Shown here: one piece after another, positions 1-64,000 of the stretch
How positions within the stretch are numbered: position 1 is the stretch's first letter
Layout of the letters: each line of letters begins with the position of its first letter
Source of the DNA: Yersinia proxima
GTDB taxonomy: Bacteria > Pseudomonadota > Gammaproteobacteria > Enterobacterales > Enterobacteriaceae
NCBI RefSeq assembly: GCF_902170785.1
Contig: NZ_CABHYG010000020.1
Location: forward strand, 124,001-188,000
Length of the DNA stretch: 64,000 bases
Reading direction: 5' to 3'
Program-made: the position numbers and the translations under genes
The notes under the pieces: generated by a model
What the model saw: only the letters and a program-made list of their open reading frames with translations
Told to the model about the DNA's origin: nothing
Database searches by the model: none

Positions 1-425
1 ATGCAGCACACGGTTTGGGCGGACAGATTGTTAGTGATGGCGGTTGTTCCGTACCGGGTGATGTTGCAAAAGCGTTCGGTGGCGGTGCTGATTTTGTCAT
101 GTTGGGTGGCATGTTAGCTGGGCATGATGAGTGCGAAGGCCGAGTTGTTGAAGAGAATGGCGAGAAGTTTATGCTGTTCTACGGTATGAGTTCAGAGTCA
201 GCCATGAAACGCCATGTCGGTGGTGTTGCTGAGTACCGCGCGGCGGAAGGTAAGACGGTGAAATTGCCATTACGTGGCTCCGTTGATAACACCGTTCGCG
301 ATATTATGGGTGGTTTGCGTTCCGCTTGTACCTATGTGGGAGCATCGCATTTGAAAGAACTGACTAAACGCACCACTTTTATTCGCGTAGCAGAGCAAGA
401 AAACCGCGTGTTTGGCAGTAACTGA
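1..425 (+). CDS. guaC: GMP reductase, C-terminal part (5' end outside window)
   Basis: GuaC reduces GMP to IMP with NADPH in purine salvage in the cytoplasm. The reading frame is already open at base 3 and encodes the last ~140 residues: it begins inside the phosphate-binding part of the IMPDH/GMPR TIM barrel ([14 protein letters not shown]), continues through [17 protein letters not shown], and ends with NRVFGSN and TGA. The catalytic cysteine lies upstream of the window. An 11-bp perfect hairpin (491-520) follows as terminator. The order guaC followed by an oppositely transcribed hofCB-ppdD operon is as in E. coli. The identification is secure; only the missing 5' part limits it. Confidence 0.95.
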
Positions 426-490
426 TATTGGGTTTTCGAGAGTAAGTTGTGCTCTGATAAAGTTAACAATCACGAGCCTGTGATTGAGAT

Positions 491-524
491 GAAAAGAGGC
501 GTAGTTCAACGCCTCTTTTCAATA
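491..524 (+). terminator. Terminator between guaC and hofC (possibly bidirectional)
   Basis: Perfect 11-bp stem: GAAAAGAGGCG at 491-501, 8-nt loop, complementary arm at 510-520. A T-rich arm is followed by AATAAAA. It sits between the convergent guaC and hofC genes and has A-rich and T-rich arms on both sides, so it could stop both transcripts. Confidence 0.8.
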
Positions 525-560
525 AAATTCCACCGGATAGCCTTCCTCTAATAATTTCAT

Positions 561-1760
561 TTACCCGATAACATCTCCCAACTGAAATATCGGTAGATAC
601 ATCGCGATGACTAAAACCCCTACGATGCTCCCAATAATTAGCATTAAAAGTGGCTCTAGCATTTGAGTGAGATTGTCTGCCAAATCCTGTGCTTGCTGTT
701 GGTGCCAACTAGCCAGTTTATCTAAAAGTACATCCAGCGCACCAGACTCCTCACCCACGCGAACCATTTGTTGGCATAGCGGGGGAAATAGAGGGTGCTG
801 GGAAAGGGTAATATAGAGTGGAACCCCTTGGTTTATCTGTTTTTGAATGCCCTTCAATGCTTGCTGATAGGTGCTGTTATTAATAGAGCGAAGTGCTGCA
901 TCTAATCCGGCAGTCAGTGGTAATCCGGCATGCTGAGTGATCGCCAGTGTTTGAAAAATCTGACTGAGACAACTGCCACGTATCAATGCTGATATTAATG
1001 GAATGCGTAATAAAAGTTTCTGTTCCCATTGCTGGTAGTGAACTTGATGCCGTCGTGTGTGTGTGTAACTAATACAAAATAATGTTAACAATGCGATTAT
1101 GTATGGCCCATAAGTAATAAGAAATGTGGACATTAATAGAAGTGTGGCAGTAAGCGCAGGCAATGGTGTGTCGAATGATTGGTAGATTTGTGCAAATTCA
1201 GGTAATACCAAGACCAGCATAATAATACTGACAACCAATGCAATAACGCAGACAAATACTGGATATTTAAGCGCTTTAATAACTTTCTTTTGCAATTTTT
1301 GCTGCCGTTCCTGATGTTGTACTAGCTGCATGCAGCACTGTTCAAGGTTACCTGTTAGCTCCCCCATAGCAATGACGGGGGGATATAATTGAGGAAAGGT
1401 ATGAGGGTAATGCGCTATTGCTTCTGATAATGACTGCCCCTGTGAAATTTGCTGGCTTATTTCTTGCAATAAACACTGCCAGGGTAAAGCATCCATCTCT
1501 TTCGCCAGTAATTGTAAGCAATTCACTAAAGGTAGGCCCGCTTGTAATAATGTTGCTAATTGGCGAGTGACAGCAATCAGACGCTCCCCGCGCCAATAGC
1601 TAATCGATAATCTTTTCCCACCCTTAACATCAAGCGGTTGTAAGCCACTGCGGAATATATATTCATAGACTGTATTTCTCTCTGTTGCCAGCAATGCACC
1701 TGTCAGCAATTGCCCTTCGGTGTTAATCGCTTTCCAATAAAATAAGCGCTGATCGCTCAC
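561..1760 (-). CDS. hofC: HofC, type IV pilus / type II secretion inner-membrane platform protein (GspF/PilC family)
   Basis: A 399-residue polytopic inner-membrane protein of the GspF/PilC family, which forms the platform on which the assembly ATPase works during pilin extrusion. It shows the two tandem T2SSF repeats, each with a four-helix cytoplasmic part (residues ~70-190 and ~270-395). Hydrophobic membrane segments are visible near residues 165-190, 205-230 and at the C-terminus (LLMLIIGSIVGVLVIAMYLP). The ATG overlaps the hofB stop by 4 bp (ATGA), so it is translated as the third gene of ppdD-hofB-hofC. In E. coli this operon is poorly expressed under laboratory conditions. The rest of a pilus system (pilQ/hofMNOPQ) is not in the window. 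Confidence 0.92.
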   Translation of the reverse strand: MSDQRLFYWKAINTEGQLLTGALLATERNTVYEYIFRSGLQPLDVKGGKRLSISYWRGERLIAVTRQLATLLQAGLPLVNCLQLLAKEMDALPWQCLLQEISQQISQGQSLSEAIAHYPHTFPQLYPPVIAMGELTGNLEQCCMQLVQHQERQQKLQKKVIKALKYPVFVCVIALVVSIIMLVLVLPEFAQIYQSFDTPLPALTATLLLMSTFLITYGPYIIALLTLFCISYTHTRRHQVHYQQWEQKLLLRIPLISALIRGSCLSQIFQTLAITQHAGLPLTAGLDAALRSINNSTYQQALKGIQKQINQGVPLYITLSQHPLFPPLCQQMVRVGEESGALDVLLDKLASWHQQQAQDLADNLTQMLEPLLMLIIGSIVGVLVIAMYLPIFQLGDVIG

Positions 1761-3223
1761 GGTATTGCCTCTGTTTGTATTTCCAAACCTACAACACGAT
1801 TAATTTCGCTGAGAGTGGTCATACCGCTTTCAACCAATGCCAGGCCAGCGGAAAGTAATGTGATTTGCTTTTGTTGCTGCGCAATTTTGGTGAGATCTGA
1901 TGGACTGGCATTGTTGAGCAAAGCGTTTTGGATTGGCGGAGTGACATTTAACATTTCGTAAATCCCTGTTCGGCCATAATATCCGGCACAGCAATGTTCA
2001 CAACCGACGGCAAGATAATGTTGTAGTGGATTTGCCCATATATCGGCAGGGAGTTGGAAAAGTGCGGGCGACGCCTGACGGCAGTGTAGGCACAATTTGC
2101 GCACCAGTCGCTGGGCGATAACTAATATCAGGCTGGAGGCAATTAAGTGGCGCTCTACTCCCATTTGTGTCAGACGTATCAGTGTTTCTGCTGTGGAGTT
2201 GGTATGCAAAGTTGAGAGAACCAGATGTCCTGTGAGCGCCGCTTTAACTGCTATTTCTGCAGTTTCATTATCCCGAATCTCACCGAGCATAATGACATCA
2301 GGGTCCTGACGCAGCATGGCACGCAATACATTAGAGAAATCTAGTCCAATTTTGCTGTTGGTCTGTGTTTGATTTATGCCGTCAACTTGGATCTCAATAG
2401 GATCTTCGACACTACAGATATTTACTTGTACTTTATTGAGCTGCTTCAGGCTGCAATAGAGGGTTACAGTCTTTCCGCTCCCTGTTGGCCCAGTGACCAG
2501 AACCAAACCCTGTGGAGTTGACAATGCTTGAGTTAATTGCTGGTGGGCTACTGTTGTAAGCCCTAGTTTTTCCAAAGTAGGTTGCTGCTTCATATTTAAA
2601 ATCCGCAGCACGACTTTTTCACCATATTGCACGGGGAGGGTCGCTATTCTCATTGAATAGCGAATACCATCTAATAGGAGAGTCAACTGTCCATCTTGCG
2701 CTAACCGCTTTTCCGCAATATTCAGCTTAGCCATGACTTTCAGGCAACTGCTAATACGACGGGATAACTCAGCTTCAGGTGATGGAGATTCATGCAATAC
2801 ACCATCAATTCTCAAGCGAATACGGTAGTGATATTGATAAGGTTCAAAATGAATATCAGATGCGCGTTTCTGAATCGCCAATCTGAGTGTTTGCGTTATA
2901 AATTGAATAACAGGGGTATCGTTTTCATTATCAAGTAATGTGTCATCGTCCCTCTTTATTGGTGCATTGGCGTCTACGTGCTCTTGTGCTGATGGACTTA
3001 AATTAAGTGATTGTTCAATTCTGGCTTCCGGCCAGTATTCCACCTTGATTTTACGGCCACAGGCAAAGCGGAGCGCAGTCAACAATGCCTCATTGGTGGG
3101 GTGGGGTGAAGCTATGGTTAAGTTGTTGCTATCAAGTTTTAAGGCTATTGCTCTATAGCGGCGGCAGATGGTGTGTAATTCATCATTTATTGTCTCGTGT
3201 GTGCGTTCCCTAAATTCGGTCAT
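1757..3223 (-). CDS. hofB: HofB, type IV pilus / type II secretion assembly ATPase (GspE/PilB family)
   Basis: A 488-residue cytoplasmic hexameric ATPase predicted to power pilin polymerisation. Motifs in order: Walker A GPTGSGKT (~residue 246), Asp box and Walker B (DPDVIMLGEIRD), His box (TGHLVLSTLHTN), and the tetracysteine zinc motif with CxxC pairs at LCLHC and CEHCC near residues 380-410. The N-terminal ~100 residues are degenerate compared with full PilB. The start ATG overlaps the ppdD stop (ATGA), and the gene overlaps hofC in the same way, so the three genes form a tight operon. No inactivating change is visible. Confidence 0.93.
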   Translation of the reverse strand: MTEFRERTHETINDELHTICRRYRAIALKLDSNNLTIASPHPTNEALLTALRFACGRKIKVEYWPEARIEQSLNLSPSAQEHVDANAPIKRDDDTLLDNENDTPVIQFITQTLRLAIQKRASDIHFEPYQYHYRIRLRIDGVLHESPSPEAELSRRISSCLKVMAKLNIAEKRLAQDGQLTLLLDGIRYSMRIATLPVQYGEKVVLRILNMKQQPTLEKLGLTTVAHQQLTQALSTPQGLVLVTGPTGSGKTVTLYCSLKQLNKVQVNICSVEDPIEIQVDGINQTQTNSKIGLDFSNVLRAMLRQDPDVIMLGEIRDNETAEIAVKAALTGHLVLSTLHTNSTAETLIRLTQMGVERHLIASSLILVIAQRLVRKLCLHCRQASPALFQLPADIWANPLQHYLAVGCEHCCAGYYGRTGIYEMLNVTPPIQNALLNNASPSDLTKIAQQQKQITLLSAGLALVESGMTTLSEINRVVGLEIQTEAIP

Positions 3224-3663
3224 TTGATTACGGCCTTATCATTAAAGCGGAACACGGCTTTACAGTTGTCAGTTATGCTGCTGCCTGTTGCGGTGCAGGT
3301 TCTTGTCCAGACGACATTTCCACTGTTATTTAGTGTTGGCGACATAGCCAGAGTCAAATTGGCAAGAGTTTGCTGACCTGTAAGTGTAATAACACCTTTA
3401 TCAATAGTTGTAGCACTGACATAGCGTGATGATGCCCCTGCTGGGATGCCATGGCTACCACCATTGCAGCTATCAAGGCTGGCATATTCCAGTGCGCAAA
3501 GCTCCACTGCCATTTTGTAGGGAACCATGGCTTGTAACATATCGGTGAGCGCTGCTTTTTGGATATAGCGTTGATAGGACGGAATACCTATGCCACTGAG
3601 AGTAGCGATGATGGCAATCGCAACCATCAATTCAATTAATGTAAAACCACGTTGATTAGCCAT
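3220..3663 (-). CDS. ppdD: PpdD, type IV major prepilin
   Basis: A 147-residue type IVa pilin. The N-terminus MANQRG|FTLIELMVAIA shows the prepilin-peptidase site after Gly6, Glu5 of the mature protein, and the hydrophobic assembly helix. Two cysteine regions (LCALEYASLDSC, and RTCTATGSSITDNC near the C-terminus) could form the pilin disulfides. It is first in the ppdD-hofB-hofC operon. The prepilin peptidase is not in the window, so a peptidase encoded elsewhere would be needed. Confidence 0.92.
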   Translation of the reverse strand: MANQRGFTLIELMVAIAIIATLSGIGIPSYQRYIQKAALTDMLQAMVPYKMAVELCALEYASLDSCNGGSHGIPAGASSRYVSATTIDKGVITLTGQQTLANLTLAMSPTLNNSGNVVWTRTCTATGSSITDNCKAVFRFNDKAVIK

Positions 3664-3740
3664 TTGACACTCTCTATGTGTGTGAGAAAACGTGGACAGA
3701 GTGCACTTTTTGAATGAATGCTAACAAGAGGGGACAGAGG

Positions 3741-3830
3741 GTTTTGCGAAGCCTACTGTTGGATATTTATGTTCTTGCAATGGCATCACTGATAACTTCG
3801 GCGGTGCTCGCAAAACAGACTAAGAGTCTG
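3741..3830. repeat. Inverted repeat between nadC and ppdD
   Basis: GTTTTGCGA at 3741-3749 is the exact complement of TCGCAAAAC at 3808-3816, and a second small hairpin (CAGAC / GTCTG, 3816-3830) overlaps its right arm. The structure lies just downstream of nadC and upstream of ppdD, both on the minus strand. There is no T-run typical of a terminator. It may be a small intergenic repeat or a weak transcription barrier. Confidence 0.4.
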
Positions 3831-3867
3831 CTATTGGGAGCCATCCGCCGAAAATAATTTGATAGGA

Positions 3868-4869
<1,002 letters not shown>

Positions 4870-4894
4870 TTAGGTTAGGGGGCTTAGGTAAACT

Positions 4895-5470
4895 ATGCAG
4901 TTAGAAAATAACTGGCAGTTAGATAATGGCTGGATTTCAGGAGTGAAACGGGTTGTTTCCCCTCATTGTGACCAGCGGCCAGAAGGCGAAGCTCCTTCTC
5001 TGTTGGTGATTCATAATATTAGTTTGCCGCCTGGTGAGTTTGGCGGCCCCTATATCGATCAGTTGTTCACAGGCACCCTCAATGCTGATGAGCACCCTTA
5101 TTTTGCTGATATTGTTCACCTGCGAGTGTCAGCCCATTGCCTGATCCGTCGGGACGGTGAAATTATTCAATATGTACCATTTGATAAACGTGCCTGGCAT
5201 GCCGGAGTCTCGACTTTTGCCGGGCGTGAGCGGTGTAACGATTTCTCCATTGGAATCGAATTGGAAGGCACGGATGTGTTACCGTTTACTACCGAACAAT
5301 ATCGCAGCTTGTCTAAAGTCAGCGCCCTGTTATTTGCCCATTATCCGATAACTGCGGAACGGGTGACTGGCCACAGCGATATTGCACCGGGGCGTAAAAC
5401 AGATCCGGGCTCCGCCTTTGACTGGGTGTTATATCAACAGAGTTTAGCGAAGTTATCTTTACCATCGTAA
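4895..5470 (+). CDS. ampD: 1,6-anhydro-N-acetylmuramyl-L-alanine amidase AmpD
   Basis: A cytoplasmic zinc amidase that removes the stem peptide from 1,6-anhydroMurNAc-peptides during peptidoglycan recycling; its loss derepresses ampC through AmpR in species that have that pair. The 191-residue amidase_2 protein has the putative zinc ligands His40 (VIHNIS), His160 (GHSDIAPG) and Asp170 (RKTDPG), plus the IGIELEGTD segment. There is no signal peptide, as expected. ampE follows after 144 bp. Confidence 0.95.
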   Translation: MQLENNWQLDNGWISGVKRVVSPHCDQRPEGEAPSLLVIHNISLPPGEFGGPYIDQLFTGTLNADEHPYFADIVHLRVSAHCLIRRDGEIIQYVPFDKRAWHAGVSTFAGRERCNDFSIGIELEGTDVLPFTTEQYRSLSKVSALLFAHYPITAERVTGHSDIAPGRKTDPGSAFDWVLYQQSLAKLSLPS

Positions 5471-5614
5471 TACGGAAGTCATGCAGTATTAACCAGAGGT
5501 TCATGGCCGAGCCGATATTAGCTTGTCGCCTCGTCTGATATTGTCGTTTATGCATGCCGGGAGGCATATGCCCTGCTTTGGGGCGGGTTAAGTACAAAGG
5601 GAGAATAAGAGCGA

Positions 5615-6469
5615 ATGACACTGTTTACGCTGTTACTGGTGCTGGCATGGGAGCGCTTGTTTAAACTGGGCGAACATTGGCAGTTAGATCATCGCCTTGA
5701 AGTGGTGTTTGCTCGTTTACGCCACTTTTCGTTAGTACAAACCATTTTTCTGACTGCGGCGTGGATGGTGCTGGTATGGCTGGTTTTGCGGCTAGTGCAA
5801 AATATCTTGTTTGGATTACCCCTTTTACTTATCTGGATACTTATTTGCCTGCTGTGTATTGGTGCGGGTGGAATACGGAAACATTACCGAGCTTATTTGA
5901 AAGCTGCCCGTCAAGGCGATGCCCATGCTACTGATAAAATGGCTGAAGAGTTGGCACTTATTCATGGCTTACCGATAAATTGTGGGGAGAAAGCCCGACT
6001 GGAATCTCTGCAAAATGCATTGTTATGGATAAACTTCCGTTATTATTTAGCGCCGATCTTCTGGTTTGTCGTTTGTGTTAGCTATGGCCCAGTGGCATTA
6101 GCAGGGTATGCGATGTTACGTGGGTATCAAACCTGGTTGGCGCGTCATCACACACCTTTACAACGCTCACAATCTGGTATTGACCGAATTTTGCATTGGC
6201 TTGACTGGATTCCGGTGCGGTTAGTGGGTGTTGCCTATGCTTTATTAGGACATGGGGAAAGAGCCTTGCCCGCTTGGTTTGCTTCATTGGGCGACTTCCG
6301 ATCTTCGCAGTATCAAGTGTTAACCCAACTGGCGCAATATTCGCTGGCGCGAGAGTCTCATTTAGATCCGGTACAAACACCAAGGTCTGCCGTCTCTTTG
6401 GCACGAAAAGTCACACTGACGGTAATTGTGGTGGTGGCGTTATTAACGATCTACGGCGCGTTAGTTTAG
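5615..6469 (+). CDS. ampE: AmpE, inner-membrane regulatory protein
   Basis: A 284-residue integral membrane protein of the AmpE/CobD-like family, found with ampD in enterobacteria. Hydrophobic segments are seen near residues 1-15, 40-90 (two helices), 140-165 and 265-284 ([19 protein letters not shown]). It has been described as a signalling partner in beta-lactamase induction, but its molecular role is not settled. The gene is followed by a strong hairpin terminator. Confidence 0.93.
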
Positions 6470-6494
6470 TCAATCCGGTGTTAGTTGTGTGAGC

Positions 6495-6523
6495 TGGCTG
6501 ATAATGATTTATCAGCCATTTTT
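6495..6523 (+). terminator. Rho-independent terminator of ampDE
   Basis: Perfect 10-bp stem TGGCTGATAA (6495-6504) / TTATCAGCCA (6509-6518) with a 4-nt loop, followed directly by TTTTT. Confidence 0.85.
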
Positions 6524-6926
6524 AATATGAATTTCTATTAGGAATTCTTTCTACTTTGTCTTACTAATGAAAAAACAATCCTAATTGATAAATTTATTTA
6601 TATATATCAATTTGTTATGTGCTTATGTTTAATGTCGCTGCTGCTGATAATCTGACTTTTTCTCTAACTGAGTGATATTTTATTTTTTCGGAATTATTCT
6701 TATTCTAAATAAAAAATAGATATTTTTATGATTTATTATTAGTCCAATTAAATTCCGAGCTATTCCTTTTTATCATTTCACTATTAGCCATATTATCCGC
6801 CTGATCAATTTCTATTGGCTTATTTTTTCATGCATTACTCAACTTATTTTCATCTGTGTTTATGTTTCAAACCCATTTGAGTTAATGCGTGTTCGGTTAT
6901 GCCGGTAACAAATCAGGAATATTATA
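6524..6926. promoter_or_regulatory. AT-rich leader region of the large invasin-like gene
   Basis: About 400 bp without a plausible gene and strikingly AT-rich, with many A- and T-tracts (for example around 6570-6610 and 6685-6760). It must hold the promoter of the downstream adhesin. A likely ribosome-binding site, AGGAAT, lies 7-8 nt before the ATG at 6927. In Yersinia, invasin-family promoters in such DNA are known targets of H-NS and RovA; that this one is too is inference. Confidence 0.5.
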
Positions 6927-9900
6927 ATGGCCACAATTTTTAAAGGCATAGGGCGTTACTTAGGCAATGACTTTCCTAAGAAAGCCATTGCCTATGCGCA
7001 AATAGTTTTACAAGTATTATTAAGTACACTTCCACTGTATTCGGTGAGTTTCAGTACTCAGGCGAACAGTGATATACCGAAAAAAACAGTGCTTTTTAAG
7101 CAACTTCATACGCTCACCCCAACCGAAACACTTGAGTCGGTTGCAGCCAGCTATGGCTTATCTATCGATGAGCTTTGGGCGTTAAATATCAATTTATATA
7201 ACAATCGCAGTGCGTTTGATGCAGTCAAATACGGTGCGGTTGTTTATGTCCCTAATCAGGAAGAAGAACAACGGGCTACCCAGCAAGCCTCTTTGGTTGC
7301 TTCTCATTTGTCCCAGGTTGGGAATTCGTTAAGCAGCGAGAACCGCGTCGATGCATTCTCTCGTTTAGCCAAGGGGATGTTGTTATCTTCCACGGCGAAA
7401 ACGGTTGAGGAGTGGCTAGGCCATATCGGGCAGGCCCAGGTTAAATTACAGACTGATGATAAAAATGATTTCAGCGGATCAGAAATAGATTTATTTATCC
7501 CTCTTGATGACCAACCTGAAAAGTTAGCCTTTAGCCAGTTTGGTTTTCGTCGTATTGACCAACGCAATATTATGAATATCGGGTTGGGGCAACGCCATTA
7601 TGTATCTGATTGGATGTTCGGCTATAACATTTTCTTAGATCAGCAAATATCTGGCAATGCGCATCGACGGGTAGGATTTGGCGGTGAATTGGCGCGAGAT
7701 TACGTTAAGCTCTCAGCCAACAGTTATCATCGTTTGGGCGGATGGAAGCATTCCGCTAAAGTTGAAGATTATGACGAACGTGCCGCTAATGGTTATGACA
7801 TCCGCACTGAAGCCTACTTACCTTTCTATCCGCAGTTAGGCGGGAAGTTGATGTATGAGAAATACTTTGGTGATGAAGTCGCTTTGTTTGGCATTAACGA
7901 ACGGCAGAAAAACCCATCAGCATTAACTGCTGGCGTGAGCTATACCCCGATCCCGTTAGTGAGTTTAGGGCTTGACCATACTATTGGTAATGGTGGGAAA
8001 AATAAAACCGGCTTTAATTTTGGTGTTAATTACGAAATTAATACCCCGTGGCAGAAGCAAATAGATCCCGCGGCGGTACAGGCGACGCGGACTCTGGCAG
8101 GTAGCCGCATGGATTTGGTCGATCGCAATAATAATATTGTGTTGGAATACCGTAAGCAGCAGGTAGTGACATTAAATCTACCTGATAATATTAGTGGGAA
8201 AGAAACACAGATATTACCGATAAATTATACCTTTAATGCCCGTCATGGTTTGGATCGTATCGAGTGGGATGCTGCCGATGTGATTCTGGCTGGTGGGCAG
8301 GTGAGCGATTTGGGTAATTTGGCCTATCATGTCGCTTTGCCACCGTATATTGATGGTGCGGCAAATGCTTATGTATTAAGCGGGCGTGCGGTTGATAAAA
8401 AAGGGAATTACTCTACTTCCAGCTCAACCAATATTTACGTTACTGGCGTGAATATTAATATTATCAATAGTGTCTCCTCACTAACCCCTGCTACGTTGCC
8501 AGCAAATGCGACCAGTCGCTCTACACTTCGGTTGGCTTTAAAGACCGATGCAGGCAAACCGGTCAGTGGTGCCGCGCGCAACATCACTTTTGCGGTGCGC
8601 AACGTCACAGGCAATATTCCAAAAATCAGACGTTCTGCTCCTTCGCCAGTGCCAGTGCCGGTGCCGGTGCCAGAGGTAGCGATAAGCGATGTACAGGAAA
8701 TTCAGACCGGGGTTTATGAAGCCTCGCTGACCAGCAGTAGCACGGTTGGCAGCTTTGCCGTTACGCCAACTGTACGTGGGATTCAGCTGAATCCGATCAT
8801 TCTGACCCAAATTGCCGATAAAACTACGGCAACAATTCCGGGCAGCTCATCTATTACTCTCTCTACACCAACAATTACTGCTAATGCTACCGATAAAACC
8901 AAACTTGAAGTGTTGGTAACTGACGCATTGGGTCATCCGGTGGCTGGCGTTGAAGTTAAGTGGGCAAGTGATTTAAATTCGCCTGGCCTTGAATCCGTTA
9001 CCAGTATCACTAACGCACAGGGTATTGCAGAAAACGCCTTCAGTTCCACCGTGACCGGTACGGCCAATGTTACTGTGCAGGTAGGTACTGCGGCCCCAGT
9101 GAGTGCGGGGGCGATAGAGATAAAGCCAGATAACAACACCATGGCGGTGAAACCCAGTGACTTTACTGTCACTACCACCAGCTCTCAAGTGGTCGCTAAT
9201 GGTAAAGATACAACCATTTATAAACTGAAGGTTACAGACAAACAGGGCAACGTCGTTCCTGGTGCAGCAGTGGAATGGTCGAGCAATATCGGCTCCTTTG
9301 TTCAGGGCAACACGACTACTATCACCGATGCTAATGGGGAAACCTCTATTGAGTTCGTGAGCACCAAGGCAGAAACGGCCAACGTCACGGCGACAGTCGG
9401 TGGCAAGCCTTATAACGCTGGCAAGGTGGTCTTTATTGCCGATCGTCAAAGCGGCAAGATTACGTTACTTCCTGTAAGAAAAAATAGTGCTGCGGCCAAT
9501 GGCACAGATAGTATTACCCTCATTGCCAAAATTATCGATGCCAACGGTAATCCGATTAAAAATGAAGAAATTATGTGGGGGGCAGGCAACCATAAGGTGA
9601 CGTTTAGCCCTGCAACGGGAAAAACTCAAACTAACGATTTGGGTGAGTCGCAAATTACCCTTACCAGCACTGATGTGGGTAATATCACTATTAATGCACA
9701 GGCAGTGAAAGGTGGTTTGGCGCTTAATCAGGTAACTGAAAAGCTGAGTTTCACTGCTGATACTGTTACGGCCAAAATCACTAACTGGTTAGCACCGACT
9801 GACACCAAACAGGTTGCTGATGGCCTGGCACTGGTCACTTACAAAGTTGTGGTAAAAGACAGCAACAATCATCCGGTGGCGAATAGCCAGGTTCGTTGGG

Positions 9901-12900
9901 AAACCAATCTGGGTGAATTCGTGTCGGCACAGGCAACACACACAATAACGACGACTGATAGTCAGGGTGAAGCTACTGTAGATCTCGTTAGTGCTAAGGC
10001 CGGTTCTGCCGTGGTTAAAGCCTCGGTTAATGGGATGCAAAGTACATCGTCTGCTAAGGTTGAGTTTATTGCTAACAGCAACAGCGCAACAATCGCCTTA
10101 GCACCAATGACTCAGCGTGATTTCGTTGCTAATGATAAAGACAAGGTGACTTATAGCGTTACCGTCGTTGATGCCAGCAATAATCCAGTGACAGCTGAGA
10201 ATATCACCTGGAAAGATGAGAACGGGCATCCGGTCAGTATTGATAATCCGACGAGTAAGACGGATAGCGCGGGTAAGTCAACGGTCAATATTACTTCCAG
10301 GAAAGCGGGCACCGCAAAAGTTAGCGCAACCCTTGCTAATGGGGCTAAAGCTATTGCACCACCTATTACCTTTAATGCCGATCGCCAAACTGCGAAGATC
10401 GAAAGTGTGGTTGTGACTGGTAGCAAAGTGACCGCACCTGATGGTTCTGGCTCGATCAGTTACGTGACGACAGTTAAAGATGCTAATGGTAACCCGGTTA
10501 GCGGAATGATTCTAAGCTGGGGCAGCAATATCAATAATGTTGCCAACCCGTCAACCACCACCGATGCCAACGGCGTGAGTACACAAACTATCACCGGTAC
10601 ACAGGCGGGCAAGGTTGATCTTTCTGTTCAGTTAACCTCCGGTAATAATGCAGCAACGCCGGTGAAAAATAGTAATGGGGCGGAGTTTGTTGCGGTAACA
10701 CCAGTGATGACAAATGCGGATTTGTTGTTACAACCGAATATGATCATTGCTGATGGTAAGCAAAGCACCACGCTGAAATTTACACTGCGTGATGCCAACC
10801 ACAACCCGGTTTCGGGTCAAGAGAGCAAGATTGAGGTCACTCAGTCAGTCGCCAACCATGTAACCGTTGGCGCTATCACTGAATCAGCAGTAAAAGGCGT
10901 TTATCAAGCCACTATCACTGGAACCAAAGAAGGTGCGGTGGATTTAACTGCCACAGTTAAGGGTAGTAATGTGAGTAAAACACAGAAGCTAACCTTACAA
11001 GCAGATAATAAGACCGCCACGTTGAAGACGGTCACACCGAATATTAAAACTGCCAAAGCTGACGGCAAGGAGAGTATTACTTATACCGCCACCGTGATAG
11101 ATGCGCAGGGTAACGCAAGCCTGGCTAATGTTTCAGTGGGCTGGAGAACCAATCTGGGTGAGTTGGTGGCGATGAGCAAAACCAATGCATCAGGTGAGGC
11201 AACTGTCACCCTGACCAGCAAACAAGCTGGTAACGCTACGGTTACTGCAATCGTCAGCAGCACCAGTCAGATGGATGCGCTACCTGTGACCTTTACCGCC
11301 GGTGGCATTGTGACCGCACAATCATCCGCGAGTGTATCGGCGGCGAATCTGGTGGCTGATGGGACTACCACCACCACACTGACAGTTAAGGTCAATGATG
11401 CGAATGGCAACCCATTAACCGGCCAAAGCGGGAAAATTAAAGTCACAGCGGCTAACTTCCCAGGTCTGACGTTACCAGGTCAATTTACTGAAGTGTCTAA
11501 TGGCGTTTATAGCGCAACCATTAGTGGGACTAAAGCGGGTGAGGGCGAAATTGTCACTACCCTTGATGGTGCTGAATTAGCCAAACAGACGCTGAAAGTG
11601 ATTGCTGATGTGCGCACTGCCAAGATTGCTGAAGTAAAACCGTTGAAGTCCGTATCTGTGGCTGTGGGTGATAAAGTCACTTATCAGGCGGTCATCAAAG
11701 ATGCTCACGATAACCTGCTGGGTGCCGATATCCCGGTGCATTGGTCAGTCAACCGCGACACACTGATGAGTGGCAAGTTTATTAGCCTAACCAACAACTC
11801 TGGCGTGGCAGAAGTTGAAATCAGCCGTGATTTGGCCGGTGATGCTCTGGTTACAGCTGCGGTTGGTAATCACAGTTTGCAGGCCACAGCGGTTAAATTT
11901 ACTAGTGGTGGGGTGGATATCAGTGCTTCCAATATTCAGTTACTGCAAGGCAACATCATTGCCGATAATTTCGATATCGCTTCCATTCAGGTGGATATTC
12001 GTGACAGCAAAGGTAACCCGTTACCTAATCTGGCAAGCCAGATAACCACCTCACCAAAGCATGGCGAAAATGGTCTGGAAATCGAAACCAAAGCTAACTC
12101 GTCGGGCGGCTATTTGGTGACGATTAAAGGCACTAAGGCCGGTAATCATGCCATCACGGTCTCTGTTAATGGCAAACCTTTACCAAAAGTTAATTTGGCG
12201 CTGGTGGGTGATACGACCACGGCTAAATTAGCTAAGGTTAATCCAAACAAAACGACCTTTAAAGCCGATAATATCGATCAGGTGATTTATACCGCCACAG
12301 TAGTTGATGCCAATAATAATCTGTTGGCGGGCTACCCGGTGGCATGGCGTCTGGCGCAGGGCGCAGGTCAGTATGATGGCCTGAGCTATACCAATAACTT
12401 AGGTGTTGCGGAAACCAAATTGAGTGCCAGTAGTTTGGGGCAATATAAGATGGTGGCGCAGGTTCGCACACTGGTTATGGCGGCGGCAGATGTAAGTACG
12501 GTTGCGGGTGATGTCGATCCAAGCCAATCTGATTTTGTATTAGATGTGGCGAAAATTGATGCCAGCGGCAACACGAAAGCGAAATTAACCGCCACGCTGA
12601 AAGACAAATTTGGCAACTTACTGCAAGGCCAGAAAGTTAATGTTAAAGATAGCAATAGTCTGAAAGGCATAAAATTCAGCGCTAACCCAATGACGGATAA
12701 TAAGGATGGAACTTACAGTACTGTAGTCACCTCAACCGCCAAGGGGGATACCAAATTTATTGCCAGCATCAACGGCATAGATTTGACTCAGCAACCACAA
12801 CTGCTGGTGGGGAATATTATTCCGCAGTTGGGCTTTGCTAACAGCAAAGATGCAATAACTTATAGTAGTAAAGCTCGTAAAGCACAGGTGTTAACAGGTT

Positions 12901-14435
12901 TACCTGCCGGAGTTACAGCCCACTGGAGCAGCGATAATTCAGATGTGGCGGATGTTGATGCTACCAGCGGTGAAATTAAGGTATTGAAAGCCGGTGTAGT
13001 GAATATTTCAGCGGTAACACTGGCGAATGCAACCTACGCTATGGGGACAGCCAGCTATCAGTTAACGGTGGATAAAGCGGATCCGCAAATTAACTTCCCT
13101 GTGACTAAACGGGATTATAAATGGATGGATTCCGTGTCTCCTCAGAACTTTGTATTGTCAAATGCTGATGTCACTCCGAGTGAGTTAAAAACGTTCTGGC
13201 AAAGTGACGATAACCGCATCGCCACGGTTGATACCCAGGGAAGAGTGGCTTTAGTTAAGCCCGGTACGACCAAAATAAAAGTTATTTCTGAAGAGAATGA
13301 GCGCTTCAAACGTAGTGAAGCCAGCTATGACTTGAGTGTGGCTAAATATAAGCAGCCAATTAGCTTTGCTAACAGTGTGCTAACTAATAAAGATTCAGAC
13401 TCCGCTATCGTGCAACAGCCTAATGAGAATTTATCGGCGCATACTCACTTGCAAAAGCAGTGGTCATCAGACAATAACTATATTGTTAATATAGCGAAAG
13501 ATGGGAGCGCCGCAGCATTCACTGGTCCAGGCAAGGCGCGTATTACGCTGAAAGTGGTGGGTAATGATTGGTATGAAGAGCAAAGCGGCTCATACGAGCA
13601 GGAGGTTTATGCTAAGCCAAAAGCTACTATTACTGAGACGATAGCAAGGAGTAATAGTGCTGATAAAGTTAATGAAATAGTGTGGTCACCAGTCTTTACC
13701 GATGATGATTTGAAGGTAAAACTACGCAGTGAATACTCAGGATATAAACAAGCCACCACTGCCACAGTTAGTTTACTTGATAGCAATGGCAATATAGTGC
13801 TTGCTAATGAAACGGTTTATCTACGATATGATCGTGGGATAGAGACGGTTACATTTAAGCCAAAACCAGAGTGGGTAGGTAAAAACCTGAAAATCAAAGT
13901 GCTTGCTAGGAATATCAAAGGTCAGGAAAGCGAGACCTTCGGGGCAAATGAAATCAGGGTAGAAAATAACTTTAAACCACATGAGGTTTGGAGGAGTGCA
14001 GTTCTTGATAAAAGAACTGCACAGTATGATGGGTATGGCAAACGGATTACAGGAGGATGCCCAATAATTAATAAAGGCCATTATTTAGAGCTTGGTTGGA
14101 AAATTAATTTTAGCTTTGATGGTGAGTTACTGCATCCCATGAAGATATCTGAGTTGAATCTTTATGAATGGGGGCCTAGTGGGGATGATAAAAAAGGTTT
14201 ACCTCTTCCAATTACTGGGTTTTTTAAGAATTTTGAACATGGAACATCGACTAGATTTGTTAATAAATGCCTTGCTGGTGAGAAGGGCGAGGTTACTATA
14301 AATACATTTATTGAATATGGTGGTAATCAATATGAATATGAAGGGAAAACGACACTAAAATGGAACGCTTCTGGATTTAGTGTCCACTTAACAACAGATA
14401 TGTTGACGATTGCAGATAGAGATCAGAGGCCTTAA
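6927..14435 (+). CDS. Giant intimin/invasin-family inverse autotransporter adhesin
   Basis: A 2502-residue surface protein. In order: an N-terminal export segment (hydrophobic core IVLQVLLSTLPLYSVSF), a LysM-like peptidoglycan-binding unit (~60-112, with TLESVAASYGLSIDELWALN), the inverse-autotransporter beta-barrel (~165-400, LFIPLDDQ, FGFRRID, VSDWMFGYNIFLDQQ), about 14 Big_1-like Ig repeats of ~100 residues (~515-1957, recurring DANGNPV motifs), three Big_2-like units (~1970-2230, recurring WxSDN motifs), and a C-terminal tip of ~150 residues with the only two cysteines noticed in the protein (~2377 and ~2447). The barrel anchors in the outer membrane and the Ig stalk projects the tip. The frame is intact. 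It is an insertion relative to the E. coli ampE-aroP junction. The likely role is adhesion, invasion or biofilm; the receptor is unknown. Confidence 0.9.
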   Translation: MATIFKGIGRYLGNDFPKKAIAYAQIVLQVLLSTLPLYSVSFSTQANSDIPKKTVLFKQLHTLTPTETLESVAASYGLSIDELWALNINLYNNRSAFDAVKYGAVVYVPNQEEEQRATQQASLVASHLSQVGNSLSSENRVDAFSRLAKGMLLSSTAKTVEEWLGHIGQAQVKLQTDDKNDFSGSEIDLFIPLDDQPEKLAFSQFGFRRIDQRNIMNIGLGQRHYVSDWMFGYNIFLDQQISGNAHRRVGFGGELARDYVKLSANSYHRLGGWKHSAKVEDYDERAANGYDIRTEAYLPFYPQLGGKLMYEKYFGDEVALFGINERQKNPSALTAGVSYTPIPLVSLGLDHTIGNGGKNKTGFNFGVNYEINTPWQKQIDPAAVQATRTLAGSRMDLVDRNNNIVLEYRKQQVVTLNLPDNISGKETQILPINYTFNARHGLDRIEWDAADVILAGGQVSDLGNLAYHVALPPYIDGAANAYVLSGRAVDKKGNYSTSSSTNIYVTGVNINIINSVSSLTPATLPANATSRSTLRLALKTDAGKPVSGAARNITFAVRNVTGNIPKIRRSAPSPVPVPVPVPEVAISDVQEIQTGVYEASLTSSSTVGSFAVTPTVRGIQLNPIILTQIADKTTATIPGSSSITLSTPTITANATDKTKLEVLVTDALGHPVAGVEVKWASDLNSPGLESVTSITNAQGIAENAFSSTVTGTANVTVQVGTAAPVSAGAIEIKPDNNTMAVKPSDFTVTTTSSQVVANGKDTTIYKLKVTDKQGNVVPGAAVEWSSNIGSFVQGNTTTITDANGETSIEFVSTKAETANVTATVGGKPYNAGKVVFIADRQSGKITLLPVRKNSAAANGTDSITLIAKIIDANGNPIKNEEIMWGAGNHKVTFSPATGKTQTNDLGESQITLTSTDVGNITINAQAVKGGLALNQVTEKLSFTADTVTAKITNWLAPTDTKQVADGLALVTYKVVVKDSNNHPVANSQVRWETNLGEFVSAQATHTITTTDSQGEATVDLVSAKAGSAVVKASVNGMQSTSSAKVEFIANSNSATIALAPMTQRDFVANDKDKVTYSVTVVDASNNPVTAENITWKDENGHPVSIDNPTSKTDSAGKSTVNITSRKAGTAKVSATLANGAKAIAPPITFNADRQTAKIESVVVTGSKVTAPDGSGSISYVTTVKDANGNPVSGMILSWGSNINNVANPSTTTDANGVSTQTITGTQAGKVDLSVQLTSGNNAATPVKNSNGAEFVAVTPVMTNADLLLQPNMIIADGKQSTTLKFTLRDANHNPVSGQESKIEVTQSVANHVTVGAITESAVKGVYQATITGTKEGAVDLTATVKGSNVSKTQKLTLQADNKTATLKTVTPNIKTAKADGKESITYTATVIDAQGNASLANVSVGWRTNLGELVAMSKTNASGEATVTLTSKQAGNATVTAIVSSTSQMDALPVTFTAGGIVTAQSSASVSAANLVADGTTTTTLTVKVNDANGNPLTGQSGKIKVTAANFPGLTLPGQFTEVSNGVYSATISGTKAGEGEIVTTLDGAELAKQTLKVIADVRTAKIAEVKPLKSVSVAVGDKVTYQAVIKDAHDNLLGADIPVHWSVNRDTLMSGKFISLTNNSGVAEVEISRDLAGDALVTAAVGNHSLQATAVKFTSGGVDISASNIQLLQGNIIADNFDIASIQVDIRDSKGNPLPNLASQITTSPKHGENGLEIETKANSSGGYLVTIKGTKAGNHAITVSVNGKPLPKVNLALVGDTTTAKLAKVNPNKTTFKADNIDQVIYTATVVDANNNLLAGYPVAWRLAQGAGQYDGLSYTNNLGVAETKLSASSLGQYKMVAQVRTLVMAAADVSTVAGDVDPSQSDFVLDVAKIDASGNTKAKLTATLKDKFGNLLQGQKVNVKDSNSLKGIKFSANPMTDNKDGTYSTVVTSTAKGDTKFIASINGIDLTQQPQLLVGNIIPQLGFANSKDAITYSSKARKAQVLTGLPAGVTAHWSSDNSDVADVDATSGEIKVLKAGVVNISAVTLANATYAMGTASYQLTVDKADPQINFPVTKRDYKWMDSVSPQNFVLSNADVTPSELKTFWQSDDNRIATVDTQGRVALVKPGTTKIKVISEENERFKRSEASYDLSVAKYKQPISFANSVLTNKDSDSAIVQQPNENLSAHTHLQKQWSSDNNYIVNIAKDGSAAAFTGPGKARITLKVVGNDWYEEQSGSYEQEVYAKPKATITETIARSNSADKVNEIVWSPVFTDDDLKVKLRSEYSGYKQATTATVSLLDSNGNIVLANETVYLRYDRGIETVTFKPKPEWVGKNLKIKVLARNIKGQESETFGANEIRVENNFKPHEVWRSAVLDKRTAQYDGYGKRITGGCPIINKGHYLELGWKINFSFDGELLHPMKISELNLYEWGPSGDDKKGLPLPITGFFKNFEHGTSTRFVNKCLAGEKGEVTINTFIEYGGNQYEYEGKTTLKWNASGFSVHLTTDMLTIADRDQRP

Positions 14436-14477
14436 TAGTTTTTTGATATTGACTTGAGATAATGGGTAAATATAAAG

Positions 14478-14512
14478 CAGGGCTGTAGTGAAAACTACCG
14501 CCCTGTTTTTTT
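14478..14512 (+). terminator. Rho-independent terminator of the invasin-like gene
   Basis: Two-part stem CAGGGC (14478-14483) and GTAGT (14485-14489), GAAA tetraloop, complementary ACTAC and GCCCTG (14494-14505), then an 8-nt T run. It may also shield the convergent aroP. Confidence 0.9.
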
Positions 14513-14531
14513 ATGAATTCAATAAGTTTAA

Positions 14532-15887
14532 TTAACGCTTATTTCTCTGTTTAACCCCATAACCCACCGCCAGCACCAATACCCATACCGGAATCAGTAA
14601 TACCGAAATCTGAATACCCGGTGTCAGATACATAATCACCAAAATACCGCTCAAGAATAGTAAACATAAATAGTTACTAAACGGATACCAGAAGGCTTTA
14701 AATTGCGGGATAACGCCCTGACGGTTTTTCGCCGCACGGAATTTAAGGTGTGCCAGGCTAATCATCGCCCAGTTGATCACCAGTGCGGATACCACTAATG
14801 CCATCAGCAATTCAAAAGCGCGGCCCGGAATCAGATAGTTAATCAGCACGCAGAAAGCGGTGGCGAATGCGGAAACTGCAATGGCAATCACCGGAACTCC
14901 GCGACCATCGACTTTCAACAGCATTTTCGGGCCATTACCTTGCTTGGCTAAACCGAACAGCATACGGCTGTTACAGTACACACAACTGTTGTAGACCGAT
15001 AATGCTGCGGTCAATACCACGACGTTTAACACTGTTGCCACTACATTACTGTTCAATGCATGGAAGATCAGCACAAACGGGCTGCCGCCTTCCACTACTT
15101 TGCCCCACGGGTAAAGTGACAACAGAATTGCCAGAGAACCGATATAGAACAAAAGGATACGATAGATAACCTGATTAGTCGCTTTCGGGATACTTTTGGC
15201 TGGGTCTTCTGCTTCTGCTGCGGTGATGCCGACTAACTCAAGCCCACCAAAGGAGAACATAATTACCGCCATTGCCATCACTAACCCCATGATGCCATTG
15301 GGGAAGAAGCCGCCCTGCGCCCATAAGTTGGTGACAGTAGCTTCCGGGCCACCCTGGCCGCTCAGCAATAACCAGCCGCCGAATAGAATCATCGCGATGA
15401 TAGCGACCACTTTAATGATGGCAAACCAGAACTCCATCTCGCCATATACTTTCACGTTAGCCAGATTGATGGCATTAATCGCGAGGAAGAATACTGCGGC
15501 AGAGACCCATGTTGGGATCTCCGGCCACCAATATTGCACATAAATACCGACGGCGGTGAGTTCCGCCATGGCGACTAACACGTACAGCACCCAGTAGTTC
15601 CAGCCGGAAGCAAAACCAGCAAAATTGCCCCAGTATTTATAAGCAAAGTGACTAAACGAACCTGCCACCGGCTCCTCAACCACCATTTCCCCTAACTGGC
15701 GCATAATCAGAAACGCGATAAAACCGCCAATCGCGTACCCCAGTAACACTGAAGGCCCCGCCATTTGAATGGTCTGCGCGATACCGAGAAATAGCCCGGT
15801 ACCAATAGCACCACCTAAGGCAATAAGCTGAATGTGGCGGTTTTTAAGCCCCCGCTTTAGCTCCGCACCTTCCTGTTGAATACTCAT
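14532..15887 (-). CDS. aroP: Aromatic amino acid permease AroP
   Basis: A proton-driven importer of phenylalanine, tyrosine and tryptophan in the APC superfamily (AAT family), with 12 predicted membrane helices in 451 residues. Diagnostic segments: KRGLKNRHIQLIALGGAIGTG at the start, EMVVEEPVAGSFSHFAYKYW, SFGGLELVGITAAEAEDP and NSCVYCNSRMLFGLA. The chosen ATG (15887) has AGAGGA upstream and matches the E. coli N-terminus; an in-frame ATG 8 codons earlier is less likely. It is divergent from pdhR across a long intergenic region. Confidence 0.94.
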   Translation of the reverse strand: MSIQQEGAELKRGLKNRHIQLIALGGAIGTGLFLGIAQTIQMAGPSVLLGYAIGGFIAFLIMRQLGEMVVEEPVAGSFSHFAYKYWGNFAGFASGWNYWVLYVLVAMAELTAVGIYVQYWWPEIPTWVSAAVFFLAINAINLANVKVYGEMEFWFAIIKVVAIIAMILFGGWLLLSGQGGPEATVTNLWAQGGFFPNGIMGLVMAMAVIMFSFGGLELVGITAAEAEDPAKSIPKATNQVIYRILLFYIGSLAILLSLYPWGKVVEGGSPFVLIFHALNSNVVATVLNVVVLTAALSVYNSCVYCNSRMLFGLAKQGNGPKMLLKVDGRGVPVIAIAVSAFATAFCVLINYLIPGRAFELLMALVVSALVINWAMISLAHLKFRAAKNRQGVIPQFKAFWYPFSNYLCLLFLSGILVIMYLTPGIQISVLLIPVWVLVLAVGYGVKQRNKR

Positions 15888-15967
15888 TATTGCATCCTCT
15901 GTCGTTGTCACTATTCACCGGCAAAATGGTTGCCGCGTGCTATGCGTAAGATTTTGATTACATTATT

Positions 15968-15985
15968 TGTATTATTTTGTTTACG
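15968..15985. promoter_or_regulatory. Candidate TyrR box upstream of aroP
   Basis: TGTATTATTTTGTTTACG fits TGTAAA-N6-TTTACA with three mismatches and keeps the invariant G-N14-C spacing. It lies ~80 bp upstream of the aroP start. TyrR repression of aroP is established in E. coli; the site here is inferred from the pattern only. Confidence 0.45.
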
Positions 15986-16363
15986 GGTGCTTTTTTCAGA
16001 ATTTACTCTACTGGCTACCCTTTAAAAGAGAATAGTGGTAGGTGAAAATTATTGCATCTGCTTTTTATTCTATTCGATGAATTTTTCAGCAAAATGCCAA
16101 TAAAAATGTTGGTGGATGATCAAGCTGTTGTTTGCAGGAAAAGCAGGAATCGACCTTTTTTGCGCAAAAAGTCATCAGTTGGCCATTTTTATAATGGTCA
16201 TACCAGTTATTAGAAAAAGGAAAGAGAAAATACAGACATTTCTTGAATATGATTGAATTTAAATTCATATAAATAGGATTTAAATTCATAAATAAAATAA
16301 CTATAACGCTTCAGCTTGCCTAAATATCCGTTTCATAAAAGTTAAAACTCTCAGGTGGCAGGT

Positions 16364-16378
16364 AATGGTATTACCAAC
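16364..16378. promoter_or_regulatory. Second, upstream PdhR-like operator
   Basis: The sequence at 16364-16378 shares the 11-bp core TGGTATTACCA with the perfect operator at 16504-16520, but its outer bases are imperfect. The two centres are 141 bp apart. It could be an auxiliary site or serve the divergent aroP side. Confidence 0.55.
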
Positions 16379-16503
16379 GCTACGTTATCACTTTGCATCG
16401 CGCTGTCAGTAAAATTGTTAAAATGTGCTGGGTTTCATGATTTCGGTCAAGGTCCGTATGGACAGGTAGTGAATACTTTGTTACTTTATCGTCACGTTTT
16501 TGA

Positions 16504-16520
16504 AATTGGTATTACCAATT
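16504..16520. promoter_or_regulatory. pdhR operator: PdhR operator of the pdhR-aceEF operon
   Basis: AATTGGTATTACCAATT is a perfect 17-bp palindrome and matches the known PdhR box (ATTGGT-N3-ACCAAT). It lies 51 bp before the pdhR start, the place expected for autoregulation relieved by pyruvate. Confidence 0.9.
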
Positions 16521-16571
16521 GACTCCGCACCACTCGCAGAGACGATTCACTCAATACGGCTTACAGAAAAT

Positions 16572-17336
16572 ATGGCCTACAACAAAATACGTCAGCCCAA
16601 ATTATCAGATGTTATCGAGCAGCAGCTTGAATATCTGATTTTGGAAGGGACGCTACGCCCAGGTGAGAAATTACTGCCTGAGCGCGAGTTGGCGAAGCAA
16701 TTTGATGTTTCCCGACCTTCTCTGCGAGAAGCAATCCAGCGCCTGGAAGCCAAGGGGTTGTTGTTGCGCCGTCAGGGAGGTGGCACTTTCGTGCAAACCA
16801 ATCTGTGGCAAAGTTTTAGCGATCCGCTGGCTGAACTGCTGGCCGACCATCCAGAATCACAATTCGACTTGTTAGAAACCCGTCATGCCCTCGAAGGTGT
16901 TGCTGCCTATTATGCTGCACTGCGTGGTACTGATGAAGATCTGCAACGCATTCGTGAATGCCATACTGTTATTCAGCAAGCACAAGACAGCGGCGATTTG
17001 GATGCCGAAGCTGATGCTGTTATGCAGTATCAAGTGGCGGTTACCGAGGCGGCACATAATGTGGTGTTACTGCATTTACTGCGCTGCATGGGGCCGATGC
17101 TGGAGCAAAACGTTAAACAAAACTTTGAATTGCTTTACTCGCGCCGCGAAATGCTGGCAACGGTAAGCAGTCACCGCGCCAGGATTTTTGAGGCGATTGT
17201 GGCACGCGAGCCAGAAAAAGCCCGCGAAGCCTCACACCGCCACTTGGCGTTTATTGAGGAAATCCTGTTGGATCTCAGTCGGGAGCACAGTCGCCGTGAG
17301 CGATCTTTGCGTCGGCTCCAACAGCGCAAGGATTAG
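16572..17336 (+). CDS. pdhR: Pyruvate-responsive repressor PdhR
   Basis: A 254-residue GntR/FadR-family repressor of the pyruvate dehydrogenase operon; pyruvate releases it from DNA. The N-terminal winged helix (residues ~8-75) has [24 protein letters not shown] and a GGGTFV wing; the C-terminal FCD effector domain has the histidine-rich [10 protein letters not shown] and [10 protein letters not shown] segments. The ATG at 16572 gives [18 protein letters not shown], as in E. coli PdhR and of identical length; the frame is open 24 codons further upstream but that would start inside the operator. It is first gene of the operon before aceE. Confidence 0.96.
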
Positions 17337-17656
17337 AAACGATTCATTTAGGTTGCGCCTTAGCAAGACCTCAATAACTCGTTTATACCCTTCTTACTTG
17401 AAGCTACAGGGTTGTTAGCTACGTGAACTCACCTGAATCACTGACTTGAGTCAGCTCATCGGGGTTCATTCTCTGACCGCCGTGCTGTAACTCCAATTTC
17501 TTTGGGTAGTAGTTCTCATTTGAGAATGATTAGCGGCAACTAAACTGATGGGCCTATCTTCCGGTGTTTTCACCAGGGCACGTGCTTTAGCCTGGGGTTA
17601 AAGCACAGGAAGATAGGCTCCAAATAAACCATTAGAAACAGATAAGGAATACCACC
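17337..17656. other. pdhR-aceE intergenic region with an ERIC element
   Basis: 320 bp without a gene. It holds the ERIC element listed separately, and a palindromic stretch with GGGCCTATCTTCC near 17550 and its near-complement GGAAGATAGGC at 17609. The aceE ribosome-binding site AAGGAA lies just before the ATG at 17657. The hairpin between ~17551 and 17619 may act in aceE mRNA processing. Confidence 0.5.
17386..17508 (+). repeat. ERIC element (copy 1)
   Basis: A ~123-bp imperfect palindrome with ends TACCC / GGGTA, the core with the ERIC-typical sequence around AATCACTGACTTGAGTCAGC and CTCATCGGG. It is inside the pdhR-aceE transcript, so it would fold in the mRNA. ERIC elements are well known in Yersinia. 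Confidence 0.8.
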
Positions 17657-20320
17657 ATGTCAGAACGTTTAAATAATGACGTGGATCCGATCGAAACCCG
17701 CGACTGGCTACAGGCGATCGAATCGGTCATCCGTGAAGAGGGTGTTGAGCGTGCTCAGTATCTGATTGATCAGGTTTTGGGCGAAGCCCGTAAAGGTGGT
17801 GTGAGTGTTGCTGCTGGTTCAGCCAGCCGTGATTACATCAATACTATCCCGGTAGAAGACGAACCGGCTTACCCTGGCAACCTGGAGCTGGAGCGTCGTA
17901 TTCGTTCCGCGATCCGTTGGAATGCCGTGATGACCGTGTTGCGTGCATCGAAGAAAGATCTGGATTTGGGCGGCCACATGGCATCCTTCCAATCTTCCGC
18001 GACTTTCTACGAGGTTTGCTTCAACCACTTCTTCCGTGCTCGTAACCAAAAAGACGGCGGCGATCTGGTTTACTTCCAAGGCCACATCTCTCCGGGCGTT
18101 TACGCACGTGCCTTCCTTGAAGGCCGCTTGACTCAAGAGCAGATGGATAACTTCCGTCAGGAAGTTGACGGTAAAGGTTTGTCTTCTTACCCGCACCCGA
18201 AACTGATGCCTGAATTCTGGCAGTTCCCGACAGTATCTATGGGCCTTGGCCCAATCAGTGCAATCTATCAGGCCAAGTTCCTGAAATACCTGTCTCACCG
18301 TGGTCTGAAAGATACTTCAGCACAGACCGTATACGCCTTCCTGGGCGACGGCGAGATGGATGAGCCAGAATCCAAAGGTGCGATCACCATCGCCACCCGT
18401 GAAAAACTGGATAACCTGGTCTTCGTTATCAACTGTAACTTGCAGCGCCTTGATGGCCCGGTTACCGGTAACGGCAAAATCATTAATGAGCTGGAAGGTA
18501 TCTTCAGTGGTGCTGGCTGGCAGGTTCTGAAAGTGATTTGGGGTGGTCGTTGGGATGAGCTGCTGCGTAAAGATACCAGCGGTAAACTGATCCAACTGAT
18601 GAACGAAACGCTGGATGGCGACTACCAAACCTTCAAATCCAAAGACGGCGCTTATGTGCGCGAACACTTCTTTGGCCGTTTCCCAGAAACTGCTGCATTA
18701 GTGAAAGACATGAGCGACGACGAGATCTGGTCTCTGAACCGTGGCGGTCATGATCCGAAGAAAGTCTTTGCTGCACTGAAAAAAGCACAAGAAACCACTG
18801 GCAAACCAACTGTTATCCTGGCCCACACCATTAAAGGTTACGGCATGGGCGAAACAGCTGAAGGTAAAAACATCGCCCACCAGGTGAAGAAAATGAACAT
18901 GGAAGGGGTTCACCACTTCCGCGATCGTTTCAACGTACCTGTTGCTGATGCTGATATCGAAAAACTGCCATACATTACCTTCGAAAAAGATTCCGAAGAG
19001 TACAAGTATCTGCACGAACGTCGTCAGGCGCTGGAAGGCTATGTGCCAACCCGTATGCCTAAGTTCACTGAAAAGCTGGAAATGCCAGCATTGTCAGATT
19101 TCAGCTCCTTGCTGGAAGAGCAGAACAAAGAAATTTCTACCACTATCGCCTTCGTACGTGCGTTGAACGTGATGCTGAAGAACAAGTCTATCAAAGACCG
19201 CATTGTTCCAATCATCGCTGATGAAGCGCGTACTTTCGGTATGGAAGGTCTGTTCCGTCAGATTGGTATTTACAGCCCGAATGGTCAGCAGTACACCCCG
19301 CAAGACCGTGAACAGGTTGCTTACTACAAAGAAGACGAAAAAGGTCAGATCCTGCAAGAAGGGATCAACGAACTGGGTGCGGCTTCTTCCTGGCTGGCTG
19401 CTGCGACTTCATACAGCACCAACGATCTGCCAATGATCCCGTTCTATATCTACTACTCCATGTTCGGTTTCCAACGTATTGGCGATCTGTGCTGGGCAGC
19501 GGGTGACCAACAGGCACGTGGCTTCTTGATCGGTGGTACTTCAGGTCGTACGACACTGAACGGCGAAGGTCTGCAACACGAAGATGGTCACAGCCACATT
19601 CAGTCACTGACTATCCCGAACTGTATCTCTTACGACCCGGCTTATGCGTATGAAGTTGCTGTCATCATGCATGATGGTCTGGTGCGTATGTACGGTGACG
19701 CGCAAGAAAACATCTATTACTACCTGACCACGCTGAACGAAAACTACCACATGCCAGCTATGCCGCAGGGTGCAGAAGAGGGTATCCGTAAAGGTATCTA
19801 CAAGCTGGAAACTCTGGAAGGTAAGAACGGTAAAGTACAGTTGCTGGGTTCCGGTTCGATCCTGCGTCATGTGCGTGAAGCCGCTCAGATTCTGGCTAAC
19901 GACTACGGCGTAGGTTCTGACACCTACAGCGTAACTTCCTTCACCGAACTGGCGCGTGATGGTCAGGACTGTGAACGTTGGAACATGTTGCACCCAACTG
20001 AAACCCCACGTGTGCCATATATCGCTCAGGTGATGAATGAAGCACCAGCGGTAGCGTCTACCGACTACATGAAACTGTTTGCAGAGCAGGTTCGTACTTT
20101 CGTACCAGCCAGCGATTATCGCGTACTGGGTACTGATGGCTTCGGTCGTTCAGACAGCCGCGAAAACCTGCGTCACCACTTCGAAGTTGATGCTTCTTAT
20201 GTGGTAGTTGCTGCTCTGGGTGAACTGGCTAAACGCGGTGAAATTGAAGCCTCTGTGGTTGCTGATGCGATTAAGAAATTCAACATCAACCCAGAAAAAG
20301 TTAACCCGCGTCTGGCTTAA
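17657..20320 (+). CDS. aceE: Pyruvate dehydrogenase E1 component
   Basis: The thiamine-diphosphate-dependent E1 decarboxylates pyruvate and acetylates the lipoyl groups of AceF, feeding acetyl-CoA to the citric acid cycle. Length 887 residues, as in E. coli. The TPP/Mg motif GDGEMDEPES begins near residue 231, followed by VFVINCNLQRLDGPV. The N-terminus MSERLNNDVDPIETRDWLQ and the HEDGHSHIQSLTIPNC segment are diagnostic of homodimeric E1. aceF begins 14 bp after the stop, so E1 and E2 are cotranscribed. Confidence 0.97.
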   Translation: MSERLNNDVDPIETRDWLQAIESVIREEGVERAQYLIDQVLGEARKGGVSVAAGSASRDYINTIPVEDEPAYPGNLELERRIRSAIRWNAVMTVLRASKKDLDLGGHMASFQSSATFYEVCFNHFFRARNQKDGGDLVYFQGHISPGVYARAFLEGRLTQEQMDNFRQEVDGKGLSSYPHPKLMPEFWQFPTVSMGLGPISAIYQAKFLKYLSHRGLKDTSAQTVYAFLGDGEMDEPESKGAITIATREKLDNLVFVINCNLQRLDGPVTGNGKIINELEGIFSGAGWQVLKVIWGGRWDELLRKDTSGKLIQLMNETLDGDYQTFKSKDGAYVREHFFGRFPETAALVKDMSDDEIWSLNRGGHDPKKVFAALKKAQETTGKPTVILAHTIKGYGMGETAEGKNIAHQVKKMNMEGVHHFRDRFNVPVADADIEKLPYITFEKDSEEYKYLHERRQALEGYVPTRMPKFTEKLEMPALSDFSSLLEEQNKEISTTIAFVRALNVMLKNKSIKDRIVPIIADEARTFGMEGLFRQIGIYSPNGQQYTPQDREQVAYYKEDEKGQILQEGINELGAASSWLAAATSYSTNDLPMIPFYIYYSMFGFQRIGDLCWAAGDQQARGFLIGGTSGRTTLNGEGLQHEDGHSHIQSLTIPNCISYDPAYAYEVAVIMHDGLVRMYGDAQENIYYYLTTLNENYHMPAMPQGAEEGIRKGIYKLETLEGKNGKVQLLGSGSILRHVREAAQILANDYGVGSDTYSVTSFTELARDGQDCERWNMLHPTETPRVPYIAQVMNEAPAVASTDYMKLFAEQVRTFVPASDYRVLGTDGFGRSDSRENLRHHFEVDASYVVVAALGELAKRGEIEASVVADAIKKFNINPEKVNPRLA

Positions 20321-20333
20321 GAGGTACTGAATA

Positions 20334-22205
20334 ATGTCTATCGAAATCAAAGTACCGGACATCGGTGCGGATGAAGTTGAAGTCACCGAAATTATGGTGA
20401 AAGTGGGTGATACCGTTGAAGCTGAGCAATCACTTATCACTGTTGAAGGTGATAAGGCTTCCATGGAAGTCCCTTCACCACAAGCGGGTGTCGTTAAAGA
20501 AATCAAAATTGCGGTTGGCGATACTGTTGCGACCGGCAAACTAATGATGATCTTCGAAGCAACAGGTGCCGCAGCGGCTCCTACTCAAGCGGAAGAGAAA
20601 CCAGCGGCCCCTGCTCCGGCAGCGGCTCCTGCGGCATCGGCGGTTAAAAATGTTGAAGTACCAGACATCGGTGGTGATGAAGTTGAAGTCACTGAAGTGA
20701 TGGTCAAAGTGGGCGACACTGTTGCCGCTGAGCAATCTCTTATCACGGTAGAGGGCGATAAAGCCTCTATGGAAGTGCCTGCGCCATTCGCCGGTACGGT
20801 TAAAGAGATCAAAATCAGCACTGGCGATAAAGTCAGCACTGGCTCTCTGATTATGGTATTTGAAGTGGCAGGTGCTGCGGCACCAGCAGCGGCAACTGAG
20901 TCAGCTCCGGCGGCTCCTGCTGCACCGGCGGCGTCTGCTGCAAAAAATGTTGAAGTACCAGACATCGGTGGTGATGAAGTTGAAGTCACAGAAGTGATGG
21001 TGAAAGTGGGCGATAAAGTTGCCGCTGAACAATCACTGATCACCGTTGAAGGTGACAAGGCTTCAATGGAAGTTCCAGCACCATTCGCGGGCATCGTGAA
21101 AGAGATCAAAATCAGTACCGGCGACAAAGTGAAAACCGGTTCTCTGATCATGGTGTTTGAAGTGGAAGGCGCAGCACCTGCTGCTGCACCAGCCCAGCAA
21201 GCCGCTCCTGCTGCTGCACCGGCCAAAGCCGCTCCTGCATCGGCACCTGCTGCCAGCAAAGGTGAGTTCGCTGAGAATGATGCTTACGTGCATGCAACGC
21301 CGGTTATCCGTCGTCTGGCCCGTGAGTTTGGCGTGAATCTGGCGAAAGTAAAAGGTACTGGTCGTAAAGGCCGTATCCTGCGCGAAGACGTTCAGGCTTA
21401 CGTGAAAGATGCGGTCAAACGTGCAGAAGCGGCTCCAGCGGCTGCCACCGGTGGTGGTCTGCCAGGCATGCTGCCTTGGCCGAAAGTTGATTTCAGCAAG
21501 TTCGGCGAAATCGAAGAAGTGGAATTGGGTCGTATCCAGAAAATCTCTGGCGCTAACCTGAGCCGTAACTGGGTCATGATCCCACATGTGACTCACTTCG
21601 ACAAAACTGATATCACCGATCTGGAAGCGTTCCGTAAGCAACAGAACGACGAAGCTGCCAAGCGTAAGCTGGATGTGAAGTTCACCCCGGTGGTGTTCAT
21701 CATGAAAGCTGTTGCTGCTGCTCTCGAGCAGATGCCACGTTTCAACAGCTCACTGTCCGAAGATGGTCAGAAGCTGACGCTGAAAAAGTACATCAACATC
21801 GGTGTCGCGGTAGATACGCCAAATGGCCTGGTCGTTCCGGTATTCAAGGATGTGAACAAGAAAAGCATCACTGAACTGTCCCGTGAACTGATGGCTATCT
21901 CCAAGAAAGCGCGTGATGGCAAGCTGACCGCTGGCGAAATGCAGGGCGGTTGCTTCACCATCTCCAGCCTGGGCGGTATCGGGACAACTCACTTCGCGCC
22001 GATTGTTAACGCGCCGGAAGTGGCTATCCTGGGTGTCTCCAAGTCTGCGATAGAGCCAGTCTGGAACGGTAAAGAGTTCCAGCCGCGTCTGATGATGCCG
22101 ATGTCGCTCTCCTTCGACCACCGTGTGATTGACGGTGCTGATGGTGCGCGCTTTATCACTATCATCAACAATATGCTGGCCGACATTCGCCGTCTGGTGA
22201 TGTAA
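20334..22205 (+). CDS. aceF: Dihydrolipoyl acetyltransferase, pyruvate dehydrogenase E2
   Basis: E2 forms the 24-mer core of the complex and transfers acetyl groups to CoA. The 623-residue protein has three tandem lipoyl domains with modified lysines in GDKASMEV at residues 41, 143 and 242, separated by Ala/Pro-rich flexible linkers, then the E1/E3-binding domain ([15 protein letters not shown], ~residues 320-355), and the catalytic domain ending with [13 protein letters not shown] (active His596). The three near-identical lipoyl units, as in E. coli, make this region prone to recombination; all three are present. Confidence 0.97.
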
Positions 22206-22210
22206 TCGTC

Positions 22211-22240
22211 AAGGCCGGCCTCGTGCCGGCCTTATTGTTA
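22211..22240 (+). terminator. Terminator after aceF
   Basis: 9-bp GC-rich stem AAGGCCGGC (22211-22219) / GCCGGCCTT (22225-22233), then ATTGTTAT. The T-run is weak, so partial readthrough into lpdA is possible. Confidence 0.7.
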
Positions 22241-22363
<123 letters not shown>

Positions 22364-22580
22364 GATACATAGACAAAAGACAGTTATGAACCGGCTTTGT
22401 CGGCTCGTTACATAAGTCGACAAGGTTGTTGAGACACTCGTCACGCGATGCGGCTTTTCAGTTTATTAACAATTCTGTAAACTGCACGCGGTGCAAGCGT
22501 CACGGTGGATCAAGGCGTTATGCAATTAATTAGCCTAAAAATGATGTCTGACCCGCCGGACAAACAATTAAGAGGTCATG
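22364..22580 (+). promoter_or_regulatory. lpdA promoter/leader region
   Basis: With the terminator and ERIC copy 2, this completes a 375-bp aceF-lpdA gap. TTATTAACAATTCTGTAAAC near 22461-22480 resembles the ArcA-controlled lpd promoter region of E. coli. The ribosome-binding site AAGAGGT precedes the second of two adjacent ATGs. Independent expression of lpdA is expected because 2-oxoglutarate dehydrogenase and the glycine cleavage system also use it. Confidence 0.45.
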
Positions 22581-24005
22581 ATGAGTACTGAAATTAAAAC
22601 TCAGGTCGTGGTACTTGGGGCAGGCCCAGCAGGGTACTCTGCTGCTTTTCGTTGCGCGGATTTAGGTTTAGAAACCATTCTGGTTGAGCGTTACACCACT
22701 CTGGGTGGTGTTTGCCTGAATGTCGGTTGTATCCCTTCCAAAGCGTTGTTGCACGTCGCTAAAGTTATCGAAGAAGCTAAAGCATTAGCTGAACACGGTA
22801 TCGTGTTTGGCGAACCTAAAACTGATATTGATAAAGTACGTGTTTGGAAAGAGAAAGTTATCAATCAGTTAACCGGTGGTTTGGCAGGTATGGCTAAAGG
22901 CCGTAAAGTCAAAGTGGTTAACGGTTTAGGTAAGTTCACTGGCGCGAACACCCTGGTTGTTGAGGGTGAAAACGGCCCGACGACCATTACTTTCGATAAC
23001 GCGATTATCGCCGCCGGCTCTCGTCCAATCCAACTGCCATTCATTCCTCATGAAGACCCACGTGTTTGGGACTCTACTGATGCGCTGGCACTGAAAACCG
23101 TTCCTGAGCGTTTGCTGGTCATGGGCGGCGGGATCATCGGTCTGGAAATGGGTACGGTTTACCATGCGTTGGGCTCGAAGATTGATGTAGTCGAAATGGC
23201 TGATCAAGTTATTCCAGCTGCTGACAAAGACGTAGTGAAAGTCTTTACCAAACGTATCAGCAAGCAATTCAACCTGATGCTGGAAACCAAAGTGACTGCG
23301 GTAGAAGCCAAAGAAGACGGCATCTATGTCACGATGGAAGGCAAAAAAGCGCCAGCAGAACCACAACGTTATGATGCTGTGCTGGTGGCTATCGGCCGTG
23401 TACCTAACGGTAAATTGCTGGATGCTGGTCAGGCTGGCGTTGAAGTTGACGAACGTGGCTTTATCCACGTTGATAAACAACTGCGTACTAACGTGCCGCA
23501 TATCTTTGCTATCGGCGACATCGTGGGTCAGCCAATGCTGGCACATAAAGGTGTTCACGAAGGCCATGTTGCTGCTGAAGTTATCTCCGGCATGAAGCAT
23601 TACTTCGATCCGAAAGTTATTCCATCCATTGCGTACACTGAACCAGAAGTCGCATGGGTTGGTTTGACCGAGAAAGAAGCCAAAGAAAAAGGCATCAGCT
23701 ACGAAACCTCCACCTTCCCGTGGGCGGCATCAGGTCGTGCTATCGCATCTGATTGTGCCGACGGTATGACCAAACTGATTTTCGACAAAGAAACACACCG
23801 CATCATCGGTGGTGCAATTGTCGGGACTAACGGTGGTGAACTGTTAGGTGAAATCGGTCTGGCAATCGAGATGGGTTGTGATGCTGAAGATATCGCATTG
23901 ACTATCCATGCTCACCCAACGTTGCATGAATCTGTCGGCCTGGCAGCAGAAATCTACGAAGGTAGCATTACTGACTTGCCTAACCCGAAAGCGAAAAAGA
24001 AATAA
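22581..24005 (+). CDS. lpdA: Dihydrolipoamide dehydrogenase (E3)
   Basis: A flavoprotein that reoxidises lipoyl groups of the pyruvate and 2-oxoglutarate dehydrogenase complexes and the glycine cleavage H protein, producing NADH. The 474-residue protein has the FAD fold VVVLGAGPAGYSAAFR, the redox disulfide GGVCLNVGCIPSK, the NAD fold VMGGGIIGLEMGTVYH, the ATNIFAIGD-like segment PHIFAIGDIVGQPMLAH, and the active-site HAHPTLHES. Two consecutive ATGs occur; the second gives the E. coli N-terminus MSTEIKTQ. Confidence 0.97.
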   Translation: MSTEIKTQVVVLGAGPAGYSAAFRCADLGLETILVERYTTLGGVCLNVGCIPSKALLHVAKVIEEAKALAEHGIVFGEPKTDIDKVRVWKEKVINQLTGGLAGMAKGRKVKVVNGLGKFTGANTLVVEGENGPTTITFDNAIIAAGSRPIQLPFIPHEDPRVWDSTDALALKTVPERLLVMGGGIIGLEMGTVYHALGSKIDVVEMADQVIPAADKDVVKVFTKRISKQFNLMLETKVTAVEAKEDGIYVTMEGKKAPAEPQRYDAVLVAIGRVPNGKLLDAGQAGVEVDERGFIHVDKQLRTNVPHIFAIGDIVGQPMLAHKGVHEGHVAAEVISGMKHYFDPKVIPSIAYTEPEVAWVGLTEKEAKEKGISYETSTFPWAASGRAIASDCADGMTKLIFDKETHRIIGGAIVGTNGGELLGEIGLAIEMGCDAEDIALTIHAHPTLHESVGLAAEIYEGSITDLPNPKAKKK

Positions 24006-24032
24006 GTTTTCGCTGACGCAGTAAGATAATAG

Positions 24033-24063
24033 ACGGCTCCTGATGAGGGGCCGTTTTTTTGTT
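24033..24063 (+). terminator. Rho-independent terminator of lpdA
   Basis: Stem ACGGCTCC (24033-24040) / GGGGCCGT (24047-24054) with one G-T pair, 6-nt loop, then an 8-nt T run. Confidence 0.9.
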
Positions 24064-24120
24064 TAAGGGATGGTATAAATCAGGCGCTTTTGATCGCTTA
24101 ATTATTAGCGTTCAATGAAT

Positions 24121-24150
24121 TTATTGATCAGTAACTTGATCGATCAATAA
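24121..24150. repeat. Inverted repeat downstream of the AraC-type regulator gene
   Basis: TTATTGATC (24121-24129) and GATCAATAA (24142-24150) form a perfect 9-bp stem just 3 bp beyond the regulator's stop. No T-run follows on the minus strand. The arms carry GATC sites. Confidence 0.5.
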
Positions 24151-24152
24151 GT

Positions 24153-25166
24153 TTAGCGATCAAAGATAGCCCCAGCTCGTAATTGGCTGGGCGAAATATC
24201 GAAAGTGCGGCGCAACGCCGTAGCGAAATTCGCCGGGCTGGTATAACCCGCAATAGTTGCCGCTTGATCGATGCTGATCCCTTCTTTCTGGATAGCCAGC
24301 ATGGCGCGTTTTAAACGGCAATGGCGCAAATACTCAAATACCGTAATGTTGTAGCTTTCACGAAAACGTCGCTGCAAAGTGCTTTGACTCATATTGACCA
24401 AACGCGCCAATTCACTCATCGATAGATGGTCTGCCTCGCCACTTTCCAGCCAGTCACGTACTTGCTGGATTCGATTCATGCCGCGTAAAGAGACTTTATT
24501 TTGCTGTAACGCCTGCTGCTCCAGCGAACTGAATGCTTCGATAATTAAGCCAATACATTGTGTTTCACAATGCAAACGTTCCAGTGGCGTTGAAAAGGGC
24601 GGAGCACTCGCTATTTTCTGGGCGATGGCTTGGGCGTGAACTGATGGCCGCCATAAATGAATCACCAGATGCTGCTGAGTAAAGTTGTATAACGTATCCC
24701 AGGAACCGGCTTGCGGTAATAGATCGCCATACAGCCATTCACGGTCAAAGGTGAGAGTCAGAGTGCGCTCATGGTTATTGTTCTTACCGTGGCGAGTAAA
24801 TAGGGTGTTTTCAGTTAAAGAAACCAGTGAGGCATCGCCCTTTTCCTGCAAATGCAGTTCTTTACCGCCAAATGAGATATGCGCGCTGCCACTGACCACA
24901 ATCGCTAGTTTTAGTGCCGGATTGAGCTGATTCTGCGTTTTGATATCGTAGAGATTAGTCACATTCGCAGTATGCAGGATCAGATGCGGATTCAGACGCA
25001 ATACCTGAAAATCGCCATACAAAACCGGATCAGTGGACAATGACTTCGCGCCACTCAGTTGATAGTCGCTGGCCACCAGATTTGATTGCTGCACAATTTG
25101 ATCGCGATAAATTGGTTTGGATGACGGGGAAATATTGCGCAACTTGTTTTTCTTCACCGCCGACAT
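24153..25166 (-). CDS. AraC-family transcriptional regulator, probably siderophore-responsive (PchR/YbtA type)
   Basis: 337 residues: an N-terminal sensor-like domain and a C-terminal AraC/XylS DNA-binding domain (~235-337) with both helix-turn-helix units (LSMSELARLVNMSQSTLQRRFRE and SIDQAATIAGYTSPANFATALRR). It is divergent from the FepA-type receptor with a Fur box between them, the arrangement of regulators such as PchR that activate a receptor gene when iron is scarce and the cognate siderophore is present. The ATG at 25166 is preceded by GGAGAGG and was chosen over an in-frame ATG 6 codons upstream. The inducer is unknown. Confidence 0.82.
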   Translation of the reverse strand: MSAVKKNKLRNISPSSKPIYRDQIVQQSNLVASDYQLSGAKSLSTDPVLYGDFQVLRLNPHLILHTANVTNLYDIKTQNQLNPALKLAIVVSGSAHISFGGKELHLQEKGDASLVSLTENTLFTRHGKNNNHERTLTLTFDREWLYGDLLPQAGSWDTLYNFTQQHLVIHLWRPSVHAQAIAQKIASAPPFSTPLERLHCETQCIGLIIEAFSSLEQQALQQNKVSLRGMNRIQQVRDWLESGEADHLSMSELARLVNMSQSTLQRRFRESYNITVFEYLRHCRLKRAMLAIQKEGISIDQAATIAGYTSPANFATALRRTFDISPSQLRAGAIFDR

Positions 25167-25281
25167 GATGGCCTCTCCACTCATATTGCTGTTTTGACAA
25201 CATTGACTTTATAACAAAGGGTTTTGCTGTTTGCACAAACCATTTTTCTGATTGCAAATGTAACAATTAGTCAGATGAATT

Positions 25282-25300
25282 GATAATGAAAATAATTATC
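25282..25300. promoter_or_regulatory. Fur box between the AraC-type regulator and the TonB receptor
   Basis: GATAATGAAAATAATTATC matches the 19-bp Fur consensus GATAATGATAATCATTATC at 16 or 17 positions. It lies ~90 bp before the receptor start and ~115 bp before the regulator start, so Fe-Fur could repress both. Confidence 0.88.
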
Positions 25301-25392
25301 AATCTTGTTCGTTTTTGTTGCCCTATGAATAGATTGGCAGAGACTTTCCTCTGCTGACATTTGCTGTGGGCGTTTGCATCGGGGAAAGTGTA

Positions 25393-27687
25393 ATGAAAGT
25401 AAAATGGCAGCGGCGCTCTCTGACGACCTTAGCGAGCTTGATTGGTATCTGTATTTCGACTCCGCTTTGGGCGCAGACACAAGATACCACTCAGTCAGGG
25501 TCTGATACAGCCGCAACACAACAAAAAGAAACAACGGCGACTGACAACAAAGCAACCACCGGCGATACCTTGGTGGTCACGGCCCAGCAGCAAGTCCGTC
25601 AGGCACTTGGCGCATCGACTATCACGGCGGAAGATATCCGCAAACGACCTCCGGCCAATGATTTGTCTGAAATTATCCGTACCATGCCCGGCGTTAACTT
25701 GTCCGGTAACTCAGCCAGCGGTCAGCGCGGGAATAACCGTCAGATTGATATTCGCGGCATGGGGCCTGAAAACACATTGATTATGATTGATGGTATTCCG
25801 GTGTCGAGCCGTAATGCCGTACGTTACGGCTGGCGTGGTGAGCGCGATACCCGTGGTGATACCAACTGGGTTCCGGCGAATATGGTTGAGAAAATCGAAG
25901 TATTACGTGGGCCTGCTGCTGCGCGCTACGGTAATGGTGCCGCTGGTGGTGTGGTGAATATCATCACCAAACAGCCGGACAAAGAACTGCATGGTAGCTG
26001 GAATGCTTACATGAACCTGCCGCAGCACAGCGAAGAAGGTGCGACCCGTCGTACTGACTTCAGCCTGTTGGGGCCACTCAGTGATACCGTCAGTTTCCGC
26101 TTATACGGTGGATACAATAAAACTGATGCTGATGATTGGGATATTAACCAAGGCCATGAATCTGCCCGAACCGGTAATCAGGCTGGCACATTGCCTGCTG
26201 GGCGTGAAGGGGTTCGTAATAAAGATATCAACGGGTTACTGCGTTGGGAGTTTGCGCAGGGCCAATCCCTGGAGTTCGAGGCGGGCTATAGCCGTCAGGG
26301 GAATATTTATGCCGGTGATACACAAAACACCAACAGCAATGCCATTGTGCGCAGCCTGTATGGCGCGGAAACCAACGTGATGTATCGCGATAATTTCTCG
26401 TTAACACACCGTGGTTTTTGGGATAACGGCGTCAGTACCACCTCCTATGTGCAGTATGAAAATACCCGCAACTCACGTATTAATGAGGGGCTGGCAGGGG
26501 GTACTGAGGGTATCTTCTCTAACAACTATTTCAGTACGATCAAGCTGGACAACTATCTGGCCCATTCCGAGGTTAACCTGCCGTTTGAGTTAGGGGTTAA
26601 TCAAGTGCTGACAGTCGGTGCGGAATGGAATGACCAGAAAATGAATGACCCGACCTCCAACACCCAGACGACGACTGAGGGCGGTAGTGTCAGCGGTTTG
26701 ACGGGAACAGGCCGAAATACGCGCACCTCAGCACAGATAGCGTCGGTGTTTGTTGAAGATAATATCGAGCTGACCGATACCACAATGCTGACCCCAGCGC
26801 TGCGTTTTGACCATCACAGCACCGCAGGAAGCAACTGGAGTCCAGGGTTAAACCTGTCACAGGAACTGGGCGATTACTTCACCATGAAAATGGGGATTGC
26901 CCGCGCCTATAAAGCGCCAAACCTCTATCAAACCAACCCCAATTACCTGCTGTATAGCCGTGGTCAGGGTTGCTATGGCGGTGGCGGTAGCTGTTACTTG
27001 ATGGGCAATGACGATTTATCAGCAGAAACCAGCGTTAACAAAGAGATCGGTTTCGAATTCCATGATGATGGCATTATTGCGGGTATCACTTATTTCCGTA
27101 ACGATTACCGCAATAAGATTGAGCCAGGTTTAGTCTCCCTGGGGACGGCCAATGGCGGCACCGGAACTTATGCTAATTCCGATATTTTCAAATGGGAAAA
27201 TGTGCCAAAAGCGCTGGTTGAAGGGCTGGAAGGTAACCTGACGGTGCCATTCACTGACACAGTGCAATGGAGCAGCAACCTGACCTACATGCTGGAGTCG
27301 AAGAACAAATCTACCGGTGATTACTTATCCATCACACCGGAGTTTACCCTGAACAGCTCAGTAAGCTGGCAGGCTACGGATGATTTGTCCTTACTGTCTA
27401 CCGTGACATGGTATGGGCGTCAGAAACCGAAGAAATATGACTATCAGGGTCTGCCAGTCACAGGTACAGCGCGCAATGAAGTTAGCCCATATGCCATCTT
27501 TGGCCTGAGCGCGAGCTACACAGTGACTAAAAATGTCAGTGTGACCACCGGTATTGAAAACCTGTTCGATAAGCGCCAATTCCGTGAGGGTAATGCCCAG
27601 AACGTCGCGAATATCGCCGGTGCCGGAGCAGCAACCTACAATGAACCAGGCCGGACATATTTTGTTAGCTTGAATACCCAGTTTTAA
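25393..27687 (+). CDS. fepA: TonB-dependent catecholate siderophore receptor, FepA type
   Basis: A 764-residue outer-membrane receptor. A signal peptide of ~27 residues ends at LWA; a TonB-box-like segment (DTLVVTA) and plug domain follow (IIRTMPGVNLSGNSASGQRGN and IDIRGMGPENTLIMIDG), then a 22-strand barrel ending in a terminal Phe (VSLNTQF). Long stretches (GWRGERDTRGDT, EVLRGPAAARYGNGAAGGVVNII, GYSRQGN.YAGDTQNTNS) agree closely with E. coli FepA, so ferric enterobactin or a similar catecholate is the expected ligand. No fepBCDG or fes genes are nearby, so it could also be a PirA/BfeA-like paralogue. The start with GGGGAAAG upstream is preferred over an alternative start 9 codons earlier. 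Confidence 0.85.
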   Translation: MKVKWQRRSLTTLASLIGICISTPLWAQTQDTTQSGSDTAATQQKETTATDNKATTGDTLVVTAQQQVRQALGASTITAEDIRKRPPANDLSEIIRTMPGVNLSGNSASGQRGNNRQIDIRGMGPENTLIMIDGIPVSSRNAVRYGWRGERDTRGDTNWVPANMVEKIEVLRGPAAARYGNGAAGGVVNIITKQPDKELHGSWNAYMNLPQHSEEGATRRTDFSLLGPLSDTVSFRLYGGYNKTDADDWDINQGHESARTGNQAGTLPAGREGVRNKDINGLLRWEFAQGQSLEFEAGYSRQGNIYAGDTQNTNSNAIVRSLYGAETNVMYRDNFSLTHRGFWDNGVSTTSYVQYENTRNSRINEGLAGGTEGIFSNNYFSTIKLDNYLAHSEVNLPFELGVNQVLTVGAEWNDQKMNDPTSNTQTTTEGGSVSGLTGTGRNTRTSAQIASVFVEDNIELTDTTMLTPALRFDHHSTAGSNWSPGLNLSQELGDYFTMKMGIARAYKAPNLYQTNPNYLLYSRGQGCYGGGGSCYLMGNDDLSAETSVNKEIGFEFHDDGIIAGITYFRNDYRNKIEPGLVSLGTANGGTGTYANSDIFKWENVPKALVEGLEGNLTVPFTDTVQWSSNLTYMLESKNKSTGDYLSITPEFTLNSSVSWQATDDLSLLSTVTWYGRQKPKKYDYQGLPVTGTARNEVSPYAIFGLSASYTVTKNVSVTTGIENLFDKRQFREGNAQNVANIAGAGAATYNEPGRTYFVSLNTQF

Positions 27688-27813
27688 ATGTCCCTTCATA
27701 CTTGGGGCCGCAGGGGTGTTAGCTACACGCACTAACCCGAATCACTTACTCATGTAAGCTCATCGGGATTAGTTTGCTTGCTGCCTACCTGCAACCCCAA
27801 TTATTTTGGACAT
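27688..27813 (+). repeat. ERIC element (copy 3)
   Basis: A 126-bp palindrome with ends ATGTCC / GGACAT, beginning immediately after the receptor stop codon. The core carries AATCACTTACTCATGTAAGC and CTCATCGGGATTAG, nearly the same as copies 2 and 5. Confidence 0.88.
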
Positions 27814-28235
27814 TAGTTTTTTGTTAAAGCAGAAACAGTCATTATCGGCTGTTTCTGCTTCATTTATCGCCACAATATTTTCCCCTCCTTATTCTGCGCT
27901 CTAAAAGCCCTATCAACAGCACGAGATTTTCACCGAGAGATGGTATCCATTCCTAATGTATGGTTATTATGCGGGGAGGTTTTGCGGATATTTGCCCTCT
28001 TGCAAGGGGCTAACTGAGAGCGGTTATCAATAGTTCAGGTGATTACACTGCGCTCAACGATTCAGCAAAAATTTAATGTTGCTTTTATGTGAACGAATTA
28101 ACACTGAGTTCAAATACTGGTATGCTGGCTGAGCGAAACTAGGCATCTTACCTTACACCTGGTGCATCATTGATGATGGCTGGTGACTACAGATAAGCCA
28201 AGAAAATATATGATAATTAAAGCGAGGAGAGAGTC
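27814..28235 (+). promoter_or_regulatory. acnB upstream region
   Basis: 422 bp without a gene. GCAGAAACAG (27829) and CTGTTTCTGC (27850) form a 10-bp hairpin that probably terminates fepA transcription. A good sigma-70 promoter candidate is TTAACA (28098-28103), 17-bp spacer, TATGCT (28121-28126) with an extended TGG. The leader ends with the strong ribosome-binding site GAGGAGAG before the GTG start. Confidence 0.55.
28098..28126 (+). promoter_or_regulatory. Probable sigma-70 promoter of acnB
   Basis: -35 TTAACA and -10 TATGCT with exactly 17 bp between them and a TG-N extension before the -10. It gives a leader of ~100 nt, long enough for post-transcriptional control as known for E. coli acnB mRNA. 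Confidence 0.5.
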
Positions 28236-30833
28236 GTGCTAGAAGAATACCGTAAGCACGTGGCCGAGCGTGCTGCTGAGGGTATCGTCCCCAAGCCATT
28301 AGATGCATCACAAATGGCAGCGCTGGTTGAATTATTAAAAAATCCGCCTGCTGGTGAAGAAGAATTCCTGTTAGATCTGCTGATTAACCGTGTTCCCCCC
28401 GGTGTTGATGAAGCCGCCTACGTTAAAGCCGGTTTTCTGGCGGCCGTCGCCAAAGGTGAAGCCCATTCCCCACTAATTACCCCAGAAAAAGCAATCGAAC
28501 TGCTTGGTACTATGCAGGGCGGTTATAATATTCATCCGTTGATTGATGCGTTAGATAATGAAAAGCTGGCTCCGATTGCGGGCAAAGCCTTATCTCACAC
28601 CCTGCTGATGTTTGATAATTTCTACGATGTAGAAGAAAAAGCCAAAGCGGGTAATCCGCACGCCAGGAAAATTATGCAATCCTGGGCGGATGCCGAATGG
28701 TATCTCTCCCGTCCAGCGTTGGCTGAAAAAATCACGGTAACCGTATTCAAAGTCACCGGTGAAACCAATACTGATGACTTGTCTCCGGCTCAAGATGCCT
28801 GGTCACGACCTGATATCCCACTGCATGCATTGGCGATGCTGAAAAATGCCCGCGAAGGCATTCATCCGGATCAGCCGGGCAGTGTTGGCCCAATCAAACA
28901 GATTGAAGAGCTGAATAAAAAAGGTTTCCCATTGGCCTATGTCGGTGATGTTGTCGGAACCGGTTCTTCCCGTAAATCAGCCACCAACTCGGTGCTGTGG
29001 TTTATGGGCGACGACATCCCTTACGTGCCGAATAAGCGCGGCGGTGGTGTGGTGCTGGGCAGCAAAATTGCGCCAATCTTCTTTAACACCATGGAAGATG
29101 CGGGTGCATTGCCAATCGAAGTGGATGTCAGCAACCTGAATATGGGCGATGTGATTGATATCTTCCCGTATCTGGGCGAAGTACGTCACCATGATACTGG
29201 TGTGATTTTAGCCACTTTCGAACTGAAAACTGACGTGTTGTTGGATGAAGTGCGCGCCGGTGGCCGTATCCCATTGATCGTCGGCCGCGGTTTGACCACC
29301 AAAGCGCGCGAATCTCTGGGCCTGCCAGTTAGCGAAGTCTTCCGTGTGGCGAAGCCGGTTGCTAAGAGTAACAAAGGTTTCTCGCTGGCGCAGAAAATGG
29401 TAGGTCGTGCCTGTGGCGTTGCAGGTGTACGCCCAGGTGAATACTGCGAACCTAAAATGACCTCGGTCGGTTCACAAGATACCACCGGCCCAATGACCCG
29501 TGATGAGCTGAAAGACTTGGCATGTCTGGGCTTCTCAGCTGATCTGGTGATGCAGTCATTCTGTCATACTGCGGCTTATCCGAAGCCTGTAGACGTGACC
29601 ACTCATCACACATTACCTGACTTTATTATGAACCGTGGCGGCGTGTCACTGCGCCCAGGTGATGGCATCATCCACTCATGGCTCAACCGGATGTTGTTAC
29701 CGGACACTGTCGGTACTGGTGGTGACTCCCACACCCGTTTCCCTATCGGCATTTCCTTCCCAGCGGGTTCTGGTCTGGTGGCCTTTGCGGCAGCAACAGG
29801 TGTCATGCCTCTGGACATGCCTGAATCAGTGTTGGTGCGCTTTAAAGGTAAAATGCAGCCGGGTATCACCCTGCGTGATCTGGTGCATGCAATCCCTTAC
29901 TACGCGATTCAGGAAGGCCTGCTGACAGTTGAGAAACAAGGCAAGAAGAACATCTTCTCTGGTCGAATTCTGGAAATTGAAGGCTTACCAGAGCTGAAAG
30001 TTGAACAGGCATTTGAGCTGGCTGATGCCTCCGCCGAGCGTTCTGCTGCCGGTTGTACCATCAAACTGGATAAAGCGCCGATCATTGAATATCTGCAATC
30101 CAACATTGTGTTGTTGAAGTGGATGATAGCTGAAGGTTACGGCGACCGTCGTACACTGGAGCGCCGTGTCAATGGTATGGAAAGCTGGTTGGCTAACCCG
30201 AATCTGCTGGAAGGTGATGCGGATGCGGAATACGCTGCGGTGATCGAAATCGATCTGGCGGAAATAACCCAGCCGATTCTCTGTGCGCCTAATGATCCGG
30301 ATGATGCGCGATTGCTGTCAGATGTTGCTAATAGCAAAATCGATGAAGTGTTTATCGGTTCCTGCATGACCAACATCGGTCACTTCCGTGCAGCCGGTAA
30401 GCTACTGGATCAGCACAAAGGCCAGTTGCCAACCCGCCTGTGGGTTGCGCCACCGACCAAAATGGATGCCGCGCAACTGACCGAAGAGGGCTACTACAGT
30501 GTCTTTGGTAAGAGTGGTGCCCGTGTTGAGATCCCGGGCTGCTCGCTGTGTATGGGTAACCAGGCACGTGTAGCAGATGGGGCGACGGTTGTTTCTACTT
30601 CGACCCGCAACTTCCCGAACCGCTTGGGGAATGGGGCGAATGTTTATCTGGCTTCGGCTGAACTGGCAGCGATTGCATCACTGCTTGGACGTCTGCCAAC
30701 TCCTGATGAATATCAAACTTATATGGCTCAGGTTGATAAGACCGCAGCAGATACTTACCGCTATCTGAATTTTGATCAGTTGAGCCAATATACGGATAAA
30801 GCGGATGGTGTGATCTTCCAAACCGCCGTGTAA
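28236..30833 (+). CDS. acnB: Aconitate hydratase B
   Basis: The main citric-acid-cycle aconitase, interconverting citrate and isocitrate, and also 2-methylaconitate hydration; the iron-free form binds mRNA in E. coli. The 865-residue protein starts with the HEAT-like domain ([16 protein letters not shown]), then the swivel domain ([21 protein letters not shown]), and the catalytic domains with the [4Fe-4S] ligands in [12 protein letters not shown] and PGCSLCMGN. The start codon is GTG, as in E. coli. A perfect hairpin terminator follows. Confidence 0.97.
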
Positions 30834-30853
30834 ACCGCTATATTCCAGCACTC

Positions 30854-30886
30854 ACGGGAGGCCTATGGCCTCCCGTTTCTATTTTA
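30854..30886 (+). terminator. Rho-independent terminator of acnB
   Basis: Perfect 10-bp stem ACGGGAGGCC (30854-30863) / GGCCTCCCGT (30867-30876), 3-nt loop, then TTTCTATTTT. Confidence 0.88.
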
Positions 30887-30998
30887 AACATCGTATCGAA
30901 GTGAAATATTGCCGCTATTTACTGGCTTTGCGAGCTTGCGCCAAGTGAGATAACTAAATACGGTTACAATAATGAGAAGGGCATCAGGAGGACGTGCT

Positions 30999-31361
30999 AT
31001 GGACTATGAATTCTTGCGTGATTTAACCGGGCAAGTACTGGTCAGATTCTCCATGGGACATGAAGTGATCGGCCACTGGCTCAATGAAGAAATTAAAGGC
31101 GATTTAGCCAAACTCGATCAAATTGAAGCCGCAGCGGCTGAAGTCAAAGGCAGTGAACGTCAGTGGCAGCTGGATGGTCATGAATATACCTTGTGGCTGG
31201 ATGGTGAAGAAGTGATGGTGCGCGCCAATCAATTAGATATTGAAGGCGACGAGATGGAAGAAGGCATGAATTACTATGACGAAGAAAGCCTCTGCCTGTG
31301 TGGTTTAGAGGACTTTCTGCTGGTATTGCAAGGCTACCGTAACTTCATCATGACTAAATAA
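30999..31361 (+). CDS. yacL: YacL, UPF0231 family protein
   Basis: A 120-residue acidic protein of unknown function that follows acnB in enterobacteria. It aligns over its length with E. coli YacL ([52 protein letters not shown]). The ATG at 30999 with AGGAGG upstream was chosen; an in-frame start 9 codons earlier lies before that site. An ERIC element begins 5 bp after the stop codon. Confidence 0.93.
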
Positions 31362-31365
31362 AATA

Positions 31366-31490
31366 CTACCCCAAAGAACGTGGAGTTGCAGGTAGGCAGC
31401 AAGTGAGCGCATCCCGATGAGCTTACACAAGTAAGTAATTCGGGTAGCAAGCGTAGCTAACAACCCAGCGGCTTCAAGTCCGAAGGGGAG
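31366..31490 (-). repeat. ERIC element (copy 4, reverse orientation) overlapping the exporter's 3' end
   Basis: A 125-bp palindrome with ends CTACCCC / GGGGAG; read on the minus strand it has the same core as copies 2, 3 and 5. Its right end (31474-31490) overlaps the last codons and the stop of the minus-strand exporter gene. Confidence 0.85.
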
Positions 31491-32361
31491 TGCGGCTGGC
31501 AGACCAACATAACAACGAGCCGAGTACTACCATAGCAACACCCGGCCAGAATGCGGCTGTGGGGGGAGTATTGAGCCATAAACTGGCAATCAGTATTGAT
31601 AACAACGGTGTGAAGTAAGAGAGGGCAGCGACCAGTGTGGCGTTGCCTTTTTTCATGGCGATATCCCAGCACAGATAGGCCAGCGCGGTATTGGCTCCCA
31701 TCAATAACAGTTCAAAAGTGGCGCGTTGGGTGAAATGCAACTTACCGGGTGTCAGCATAAAGAACATCACCCACAGGCATAGCGCACAGGCGAGCAAAAA
31801 CAGTGGTAATGCCCCTGGCCCTCGGCTGTATACCCGCACCAGATTGGAGTAACCGGCCCAGGTAAAGGCCGCAATTAGCGCCAGACTATAAGCCAATGGG
31901 TTACTGCTAACATTGGCACTGAGCACTTTGATATCCAGCCCGTTCCCACCACTGACCACCCAAATCACGCCAAATAGGGCCAGAGCCGCGCCCGGCCAGA
32001 GCCACCATCGTGCACGGAGTTTAAGTAACGGTACCGCCAATAGCAGCGTCAGGCTCGGCCACAGGTAATTGATCAGACCTATCTCCAGTGTCTGCTGGCG
32101 ATCATTCGCCATTCCGATGGCTAAGGCAAAAGCCACCATATACACCACAAATAGCAAACCACAACCGTAAAGATAAGCCGGATGTTGCCCGCGTACAGTC
32201 GGTTTACCCGCCACCAGCCACACCAAGATACCACTGACGGTGTAAATGGCTGCACCCGCACCAAATGGCCCTAACGTTTCAGATAACCCACGCGTCAAGG
32301 CGACACTCATGCTCCAGAGCAGGATCGCAATAATGCCATACAGGGTCGGGAGGCGGTTCAT
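31474..32361 (-). CDS. DMT-superfamily exporter, YddG-like (aromatic amino acid efflux)
   Basis: A 295-residue inner-membrane protein with ten predicted helices in two EamA halves. It is closest to YddG, an exporter of aromatic amino acids: shared segments include the N-terminal IIAILLWSMSVALTRG, GPFGAGAAIYTVSG, EIGLINYLWPSLT, LALFGVIWVVSGGNGL and the C-terminal SLLCW. The ATG at 32361 gives a YddG-like N-terminus; an open extension of 31 codons upstream is hydrophilic and unlikely. The last four codons and the TGA come from the neighbouring ERIC repeat. It is an insertion relative to the E. coli yacL-speD junction, divergent from the TpsA gene. The substrate is inferred. Confidence 0.82.
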   Translation of the reverse strand: MNRLPTLYGIIAILLWSMSVALTRGLSETLGPFGAGAAIYTVSGILVWLVAGKPTVRGQHPAYLYGCGLLFVVYMVAFALAIGMANDRQQTLEIGLINYLWPSLTLLLAVPLLKLRARWWLWPGAALALFGVIWVVSGGNGLDIKVLSANVSSNPLAYSLALIAAFTWAGYSNLVRVYSRGPGALPLFLLACALCLWVMFFMLTPGKLHFTQRATFELLLMGANTALAYLCWDIAMKKGNATLVAALSYFTPLLSILIASLWLNTPPTAAFWPGVAMVVLGSLLCWSASRTPLRT

Positions 32362-32717
32362 CACAGGGGCATCATCCTTGTGCGATATCAGACGGAGAAA
32401 ATAGGATCTTCTTATACATTGCCGGTCAGGGCGATGGGAATAGTGGGAGATCAATTATTGCTAAATTATGTCATAGATCCTACGCCATTTTATTTAATGG
32501 AGAGTTGTACTTCCTGATAACCCATAAATAAATTTTAGTTTAATAAACAATAAATTAATAAATAAAGTCAGCCAAACTACGATAAAAATCCGCCCCTGAA
32601 TTGGTTAAAATACGAGCTATTCCTGAGTTGTATATTTGATTGACGGAATAAAGGATAACCGGCAGAGGTGATAGCACTCTGCGACTTCTTCAGTGCACAT
32701 ACCAGGACGGTGATGTT
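32362..32717. promoter_or_regulatory. Divergent intergenic region between the exporter and the CdiA-type gene
   Basis: 356 bp without a recognisable gene and AT-rich in the middle (32500-32580). It must hold both promoters. The TpsA start has only a weak ribosome-binding match (GGTGAT). No tpsB-like gene or fragment was seen here. Confidence 0.5.
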
Positions 32718-35700
32718 ATGGCAGAATTCAGTAATACACGGACGCGAATCGCCAGTTGGCTTCTGATTTATCTTACCGCAGTACAACCTCTTCATCCGGC
32801 TATTGCTGCCGGTATTCAAGCAGATAACCGCCAAACTAAAGTTCATACTCGCGGCCAAATTCCAGTCGTCGATATTGTTGCCCCTAATGCAGCTGGGATC
32901 TCTCATAATCGTTATCTCAATTTTAATGTAGCCACAGCGGGAGCGGTACTGAATAACGCCACAATAGGTGGGTATTCAGAGCTGGCGGGGCGACTGGCTG
33001 CTAATCCACATTTAACCAGAAATAGCGCACAGCTTATTATCAACGAAGTCACCGGTCATCAGCCCTCAGCATTGGAGGGGCAGTTGGAAGTTTTCGGTCA
33101 AAAGGCAGATGTGATTATTGCCAACCCTAATGGTTTGTACTGCAATGGCTGCAATTTTAGCAATGCCAGCGGCATCACTTTAACCACCGGTAGGCCGGTA
33201 TTCAATTCTCAGGGTGAACTGGATAGCCTAACTGTTACCACAGACAAAGCTATTGCTGTGGGGCTTAAAGGGTTTAATGCTCTTAATCAGAACAATGTGG
33301 CAATCATCAGTCGTGGACTAAATCTTCACGGTGAAATCCGTGCTAATCAGCTTGATGTGATACTGGGGAGCAATCAGGTTGACTATCAAAACAGTGATAT
33401 TCAGCCGTTATTATCAAAAGAGACAAAGCCCTTAATAGTATTAGATACCAAAGAGTTGGGCGGTATGTATGCTAATAGTATTCGATTAATATCAACGGAA
33501 AAAGCGAACACGGTTAATGCTAAAAATATCGTCAGCCATAAAGGTGATATTAGGTTTGATGTCGCAGGTGATATTAATTTAGGTAATATTACGGCGAAAA
33601 ATAACCTGAATATTACCAGCAAGAAGACCACCCTTGCCCAGGGCGATAAATTGCTCAGTGGGCGTGATATTACATTGGTAAACACCGAATTTAATAACTT
33701 AGGGCAGGTAACAGCAGAGGGTGATCTGCGTATTTTTAGTGATCAAGTGCGTAATAGCGGTCAACAAGCACATATTATTGCTAACAATAATATGTGGATA
33801 CAAAAAGATGCTGATGGGAATAAAAACACTCGAGTCGAAAATCAGTCAGGCACCATTAAAACAAATCGTGGTGACTTAATTATTCGCACCGAAAAACTGG
33901 AAAATACCCGTCAAATGGTAACTACTGGGTGGCAAAAACTAACACCGGGTTCGCGCCAGCTTAATGATTACGATGACGATAGTGATTCACCGGGTAAAGT
34001 TATCATCATATTAGAATACGATTGGCCCACCCGAGCACTACCCGAAAAATGGTTTGGTGCTATCGAAACCGGTGAATGGCAAAGCGGTGTCTGGCGCGTC
34101 AATACTGAAAAAAATATCTGGCAACTGAATGCATCATCACCGGCTGCCACCCTGCATTCAGGGAGTAATCTGTATATTAATGCCAGCCAGTTAGAGAATA
34201 AAAGTAGTCATATAGGAGCAGCAAAAGATATTTTTCTGACCGGTAATGATTTTTTAAACAGCAGCGCCAGTAACTGGGTGAAAGATGAGTTTCGTTATTA
34301 TAGAGTGGATTATCAGTGGCCGGATTATTATGTTTTTCATGACGAACGATTATATTACCAGTTAACTGAGGCTGAAAAATACAGAGCGACAGTCACGGCT
34401 GGTGGAAATGTCGTGCTGGACTTTAACAACAATATTCAGTTACAACGCCCGGTGCCGGAGGTAGATAAAGCTGCTCCCGTATCATTATCTGAGCTCACAC
34501 CGGCGGTATTAAAAGGCCATAATATTTTACTGCATGGTAAGACTATTTCCAGCAGTGACTTAATACAGGCCAGTGGCGATATTACCTTTATTGCAGAAAA
34601 TAGCATTGCATTAGCCAACAGTAGTTTGCGTGGCCAGGATATCTCACTGACGGCACTGAATGATATTCACTCATCATCAAGTGAATTATTGGGGAGGAAC
34701 ATTTTATTACTGAGCCGAGAGGGGAATATTAAAACAAACTCACCTGACAGGTCTTCGCGTCAGCCAGATGATGCGCAGGTATTTAATCGCATTAAAGCCA
34801 GCCACGATTTTACTGCTATTTCCGCTAAAGATATTCAATTAACCGACACCCTTATCCATCCGGCAGCTAACATTAGCTTGTCCGCCGGACATGATATTAA
34901 TATTTCACATATACTCAAGCCCGAAGAAATCCTAATTACCGATGGATTTTTAGATCCAGGAAAGTATCTGAAACAGATTAACCAACTATTATCGTTATCC
35001 AATCGATTAACCAGTAGTGGCGATATTACACTGAATTCCGGTAATAATATGATATTACAGGGGATTAAGCTAAATGCTGGGCAAGAAATTAACTTGCACG
35101 CTGCCCGTGATATTCAACTGGAACCCTATAATAGAACTGTCTGGTCAGATCTTATGGGTCGTTATAATAACAACCATCAAGGTTCTGTATTTTTTAATAT
35201 ATTTCCACGCTCCGAAACTCCTGATTATACAGTTCAGATAAATGCCAAAGGCAATGCCTTAATTAATGCGGGTCGCGATATTCTGACTCGGGGCAGCAAT
35301 ATTAATGTAGGTAATAACCTCACCTTATTAGCCGGGCAACATATTCAGCTGGCGGCACTGCCATACACTGGTACTGATTGGACTGATAGCTCACGCTACA
35401 CCCGCCATGCCGCTACTCGCCTCAAAGCCGGCAACACTCTGAATGCGGTGGCCAATCACCAGCTTATCACCCAGGGGGCAGAGCTCGCTGCTGGCGGTGA
35501 TATGACACTGACTTCCGGCGGCGATATGCGCTTTGAATCGGTATTGAATGAGAGTCATTACGGCGGTGGTGATAATTCCAGCTACAAAAAACTCCAGCAA
35601 TCCACTCAACTCAACAGCGGCGGTGTGCTGACATTAATTTCAAACGGCAGCATGTTGTTTCAGGCCACCCAGTTGATGGCTAAAAAAGTGATGGATATCG

Positions 35701-37982
35701 CCGCCAAAGGCGGCTACCTGTTCGCGCAAGCGATGGAAGAAACCAGCCATTCGGAGCAGCACTGGCAGACCCGCAAATGGTGGGGGCGCAAAAAATCACA
35801 CCATAATGTGCAGCATGTTGCTACCAACAAAGTCACTGAGTTTACTGCTGAGGGTGATATCAGTTTACTCAGCCGCGATGACAGCACCTATCAGGCCAGC
35901 AAAATTGCCGCCGGTCAGAACGCCAAACTGACCAGCACCCACGGCAAAGTGATATTTGAAGCAGTTAAGGACAGCACTTTCCAGCAAAAAACTACGTTAT
36001 CGAAAGGCTTCTATATCAAAAATACCGACAAGGGATATCTGGCTGAAAAATGGGTATTACCCACAATCCAAACCGGCGGTGAATTAACTGTTGATGCCGC
36101 GCAGGGTATCCGCGCTGATGTAACAGTGAAAAATAGCGAGTCATTGCGCAGTGCTATTACTGCATTGAGTAAGACTCCAGGTAATGAATGGCTCAACGAT
36201 TTGAACCTGCGCGATGGTGTGCAGTGGCAAAAAGTCATGGATGCCTACCACCGTTGGGATCACAAAAATGAGCAACTGAACCCTGTAGTGGCGGCAGTAA
36301 TAGCTATTGCAGTAGCGGCTGCTACCGCGGGTTCAGGGCTGGTGGCAACAGCAAACACCGCTGTGGGAGGCGGGGTGGCAGGCGGTGCAGTAACCGGAGG
36401 AATGTCGGCGCTGGCATCGCAGGCCGCAGTGTCTTTGTTGAATAACAAGGGCGATATCTCCAAAACTTTCAAAGATCTGGGGAGTAAATCGTCGGTCAAA
36501 TCGCTGGCAACTTCCATGGCGCTGGGGGGCGCTTTAGCCGGTTTTGATGCTGCGATGGGCTGGGATGCTGCGGCTAAAGGCGCTAAAACGGCGAGCACGA
36601 CCAGTGCCAGATTACCTCAACTTAGTCATGGTGACTGGAGCAAGGTCGCCCAGCGGGTGGCCGGTCAGTCGATTATCAGTTCCAGCCTGAACACCGCCAT
36701 TAATGGTGGCAGCTTTAAAGATAATCTGGCCACGGCATTACTAACCAGTGTGGGGTCTCAGTTGCATGCTGAGGGCGCTAATTTAATCGGTAATAATGGC
36801 GAAGTATTAGGCGTGTCGGGCAAAGCCTTGAGCCATGCGCTGGTTGCTGGCGTTGCGGCTGAAATCGGTGGTGGTAATGCGAAAGGTGCCGCCGCCGGAG
36901 CACTGGCCGCCGAGCTGGCCGGTGTGGTGATGGGTGAGAATATCATCGGGTCGCAGCAGTGGCAGGAGCAACAGGCGCAGTTTAGCCGTGTTGCGGGGGC
37001 TATTGCTGGTGTATTAGCGACTGGAAAAGTAGAGGGGGCATATAGTGGTGCTAATGCTGCCGAAGTGGTTGATAGATTTAACCGGCAATTGCATCTGGAT
37101 GAAATTAAAGCGGTTAATGAACTGGCTAAGGGTAGCAACGTTAAACAAGAGCGTTTCCTGGCAGCATCTTGCCGTCAGGTAAACTGTACAGCACAAGAGG
37201 CTCTCAACTCGGCTGAACGTGCGGGTGCTGAATTATTAATGGCAAAGTATCCTGAAACGCCAGAAGAAGACGGTATTCTGCGCAATTACTGGATACAAAA
37301 AGAAAAAAAACGTTTTGGTAATTACCCTGCCCTGACCGGTTTTGAGCAAATCCAGTTATTTACCTATAGTGATGCGGATAAACTCTCTGATAGTCAAAAA
37401 TTTGCTAAAAATCAGTTGATTGAAGAGGCTTCCAATCTAACCGGTTGGTCTAGAGAAGCAGTCGAAGCCCTTGGGGTTTCTGCGTCGCTGGCTGGCGTGG
37501 TGCGGGGGAAAAGGTTTGGGCAAACAGGAGCAGCTTATCCGACTGGAATTAGCTTTAATATCAATCAGAAGAATCACCTAGCGAAGTTTGACGGAATAAC
37601 TCAAAGAAATGGAATTGGAGGGACACATAATGCTGATGCTTTCAATCAGGCTGTATCCACAAATGGTGTGAAAATTATTGGACAAACACCGGGTTCAGCA
37701 AATGGTATTACTGAAATTTCATATCAAATTCCAGCATATAACCGAGCGGGAAACGTTGTTGGTTATAAAGCAAAAGTATTCACTAAAACAGTCTATGACC
37801 CGAAAGTTTTCTCAGATCAAAAGATGTTAGAGCTTGGGCAACAAGCTGCATCAAATGGTTATAAGTCAGCTATAGCTTCAGGAGTTAGAGAATATACATC
37901 AACAGCAGATGGTGTTAAATTCCAAGTTTATTTAGATCAAAAAACTAGCGCTGTGATTAACTTTTTCCCGGTAACTAAATGA
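32718..37982 (+). CDS. CdiA-type two-partner secretion exoprotein with C-terminal EndoU-like nuclease toxin
   Basis: 1754 residues. A signal peptide (~1-31, ending AIAA) is followed by the TPS secretion domain (~35-290) with NPNGLYCNGCNF, then FHA-type beta-helix repeats, a Gly/Ala-rich DUF637-like pretoxin region (~1180-1450), the linker VDRFNRQLH, and a variable C-terminus. The last ~125 residues resemble bacterial EndoU RNases: GGTHNADAF with His1637, then KTVYDPKVFSDQKMLELG and DGVKFQVYLD. The protein would be exported by a TpsB and deliver a tRNase-type toxin into neighbouring cells. It is short for CdiA (often about 3000 residues or more), lacks a VENN motif, and has no cdiB next to it. 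The immunity gene overlaps its stop codon. Confidence 0.85.
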   Translation: MAEFSNTRTRIASWLLIYLTAVQPLHPAIAAGIQADNRQTKVHTRGQIPVVDIVAPNAAGISHNRYLNFNVATAGAVLNNATIGGYSELAGRLAANPHLTRNSAQLIINEVTGHQPSALEGQLEVFGQKADVIIANPNGLYCNGCNFSNASGITLTTGRPVFNSQGELDSLTVTTDKAIAVGLKGFNALNQNNVAIISRGLNLHGEIRANQLDVILGSNQVDYQNSDIQPLLSKETKPLIVLDTKELGGMYANSIRLISTEKANTVNAKNIVSHKGDIRFDVAGDINLGNITAKNNLNITSKKTTLAQGDKLLSGRDITLVNTEFNNLGQVTAEGDLRIFSDQVRNSGQQAHIIANNNMWIQKDADGNKNTRVENQSGTIKTNRGDLIIRTEKLENTRQMVTTGWQKLTPGSRQLNDYDDDSDSPGKVIIILEYDWPTRALPEKWFGAIETGEWQSGVWRVNTEKNIWQLNASSPAATLHSGSNLYINASQLENKSSHIGAAKDIFLTGNDFLNSSASNWVKDEFRYYRVDYQWPDYYVFHDERLYYQLTEAEKYRATVTAGGNVVLDFNNNIQLQRPVPEVDKAAPVSLSELTPAVLKGHNILLHGKTISSSDLIQASGDITFIAENSIALANSSLRGQDISLTALNDIHSSSSELLGRNILLLSREGNIKTNSPDRSSRQPDDAQVFNRIKASHDFTAISAKDIQLTDTLIHPAANISLSAGHDINISHILKPEEILITDGFLDPGKYLKQINQLLSLSNRLTSSGDITLNSGNNMILQGIKLNAGQEINLHAARDIQLEPYNRTVWSDLMGRYNNNHQGSVFFNIFPRSETPDYTVQINAKGNALINAGRDILTRGSNINVGNNLTLLAGQHIQLAALPYTGTDWTDSSRYTRHAATRLKAGNTLNAVANHQLITQGAELAAGGDMTLTSGGDMRFESVLNESHYGGGDNSSYKKLQQSTQLNSGGVLTLISNGSMLFQATQLMAKKVMDIAAKGGYLFAQAMEETSHSEQHWQTRKWWGRKKSHHNVQHVATNKVTEFTAEGDISLLSRDDSTYQASKIAAGQNAKLTSTHGKVIFEAVKDSTFQQKTTLSKGFYIKNTDKGYLAEKWVLPTIQTGGELTVDAAQGIRADVTVKNSESLRSAITALSKTPGNEWLNDLNLRDGVQWQKVMDAYHRWDHKNEQLNPVVAAVIAIAVAAATAGSGLVATANTAVGGGVAGGAVTGGMSALASQAAVSLLNNKGDISKTFKDLGSKSSVKSLATSMALGGALAGFDAAMGWDAAAKGAKTASTTSARLPQLSHGDWSKVAQRVAGQSIISSSLNTAINGGSFKDNLATALLTSVGSQLHAEGANLIGNNGEVLGVSGKALSHALVAGVAAEIGGGNAKGAAAGALAAELAGVVMGENIIGSQQWQEQQAQFSRVAGAIAGVLATGKVEGAYSGANAAEVVDRFNRQLHLDEIKAVNELAKGSNVKQERFLAASCRQVNCTAQEALNSAERAGAELLMAKYPETPEEDGILRNYWIQKEKKRFGNYPALTGFEQIQLFTYSDADKLSDSQKFAKNQLIEEASNLTGWSREAVEALGVSASLAGVVRGKRFGQTGAAYPTGISFNINQKNHLAKFDGITQRNGIGGTHNADAFNQAVSTNGVKIIGQTPGSANGITEISYQIPAYNRAGNVVGYKAKVFTKTVYDPKVFSDQKMLELGQQAASNGYKSAIASGVREYTSTADGVKFQVYLDQKTSAVINFFPVTK

Positions 37983-38329
37983 TGAATGAGTATATTTTTG
38001 AGCGGATAGATTATAATAATGACCCTGAGTGGGTCGTGAAAGATTTTTTCAACTCAATGAATCTACAGAGTAAATTCCTATGGTCTTTACCTTTTATTAT
38101 AAAAAAAATAGGCTGCGTTGTTAATGAAACCTATTGTCATTTTCCTGATTTAGATGATCCTGATCCTGAATGTCATTTCGACGGCATAATGTTTGGCGTC
38201 TGGGAAGGTGAGGTTATTGTTCCAGAGTCCGTAGGTTTTGAATATGTCAGATTAGCATGTGAAAAGTATCTCCAGCTTCATCCCGAAGATGCCGATAAAG
38301 TTAAAACCTTACTTACCCAACTACCTTAA
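37979..38329 (+). CDS. CdiI-like immunity protein for the EndoU-type toxin
   Basis: A 116-residue acidic soluble protein (FPDLDDPDPECHFDGIMFG, QLHPEDADKV) with no signal peptide. It starts in an ATGA overlap with the toxin gene's stop and is more AT-rich than the housekeeping genes. Position, size and acidity are those of the cognate immunity protein that neutralises a CdiA C-terminal nuclease. Function is inferred mainly from context. Two ATGs occur in a row at the start. Confidence 0.8.
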   Translation: MMNEYIFERIDYNNDPEWVVKDFFNSMNLQSKFLWSLPFIIKKIGCVVNETYCHFPDLDDPDPECHFDGIMFGVWEGEVIVPESVGFEYVRLACEKYLQLHPEDADKVKTLLTQLP

Positions 38330-38332
38330 TCA

Positions 38333-38359
38333 AAAATCCCGGCCAAAAACCGGGATTTT
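38333..38359. terminator. Bidirectional terminator between the immunity gene and speD
   Basis: Perfect 10-bp stem AAAATCCCGG (38333-38342) / CCGGGATTTT (38350-38359) with a 7-nt loop. A-rich and T-rich arms make it work in both directions between convergent genes. Confidence 0.88.
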
Positions 38360-38383
38360 AGACTTGGTATTACCCAAATAACA

Positions 38384-39178
38384 TCACACTTCTGGCACAT
38401 TGCGGCCATAGTAGATTTCCTGCATTTCTTTATACAGCAGGTGGGTAATACGTTCTCTCTCTTCCGCGCTCAGCTCTTCTGGCTTGGCGTTAAACAGATA
38501 ATGCTTCAAATCGAAATCTTTCAGCATCATTTTGGTATGGAAGATATTTTCTTGATAAACATTCACATCCATCATGTGATACAGCGATTTCATATCGTCA
38601 GACATAAAGTTCTGAATCGAATTGATTTTATGATCGATGAAATGTTTTATCCCGTTGATATCACGGGTAAAACCACGCACCCGATAATCCATGGTGACGA
38701 TATCGGATTCCAACTGGTGGATAAGGTAATTCAGTGCTTTCAGCGGTGAAATGACGCCACAGGTCGAGACTTCGATATCTGCACGGAAAGTACATAATCC
38801 ACCTTCAGGGTGGCTTTCCGGATAGGTATGAACGCAGATATGGCTCTTGTCCAGATGGGCAACAACGGCACTTGGCAGTGGGCCTGGGTGCTCTGATGTA
38901 TCAACATCGCGTGGATCAACCGGCTCTTCGCTGACCAAAATCGTGACACTCGCTCCCTGAGGATCATAATCCTGACGGGCGATATTCAAAATATTTGCGC
39001 CAATGATCGAGCAGGTTTCAGTCAAGATCTCGGTCAGGCGGTTGGCATTATACTGTTCGTCAATGTAGGCGATATAGCCATCGCGGTCGTCTGCGGTCTT
39101 GGCATAACAAATATCGTAAATACAAAAACTCAGGCTTTTAGTCAGGTTGTTGAAGCCGTGCAGCTTAAGTTTGGACAA
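38384..39178 (-). CDS. speD: S-adenosylmethionine decarboxylase proenzyme
   Basis: SpeD makes decarboxylated S-adenosylmethionine, the aminopropyl donor for spermidine. The 264-residue proenzyme cleaves itself between Lys111 and Ser112 ([14 protein letters not shown]) to create the pyruvoyl cofactor. It aligns over its whole length with E. coli SpeD ([42 protein letters not shown]). It lies 24 bp downstream of speE in the speED operon, with a clear AAGGAGGT ribosome-binding site. Confidence 0.97.
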
Positions 39179-39202
39179 TTTAGTTCACCTCCTTGCGGAT
39201 TA

Positions 39203-40066
39203 TCAACGTTTGGCCTTTAAGGCATCCAGCAGATACTGCGGCAAAGCAAAGCTGCCGACATGAATGGCTGGGTTATAGTAGCGGCAGGTCAGACCCGCTT
39301 CGACAAAACGCTGTTGTAGCGTGGTGATATCCAACTGACGCAACAGTGGGTTTTGCGTCGCCCAGGCGAAGGTCATGATACCGCCGTAATATGTCGGAAT
39401 GGCTGCCTGATAAAAACTGACATCTTTAAAATAGTGGCTAAGTTTATTATGGCTATCGACTGCTTCATCTTGTTGCAGGAAGCACACGCCATTTTGTGCA
39501 ACAAAGATACCGCCTTCATTCAAGCTACGGGCACACCCTTCATAGAAAGCCGATGTAAACAGGCTCTCTCCTGGCCCAATAGGGTCAGTGCAGTCAGAGA
39601 TAATGACATCGAACTTTTCAGTTGTTTGATTAACGAAGTTGACGCCATCATCAATAACCAGCTTGAAACGGGGATCATCATAGGCTCCCGCGCTATGATT
39701 GGGCAGATACTGGCGACAGAACTCAACGACACCAGCGTCAATTTCCACCATGGTAATCTGTTCGATATTTTTGTGACGGCTAACCTCGCGTAGCATCGCG
39801 CCATCGCCGCCACCGATGATAAGCACTTTCTTTGCCTGACCGTGAGCCAACAAAGGGACGTGCGTCATCATTTCGTGATAGATAAATTCATCGCGTTCGG
39901 TGGTCTGCACCACGCCATCCAACGCCATTACCCGACCCAGCACAGGGTTCTCAAAAATCACCAAATCCTGGTGCTCGGTTTTCTCGCGGTACAGTATATT
40001 TTCGACTGAAAAATACTGGCCGAAGTTGGCATGTAATGTTTCATACCATAGTTCTTTCTGTGACAT
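39203..40066 (-). CDS. speE: Spermidine synthase
   Basis: A 287-residue class I methyltransferase-fold aminopropyltransferase that joins decarboxylated SAM and putrescine to give spermidine. Motifs: the N-terminal [38 protein letters not shown] (SAM-binding loop), [16 protein letters not shown], and [14 protein letters not shown] with the catalytic Asp. It is first in the speED operon. Confidence 0.97.
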
Positions 40067-40180
40067 GTTCGGGGCTTCTCCTTCGCAGTAACAGCCATGA
40101 AAAATGGGGGCAACATCATAGCCAACTCTGGCTGAGGTTGCACGGCTGAATTTTAGGCTGAAAGGGTAAATGCGGGATCG

Positions 40181-40528
40181 CTAGTTAGCGTAGGCCAATA
40201 AACTTAAAGAGTCACGAGCCAGAGATTTGCATTTGGTAGGAACCGGGATCGCAATGCCCCGCAAGTCGCGATAGCTCTCTTCACCCAAGGCTTTCATATT
40301 AAAGCTATTATAGTTACGCAGATCCCAACGATTTTGTTGAGCAAAATAGACAATTGCCCGTTTGATTTCATTATTGGGTAATTCGTTATAGCCACAATCA
40401 TTTTTCAAATAAACGAATACTGCAGTCAGATCTGCAAGATCTTCTGCTTCAGATTCACTTAATGCAGAACTGGCAGATGAGAATCCGCACAGAGTGAGCA
40501 GCAGCATAACTAATGTTGTTCTTTTCAT
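40181..40528 (-). CDS. yacC: YacC family pilotin-like periplasmic protein
   Basis: A 115-residue small exported protein. A signal peptide (MKRTTLVMLLLTLCGFSSASSA) precedes a mature domain that aligns with E. coli YacC (LSESEAEDLADLTAVFVYLKNDCGY, FAQQNRWDLRNY, ARDSSLSLLAY-like end). Two cysteines (DCGY, KCKSL) may be paired. The family resembles type II secretion pilotins, but no secretion operon is near except hofBC. The start is uncertain: 40528 matches the family, while an ATG 7 codons earlier exists; neither has a strong ribosome-binding site. Confidence 0.87.
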   Translation of the reverse strand: MKRTTLVMLLLTLCGFSSASSALSESEAEDLADLTAVFVYLKNDCGYNELPNNEIKRAIVYFAQQNRWDLRNYNSFNMKALGEESYRDLRGIAIPVPTKCKSLARDSLSLLAYAN

Positions 40529-40651
40529 CGCGGAGGCAGGCTTGTTCATTGTTAGCAGACGTTATCACACTGTGATGGTTCAGAGTAAATTTTATTATGC
40601 TCTCCGTGTGGGTATATACGGGGATTGATTCACAAAGTGATTGATTATTCC

Positions 40652-40682
40652 TTGACCTTCCCTCAAGGGGAAGGTTTATGCT
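40652..40682 (+). promoter_or_regulatory. CueR-controlled promoter of cueO
   Basis: -35 TTGACC (40652-40657) and -10 TATGCT (40677-40682) are separated by 19 bp, the long spacer typical of MerR-family promoters. Between them lies the CueR-type dyad ACCTTCC-N7-GGAAGGT (40655-40675). This predicts copper or silver induction through CueR, as for E. coli cueO and copA. Confidence 0.93.
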
Positions 40683-40758
40683 GGCGTACAATGCTGTTTT
40701 TGTGCCCTGTAGGTACTTACGCACCATCACTTACCCACAATCAAGAATGGAGACGACC

Positions 40759-42360
40759 ATGCATCGCCGTGATTTTATTAAGTTAACGGCAGCTCTTGGA
40801 GCCGCCACTTCACTGCCTTTATGGAGCCGCGCGGCTTTGGCCGCAGATTTTTCACCTTTACCCATCCCGCCATTACTTCAACCAGATGCCAGTGGCAACA
40901 TTAATCTGAACATCCAAACGGGTTCTATGGCCTGGTTGCCTTCCGCCGCCACTCAAACCTGGGGCTATAATGGCAACTTATTAGGGTCAGCGATTCGTTT
41001 GCAGCGCGGTAGGCCGGTCACGATTAACATCACAAATTCCTTACCGGAAGCCACAACTGTGCACTGGCACGGACTGGAAATTCCTGGCGACGTCGATGGT
41101 GGGCCACAGGCACTGATTCAGTCGGGGGCCAAACGTCAGGTGGCATTTACAGTAGAGCAACCCGCCGCCACCTGTTGGTTCCATCCCCATACCCACGGTA
41201 TCACCGGCCGTCAGGTCGCGATGGGGCTAGGGGGATTAGTGCTGATAGATGATAGTGACAGCGAAAAACTGCCGCTCCCGAAACAGTGGGGCGTGGATGA
41301 TATTCCGGTTATTTTGCAGGACAAATTACTCGGTAAAGATGGCCAGATTGACTATCAATTGGATGTGATGACGGCTGCGGTGGGGTGGTTTGGTGATCGA
41401 ATGTTCACCAATGGTGCCCAGTATCCGCAGCAAATTACCCCGCGCGGCTGGGTGCGCTTACGGCTGCTGAATGGGTGTAATGCGCGGTCTCTGAATTTGG
41501 CTCTTAGCGATGGCCGCCCAATGTATGTGATTGGCAGTGACGGTGGTCTCTTGGCCGAACCTGTTGCGGTACGCGAATTGCCAATACTGATGGGCGAGCG
41601 TTTCGAGGTGTTGGTGGATACCTCAGATGGCAAGGCACTTGATTTGGTTACTTTGCCAGTAAAACAGATGGGCATGACATTAGCGCCATTTGATAAGCCA
41701 CTACCGGTATTACGGCTCCAGCCTTCATTAGTTGCAGGCAGTAAAGTGCTGCCAGATTCATTGGTTGTAGTGCCGCCACTTGCTGATGCCACAGGGCTGC
41801 AAGAGCGTTGGTTCCAACTGATGATGGACCCTAAACTGGATATGCTGGGCATGCAGGCGTTGATGAGCCGTTATGGTATACAAGCTATGGCAGGGATGAG
41901 CATGGATCACGGCAATATGGGCGGGATGGATAATGGTGCCATGGCAGGGATGGGCCACGGCAATATGAAAGGTATGAATCATGGAGCGATGACTGCGGCT
42001 CCTGCTTTTGATTTCAGCCATGCCAATATGATCAATGGCAAAGCCTTTTCCATGACCGAAGCGGCATTTGACGCCAAACAGGGCAAATATGAGAAATGGA
42101 CGGTTTCCGGTGAAGGCGACATGATGCTGCATCCATTCCATGTCCACGGTACGCAGTTCCGTATTCTGAGCGAAAACGGCAACCCGCCTGCGGAGCATCG
42201 CCGTGGTTGGAAAGATACCGTGCGAGTGGAAGGCGCTCGCAGTGAAATATTGGTGCGTTTTAATCACCTGGCCTCAACCAGCACACCTTATATGGCCCAT
42301 TGCCACCTGCTGGAACATGAAGATACCGGCATGATGCTAGGCTTTACGGTTAGTGCTTAA
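40759..42360 (+). CDS. cueO: Multicopper oxidase CueO
   Basis: A periplasmic cuprous oxidase that detoxifies Cu(I). The 533-residue precursor has a Tat signal (RRDFIKL, cleavage near AALAA), three cupredoxin domains, and the copper ligands HWHG, HPHTHG, HPFHVHG and [13 protein letters not shown] Met/His-rich insert (residues ~375-420, repeats of GM..HGNM) near the substrate copper site is characteristic. The ATG at 40759 was chosen because it starts the Tat signal; the frame is open 27 codons further, across the promoter's start region. Confidence 0.96.
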
Positions 42361-42475
42361 GGGCTATCAACAGGTTATGTCTGCGGCGGGTGAGTCCGTC
42401 GCAACCTGGCTCAGGCTATGGTAAACTCAGCGGCTTTCTTCCGGCAAGCAACGTAAAAAAGCGACGTTAATACCT

Positions 42476-43012
42476 ATGAAACACACTGTAGAAGTCATGA
42501 TTTCCGAGCAGGAAGTCAAAACCCGAATTGCCGAATTAGGCCGCCAAATCTCCGAACATTACCGCGACAGCGGCAGTGAAATGGTGCTGGTCGGGTTGCT
42601 CCGTGGCTCATTTATGTTTATGGCTGATTTGTGCCGCGCCATTGATGTTTCCCATGAAGTCGATTTTATGACCGCCTCCAGCTACGGCAATGGCATGAGC
42701 ACCACCCGCGATGTAAAAATACTCAAAGACTTAGATGAAGATATCCGCGGCAAAGATGTGCTGATTGTTGAAGATATCATCGACTCTGGTAATACCTTAA
42801 GTAAGGTGCGTGAAATTCTGCAACTGCGTGGCCCGAAATCATTGGCTATCTGTACGCTGCTGGATAAACCCGAGCGCCGCGAAGTACAGGTGCCTGTCGA
42901 GTGGGTCGGCTTCACTATTCCTGATGAATTCGTGGTGGGTTACGGTATTGATTATGCTCAGCGCTATCGGCATTTACCCTATGTCGGTAAAGTTGTCATG
43001 TTTGACGAGTGA
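42476..43012 (+). CDS. hpt: Hypoxanthine phosphoribosyltransferase
   Basis: A 178-residue cytoplasmic enzyme salvaging hypoxanthine (and guanine) with PRPP to IMP/GMP. The PRPP-binding loop [17 protein letters not shown] and the flexible-loop region [16 protein letters not shown] are clear, and [18 protein letters not shown] marks the C-terminal part. It is convergent with can, as in E. coli. Confidence 0.96.
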
Positions 43013-43059
43013 TAAACTACCGCGCGTTGGCATTTTAGCCTGATTGAGTCGCGTGGTTG

Positions 43060-43092
43060 ATGGGAGAGGGCGCGTCTGAACGTACCCTCCCA
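43060..43092. terminator. Weak hairpin between hpt and can
   Basis: TGGGAG (43060-43065) pairs with CTCCCA (43087-43092), with further partial pairing inside. It lacks a T-run; a factor-independent role is uncertain. Confidence 0.35.
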
Positions 43093-43103
43093 TAACAGCT
43101 AAC

Positions 43104-43769
43104 TTAGTCTTCTTTCGGGTCTTTAGGCAATAACTCAGCCATAGCTTTTCGGTACACTTGTTCAAGTGCTTCCATGCTGGTAGCGGATACTTCTAAATCC
43201 GTCAGCAGGCCGTCTTCAATACCGTAGACCCAGCCGTGGATCATCGCTTTCTGTCCGCGCTTCCAGGCGGAGCGAACAATAGTTGAATGACCTAAGTTAT
43301 ACACTTGTTCTACTACGTTGAGTTTGCATAACATATTGCTACGTTCTTCAGCTGGCAACCGGCCTAGCAGTGAACTGTGTTTAAACCAAAGATCACGGAT
43401 ATGCAGTAACCAGTTATCAATCAACCCTAACTCGAGGTCTTTCTTGGTTGCAGCTTCAACACCGCCACAGCCCAGGTGACCACAGATAATGATATGCTCG
43501 ACCTGTAAAACATCGATGGCGTATTGCACCACTGACAGGCAGTTTAGATCGGTGTGGATAACCAGGTTAGCAACGTTACGGTGAACAAATAACTCACCAG
43601 CTTTCAGGCCAGTCAATTCTTCTGCCGGGACGCGGCTGTCTGAACAGCCAATCCACAGGAAGCGTGGTTTTTGGGCTAACGCCAGGTGCTCAAAAAAACC
43701 GGGGTCATCTTTACTAATAGCATTTGACCAAGTCCGGTTGTTCGCGATGAGCTTTTCTATTTCTTTCAT
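43104..43769 (-). CDS. can: Beta-class carbonic anhydrase
   Basis: A 221-residue cytoplasmic zinc enzyme interconverting CO2 and bicarbonate, needed for growth in air. Predicted zinc ligands Cys42, His98 and Cys101 with Asp44 ([14 protein letters not shown]) match E. coli Can. The ATG at 43769 gives [11 protein letters not shown], the family start; the open frame extends 17 codons upstream without a reason to use it. Confidence 0.96.
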
Positions 43770-44003
43770 AAATGTAAATAGCCTGTAATGAACGGATTGC
43801 GATAGGATAATATACGACAAGGATCACGATTTTAAAATCGGAACAGTGACTTTGTTGTTAGTACAATTTTTGTCTGCGCAACATCTTCTCTGTATCTAAC
43901 TGCTTCCCTTTGCCCCCGTAACTTGCCCTGACAGGGAGGGTTAAGCAAGCCACGGACATGCTGTAACCGCTGGGAACTCATAGAATAAGGTTCTTTTTTA
44001 CTT

Positions 44004-44930
44004 ATGACATATGCACTGGAAATAACGCAGCTGACCAAAACCTATGCAGGTGGCGTTCAGGCTCTGCGTGGCATTGATCTGCACGTAGAGGCAGGCGATT
44101 TTTATGCACTACTTGGGCCTAATGGGGCGGGTAAATCCACCACTATTGGCATTATCAGCTCATTGGTGAACAAAACCTCTGGCAAGGTGACGGTCTTTGG
44201 TTACGACATTGATCAAGATATCGTAAATGCCAAACGGCAACTCGGGCTGGTGCCACAAGAATTCAACTTTAACCCGTTTGAAACAGTATTACAGATTGTG
44301 ATTACCCAAGCGGGCTATTACGGCGTCACACGGCGTGAAGCCATGCAGCGAGCAGAGAAATATCTCAGCCAATTAGATTTATGGAGCAAACGTGATGAGC
44401 GCGCGATTCGTCTCTCCGGCGGCATGAAGCGCCGTTTGATGATTGCCCGCGCGCTGATGCATGAGCCAAAATTACTGATTCTGGATGAACCGACAGCAGG
44501 GGTAGATATCGAGTTGCGTCGCTCTATGTGGGGGTTCCTTAAAGAGCTAAATGCGCAGGGAACCACGATCATTCTGACGACCCATTATCTGGAAGAAGCT
44601 GAAATGCTGTGCCGTAATATCGGCATTATTCAGAATGGCGAGCTGGTGGAAAATACCACCATGAAACAACTGCTTGGCAAACTTGAGTCAGAAACCTTTA
44701 TTTTTGATTTGGCGATTAAAAGTCCGCTGCCGAAGCTGGAAGGGTATGGCTATCGTCTAACAGATACCTCAACGTTGGAAGTTGATGTTAAACGTGAACA
44801 AGGCTTGAATGGTCTGTTTAGCCAACTGAACGCACAGGGAATACAGGTACAAAGTATGCGTAACAAGGCTAACCGTCTGGAAGAGTTATTTGTCACCTTG
44901 GTTAACGGCAACGGGGGAGAAAAAGCATGA
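44004..44930 (+). CDS. yadG: ABC transporter ATP-binding protein YadG
   Basis: A 308-residue ABC-2-type exporter ATPase. Walker A LLGPNGAGKSTT, Q-loop LVPQEFNF, signature LSGGMKRR, Walker B LLILDEPTAGVD and the switch His (TTHYLEEAE) are present. It overlaps yadH by 4 bp (ATGA). The substrate of YadGH is not established. Confidence 0.95.
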   Translation: MTYALEITQLTKTYAGGVQALRGIDLHVEAGDFYALLGPNGAGKSTTIGIISSLVNKTSGKVTVFGYDIDQDIVNAKRQLGLVPQEFNFNPFETVLQIVITQAGYYGVTRREAMQRAEKYLSQLDLWSKRDERAIRLSGGMKRRLMIARALMHEPKLLILDEPTAGVDIELRRSMWGFLKELNAQGTTIILTTHYLEEAEMLCRNIGIIQNGELVENTTMKQLLGKLESETFIFDLAIKSPLPKLEGYGYRLTDTSTLEVDVKREQGLNGLFSQLNAQGIQVQSMRNKANRLEELFVTLVNGNGGEKA

Positions 44931-45697
44931 CCCGCCTGTATTGGGTAGCACTACAGAGTATCTGGATCAAAGAGATCACCCGTTTTGCTCGCATCTGGAT
45001 CCAAACTCTGGTGCCACCGGTGATTACTATGTCGCTCTATTTCGTTATTTTCGGCAACCTGATTGGTTCCCGAATTGGTGATATGGGTGGCTTTGATTAT
45101 ATGCAGTTTATTGTTCCTGGTCTGATAATGATGGCGGTGATAACAAACTCCTATGCCAACGTCGCAGCCTCATTTTTTGGCGCAAAATTCCAGCGCAGCA
45201 TTGAAGAATTGCTGGTCGCACCGGTTCCCACCCATATCGTGATTGTGGGTTATGTTGGCGGTGGGGTGGCGCGTGGGATCTGTGTCGGTATTCTGGTGAC
45301 CATTGTTTCGCTGTTCTTTGTGCCGCTGCATGTCCACTCCTGGTCAATGATTGCACTGACATTAATGCTGACGGCGATTCTGTTTTCGCTTGGCGGATTG
45401 TTGAATGCCGTGTTCGCCAAAACATTTGATGATATCAGTCTGGTGCCGACCTTTGTGCTGACGCCGCTGACGTATCTGGGCGGGGTGTTTTATTCGTTAG
45501 CCTTGCTGCCACCGTTCTGGCAAGCGGTATCAAAACTGAACCCTATCGTGTATATGATCAGTGGCTTCCGTTACGGATTCCTCGGGATCACTGATGTACC
45601 ACTGGTGTACACCATTGGCGTCTTGGTGGTGTTTATCGCGGTATTTTATGCCTGGGCTTGGTATTTGATCGAGCGTGGTCGCGGCCTACGCACCTAA
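44927..45697 (+). CDS. yadH: ABC-2 type transporter permease YadH
   Basis: A 256-residue inner-membrane permease with six predicted helices, the partner of YadG. ABC-2 family segments include YMQFIVPGLIMMAVITNSY, TYLGGVFYSLALLPPFW and LNPIVYMISGFRYG. The gene is coupled to yadG by ATGA overlap, and an ERIC element starts at its stop codon. Confidence 0.95.
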   Translation: MTRLYWVALQSIWIKEITRFARIWIQTLVPPVITMSLYFVIFGNLIGSRIGDMGGFDYMQFIVPGLIMMAVITNSYANVAASFFGAKFQRSIEELLVAPVPTHIVIVGYVGGGVARGICVGILVTIVSLFFVPLHVHSWSMIALTLMLTAILFSLGGLLNAVFAKTFDDISLVPTFVLTPLTYLGGVFYSLALLPPFWQAVSKLNPIVYMISGFRYGFLGITDVPLVYTIGVLVVFIAVFYAWAWYLIERGRGLRT

Positions 45698-45821
45698 TCC
45701 CCTTCGGCCTTGGCGCTACAGCGGTGTTGGCTACGTCCACTTACCCGAATCACTTACTAATGTAAGCTCATCGGGATGCGTTGACTTGCCGCCTTGCTGT
45801 AACACCAATGACTTTGGGGAT
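45697..45821 (+). repeat. ERIC element (copy 5, full length)
   Basis: A 125-bp palindrome with ends ATCCCC / GGGGAT; its first base is the last base of the yadH stop codon. The core carries CCGAATCACTTACTAATGTA and CTCATCGGG. Confidence 0.88.
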
Positions 45822-45888
45822 GTTCTTCGGCCTTGGTGCTGCAGCGGTGTTGGCTACTTCATCTCTGTAACGCCAAGGGCTTTGGATC
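45822..45888 (+). repeat. Internally deleted ERIC element (copy 6), adjacent to copy 5
   Basis: About 67 bp starting directly after copy 5. It repeats the left arm (CTTCGGCCTTGG.GCT.CAGCGGTGTTGGCTAC) and the right arm (CTGTAACGCCAAGGGCTTTGG) but lacks the central ~58 bp with the conserved core. Confidence 0.78.
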
Positions 45889-46049
45889 GAATTTTAAGTA
45901 TTACTCGTAAATTATTAGTTAGTTAATTGTTGTTAATGCTGGAATTTAATCGTAATAAATAATGCTCCTATCTAATATCGCCTTTCTCAACTTCAAGTGT
46001 CTCGTGCTATGCTGGCGCACCAGATTTTCCCTTTTCAATTCAGCGCCGA
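45889..46049 (+). promoter_or_regulatory. yadE upstream region
   Basis: With the two ERIC copies, this completes the 352-bp yadH-yadE gap. It is AT-rich around 45890-45970; CTATGCTGGCGC at 46008 could contain a -10 (TATGCT), but no convincing -35 was identified. No gene is seen. Confidence 0.35.
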
Positions 46050-47378
46050 ATGCGCATAAGTAGAACGATAATGTGGCATAAAAACAGAATAGCTATTGGG
46101 ATGCTACTCGGTATTGTCATGTCGGTAGTGATGCCGGCAACCCATGCAGATCTTCTGCCAGACGAAGCAGTTCTTACCCCTAAATATATGGTGACAGACC
46201 GTGACAGCGAAATATATTCGCTGGTAGGTGAGCAAGTCATTCCTGTCGGTGAGGTTAAAGAAGATCAGCTTATTCAGGTTTTGCCCGCTGCGGCAGAATA
46301 CTATGAGTTTAAATTTGGTAACGGTATCGGCTTTATTGATAAAGACGATTTACGCGATATCAATAAGGCACGAAAAAACAACGATATATTGGGGGATTTA
46401 AATAAGCCTCTACCGAACCAAAACATTATTATTAAGCGCGAAACGCCGGTTTATCTGGCGGCAGATGTCGACAGCGAACAATTTGCTACCTTGGTCGAAA
46501 ATTTGCGCTACCCGATTGTGGGTAAGTTGAAAGACAGGCTCAGTAATACCTGGTATCAGGTTAATATTGGCGATCGTTTGGGCTATGTCAGCAGTGCTGA
46601 TGCTGAAATAGATAACGGCATTCCTATCCTGACTTATCACCATATGTTGAAGAATGAGGAAAATAAACGTTTCCTCAATACCTCAACGACCACCTCTGAT
46701 GCCGCGTTTAGTAACCAGATGACCTATCTCAAACAGACGGGTTACGACACGATTTCTCTCTATCAGCTTGAAGGTTATCTTAATAACAAGATTAATCTGC
46801 CGGGGAAAGTCGTGGTGCTGACATTTGATGATGGTCTTAAATCAGTCCATCGCTATGCTTACCCGATTCTGAAAGAAAATGGTTTCCGGGCTACCGCTTT
46901 TATTATTTCATCACGTATAAAACGTCACCCACAGAAATGGAATCCTGACTCATTACAGTTTATGAGTATTGCTGAATTGAAAGAGATTCAGGATGTATTT
47001 GATATTCAATCTCATACACACTTCTTGCACCGGACAGACAATAAACGTAATCCAATCTTATTGAGCCGTTCTTATCACAATATTGTTTTTGATTTTGAGC
47101 ACTCTCGCCGTGCATTATCGCAGTTTAATCCGCACGTGGTTTTCCTGTCATATCCGTTCGGTGGCTTTAATCAAACAGCGATTGATGCTGCTAAAAATGC
47201 CGGTTTCCATTTGGCGGTAACGACGATGCAGGGCAAGGTTAAACCTGGTGATAACCCGTATACCCTCAAGCGGCTTTATATTTTGCGTACGGATTCAATT
47301 CCGACCATGGCAGAGCGTATTGCCAATGAACCTGGCCAGCCGGTTGCCCCTGCACCTGCGGTGATGGAGTCGGATTAG
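46050..47378 (+). CDS. yadE: Polysaccharide deacetylase family protein YadE
   Basis: A 442-residue predicted exported or membrane-anchored protein. A hydrophobic N-terminus ([20 protein letters not shown]) is followed by two SH3b-like units (~45-115 and ~125-190) and a NodB-type carbohydrate esterase domain (~195-420) with [13 protein letters not shown] (metal-binding Asp pair), SHTHFLH and LSYPFGG. The target polymer is unknown. The start is uncertain between 46050 and the ATG at 46071. Order yadGH-yadE-panD is as in E. coli apart from yadI, which is absent. Confidence 0.88.
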
Positions 47379-47440
47379 TTATTTTATAGTGTGACGTTAA
47401 GATATAAAAAAGGCGGGCTTAATGACAGAGTGCTCGCAGC

Positions 47441-47542
47441 GGTGAAAACAGGTAGATCGTAAAGACGCCGTAAACCCTTCCTTGGGGGCTCGAGCCGCGC
47501 CATCCCTGGCGCGGACGCTTTACTCTTCTACCGGTCTTCACC
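47441..47542. repeat. 102-bp imperfect palindrome between yadE and panD
   Basis: Left arm 47441-47467 (GGTGAAAACAGGTAGA...GTAAAG.CG) is mirrored by the right arm 47514-47542 (CTTTAC...TCTACCGGTCTTCACC). The centre contains a further hairpin, GCGCCATCCCTGGCGC (47497-47512). It is different from the ERIC elements. It looks like a second intergenic repeat family, but its copy number cannot be judged here. Confidence 0.65.
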
Positions 47543-47579
47543 TGACAAGATCGAGTTATCAAGGTTTACCAGCAGTTTT

Positions 47580-47608
47580 AGGCGCTGTGGTTAAGCTAAG
47601 CGCCTTTT
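47580..47608 (+). terminator. Terminator-like hairpin downstream of yadE
   Basis: 7-bp stem AGGCGCT (47580-47586) / AGCGCCT (47599-47605), 12-nt loop, then TTTT. It would stop plus-strand transcripts coming through the 102-bp palindrome before the convergent panD. Confidence 0.6.
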
Positions 47609-47638
47609 CTATATGTGTAACTTCGCGTCCGACGGCTA

Positions 47639-48019
47639 TTAAGCGACCTGAACGGGGACGGCTTTAGCCTTGCGCTGCAACTGATTTTCACCTTCAAAAT
47701 ACGCCACTTTAGGGTGGTGCAGGCGGGCATCAGCATCAGACATCTGGACATAAGAACAGATGATCAATTTATCACCCACACAGGCGCAGCGTGCAGCCGC
47801 ACCATTCACAGAGATAATCCGCGAACCGCGTTCGGCGGCAATGGCATAAGTCGAAAAACGCTGACCATTATCAACGTTATAAATATCAATGGCTTCGTAT
47901 TCCAAAATCCCAGCGGCTTCCAGAAAATCCTGATCAATAGCGCAGGAACCTTCATAGTGCAAATCAGCTTGAGTGACTTTCACCCGGTGCAGTTTGCCTT
48001 GCAACATAGTGCGTATCAT
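47639..48019 (-). CDS. panD: Aspartate 1-decarboxylase proenzyme
   Basis: A 126-residue pyruvoyl enzyme making beta-alanine from aspartate for pantothenate. Self-cleavage is expected between Gly24 and Ser25 (HYEGSCAID). [20 protein letters not shown] is the family core. It is 157 bp downstream of panC on the same strand, without an intervening gene. Confidence 0.97.
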
Positions 48020-48176
48020 AACTCTTACCTTTGACCCCGGTTATTGCCCAGAATAAGTCTGGCACCCAATCCCATCATCGACCGATTTAGGGAGAAGCAC
48101 CCAGTTTTGCTGATTTTATATCGCTTGTCTATGGCTGACTTTATATGCTCGTTTCATCATAATGTACTTTTTGAAA

Positions 48177-49031
48177 TTAACTATTTAAATCAACCTGTTG
48201 ATTATCAATTAGGCGTGCTTTACCCAGCCAGGCAGCCATGAGAATTACCGCCTGCTTGCTGTCAACGGTCAGTGGCTGCAAGGTTTGAGCATCGCGGATA
48301 AACAGTTCATCTGGAGTAAAGCCAGCATCACGCAATTGTTCTGCGGTGTCAGCCAGTAAATCATCAATCTGCCGTTCGCCCAAGGCGAGTTTCTCAGCCA
48401 ATGCCTGCATTATCTTATAAAGCTGTGGTGCGATTTTACGTTCTTCAGCGCTCAAATAGCCATTGCGAGAGCTGAGTGCCAGGCCATCTTTGGCTCGCAC
48501 AATGGGCACGCCGACAATATTGATGTCATAGCCCATATCCGCCACCATTTTGCGGATCAGCGCCAGTTGTTGGTAATCTTTTTCGCCAAAACAGGCTACA
48601 TCCGGCTGAACCAGATTGAACAACTTGCTAACGATAGTCGATACGCCACGGAAATGGCCGGGGCGGCTGGCGCCTTCCAAAATGGTCGAGAGAGCAGGGA
48701 CGTCAACATAAGTCTGAGCTTCCAGACCCGCCGGATAGACATCAGCGGCTGCTGGTGCAAACACTAAATCAACGCCGTGGCGGGTTAGCTTCTCGCAATC
48801 TTCTTGCAAAGTGCGTGGATAGCGGGCCAAGTCATCTGGGCGTTCGAATTGCAGCGGATTGACAAAAATACTCACGACGACAACATCGGCACGAGTTTTT
48901 GCATCTTCCACCAATGTCATATGCCCTTCGTGCAGGTTACCCATAGTCGGCACCAGTGCGACTCGCTTACCCTCTTGACGCCAACGGCGAATTTGCTGGC
49001 GCAACAGCGGCAAGGTTTCAATAATTAGCAT
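48177..49031 (-). CDS. panC: Pantothenate synthetase (pantoate-beta-alanine ligase)
   Basis: A 284-residue cytoplasmic ATP-dependent ligase joining pantoate and beta-alanine. The HIGH-like nucleotide-binding segment [44 protein letters not shown] and the KMSKS-like [11 protein letters not shown] are present. It follows panB by 32 bp. Confidence 0.97.
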
Positions 49032-49063
49032 CCTAATTCCCCTGAATATTTATCAACAAAAAC

Positions 49064-49861
49064 TTATTGAAAAGTATGTTCTTCAGCGGGATAAACACCG
49101 CTCTCAACTTCTTGAATATACAGCTTAATTGCAGCGCGAATATCACCCGCACTTTGCGCCAGGAAGTTTTTGCTGAATTTCGGTGTATGACCACCGGTAA
49201 TACCCAGCGCATCATGCATGACCAGAATCTGCCCATCGGTAACATTCCCCGCGCCAATACCAATCACCGGGATAGCCAGTGCTTCCGTTACGCGCTGTGC
49301 CAACTCCACTGGGACACATTCCAGTACCAATAATTGTGCGCCAGCATTTTCAAGCGCTTGAGCATCTTTCAATAGCTGGTTAGCCGCCACTTCTTCGCGA
49401 CCCTGTACTTTGTAACCGCCGAAAATATTGACTGATTGTGGCGTTAACCCCAAATGCCCACATACCGGAACAGCGCGTTCTGCCAGCATGCGAACGGTAT
49501 CGCACAACCAGCTACCCCCTTCCAATTTGACCATATTGGCCCCGGCACGCATCAACTCGGCAGCATTAGCAAATGTTTGCTCAGGAGTGGCGTAACTCAT
49601 AAACGGCATATCTGCCAATAACAAGCAATGAGGCGCACCACGGCGAACTGCACGGGTATGATAAGCCACATCTGCAGTTGTGACCGGCAGGGTAGAGTCG
49701 AAGCCTTGTAATGTCATACCGAGCGAGTCACCCACCAACAGAACCTCAATTCCCTGTTCGGCAAATAGCTGAGCAAAGCTGGCATCATAGGCAGTCAGTG
49801 TGGCGAACTTACGCTTTTCGAGTTTCCATTGGCGCAAGTGGCTCATAGTGGTGGCTTTCAT
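49064..49861 (-). CDS. panB: 3-methyl-2-oxobutanoate hydroxymethyltransferase
   Basis: A 265-residue TIM-barrel enzyme adding a hydroxymethyl group from methylene-tetrahydrofolate to alpha-ketoisovalerate in pantothenate synthesis. [41 protein letters not shown] and [14 protein letters not shown] are family signatures. The ATG at 49861 with AGGAG upstream was chosen; a GTG one codon earlier is less likely. Confidence 0.97.
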
Positions 49862-49940
49862 CACTCTTTCTCCTGAGACGGTAGGTTAAAATGGTGGGAT
49901 ATCAGATAGGTATATAACGTGTTGGATTGGGTCGGCGCAG

Positions 49941-50420
49941 TTACCAAGGCACCAGGCCATTTTTATCCACGAGTTTCAGGCGCTCTGACAGGGGTTCGCC
50001 ATCGGGGAAAATAAGATCAGGGGCGATATCGGCTAAGGGGTAGAGCATGAACTCCCGCTCTTTCAGACCATAATGTGGCACGATCAGGCGATCAGTTTTT
50101 ATCACTTGATTGCCATACAGCATAATATCGAGATCCAGAGTCCGGGGCCCCCAACGCTGTTCTTTCCTCACACGCCCCTGATTGCGCTCAATGGCTTGGG
50201 TGCTATCCAACAGTTGTTCTGGTGGAAGGGCGGTATCTAACGCCACGACCGCATTAAGGAAATCCGGCTGATCCTGTGGCCCTAACGGCTTAGTGCGATA
50301 AAACGGCGAACAGGCCACCAACCGGGTGCGCGGCAGATGCTCCAGCGCTTCCAGTGCGGTTTTGACCTGTTGCAGTGGCATGGACTGATTACTGCCTAGC
50401 GCAATATAGACCCGGATCAT
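49941..50420 (-). CDS. folK: 6-hydroxymethyl-7,8-dihydropterin pyrophosphokinase
   Basis: A 159-residue folate-pathway kinase that transfers pyrophosphate from ATP to the pterin. YIALGSNQS, FYRTKPLGPQDQPDFLNAV and the signature RWGPRTLDLDIMLYG are present. It starts 8 bp after the pcnB stop, the usual pcnB-folK pair. Confidence 0.96.
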   Translation of the reverse strand: MIRVYIALGSNQSMPLQQVKTALEALEHLPRTRLVACSPFYRTKPLGPQDQPDFLNAVVALDTALPPEQLLDSTQAIERNQGRVRKEQRWGPRTLDLDIMLYGNQVIKTDRLIVPHYGLKEREFMLYPLADIAPDLIFPDGEPLSERLKLVDKNGLVPW

Positions 50421-50428
50421 GGTGCGAA

Positions 50429-51985
50429 TTATGCCCCTTCTTTACGTGGTGCTGGCTTACGTGGGCGGCGAGGACGAGAGCGTCGTGGCGCCGGATCAGC
50501 CCCTAAAGTATTTAGCATATTTTTCTGCTGCAGCGGCGTTGCTTCCTGGAATTCTCCCCACCACTGCGCCAGGCGCTGTAGTTCATGGTTGTTTTCCACT
50601 TCTGCCCGCAATACGAGTAAATCGTAAGCTGCACGGAACTTTGGATGCTCCATCAGCTTGTGCGCACGTTTGCCCTGACGGCGCGACAGCCGCAATTGCA
50701 GCAGCCAGATATCCCGCACTAATGAGGTAATACGTTTTGGAATGGCCAGCGAACGGCACTCTTCATCCAGAACATCATTCATTGCCAGTGCGAAAGCATC
50801 GTAATAGGCCAGGCCGCTTTCTTGCGTCAGCTTCTGCGCATGTTCGATAAGCGGATACCAAAGCATAGCGGCAAATAAGAATGCCGGATTGACACGCTTA
50901 TCATTATGCAAACGATGGTCGGTATTTTTCAGCACTTGAACCAGAATTCGTTCCATCGCTGAATCATGATGTTCGGTAAAATTACGGGCAATCAGCGGGA
51001 ATAGCGGCTGGAAAAGCTGATATTCACACAGTTTTAAATAGGTTTTATAGCCGTAGCCTGATTGCAGCAGTTTGAGTGATTCTTCAAACAGACGAGCGGG
51101 AGGGATCTCGCGCAGCAGCGAGGCCAGGCGCGGGATCGGCTCTGCCGTTTCTGGGCTGATCGTCATATCCAGCTTTGCGGCAAAACGAACCGCACGCAGC
51201 ATCCGCACCGGATCTTCACGATAGCGGGTTTCAGGATCGCCAATCAGACGGATAATCCCTTCTTTCAGATCTCGCAAACCGCCGGTGTAGTCGCGCAGTG
51301 CAAAATCAGAAATACCGTAATAGAGGCTATTAATGGTGAAATCGCGACGTTGGGCATCATCTTCAATCGTGCCAAATATGTTGTCACGCAGCAGCATGCC
51401 ATTTTGTGCCTGCTGAGACGAGTTTTTGTCACTGTCTTCTGCTTGTTGTTGTTCGTGGTGACCACGGAAAGTCGCGACTTCAATGATTTCCGGGCCGAAC
51501 ATGACATGGGCCAAACGGAAACGGCGACCCACCAGGCGGCAGTTACGGAATAGCTTTCGCACTTGCTCAGGTGTGGCGCTGGTGGTGATATCAAAATCTT
51601 TCGGTTTTTTGCCCAGTAACAGGTCACGGACACCGCCGCCGACCAGATAGGCTTCATAACCGGATTTATTCAGGCGATAGAGAACCTTCAGCGCATTATC
51701 GCTGATATCTTTACGAGAGATATTGTGCTGGTCTCGCGGAATAATCGTCATCGCACTTTGCTGTGAAGAAAGCGGTTGTGAAGCAGGCACCGCGTGATTC
51801 TTGCGGCCAGTATTCGTTCTGGCAGGCCTTTTCTCTTTGCGGGCCACGTTATCTTCACCGGGCACTCTATCTTTACGGGCACTGCTATCACGGGCCGTGT
51901 CTTCACGGACTGCTTTGTCATCGCGAACTGATTTATCATCGCGAATCAGTACCTTACGGCAGAAATTGGCTACTCGGGTAAAAAT
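50429..51985 (-). CDS. pcnB: Poly(A) polymerase I, predicted AUU start
   Basis: PcnB adds 3' poly(A) tails that speed RNA decay and controls ColE1-type plasmid copy number. The nucleotidyltransferase core is [23 protein letters not shown], then [17 protein letters not shown] and [11 protein letters not shown]; the C-terminus is Arg-rich ([15 protein letters not shown]). The first in-frame ATG/GTG choices would lose the N-terminus. Reading up to the ATT at 51985 gives [13 protein letters not shown], matching E. coli PcnB, whose start is the experimentally known AUU. Length is then 518 residues. An insert of short charged repeats ([15 protein letters not shown]) lies between this segment and the catalytic core. 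Confidence 0.93.
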
Positions 51986-51988
51986 GGT

Positions 51989-51995
51989 ACACCTC
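51989..51995 (-). promoter_or_regulatory. Ribosome-binding site for the AUU start of pcnB
   Basis: GAGGTGT on the minus strand, with its GAGG core 6 nt before the AUU codon at 51985. It decides the start: no comparable site precedes the first GTG (51865) downstream. Confidence 0.75.
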
Positions 51996-52047
51996 GATAG
52001 TGGCTAATAAATTACAGAACAACAGAAAAACAGCGGCTAATCATAGC

Positions 52048-52977
52048 TCACCGTGGTTCCTTTGAGAATGCCGTTGTGTTTTCAGTGGCGGTTATCGCCC
52101 CCTGAAGTGGAATAGCTGCCAATGTCCAATTTTCGACTGCAAAACGTAATAATAACGGCAAATCAAGATCTTGCCAGCATTCCGGCAGTGGTTGATGTAA
52201 AAATTTCAGTGCTTCAACCAAAATCGGGCGCGGATCGCCATTCGGCAGCGGCGGCGCATGATTTTGCTTAGAGAGCTTATTACCATCATGGTTTAGTGCT
52301 AGTGGCAAGTGTAAATAGCTGGGTATCGGCTGCTGTAACTGCTGATAGAGGGCTATTTGGCGTACGGTTGGCTCGATTAAATCGGCTCCGCGCACAATCT
52401 CGGTCACCCCTTGAAAGGCATCATCAACCACTACCGCCAGATTATAGGCAAACAAGCCATCTCGACGGCGAATAATAAAATCTTCTTCGGCCAATGCAGG
52501 CTCGGCATGCAACTCACCGAGTAATTTATCATAAAAGGTATAAACCGGATGAGTCTGGCGCAGACGGATAGCCGCACCCACGGCAGGTAAATGGCGATCG
52601 CGACAATGGCCGTCGTATAAGCCGCCGATCTGCTGAATTCGGCTGCGGGTGCAGGTGCAGTAATAACTCAGCTCTTGTTGCTTTAGCCAGTCTAAGGTGG
52701 CGCGATAGGCTTCGTGGCGCTGAGATTGGTAAATCACCGAGCCATCCCAATGTAGGCCGTAGTGGTCTAGTGCTGCCAAAATACGGGCCGCAGCGCCAGG
52801 GATTTCACGCGGAGGATCAATATCTTCAATGCGAACCAGCCAGCGCCCACCTTCAGCGCGAGCTTGCAGATAACTGCCCAATGCTGCAATCAGCGAACCG
52901 AAATGCAAATCACCAGACGGAGACGGCGCAAAACGCCCTACATAGCCTGACTGTCGAGTCTTGATATTTTCGGACAT
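52048..52977 (-). CDS. gluQ: Glutamyl-Q tRNA(Asp) synthetase
   Basis: A 309-residue truncated glutamyl-tRNA synthetase paralogue that attaches glutamate to queuosine in tRNA(Asp). The nucleotide-binding HIGH variant is in [23 protein letters not shown], the zinc site is [19 protein letters not shown], and the KMSKS-like loop is KLSKQNHAP. No anticodon-binding domain is present, as typical. It follows dksA on the same strand, separated by a hairpin and a short ERIC. Confidence 0.95.
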
Positions 52978-53010
52978 AAAAGGGAAAGGGAGATCCAGCG
53001 TGATAAATGC

Positions 53011-53034
53011 GGTGCCGGAGGTGGCTCTGGCACC
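53011..53034. terminator. Hairpin between dksA and gluQ
   Basis: Two-part stem GGTGCC-GAG (53011-53020) / CTC-GGCACC (53025-53034) with single mismatches between parts. A transcriptional terminator between dksA and gluQ is known in Shigella/E. coli; this may be its counterpart, but no T-run follows on the minus strand. Confidence 0.4.
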
Positions 53035-53039
53035 GTGTC

Positions 53040-53102
53040 ATATCCTTTGTACTTGGAGCTGTAGGGTTGTTAGCGACCTATAGCCCCAACTTCTTTGGAT
53101 AT
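53040..53102 (+). repeat. Internally deleted ERIC element (copy 7)
   Basis: A 63-bp palindrome with ends ATATCC / GGATAT, carrying the left arm (CTTGGAGCTGTAGGGTTGTTAG) and right arm (GCCCCAACTTCTTTGGA) but no conserved central core. It lies in the dksA-gluQ gap. Confidence 0.72.
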
Positions 53103-53118
53103 ATAGATTCTTGCTGTG

Positions 53119-53574
53119 TTAGCCTGCCATCTGCTTTTCGCGGATTTCGGCCAGAGTTTTACAGTCAATGCACAAATCTGCTGTTGGCCGTGCTTCCAGG
53201 CGGCGAATGCCGATTTCTACGCCACAAGACTCGCAGAAACCGAAATCGTCATCCTCGACTTTTTTCAGCGTCTTCTCGATCTTTTTGATCAGTTTACGCT
53301 CGCGGTCGCGGTTACGAAGCTCAAGACTAAACTCTTCTTCCTGCGCGGCGCGGTCTACCGGATCCGGGAAATTAGCAGCTTCGTCTTGCATGTGCGATAC
53401 AGTACGGTCCACTTCATCCCTGAGCTGGTTGCGCCATGCTTCAAGAATAAGCTTGAAATGCGCCAATTGGGCGGCATTCATATACTCTTCGCCTGGCTTC
53501 TCTTGGTATGGTTCTACCCCAGCGATGGCGAGAATGCTCAAGGACGAGGTTTTACGTTTTTGCCCTTCTTGCAT
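53119..53574 (-). CDS. dksA: RNA polymerase-binding transcription factor DksA
   Basis: A 151-residue co-regulator that enters the RNA polymerase secondary channel and works with ppGpp in the stringent response. The coiled-coil tip motif DPVDRA is present, and the four-cysteine zinc finger is CESC-N17-CIDC. The ATG at 53574 gives [20 protein letters not shown], identical in length to E. coli DksA; the frame is open 31 codons upstream but this is not used in the family. Confidence 0.97.
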
Positions 53575-53753
53575 GATGCTTCTCCTACATTCATACGCAC
53601 TATCGAAATCCCCAAGACGGGGAAAAATCAGGCCGCTATAAATAACAGAAGGAAGGTAGGTTGGCAATTATTCCTGTCGCCTGCTTGACAATGGTGTGAA
53701 GGAAGGCGTATTTGGCGAGCAACTTTACTCCATAATCGCTGCTTTATTCGGCG

Positions 53754-54497
53754 TTATGGATTGGGTGTTTCGTCCAGTAATAACGGTAGGCGAGCATCCA
53801 GCACGATACCGTCAGGCGATAGTTGAAAACCGTAGCAAATAACCTCCACTCCTGCTTGCTGAGCCTGGGCCAGCAATTCTGCATAGCGATTGTCAATGTG
53901 TCGGGCAGCGGCAACTTGCCTGATACCCGTATGCAATACGGCAAAAAAAAGTACCGCCCGGTGACCGTTGGCAACCATGCTTTGTAACTCCCTGAGATGC
54001 TTTTGACCCCGCAGGGTGACGGCATCCGGAAAATACCCACACTGTTGCTGTAATAAGGTAACCGACTTGACTTCAATATAGCAGTTAGACCTATTTTCTG
54101 CCTGTAATAACAAGTCTATACGGCTGTTCTCATCTCCATATTTAATCTCCCTTTTGACAGAAGTGTAACCAGATAATTCAATTATCTGGTTATTATCTAT
54201 CGCTACACTAGCTAACTCATTGGCACGTAATGTATTTACGCATATCCAGTCACCGGTTCGGGTTTGAGTCAGCTCCCAACTATGGGGATACTTACGTTTT
54301 GGGTTATCTGAGGTCGAATACCAAACTGTATCTCCTGGAGTGGCACAACCCGTCATTGCCCCTGTATTAGCGCAATGAATGGTCAGCACTTCTCCAGCGG
54401 GCGTCACAATATCAGCTAAAAAGCGTTTATACCGCTTAATAAGTGTGGCTGGCTGTAACCTTGGGTTAAAAGATAACAATTTTGTATCAAGCGGCAT
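53754..54497 (-). CDS. sfsA: SfsA, sugar fermentation stimulation protein
   Basis: A 247-residue predicted nuclease-fold/DNA-binding protein reported to stimulate maltose metabolism genes in E. coli; its exact activity is unclear. Conserved blocks: [62 protein letters not shown] and [16 protein letters not shown]. The ATG at 54497 has AGGAAA upstream; a TTG six codons later would match the E. coli start more closely. Confidence 0.94.
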
Positions 54498-54508
54498 TCA
54501 GTTTCCTT

Positions 54509-55063
54509 TTACTCTCTGTCAGTCAGCGGCCAACTGTGCACCATGTTATAGCGGGTACGGCCACGCGCATATACCGACTCATATAACGAAAAATGGTTCA
54601 CCCGAAAGTTTTCATTGGTGGTTCTGGCCGGTATGGCGACTGGGCGAATAGCGCCACGGAATAAGGAGACATGAGGATGAAATGGCTGCGGTGTTTGGTA
54701 ACAGCCACTGCGTGCCGCTTGGGAGCGCAGCAATTGAGCCAACTGTAATAACCCGCGCGGGGGATTTTTGCACCCGAGCCATACCACTCCGGAACCGGGC
54801 CAATGGCCGATATCATCCAGCGTCACATTAAAACCTTGCTGACTTATACGTCCGGCTTGTTGTTGTAACATTTGAGCTTTGGCGTGGCTAACCTCGCCGA
54901 GAAACGCCAGCGTCAGGTGGAGGTTTGCCGCAGCAATAGGGCGGCCAGCTTCTGGCGGAAAGTTATCTGCTCGCCATTGCACAATGCGCTGTTGCAGGGC
55001 ATCAGGCAGTGCCAGAGCAAAGAACAGGCGGCGAGAGCTAATTTTATCAACAGCATTAAACAT
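54509..55063 (-). CDS. thpR: RNA 2',3'-cyclic phosphodiesterase
   Basis: A 184-residue 2H-phosphoesterase (formerly LigT) that opens 2',3'-cyclic phosphates at RNA ends; the family can join tRNA halves in vitro. The two catalytic HxTx-type motifs are HLTLAFLG and HPHVSLFR (the second with Ser in place of Thr). It lies 11 bp upstream of sfsA and is divergent from hrpB. Confidence 0.94.
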   Translation of the reverse strand: MFNAVDKISSRRLFFALALPDALQQRIVQWRADNFPPEAGRPIAAANLHLTLAFLGEVSHAKAQMLQQQAGRISQQGFNVTLDDIGHWPGSGVVWLGCKNPPRGLLQLAQLLRSQAARSGCYQTPQPFHPHVSLFRGAIRPVAIPARTTNENFRVNHFSLYESVYARGRTRYNMVHSWPLTDRE

Positions 55064-55139
55064 TAGGTTGGCATAATCACTCGGCTAAATACGCTATACG
55101 GTCATGATGTTACAATGGCTGACGATGAAAGTAGAGAGT

Positions 55140-57626
55140 ATGGGGAAGAATGTGGTGAGTCAGAGAGAAAATAATGCGCAGATTGGGGCTTTACCGGTAG
55201 GTGAAGTGCTCAGTGAGATTTTGTCTGCGTTGCAAACCTCACCACAAGTTTTGCTCCATGCCCCTACTGGAGCCGGTAAATCGACGTGGCTACCACTGAA
55301 AATTCTACAACATAGCGGATTGCCAGGCCGGATTATTATGTTGGAACCCCGACGGCTGGCGGCGAAAAATGTGGCTTACCGTTTGGCCCAGCAATTGGGT
55401 GAACAGCCGGGGCAGACCGTGGGCTATCGGATGCGAGCCGAAAGCAAAAGCGGGCCGGACACCCGCCTTGAGGTGGTAACCGAAGGTATTTTAACCCGTA
55501 TGCTCCAGCAAGACGCCGAGTTGACCGGCGTGTCTTTGGTTATCCTCGATGAGTTTCATGAGCGCAGTTTGCAGGCTGATCTGGCACTGGCGCTATTGCT
55601 GGATGTGCAGCAAGGGCTGCGTGATGATCTCAAACTGCTGATTATGTCCGCAACGCTGGATAACCAACGCCTTTCTACACTGCTGCCATCAGCCCCTGTG
55701 ATTGTTTCCGCGGGGCGCAGCTTTCCTGTCGAGCGCAGCTATCAGCCCTTGTCTAGCCACGAACGGCTGGAGGACGGGGTTGCCAATCGCGTTAAACGAT
55801 TATTGAACGAGCAATCTGGCTCTTTGCTGCTATTTTTACCCGGTGTTGGCGAAATTCATCGTGTCATGGAACGGTTGCAAGGCGACGTCGCCACAGATAC
55901 CGATCTTTGCCCACTATATGGTGCTTTACCACTCACTGAGCAGCAGAAGGCCATTCAACCGGCTCCTGTTGGGCGGCGAAAAGTGGTACTGGCGACCAAT
56001 ATTGCTGAAACCAGCCTGACGATTGAAGGTATTCGGCTGGTGGTCGATAGTGGGTTGGAACGGGTTGCGCGCTTTGATGTCAAAAACGGCCTGACCCGAT
56101 TAGTGACTCAGCGTATTAGTCAGGCCTCAATGGTACAGCGCGCTGGGCGAGCCGGGCGACTGGAACCGGGGATCTGTTGGCATCTGTTTGCTAAAGAACA
56201 GGGCGAGCGGGCGGTCGAATATAGCGAACCCGAAATTCTTAACAGTGATTTATGCAGTTTGTGGCTGGAATTGCTGAATTGGGGATGCCAGGACGCGGCA
56301 CAGCTCAGTTGGCTGGATCAGCCCCCCCAAACGGCCCTGGGCGTTGCTCGAGATTTACTGCTCCGTTTGGGGGCTATCGACTCGCAGGGGCACCTTACAG
56401 GTACAGGGCGCAGTATGGCGAACTTGGGTTGTGAACCACGGCTGGCCGCCATGTTATGTTTTGCCGCCGGGCAAAGTCCAGACGCCTTGGCTACGGCGGC
56501 ACTGTTAGCCGCGATTCTGGAAGAACCTCCGCGTTCCGGACAAATTGATTTACATGACTGGCTTAGCCGCCCACAGCCGCATTGGCAGCGGCGAGCGAAG
56601 CAACTGGTACAAAGAGTTAATGCTCGGGTAGGTGCTGTGGACAGTGATCTGGCGGGCCAGTTGTTGGCGCTGGCTTATCCTGACCGTATCGCGCAACAAC
56701 GTGGGCAAGATGGCCGCTATCTGTTGGCTAACGGTATGGGTGCTGCTATGGCGCAAGACGAGGCATTATCACGTGCGCCTTGGTTAGTGGCGGCCAACTT
56801 ATTGCAAAGCAACAGTGGGCCGGATGCCCGTATTTTATTGGCGCTGCCAATTGAGGTTGAACAGCTGGCGAAACAGTTACCCCATTTGGTTGAAGAGCAA
56901 ACTGCGGTTGAATGGGATGACGAAAAGGGCACATTGCGCACCTGGCGGCGTTGGCAAATTGGGCGATTGACCCTACGAGCACAACCCTTAGCAAAGCCGA
57001 GTGATGAAGCATTGCAATTCGCGTTGTTAAACTGGGTTCGTGAGCAAGGGTTGCAGGCTCTCAATTGGGATGAAAATGCCGAACAGTTGTGCACCCGTAT
57101 ACAATGCGCCAGCCGCTGGCTACCCGAAGAGCAATGGCCAGCGGTAGATGACGACAACTTACTGGGCAAACTTGAACTGTGGCTGCAGCCGTCGTTGTCC
57201 GGCGTGCGAGATTTACGCGGGCTGCGGCAGGTGAATATCGCGGAAGCACTGACTCGTTTGTTGAGCTGGCAGTTACGTCAACGGCTGGATACTGAGCTGC
57301 CAACTCATTACACTGTGCCGACCGGTAGCCGTCTGCCAATCCGTTATTATGTCGATCGGCCACCGATATTGGCAGTGCGTTTACAGGAAGTTTTTGGTGA
57401 ACAACACAGCCCGCTGCTTGCCAATGGGCGGGTAGCCGTAGTGCTTGAGTTACTTTCACCCGCGCGTCGTCCATTACAGATTACCGGCGATTTGGCCGCT
57501 TTCTGGCAGGGAGCATATCGCGAGGTACAAAAAGAGATGAAAGGGCGCTATCCCAAACATGTCTGGCCGGATGATCCCGCGAATACCCGGCCAACACGCA
57601 GAACCAAGAAGTATCAGGATAACTAA
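55140..57626 (+). CDS. hrpB: ATP-dependent helicase HrpB
   Basis: A DExH-box RNA helicase of 828 residues from this start. Walker A APTGAGKST, motif II DEFHERS, motif III MSATLDN, and VLATNIAETSLTIEGIRLVVDSG and QRAGRAGRLEPG (motifs V/VI) are present; the C-terminal YPKHVWPDDPANTRPTRRTKKY is diagnostic. The physiological role is unclear. The start is uncertain: ATGs at 55104, 55125 and 55140 are all in frame, and the homologous region begins only at IGALPVGEVL. Confidence 0.93.
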   Translation: MGKNVVSQRENNAQIGALPVGEVLSEILSALQTSPQVLLHAPTGAGKSTWLPLKILQHSGLPGRIIMLEPRRLAAKNVAYRLAQQLGEQPGQTVGYRMRAESKSGPDTRLEVVTEGILTRMLQQDAELTGVSLVILDEFHERSLQADLALALLLDVQQGLRDDLKLLIMSATLDNQRLSTLLPSAPVIVSAGRSFPVERSYQPLSSHERLEDGVANRVKRLLNEQSGSLLLFLPGVGEIHRVMERLQGDVATDTDLCPLYGALPLTEQQKAIQPAPVGRRKVVLATNIAETSLTIEGIRLVVDSGLERVARFDVKNGLTRLVTQRISQASMVQRAGRAGRLEPGICWHLFAKEQGERAVEYSEPEILNSDLCSLWLELLNWGCQDAAQLSWLDQPPQTALGVARDLLLRLGAIDSQGHLTGTGRSMANLGCEPRLAAMLCFAAGQSPDALATAALLAAILEEPPRSGQIDLHDWLSRPQPHWQRRAKQLVQRVNARVGAVDSDLAGQLLALAYPDRIAQQRGQDGRYLLANGMGAAMAQDEALSRAPWLVAANLLQSNSGPDARILLALPIEVEQLAKQLPHLVEEQTAVEWDDEKGTLRTWRRWQIGRLTLRAQPLAKPSDEALQFALLNWVREQGLQALNWDENAEQLCTRIQCASRWLPEEQWPAVDDDNLLGKLELWLQPSLSGVRDLRGLRQVNIAEALTRLLSWQLRQRLDTELPTHYTVPTGSRLPIRYYVDRPPILAVRLQEVFGEQHSPLLANGRVAVVLELLSPARRPLQITGDLAAFWQGAYREVQKEMKGRYPKHVWPDDPANTRPTRRTKKYQDN

Positions 57627-57733
57627 GCACACTCGGCCAGAAACCAATAATTTCAGATGTTTCCCCTTTCTATTCGATAAATTGGGGAACACATTAAGCC
57701 GCAATAATCGCCAATGCGCGTGGAGAGAAAGAC

Positions 57734-60220
57734 ATGTCTGGGGATGACCGCGAGCCGATAGGGCGCAAGGGCAAGAAAGCCCTACCCAAAGCCACACCGA
57801 AACGGCCATTGCGCCGGCGGCGTGATGAAGATGAATACGAAGAAGAAGACTATCTGGATGACGAAGACCACGACGATGATGATTATGATGACGAGGAAGA
57901 ACCGATGCCAAGAAAGGTAGCATCTCGTCCGCCCCGCAAAAAATGCCGTTGGCTTGGATTATTTATCAAATTGTTCCTGGTAGGTGCCGTGGTATTGGCA
58001 ATCTATGGGGTTTACCTGGATTCGCAAATCCGCAGTCGAATTGATGGCAAGGTTTGGCAATTACCCGCCGCGGTCTATGGCCGCATGGTGAGCCTTGAAC
58101 CGGGGATGTCCTACAGCAAAAAAGAGATGATCGATTTGCTGGAAGGGATGCAATATCGTCAGGTCACTCGAATGACTCGCCCGGGTGAGTTTACCGTGCA
58201 GGGTGACAGCATTGATATCTTACGCCGCCCGTTTGATTTCCCAGACGCGAAAGAAGGCCAAATTCGTGCGCGTTTGGTGTTTAAAAATGATCAATTGGCC
58301 CAGATCCAAAATCTGGATAGCCAGCGCGATTTCGGCTTCCTGCGTCTTGATCCTAAATTGATCACCATGCTGCAATCACCGAATGGTGAGCAGCGCCTGT
58401 TTGTACCGCGTGCCGGTTTCCCTGATTTGCTGGTCGATACCTTACTGGCAACAGAAGATCGCCATTTCTATGAGCATGATGGTATTAGCCCGTATTCCAT
58501 TGGCCGTGCGGTGGTTGCCAATTTGACCGCTGGTAAGGCCGTTCAGGGGGGGAGTACGTTAACGCAACAGTTGGTCAAAAACCTGTTCCTGACCAATGAA
58601 CGTTCACTGTGGCGTAAGCTCAACGAAGCCTATATGGCATTGCTGGTGGATTACCGTTACAGCAAAGACAGAATTCTGGAACTGTATCTGAACGAAGTCT
58701 ATCTTGGTCAAAGCGGCAGTGATCAGATTCGCGGTTTCCCTTTGGCGAGCCTGTATTACTTTGGTCGGCCAGTGAATGAATTGAGTCTCGATCAGCAAGC
58801 CATGCTGGTGGGGATGGTAAAAGGAGCATCGCTGTATAACCCGTGGCGGAATCCGACTCTGGCCCTCGAACGCCGTAATCTGGTGCTGCGCTTGTTACAG
58901 AACCAGGGGGTGATTGATGCCGAGTTGTACACCATGCTTAGCGCACGTCCATTAGGTGTGCAGCCGAAAGGGGGGGTAATCACTCCGCAACCGGCCTTTA
59001 TGCAGATGGTGCGCCAGGAGTTACAGCAGAAACTGGGCGACAAGATCAACGATTTGTCTGGTGTGAAAATCTTCACCACGCTGGATCCGGTTTCACAGGA
59101 TGCGGCAGAAAAAGCTATCGAAGATGGGATCCCGGCATTGAAAGCGGCCCGTCATTTGGATGATTTGGAAGCGGCGATGGTAATTGTTGACCGCTTCAGT
59201 GGTGAAGTTCGTGCCATGGTGGGCGGCGCGCAGCCACAATTTGCTGGCTTTAACCGCGCGATGCAAGCCCGCCGTTTGGTGGGTTCACTCGCCAAGCCAC
59301 CGACCTATCTGACTGCGTTGAGTGAACCGGATAAATATCGCCTCAATACCTGGCTGTCGGACCAACCGCTGTCGATCAAATTACCTAACGGTTCATCATG
59401 GCAACCGAAAAACTATGATCGCCAGTTCCGTGGTCAGGTGATGTTGGTCGATGCCTTAGCTAACTCGCTAAACGTGCCGACAGTTAATCTGGGGATGTCA
59501 GTCGGGCTGGATCAGATAAGTGCCATGCTGCAACGTTTGGGCATTCCGAAAGACGTTATTCATCCAGTTCCGGCGATGTTGCTGGGGGCGATTGACCTGA
59601 CGCCGGTTGAAGTCGCACAGGAATATCAGACTATCGCCAGTGGCGGGAATCGCGCGCCGTTATCTGCCGTGCGTTCGGTCATCGCCGAAGATGGCACCGT
59701 GCTGTATCAGAGCTTCCCGCAAGCGGAACGCATGGTTCCGGCACAGGCCGCTTATCTGACGCTGTACGCCATGCAACAAGGGGTAGCCCGCGGGACATCT
59801 CGTTCATTGTCAGTGAAATTCTCTAAATACAATCTGGCGGCCAAAACCGGTACTACCAACGACCTGCGAGATAGCTGGTTTGCGGGTATTGATGGTAAAG
59901 AAGTGGCGATCGCCTGGGTGGGGCGTGATAATAATGGCCCAGCCAAATTGACTGGTGCTAATGGTGCACTGACCTTGTATCGCCGCTATCTTGAGAATCA
60001 AACTCCATTACCGCTGGTATTGCAGCCACCGGAAGGGATTAGCCAGATGAATATTGATTCGGCGGGGAATTTTGTCTGCGGTGATGGGGGCGGTATGCGC
60101 TCAATCCCAGTCTGGACAGAGAATCCACAAGGGTTGTGTCAGGCTGCTCAGCCTGCAGAACAAGCCAAACCTGATGGCGATGGTGTCGCGGGTTGGATCA
60201 AAGATATGTTCGGTCAATAA
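57734..60220 (+). CDS. mrcB: Penicillin-binding protein 1B
   Basis: A bifunctional class A PBP that polymerises and crosslinks peptidoglycan. In 828 residues: a cytoplasmic tail with a basic then very acidic stretch ([15 protein letters not shown]...), one membrane anchor (~75-97), the UB2H domain (~105-200, where LpoB docks in E. coli), glycosyltransferase ([27 protein letters not shown]) and transpeptidase with SLAK (catalytic Ser), SLN and KTGTT. MRRK-like MPRK (~residue 58) could be an internal start like that of the short E. coli isoform. hrpB-mrcB order is as in E. coli. Confidence 0.96.
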
Positions 60221-60225
60221 TATTT

Positions 60226-60264
60226 AGCAGACTGGCACCATTACCGTGCCAGTCTGCTCCTTTC
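60226..60264 (+). terminator. Terminator of mrcB
   Basis: Perfect 13-bp stem AGCAGACTGGCAC (60226-60238) / its complement (60246-60258) with a 7-nt loop, followed by CCTTTC. The T-run is weak but the stem is strong. Confidence 0.8.
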
Positions 60265-60372
60265 GTATTTGCAGCTTTATCTCTACGCTCCCATCTTCTG
60301 TATTCCATCCGGGTCAATCAGCTGGCATTGCGCTTGCAGTTCATTGTGGGTTACGCATAAACTACTCGCTTT

Positions 60373-60391
60373 GATAATTATTATCGTTTCG
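60373..60391. promoter_or_regulatory. Fur box upstream of fhuC
   Basis: GATAATTATTATCGTTTCG resembles the 19-bp Fur consensus, best in its first 13 bases, and lies ~85 bp before fhuC. It predicts iron-dependent repression of fhuCDB from its own promoter. Confidence 0.72.
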
Positions 60392-60475
60392 ATTCACCTT
60401 CTCGTTATTTATCGATAACGTTCGGGTTGCAATAACAACAATACCCGTTAACTTTTTCAATCGCAGGACACCATC

Positions 60476-61270
60476 TTGGACCAACAGGCAAGCCAATCCA
60501 GCGTATTCTCACTTCACGAACTGAGCTTTTCGGTTCCTGGCCGAACCTTATTGCAACCTTTGTCACTGACATTTCCACAAGGGAAAGTCTGCGGGCTTAT
60601 TGGACATAATGGTTCTGGTAAATCGACGCTTTTAAAAATGCTGGGTCGTCATCAACCTCCCTCAGATGGTGAGGTGCTACTCAATGATGTGCCATTATCT
60701 CTGTGGGACAACAAGGCTTTTGCCCGTGAAGTCGCTTATTTGCCGCAACAATTACCGGCAGCTGAAGGGATGACAGTGCGCGAGTTGGTCGCGATTGGCC
60801 GTTATCCATGGCATGGTGCGCTAGGGCGTTTTCGTCAGGAAGACCGCGAACAGGTGGAAGACGCGATTGCGCTGGTGGATTTAAAACCTCTGGCGAATCG
60901 TTTGGTCGACAGCTTATCCGGCGGTGAACGCCAACGTGCCTGGCTGGCGATGATGGTGGCGCAAAATAGCCGATGCCTGCTGCTCGATGAGCCGACTTCG
61001 GCACTCGATATAGCCCATCAGGTTGAGGTGCTGGGGCTGATTCAACGGCTTAGTCGCGAGCGCGGCTTGACAGTTATTGCGGTATTACACGATATCAATA
61101 TGGCGGCCCGCTATTGCGACCATTTAGTGGCGCTACGTGGTGGTGAGATGATCGCGCAAGGCCCTGCTGACAGCCTGATGCAAGGTGCTGTTCTGGAGCA
61201 GATTTATGGTATTCCTATGGGAATATTACCCCATCCGGCCGGTGGTGCGCCGGTAAGTTTCGTGTATTAA
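60476..61270 (+). CDS. fhuC: Ferric hydroxamate ABC importer ATPase FhuC
   Basis: A 264-residue inner-membrane-associated ATPase energising uptake of ferrichrome and other hydroxamate siderophores. Walker A GLIGHNGSGKSTLLKML, signature LSGGERQRAWLAM, Walker B CLLLDEPTSALD and switch VLHDINMAARYCD are present; the end GIPMGILPHPAGGAPVSFVY matches E. coli FhuC. The frame starts with TTG (60476) after AGGACACC; no ATG is found before the homologous region. Its stop overlaps fhuD by 1 bp (TAATG). Confidence 0.95.
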   Translation: MDQQASQSSVFSLHELSFSVPGRTLLQPLSLTFPQGKVCGLIGHNGSGKSTLLKMLGRHQPPSDGEVLLNDVPLSLWDNKAFAREVAYLPQQLPAAEGMTVRELVAIGRYPWHGALGRFRQEDREQVEDAIALVDLKPLANRLVDSLSGGERQRAWLAMMVAQNSRCLLLDEPTSALDIAHQVEVLGLIQRLSRERGLTVIAVLHDINMAARYCDHLVALRGGEMIAQGPADSLMQGAVLEQIYGIPMGILPHPAGGAPVSFVY

Positions 61271-62199
61271 TGAAAATGCATTTATCCATGAAACACGCCC
61301 ATCTGACGCCGCCAGACCTTACCCGCCGCAGATTACTCACTGCGCTGGCCTTATCGCCATTATTGTATTCATTGCCCGGATGGACAGCAAATTCCCCGAA
61401 GATTGATAGCCGCAGGGTGGTTGCTCTGGAATGGTTGCCTGTCGAGTTACTGCTGGCTTTGGGAGTGACGCCGTATGGTGTGGCAGATACTCATAATTAC
61501 CGGCTATGGGTTGAGGAACCTGAATTACCCGCCAGTGTCATTGATATCGGCCAGCGCACAGAACCTAATCTGGAATTGCTACAGCAAATGGCTCCGTCAC
61601 TGATCCTGATGTCTGAAGGTTTCGGCCCTTCACCGGAAAAACTCGCTCCGATCGCCCCTTCAATGAGTTTTGCTTTCAGCCAGCAGGGTAGTACTCCCCT
61701 TGCTGTCGGCAAAAATTCATTGCGCGCACTAGGCCAGCGTCTTGGATTAGAGGCTGCAGCCGAACAACATCTCAATGACTTTAATCAATTTATGCAAGCT
61801 GCCCGGCAACGTCTTTTTGATACCAGTAACACATCATTACTGATGTTTTCTCTATTGGACACTCGCCATGCCTTGGTCATCGGGCAAGGGAGCTTGTTCC
61901 AGGATGTATTAAACGAATTGAATATTACAAATGCCTGGCAGGGCGAGACTAATATCTGGGGCAGTGCTGTGGTGGGAATCGAGCGTTTAGCAACAGTAAA
62001 ACCAGGGCGAGCAATGTGTTTTGTTCATGGTAATAGTCAAATGCTACAACAGGTTACCGGCACACCATTATGGCAATCCATGTCATTCGTGCGTCAAAAT
62101 CAATTACAGATACTGCCTGCGGTCTGGTTCTATGGCGCGACATTATCCGCCATGCGATTTGTGCGGTTGTTAGAATCGGCATGGGGTAAACCCTCATGA
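61270..62199 (+). CDS. fhuD: Ferric hydroxamate periplasmic binding protein FhuD
   Basis: A 309-residue periplasmic siderophore-binding protein (class III, helical backbone). The N-terminus TRRRLLTALALSPLLYSLPG is a twin-arginine-type signal. Family blocks VVALEWLPVELLLALGVTPYGVAD, DIGQRTEPNLELLQQMAPSLIL and NAWQGETNIWGSAVVGIERLA are present. It overlaps fhuC by 1 bp and fhuB by 4 bp. The first ATG (61270) versus ATG at 61288 cannot be decided; the first is given. Confidence 0.94.
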   Translation: MKMHLSMKHAHLTPPDLTRRRLLTALALSPLLYSLPGWTANSPKIDSRRVVALEWLPVELLLALGVTPYGVADTHNYRLWVEEPELPASVIDIGQRTEPNLELLQQMAPSLILMSEGFGPSPEKLAPIAPSMSFAFSQQGSTPLAVGKNSLRALGQRLGLEAAAEQHLNDFNQFMQAARQRLFDTSNTSLLMFSLLDTRHALVIGQGSLFQDVLNELNITNAWQGETNIWGSAVVGIERLATVKPGRAMCFVHGNSQMLQQVTGTPLWQSMSFVRQNQLQILPAVWFYGATLSAMRFVRLLESAWGKPS

Positions 62200-64000
62200 T
62201 GGCAAAGACTCTGCGTAAGAGTTGGCTTCTGCCAACTAGTTTACTTAGTCTGCTACTGATTTTTGCCGTGGCATTGACGTTATACAATTTTAGCCAGGTA
62301 TTACCAGCCCCACTCTGGGGGGCTGCGCTATGGCAGCCTGACAGCGATGATGTGCGCCAAATGTTATTCCATTACAGCCAACTCCCCCGGCTGACGGTGG
62401 CATTGTTAACCGGTGCTGGATTGGGGCTGGTGGGGGTTTTGTTCCAACAAGTCTTACGTAACCCACTGGCTGAACCAGCCACATTGGGCGTGGCTGCGGG
62501 AGCCCAGCTTGGCCTGACTATCGCGACGTTATGGATGCTACCCGGTGGTGAACTCACCCGCCAACTGGCAGCAATGGCCGGTGGCATCCTTATTGGTGTG
62601 TTGGTGTTCGGTGTGGCTTGGGGTAAACGCATGTCACCCGTCACACTAATACTGGCGGGATTGGTACTCGGTCTTTACTGTAGCGCGGTCAGTAATCTGC
62701 TGGCGCTATTTAATTATGACCAACTGCAAGGTTTGTTCCTGTGGAGTAGCGGTGCTCTGAATCAACAAGATTGGAGCACGGTACAGTTTTTACTGCCTCG
62801 TTTACTGATAACCGGTGTATTGGCTGCTTTATTGATTCGCCCATTAACCTTGCTCGGGTTGGATGATGGTGTCGCTCGTAATCTCGGGTTAGGGTTGTCA
62901 TTAGCACGGCTGTGTGCGCTGGGGCTGGCAATCCTGTTTAGTGCAATGTTGGTCAATGCTGTCGGGGTGATTGGTTTTATTGGCCTGTTCGCACCTTTGT
63001 TGGCCAAAATTCTCGGTGCTCGCCGCTTATCGCAACGCCTGATATTGGCACCTGTATTAGGTGCTTTACTGCTGTGGGTAACGGATCAAGGGCTAATCTG
63101 GTTGGCGCAGGTTTGGCAAGAAATTCCCACCGGAGCGGCAACTGCGCTGATTGGTGCACCACTACTATTATGGCTGTTGCCCCGCTTACACAGCGCGACG
63201 GCTCCCAGCATGGATTTTGGTGATAACGTTCCCGCTGAACGGCAATATTTGGGCTTATGGATCAGCGGTGGTTTACTCATCCTGTTCGCTGGCTTAGCCG
63301 TAGCACTGATGTTTGGTCGTGATAGTTACAGTTGGAATTGGATTAGCGGTGGTGACATTCAGGCATTATTACACTGGCGCTGGCCACGGGTATTAGCGGC
63401 ATTGGCCGCCGGTATGATGCTGGCGGTCGCGGGAACATTAATTCAAAAACTGACAGGTAATCCAATGGCCAGCCCCGAAGTACTGGGGATAAGCTCTGGC
63501 GCATCTTTTGGTGTGGTGATCATGATGTTTATCGTGCCAGGTAATGCACTGGCATGGTTGTTACCCGCAGGTAGTTTAGGCGCTGCCGCGACCTTATTAT
63601 TGATTCTGATCGTTGCTGGGCGGGGCGGTTTTTCTCCTGGGAGAATGCTATTGGCCGGGATTGCGTTGAGCACCGCTTTTACCACGGTAATCACCATGTT
63701 ACTCGCCAGTGGCGATCCACGAATGCGCGGCTTGCTAGCATGGATTTCAGGCTCGACTTATTCTGTTGATGGCCCGCAAGCACTTGGTACTGCTGTTATT
63801 GCTTTGGTTTTGATTGCATTAACACCGCTGTGCCGCCGCTGGTTAATGATTTTGCCATTGGGTAGTGTGACGGCAAGAGCATTAGGTGTGGCGCTGGCAC
63901 CCAGCCGGTTAGCCATCTTGCTATTAGCTGCCATTATGACGGCGGCAGCCACATTAACGGTTGGGCCATTAAGTTTTGTTGGTCTGATGGCACCTCATAT
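62196..64000 (+). CDS. fhuB: Ferric hydroxamate permease FhuB, N-terminal ~600 residues (3' end outside window)
   Basis: The double-length permease of the FhuCDB importer: two fused BtuC/FecCD-type halves, ~10 helices each. The open frame starts with ATG overlapping the fhuD stop (ATGA) and runs without a stop to base 64000 (601 codons and 2 bases). The first half shows RNPLAEPATLGVAAGAQ and VGVIGFIGLFAPLLAK; the second half shows TGNPMASPEVLGISSGASFG and ends within VGPLSFVGLMAPH, close to the C-terminal EAA-like loop. About 60 residues are missing. Confidence 0.95.
   Translation, partial: MMAKTLRKSWLLPTSLLSLLLIFAVALTLYNFSQVLPAPLWGAALWQPDSDDVRQMLFHYSQLPRLTVALLTGAGLGLVGVLFQQVLRNPLAEPATLGVAAGAQLGLTIATLWMLPGGELTRQLAAMAGGILIGVLVFGVAWGKRMSPVTLILAGLVLGLYCSAVSNLLALFNYDQLQGLFLWSSGALNQQDWSTVQFLLPRLLITGVLAALLIRPLTLLGLDDGVARNLGLGLSLARLCALGLAILFSAMLVNAVGVIGFIGLFAPLLAKILGARRLSQRLILAPVLGALLLWVTDQGLIWLAQVWQEIPTGAATALIGAPLLLWLLPRLHSATAPSMDFGDNVPAERQYLGLWISGGLLILFAGLAVALMFGRDSYSWNWISGGDIQALLHWRWPRVLAALAAGMMLAVAGTLIQKLTGNPMASPEVLGISSGASFGVVIMMFIVPGNALAWLLPAGSLGAAATLLLILIVAGRGGFSPGRMLLAGIALSTAFTTVITMLLASGDPRMRGLLAWISGSTYSVDGPQALGTAVIALVLIALTPLCRRWLMILPLGSVTARALGVALAPSRLAILLLAAIMTAAATLTVGPLSFVGLMAPH

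Follow-up and report, generated by a model that had tools for sequence, protein, structure and literature searches.

Background

It is usual to regard contact-dependent inhibition (CDI) loci as self-contained cdiB-cdiA-cdiI units; the VENN pretoxin motif is a common, not a universal, feature of their CdiA proteins. In Bordetella (FhaS) and Haemophilus (LspA1/LspA2), several TpsA proteins reportedly share one TpsB. According to a review, some TpsBs secrete more than one TpsA (PMC5422565), and a study in Burkholderia shows BcpB transporters that export non-cognate BcpA toxins (PMC10449530); therefore, an arrangement in which one TpsB is able to export several TpsA proteins is of a kind already known. 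In that study each of the four systems of a B. dolosa strain has its own bcpB, whereas no copy of the Yersinia locus described here has one. The Xenorhabdus CDI system of PMC5131962 is a different, VENN-type system. Among titles and abstract openings we found no description of a CDI locus kept without its exporter across many species of a genus.

The toxin and immunity proteins of the Yersinia proxima locus have their closest described counterparts in CdiA-CT/CdiI of Escherichia coli STEC O31 (5hkq), both chains of which can be aligned with them over nearly the full length; one difference lies in the carrier, which in Y. proxima is a 1754-residue DUF637-type TpsA with no cdiB beside it. The carrier resembles DUF637-type TpsA loci with tpsB in other genera, with homology over much of residues 1-1460 (pieces ~30-62% identical) and with TPS domains that are the nearest relatives outside the clade of Yersinia orphans. 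An ShlB/FhaC-type tpsB stands directly upstream in nine of the 15 homologous loci examined, whereas the Yersinia orphans have none. Here we argue that the Y. proxima genes probably constitute a working CDI locus whose CdiA would be exported by a TpsB encoded elsewhere.

Results

Within the window, by which we mean the whole stretch of 64,000 nucleotides analysed, a tpsA/cdiA-type ORF occupies positions 32718..37982 of the plus strand and encodes 1754 aa, open throughout, and its stop overlaps, in an ATGA, the start of a 116-aa ORF (37979..38329, plus strand). Upstream lie acnB, yacL and a DMT-type exporter gene (minus strand), named from sequence, and downstream speD and speE (minus strand), named from sequence and by match to annotated E. 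coli genes. The PanC encoded in the window differs, by our count, at about one residue in ten from chain 3q10_A, which is from Y. pestis, and the plague bacterium was therefore rejected as the source. An earlier note on this DNA had already read the intact frame, the overlapping immunity-like gene and the DMT and speD neighbours in this way. Direct reading places an AGGA ribosome-binding-like site and the ATG start of tpsA at 32704..32720 (plus strand), AGGA and ATGG being conserved across the 12 upstream regions that were aligned (those of 10 orthologues and two remnants; the copies G019 and G002b were left out). A conserved leader element of the ATCAGCCAAAC type, recognisable in the same 12 regions (32568..32589, plus strand), is a possible promoter region; a consensus scan returned no sigma-70 site at this element, and a promoter scan gave 16 sites versus 13.0 (sd 3.2) in shuffles, i.e. 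no excess. Behind the 116-aa ORF, a terminator-like hairpin (AAAATCCCGG-CCAAAAA-CCGGGATTTT; 38333..38359, plus strand) was read by eye and was unflagged by the scan.

The encoded protein has the build of a CdiA. A signal sequence, judged by eye only, precedes the TPS secretion domain (PF05860, residues 38-288, E 1.5e-43; 32829..33581, plus strand), which is also matched by TIGR01901, carries an NPNG motif at residue 136 and belongs to the monophyletic orphan clade described below. The protein further has five stretches of haemagglutinin-type repeats (Fil_haemagg_2, PF13332), a central exchanged module of about residues 420-950 (33975..35567, plus strand) that is a candidate receptor-binding region, and a DUF637 domain (PF04830, residues 1224-1395, E 2.1e-54; 36387..36902, plus strand). 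The VENN pretoxin motif is absent and the junction with a polymorphic C-terminal part (CT) is marked instead by NRQLH at 1455, from which a segment common to G002, G005 and G024 extends over 37080..37538 (plus strand); it is probably the cytoplasm-entry domain. Four cysteines are present, two in the TPS domain (142 and 145) and two in the presumed entry domain (1485 and 1490), and conserved entry-domain cysteines are described for CdiA in a review (PMC9086364). The EndoU ribonuclease toxin domain closes the protein at about residues 1615-1751 (37560..37970, plus strand), and cdiI follows directly downstream. TPS domain, repeats, pretoxin region and EndoU-like end were thus rightly recognised from the letters alone, and the protein is shorter than typical CdiA, as had been remarked; this holds for the class, but its nine open full-length orthologues span 1541-1892 residues.

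The EndoU_bacteria match (PF14436, residues 1627-1752) is marginal by score, 26.5 bits against a cut-off of 25.3, and became firm once the CT was aligned to the solved structure of the STEC O31 toxin chain (5hkq_A, E 2.3e-45). The active-site residues of the STEC O31 EndoU toxin are given as H187, H204, K261, T262 and H321 in PMC9086364. Manual mapping onto the 5hkq_A alignment showed four of the five to be conserved in Y. proxima (the first two His residues, the Lys and the Thr next to it), so that the EndoU His-His-Lys triad is present, and the position aligned with H321 is F. The 116-aa protein matched the STEC O31 immunity chain (5hkq_I, E 3.7e-27), CdiI_4 (PF18624, 80 bits vs a 25.9 cut-off) and NCBIfam immun_CdiI (NF033826, 110.5 bits vs a 60 cut-off), and is the cdiI immunity gene product.

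No cdiB/tpsB adjoins this cdiA, as it would in a complete cdiBAI operon. The DMT ORF, taken from its most upstream start, and tpsA are about 264 bp apart, which is too short for a tpsB, and a search of 5 kb around the window gene and around each orthologue in 25 genomes of the genus found none, confirming the absence on both sides that the earlier note had pointed out. A hidden or decayed tpsB beside the gene was discarded after tblastn with eight TpsB queries (E up to 1e-6) returned nothing in the flanks of 13 orthologous or remnant loci from 12 genomes. A contig-edge artefact could be set aside as well: across the 25 genomes, 111 out of 128 TPS rows lay within 5 kb of a same-strand TpsB, and 15 of the 17 remaining rows were the orphan tpsA family itself, counting the second copy of G002, a row doubled in G005 and two remnants. 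The last two rows look like contig edges: G004:C63 sits where its contig starts, and G020:C76 belongs to a locus cut short. The genome search for TpsB and paralogous TPS genes that the note had proposed showed that a TpsB is available in the same cell, as two-partner secretion demands. The Y. proxima genome (4.71 Mb, 23 contigs) contains five TpsB genes (PF03865), each adjoining a TPS gene, and seven TPS matches, six of which adjoin a TpsB, the exception being the window tpsA; the lack of any TpsB, which together with absent transcription had been named as refuting evidence, is therefore not the case here.

Eleven of the 25 Yersinia genomes carry an orthologue between the DMT gene and speD, none with tpsB (G000, which is Y. 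proxima, G002, which is Y. aleksiciae, G003, G005, G013, G016, G018, G019, G020, G023 and G024). The gene is open and full-length in nine of these carriers; the G019 orthologue has an in-frame stop within the signal region, and that of G023 is cut by contig ends, its downstream part lying beside speD on another contig. Remnants of the locus persist in G007 and G010, the latter with an intact 116-residue cdiI (L117 7691-8038) behind a tpsA that lost most of its length. In 12 of the 25 genomes no orthologue was found at the DMT-speD site. Two of them, G004 and G006, keep the cdiI 3' end and a hairpin similar to that at 38333..38359, indicating that the gene was once there and was then deleted; in G014 and G015 the match of the flanks to the window breaks off at roughly the same two points, with no coding remains, and the remaining eight showed no trace of the locus by these searches. 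Close relatives of Y. proxima have thus often lost the gene (G004, G006, G007).

Some loci showed peculiarities of their own. The speD-DMT gap of G022 measures 694 bp (L186 ~880-1574), versus 52-184 bp at 11 other orthologue-free sites, with no recognisable trace of tpsA in it. In G002 a second orphan copy (G002b; G002:C1 ~1.63 Mb, L115) is near-identical up to DUF637 and has a different toxin end, a small speD-like fragment behind it and a frame without ATG, GTG or TTG before about residue 38; it lies downstream of two large ORFs that we take to be rpoB and rpoC. In the G005 gene (L110 6002-11677) the opening part of the TPS region is duplicated in tandem within a single open frame.

Outside Yersinia, the tpsB-linked homologous loci were found on Klebsiella plasmids (L131, L132) and in Cedecea (L120), Photorhabdus (L123, L124, L127), Xenorhabdus (L125), Proteus (L133) and Providencia (L134). 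No tpsB was seen at L121, L122, L126, L128, L129 and L130, L122 and L130 being cut by contig ends. Three of these loci, those of Photorhabdus asymbiotica (L126), P. namnaonensis (L128) and Xenorhabdus koppenhoeferi (L129), have no tpsB in the 8 kb upstream, and P. namnaonensis also has a tpsB-linked copy (L127). In the TPS tree the 12 Yersinia orphan domains (11 carrier genomes plus the second G002 copy) formed one clade (100/100), which grouped (90/84) with the nine tpsB-linked domains of other genera. This monophyly, together with the outside relatives that keep tpsB upstream, suggests that tpsB was lost once, in an ancestor, and that the locus then survived for long, which is the simplest account and a likely one on these sequence grounds; as an alternative to vertical descent, one tpsB-less unit could have spread by homologous recombination. 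The TpsBs of the nine loci grouped (98) with a Yersinia TpsB type found in five of the 25 genomes, G003, G012, G013, G015 (by score only) and G016, three of which are carriers. Relocation of the cognate TpsB within the Y. proxima genome was rejected, as this type is absent from G000. Of the Y. proxima TpsBs it is C21, and not the Rsc-type one discussed below, that comes closest to the cognate group in the tree; it falls just outside that group on a long branch marked as unsure (86), and its type is absent, by score, from the other 10 carriers.

Comparison of synonymous divergence along the gene in 60-codon windows revealed low dS of G000 residues ~420-950 to G013 and G023 while TPS dS was near or above 1, and a dS of 0-0.11 between G005 and G016 across 421 to 1020, versus 0.36 in acnB, evidence that species have exchanged this middle part of the gene; its alleles in G018 and G024 are divergent. 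The toxin ends vary likewise. Besides the EndoU of G000, a scan of the last 300 residues of 10 copies (the 11 carriers less G000 and G023, plus G002b) identified EndoU in G024, an EC869-type nuclease in G018, G019 and G020 and a deaminase in G005, and gave no toxin-family match in G002, G002b, G003, G013 and G016. The similarity of G002 to G000 enters the EndoU domain and runs out near residue 1673; the toxin end of G002 may therefore be an EndoU that has diverged or is a chimaera. In several genomes, reading of the ORFs and repeated DUF637 pieces pointed to CT/immunity-like cassettes downstream of the gene, and similar EndoU ends are found on large TPS proteins in G014 and G016, the TPS matches of which stand beside a TpsB. 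Taken as they stand in the sequences, exchange and toxin variety are the behaviour of a polymorphic toxin in use, not of a relic.

Purifying selection acts on the orphan TPS domain, though less strongly than on its counterpart in cdiB-linked CdiA: dN/dS was 0.17, 0.28 and 0.28 in three unsaturated pairs among G013, G019 and G023, as compared, in pairs between the same or similar species, with 0.14-0.26 for tpsB-linked shlA-type (four pairs) and 0.06-0.08 for cdiA-type (cdiB-linked) TPS domains (five pairs). All 12 between-genome pairs, many of them saturated, gave 0.07-0.28 in the TPS, middle and DUF637 regions; the G000 pairs are saturated in TPS (dS above 1.2) and thus carry little weight. 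The exceptions were the signal segments of two pairs, only 35-37 codons long (0.42 and 0.57), and the pair formed by the recent duplicates G002 and G002b, with a TPS value of 0.64 at a dS of 0.018.

Which TpsB could export the protein was approached through co-occurrence and co-divergence. NCBIfam gave no name to any of the five Y. proxima TpsBs; Rsc-, Hxu- and Shl-like are labels that we presume to fit the groups of the TpsB tree, and for TpsBs that the tree does not include, the type was assigned from score, length and size of the neighbouring TPS protein. The Rsc type occurs in all 11 carriers and in 8 of the 14 other genomes (Fisher 0.017; 0.001 when genomes with remnants or scars are grouped with the carriers; neither value allows for relatedness). 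Of the carriers, nine have cdiB (G018 and G024 lack it) and 10 the HxuB-like type (G019 lacks it), and each of these two types occurs in 11 of the 14 other genomes. The Rsc-type TpsB of G018 is split over two frames, and none of the TpsB types is clearly intact throughout the carriers. In a mirror-tree test (partial r with host-gene distance removed; permutations ignore relatedness), divergence of the orphan TPS domain tracked rscB (0.67, n=11, 0/2000 permutations) and shlB (0.56, n=8), less so hxuB (0.36, n=10) and not cdiB (-0.03, n=9), the same TpsB order as in an earlier run on acnB alone; among the eight genomes with rscB, hxuB and cdiB the respective values were 0.52, -0.01 and -0.06. 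The other three orphan segments did not track rscB (-0.37, 0.00, -0.10), and rscB versus the TPS domain beside it, the positive control, gave 0.46 (n=10). Since the signal drops to 0.15 (n=8) without G002, G005 and G016, and three of the six TpsB-TpsB control pairs reached or approached the full value (rscB-hxuB 0.57, hxuB-shlB 0.86, cdiB-shlB 0.65; others 0.41, 0.07 and -0.06), the co-divergence evidence is weak. CdiB was rejected as a universal partner on both its absence in G018 and G024 and its partial r, and the Rsc-type TpsB at G000:C13:180473 would be the leading exporter candidate, a weak lead from sequence comparison. In several species two TPS genes adjoin this TpsB type. The ORF behind an open type I cdiB of G013 (L174 2749-6615) gave no TPS match, so that this exporter would be free to serve other TpsA proteins.

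Discussion

Finding orthologues with different toxins in related species points to an exporter that is probably borrowed from elsewhere. A TpsB elsewhere, one of the options that the earlier note had put forward, is favoured by the five TpsBs of the genome, the constrained TPS domain and a modular locus that species of the genus share and in which they have diversified. The 1754-residue CdiA-type protein would be made from its own leader and taken to the periplasm by its signal sequence, and a TpsB encoded elsewhere would recognise the TPS domain and export the protein in trans. The filament may then touch a neighbouring cell via the exchanged middle region, upon which the C-terminal piece after NRQLH would be released and cross the membrane through the entry domain. 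In a cell without the matching CdiI the EndoU domain is predicted to cut RNA, perhaps tRNA by analogy with STEC O31, and could so inhibit growth, while the overlapping cdiI would shield siblings. It is tempting to speculate further that, after a single ancestral loss of tpsB, the TPS domain came to fit a shared exporter, which would probably be of the Rsc type, and that receptor and toxin modules then diversified independently of a dedicated transporter; we hold this more specific history only tentatively.

Among the competing explanations, a toxin-immunity reservoir, in which the protein is not exported, CT/immunity cassettes are stored and donated by recombination to TpsB-linked CdiA, and the immunity gene is a further reason to keep the locus, fares best and still appears improbable. 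The cassettes downstream of the gene in several species, the EndoU ends of the same kind in TpsB-linked TPS proteins of G014 and G016 and the intact G010 cdiI behind a mostly deleted tpsA would all suit a store; however, a store needs no TPS domain or repeats, yet the frame is open in most carriers, the TPS and repeat regions are under purifying selection and the middle region has been exchanged too. Less probable again is that the gene is a relic, drifting since tpsB was lost and by chance still open in Y. proxima. Decay does occur, as witnessed by the deletion scars of G004 and G006, the remnants in G007 and G010, the stop in the G019 signal region and the raised dN/dS of the signal segments and of the G002-G002b pair, but the loss of tpsB appears older than the split of the carriers, the low ratios elsewhere in the gene (many from saturated pairs) speak against drift, and the toxin ends differ through exchange rather than erosion. 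Both options had been raised for the window gene, for which neither is favoured; they do apply in species where the locus has decayed, e.g. for the cdiI of G010, which outlasted the greater part of its toxin gene. Another route to neighbouring cells, through lysis, vesicles or a non-TpsB Omp85 protein (TamA, BamA), is very improbable: weak TpsB-model matches of ~580-587 residues without a TPS gene, which from their size we take to be probably TamA, occur in 11 of the 25 genomes, Y. proxima not among them, but the TPS domain is kept and constrained though such routes would not require it, and nothing was found that points to them.

Export in trans by a TpsB encoded elsewhere is thus the reading that we retain. 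If it is true, a toxin/immunity locus has persisted in many species without an exporter of its own, and CDI effectors can live as clients of the TpsB of another system. The specificity between TPS domains and TpsBs would then be testable by evolution, in a single TPS family of which some members keep the ancestral partner and others have lost it.
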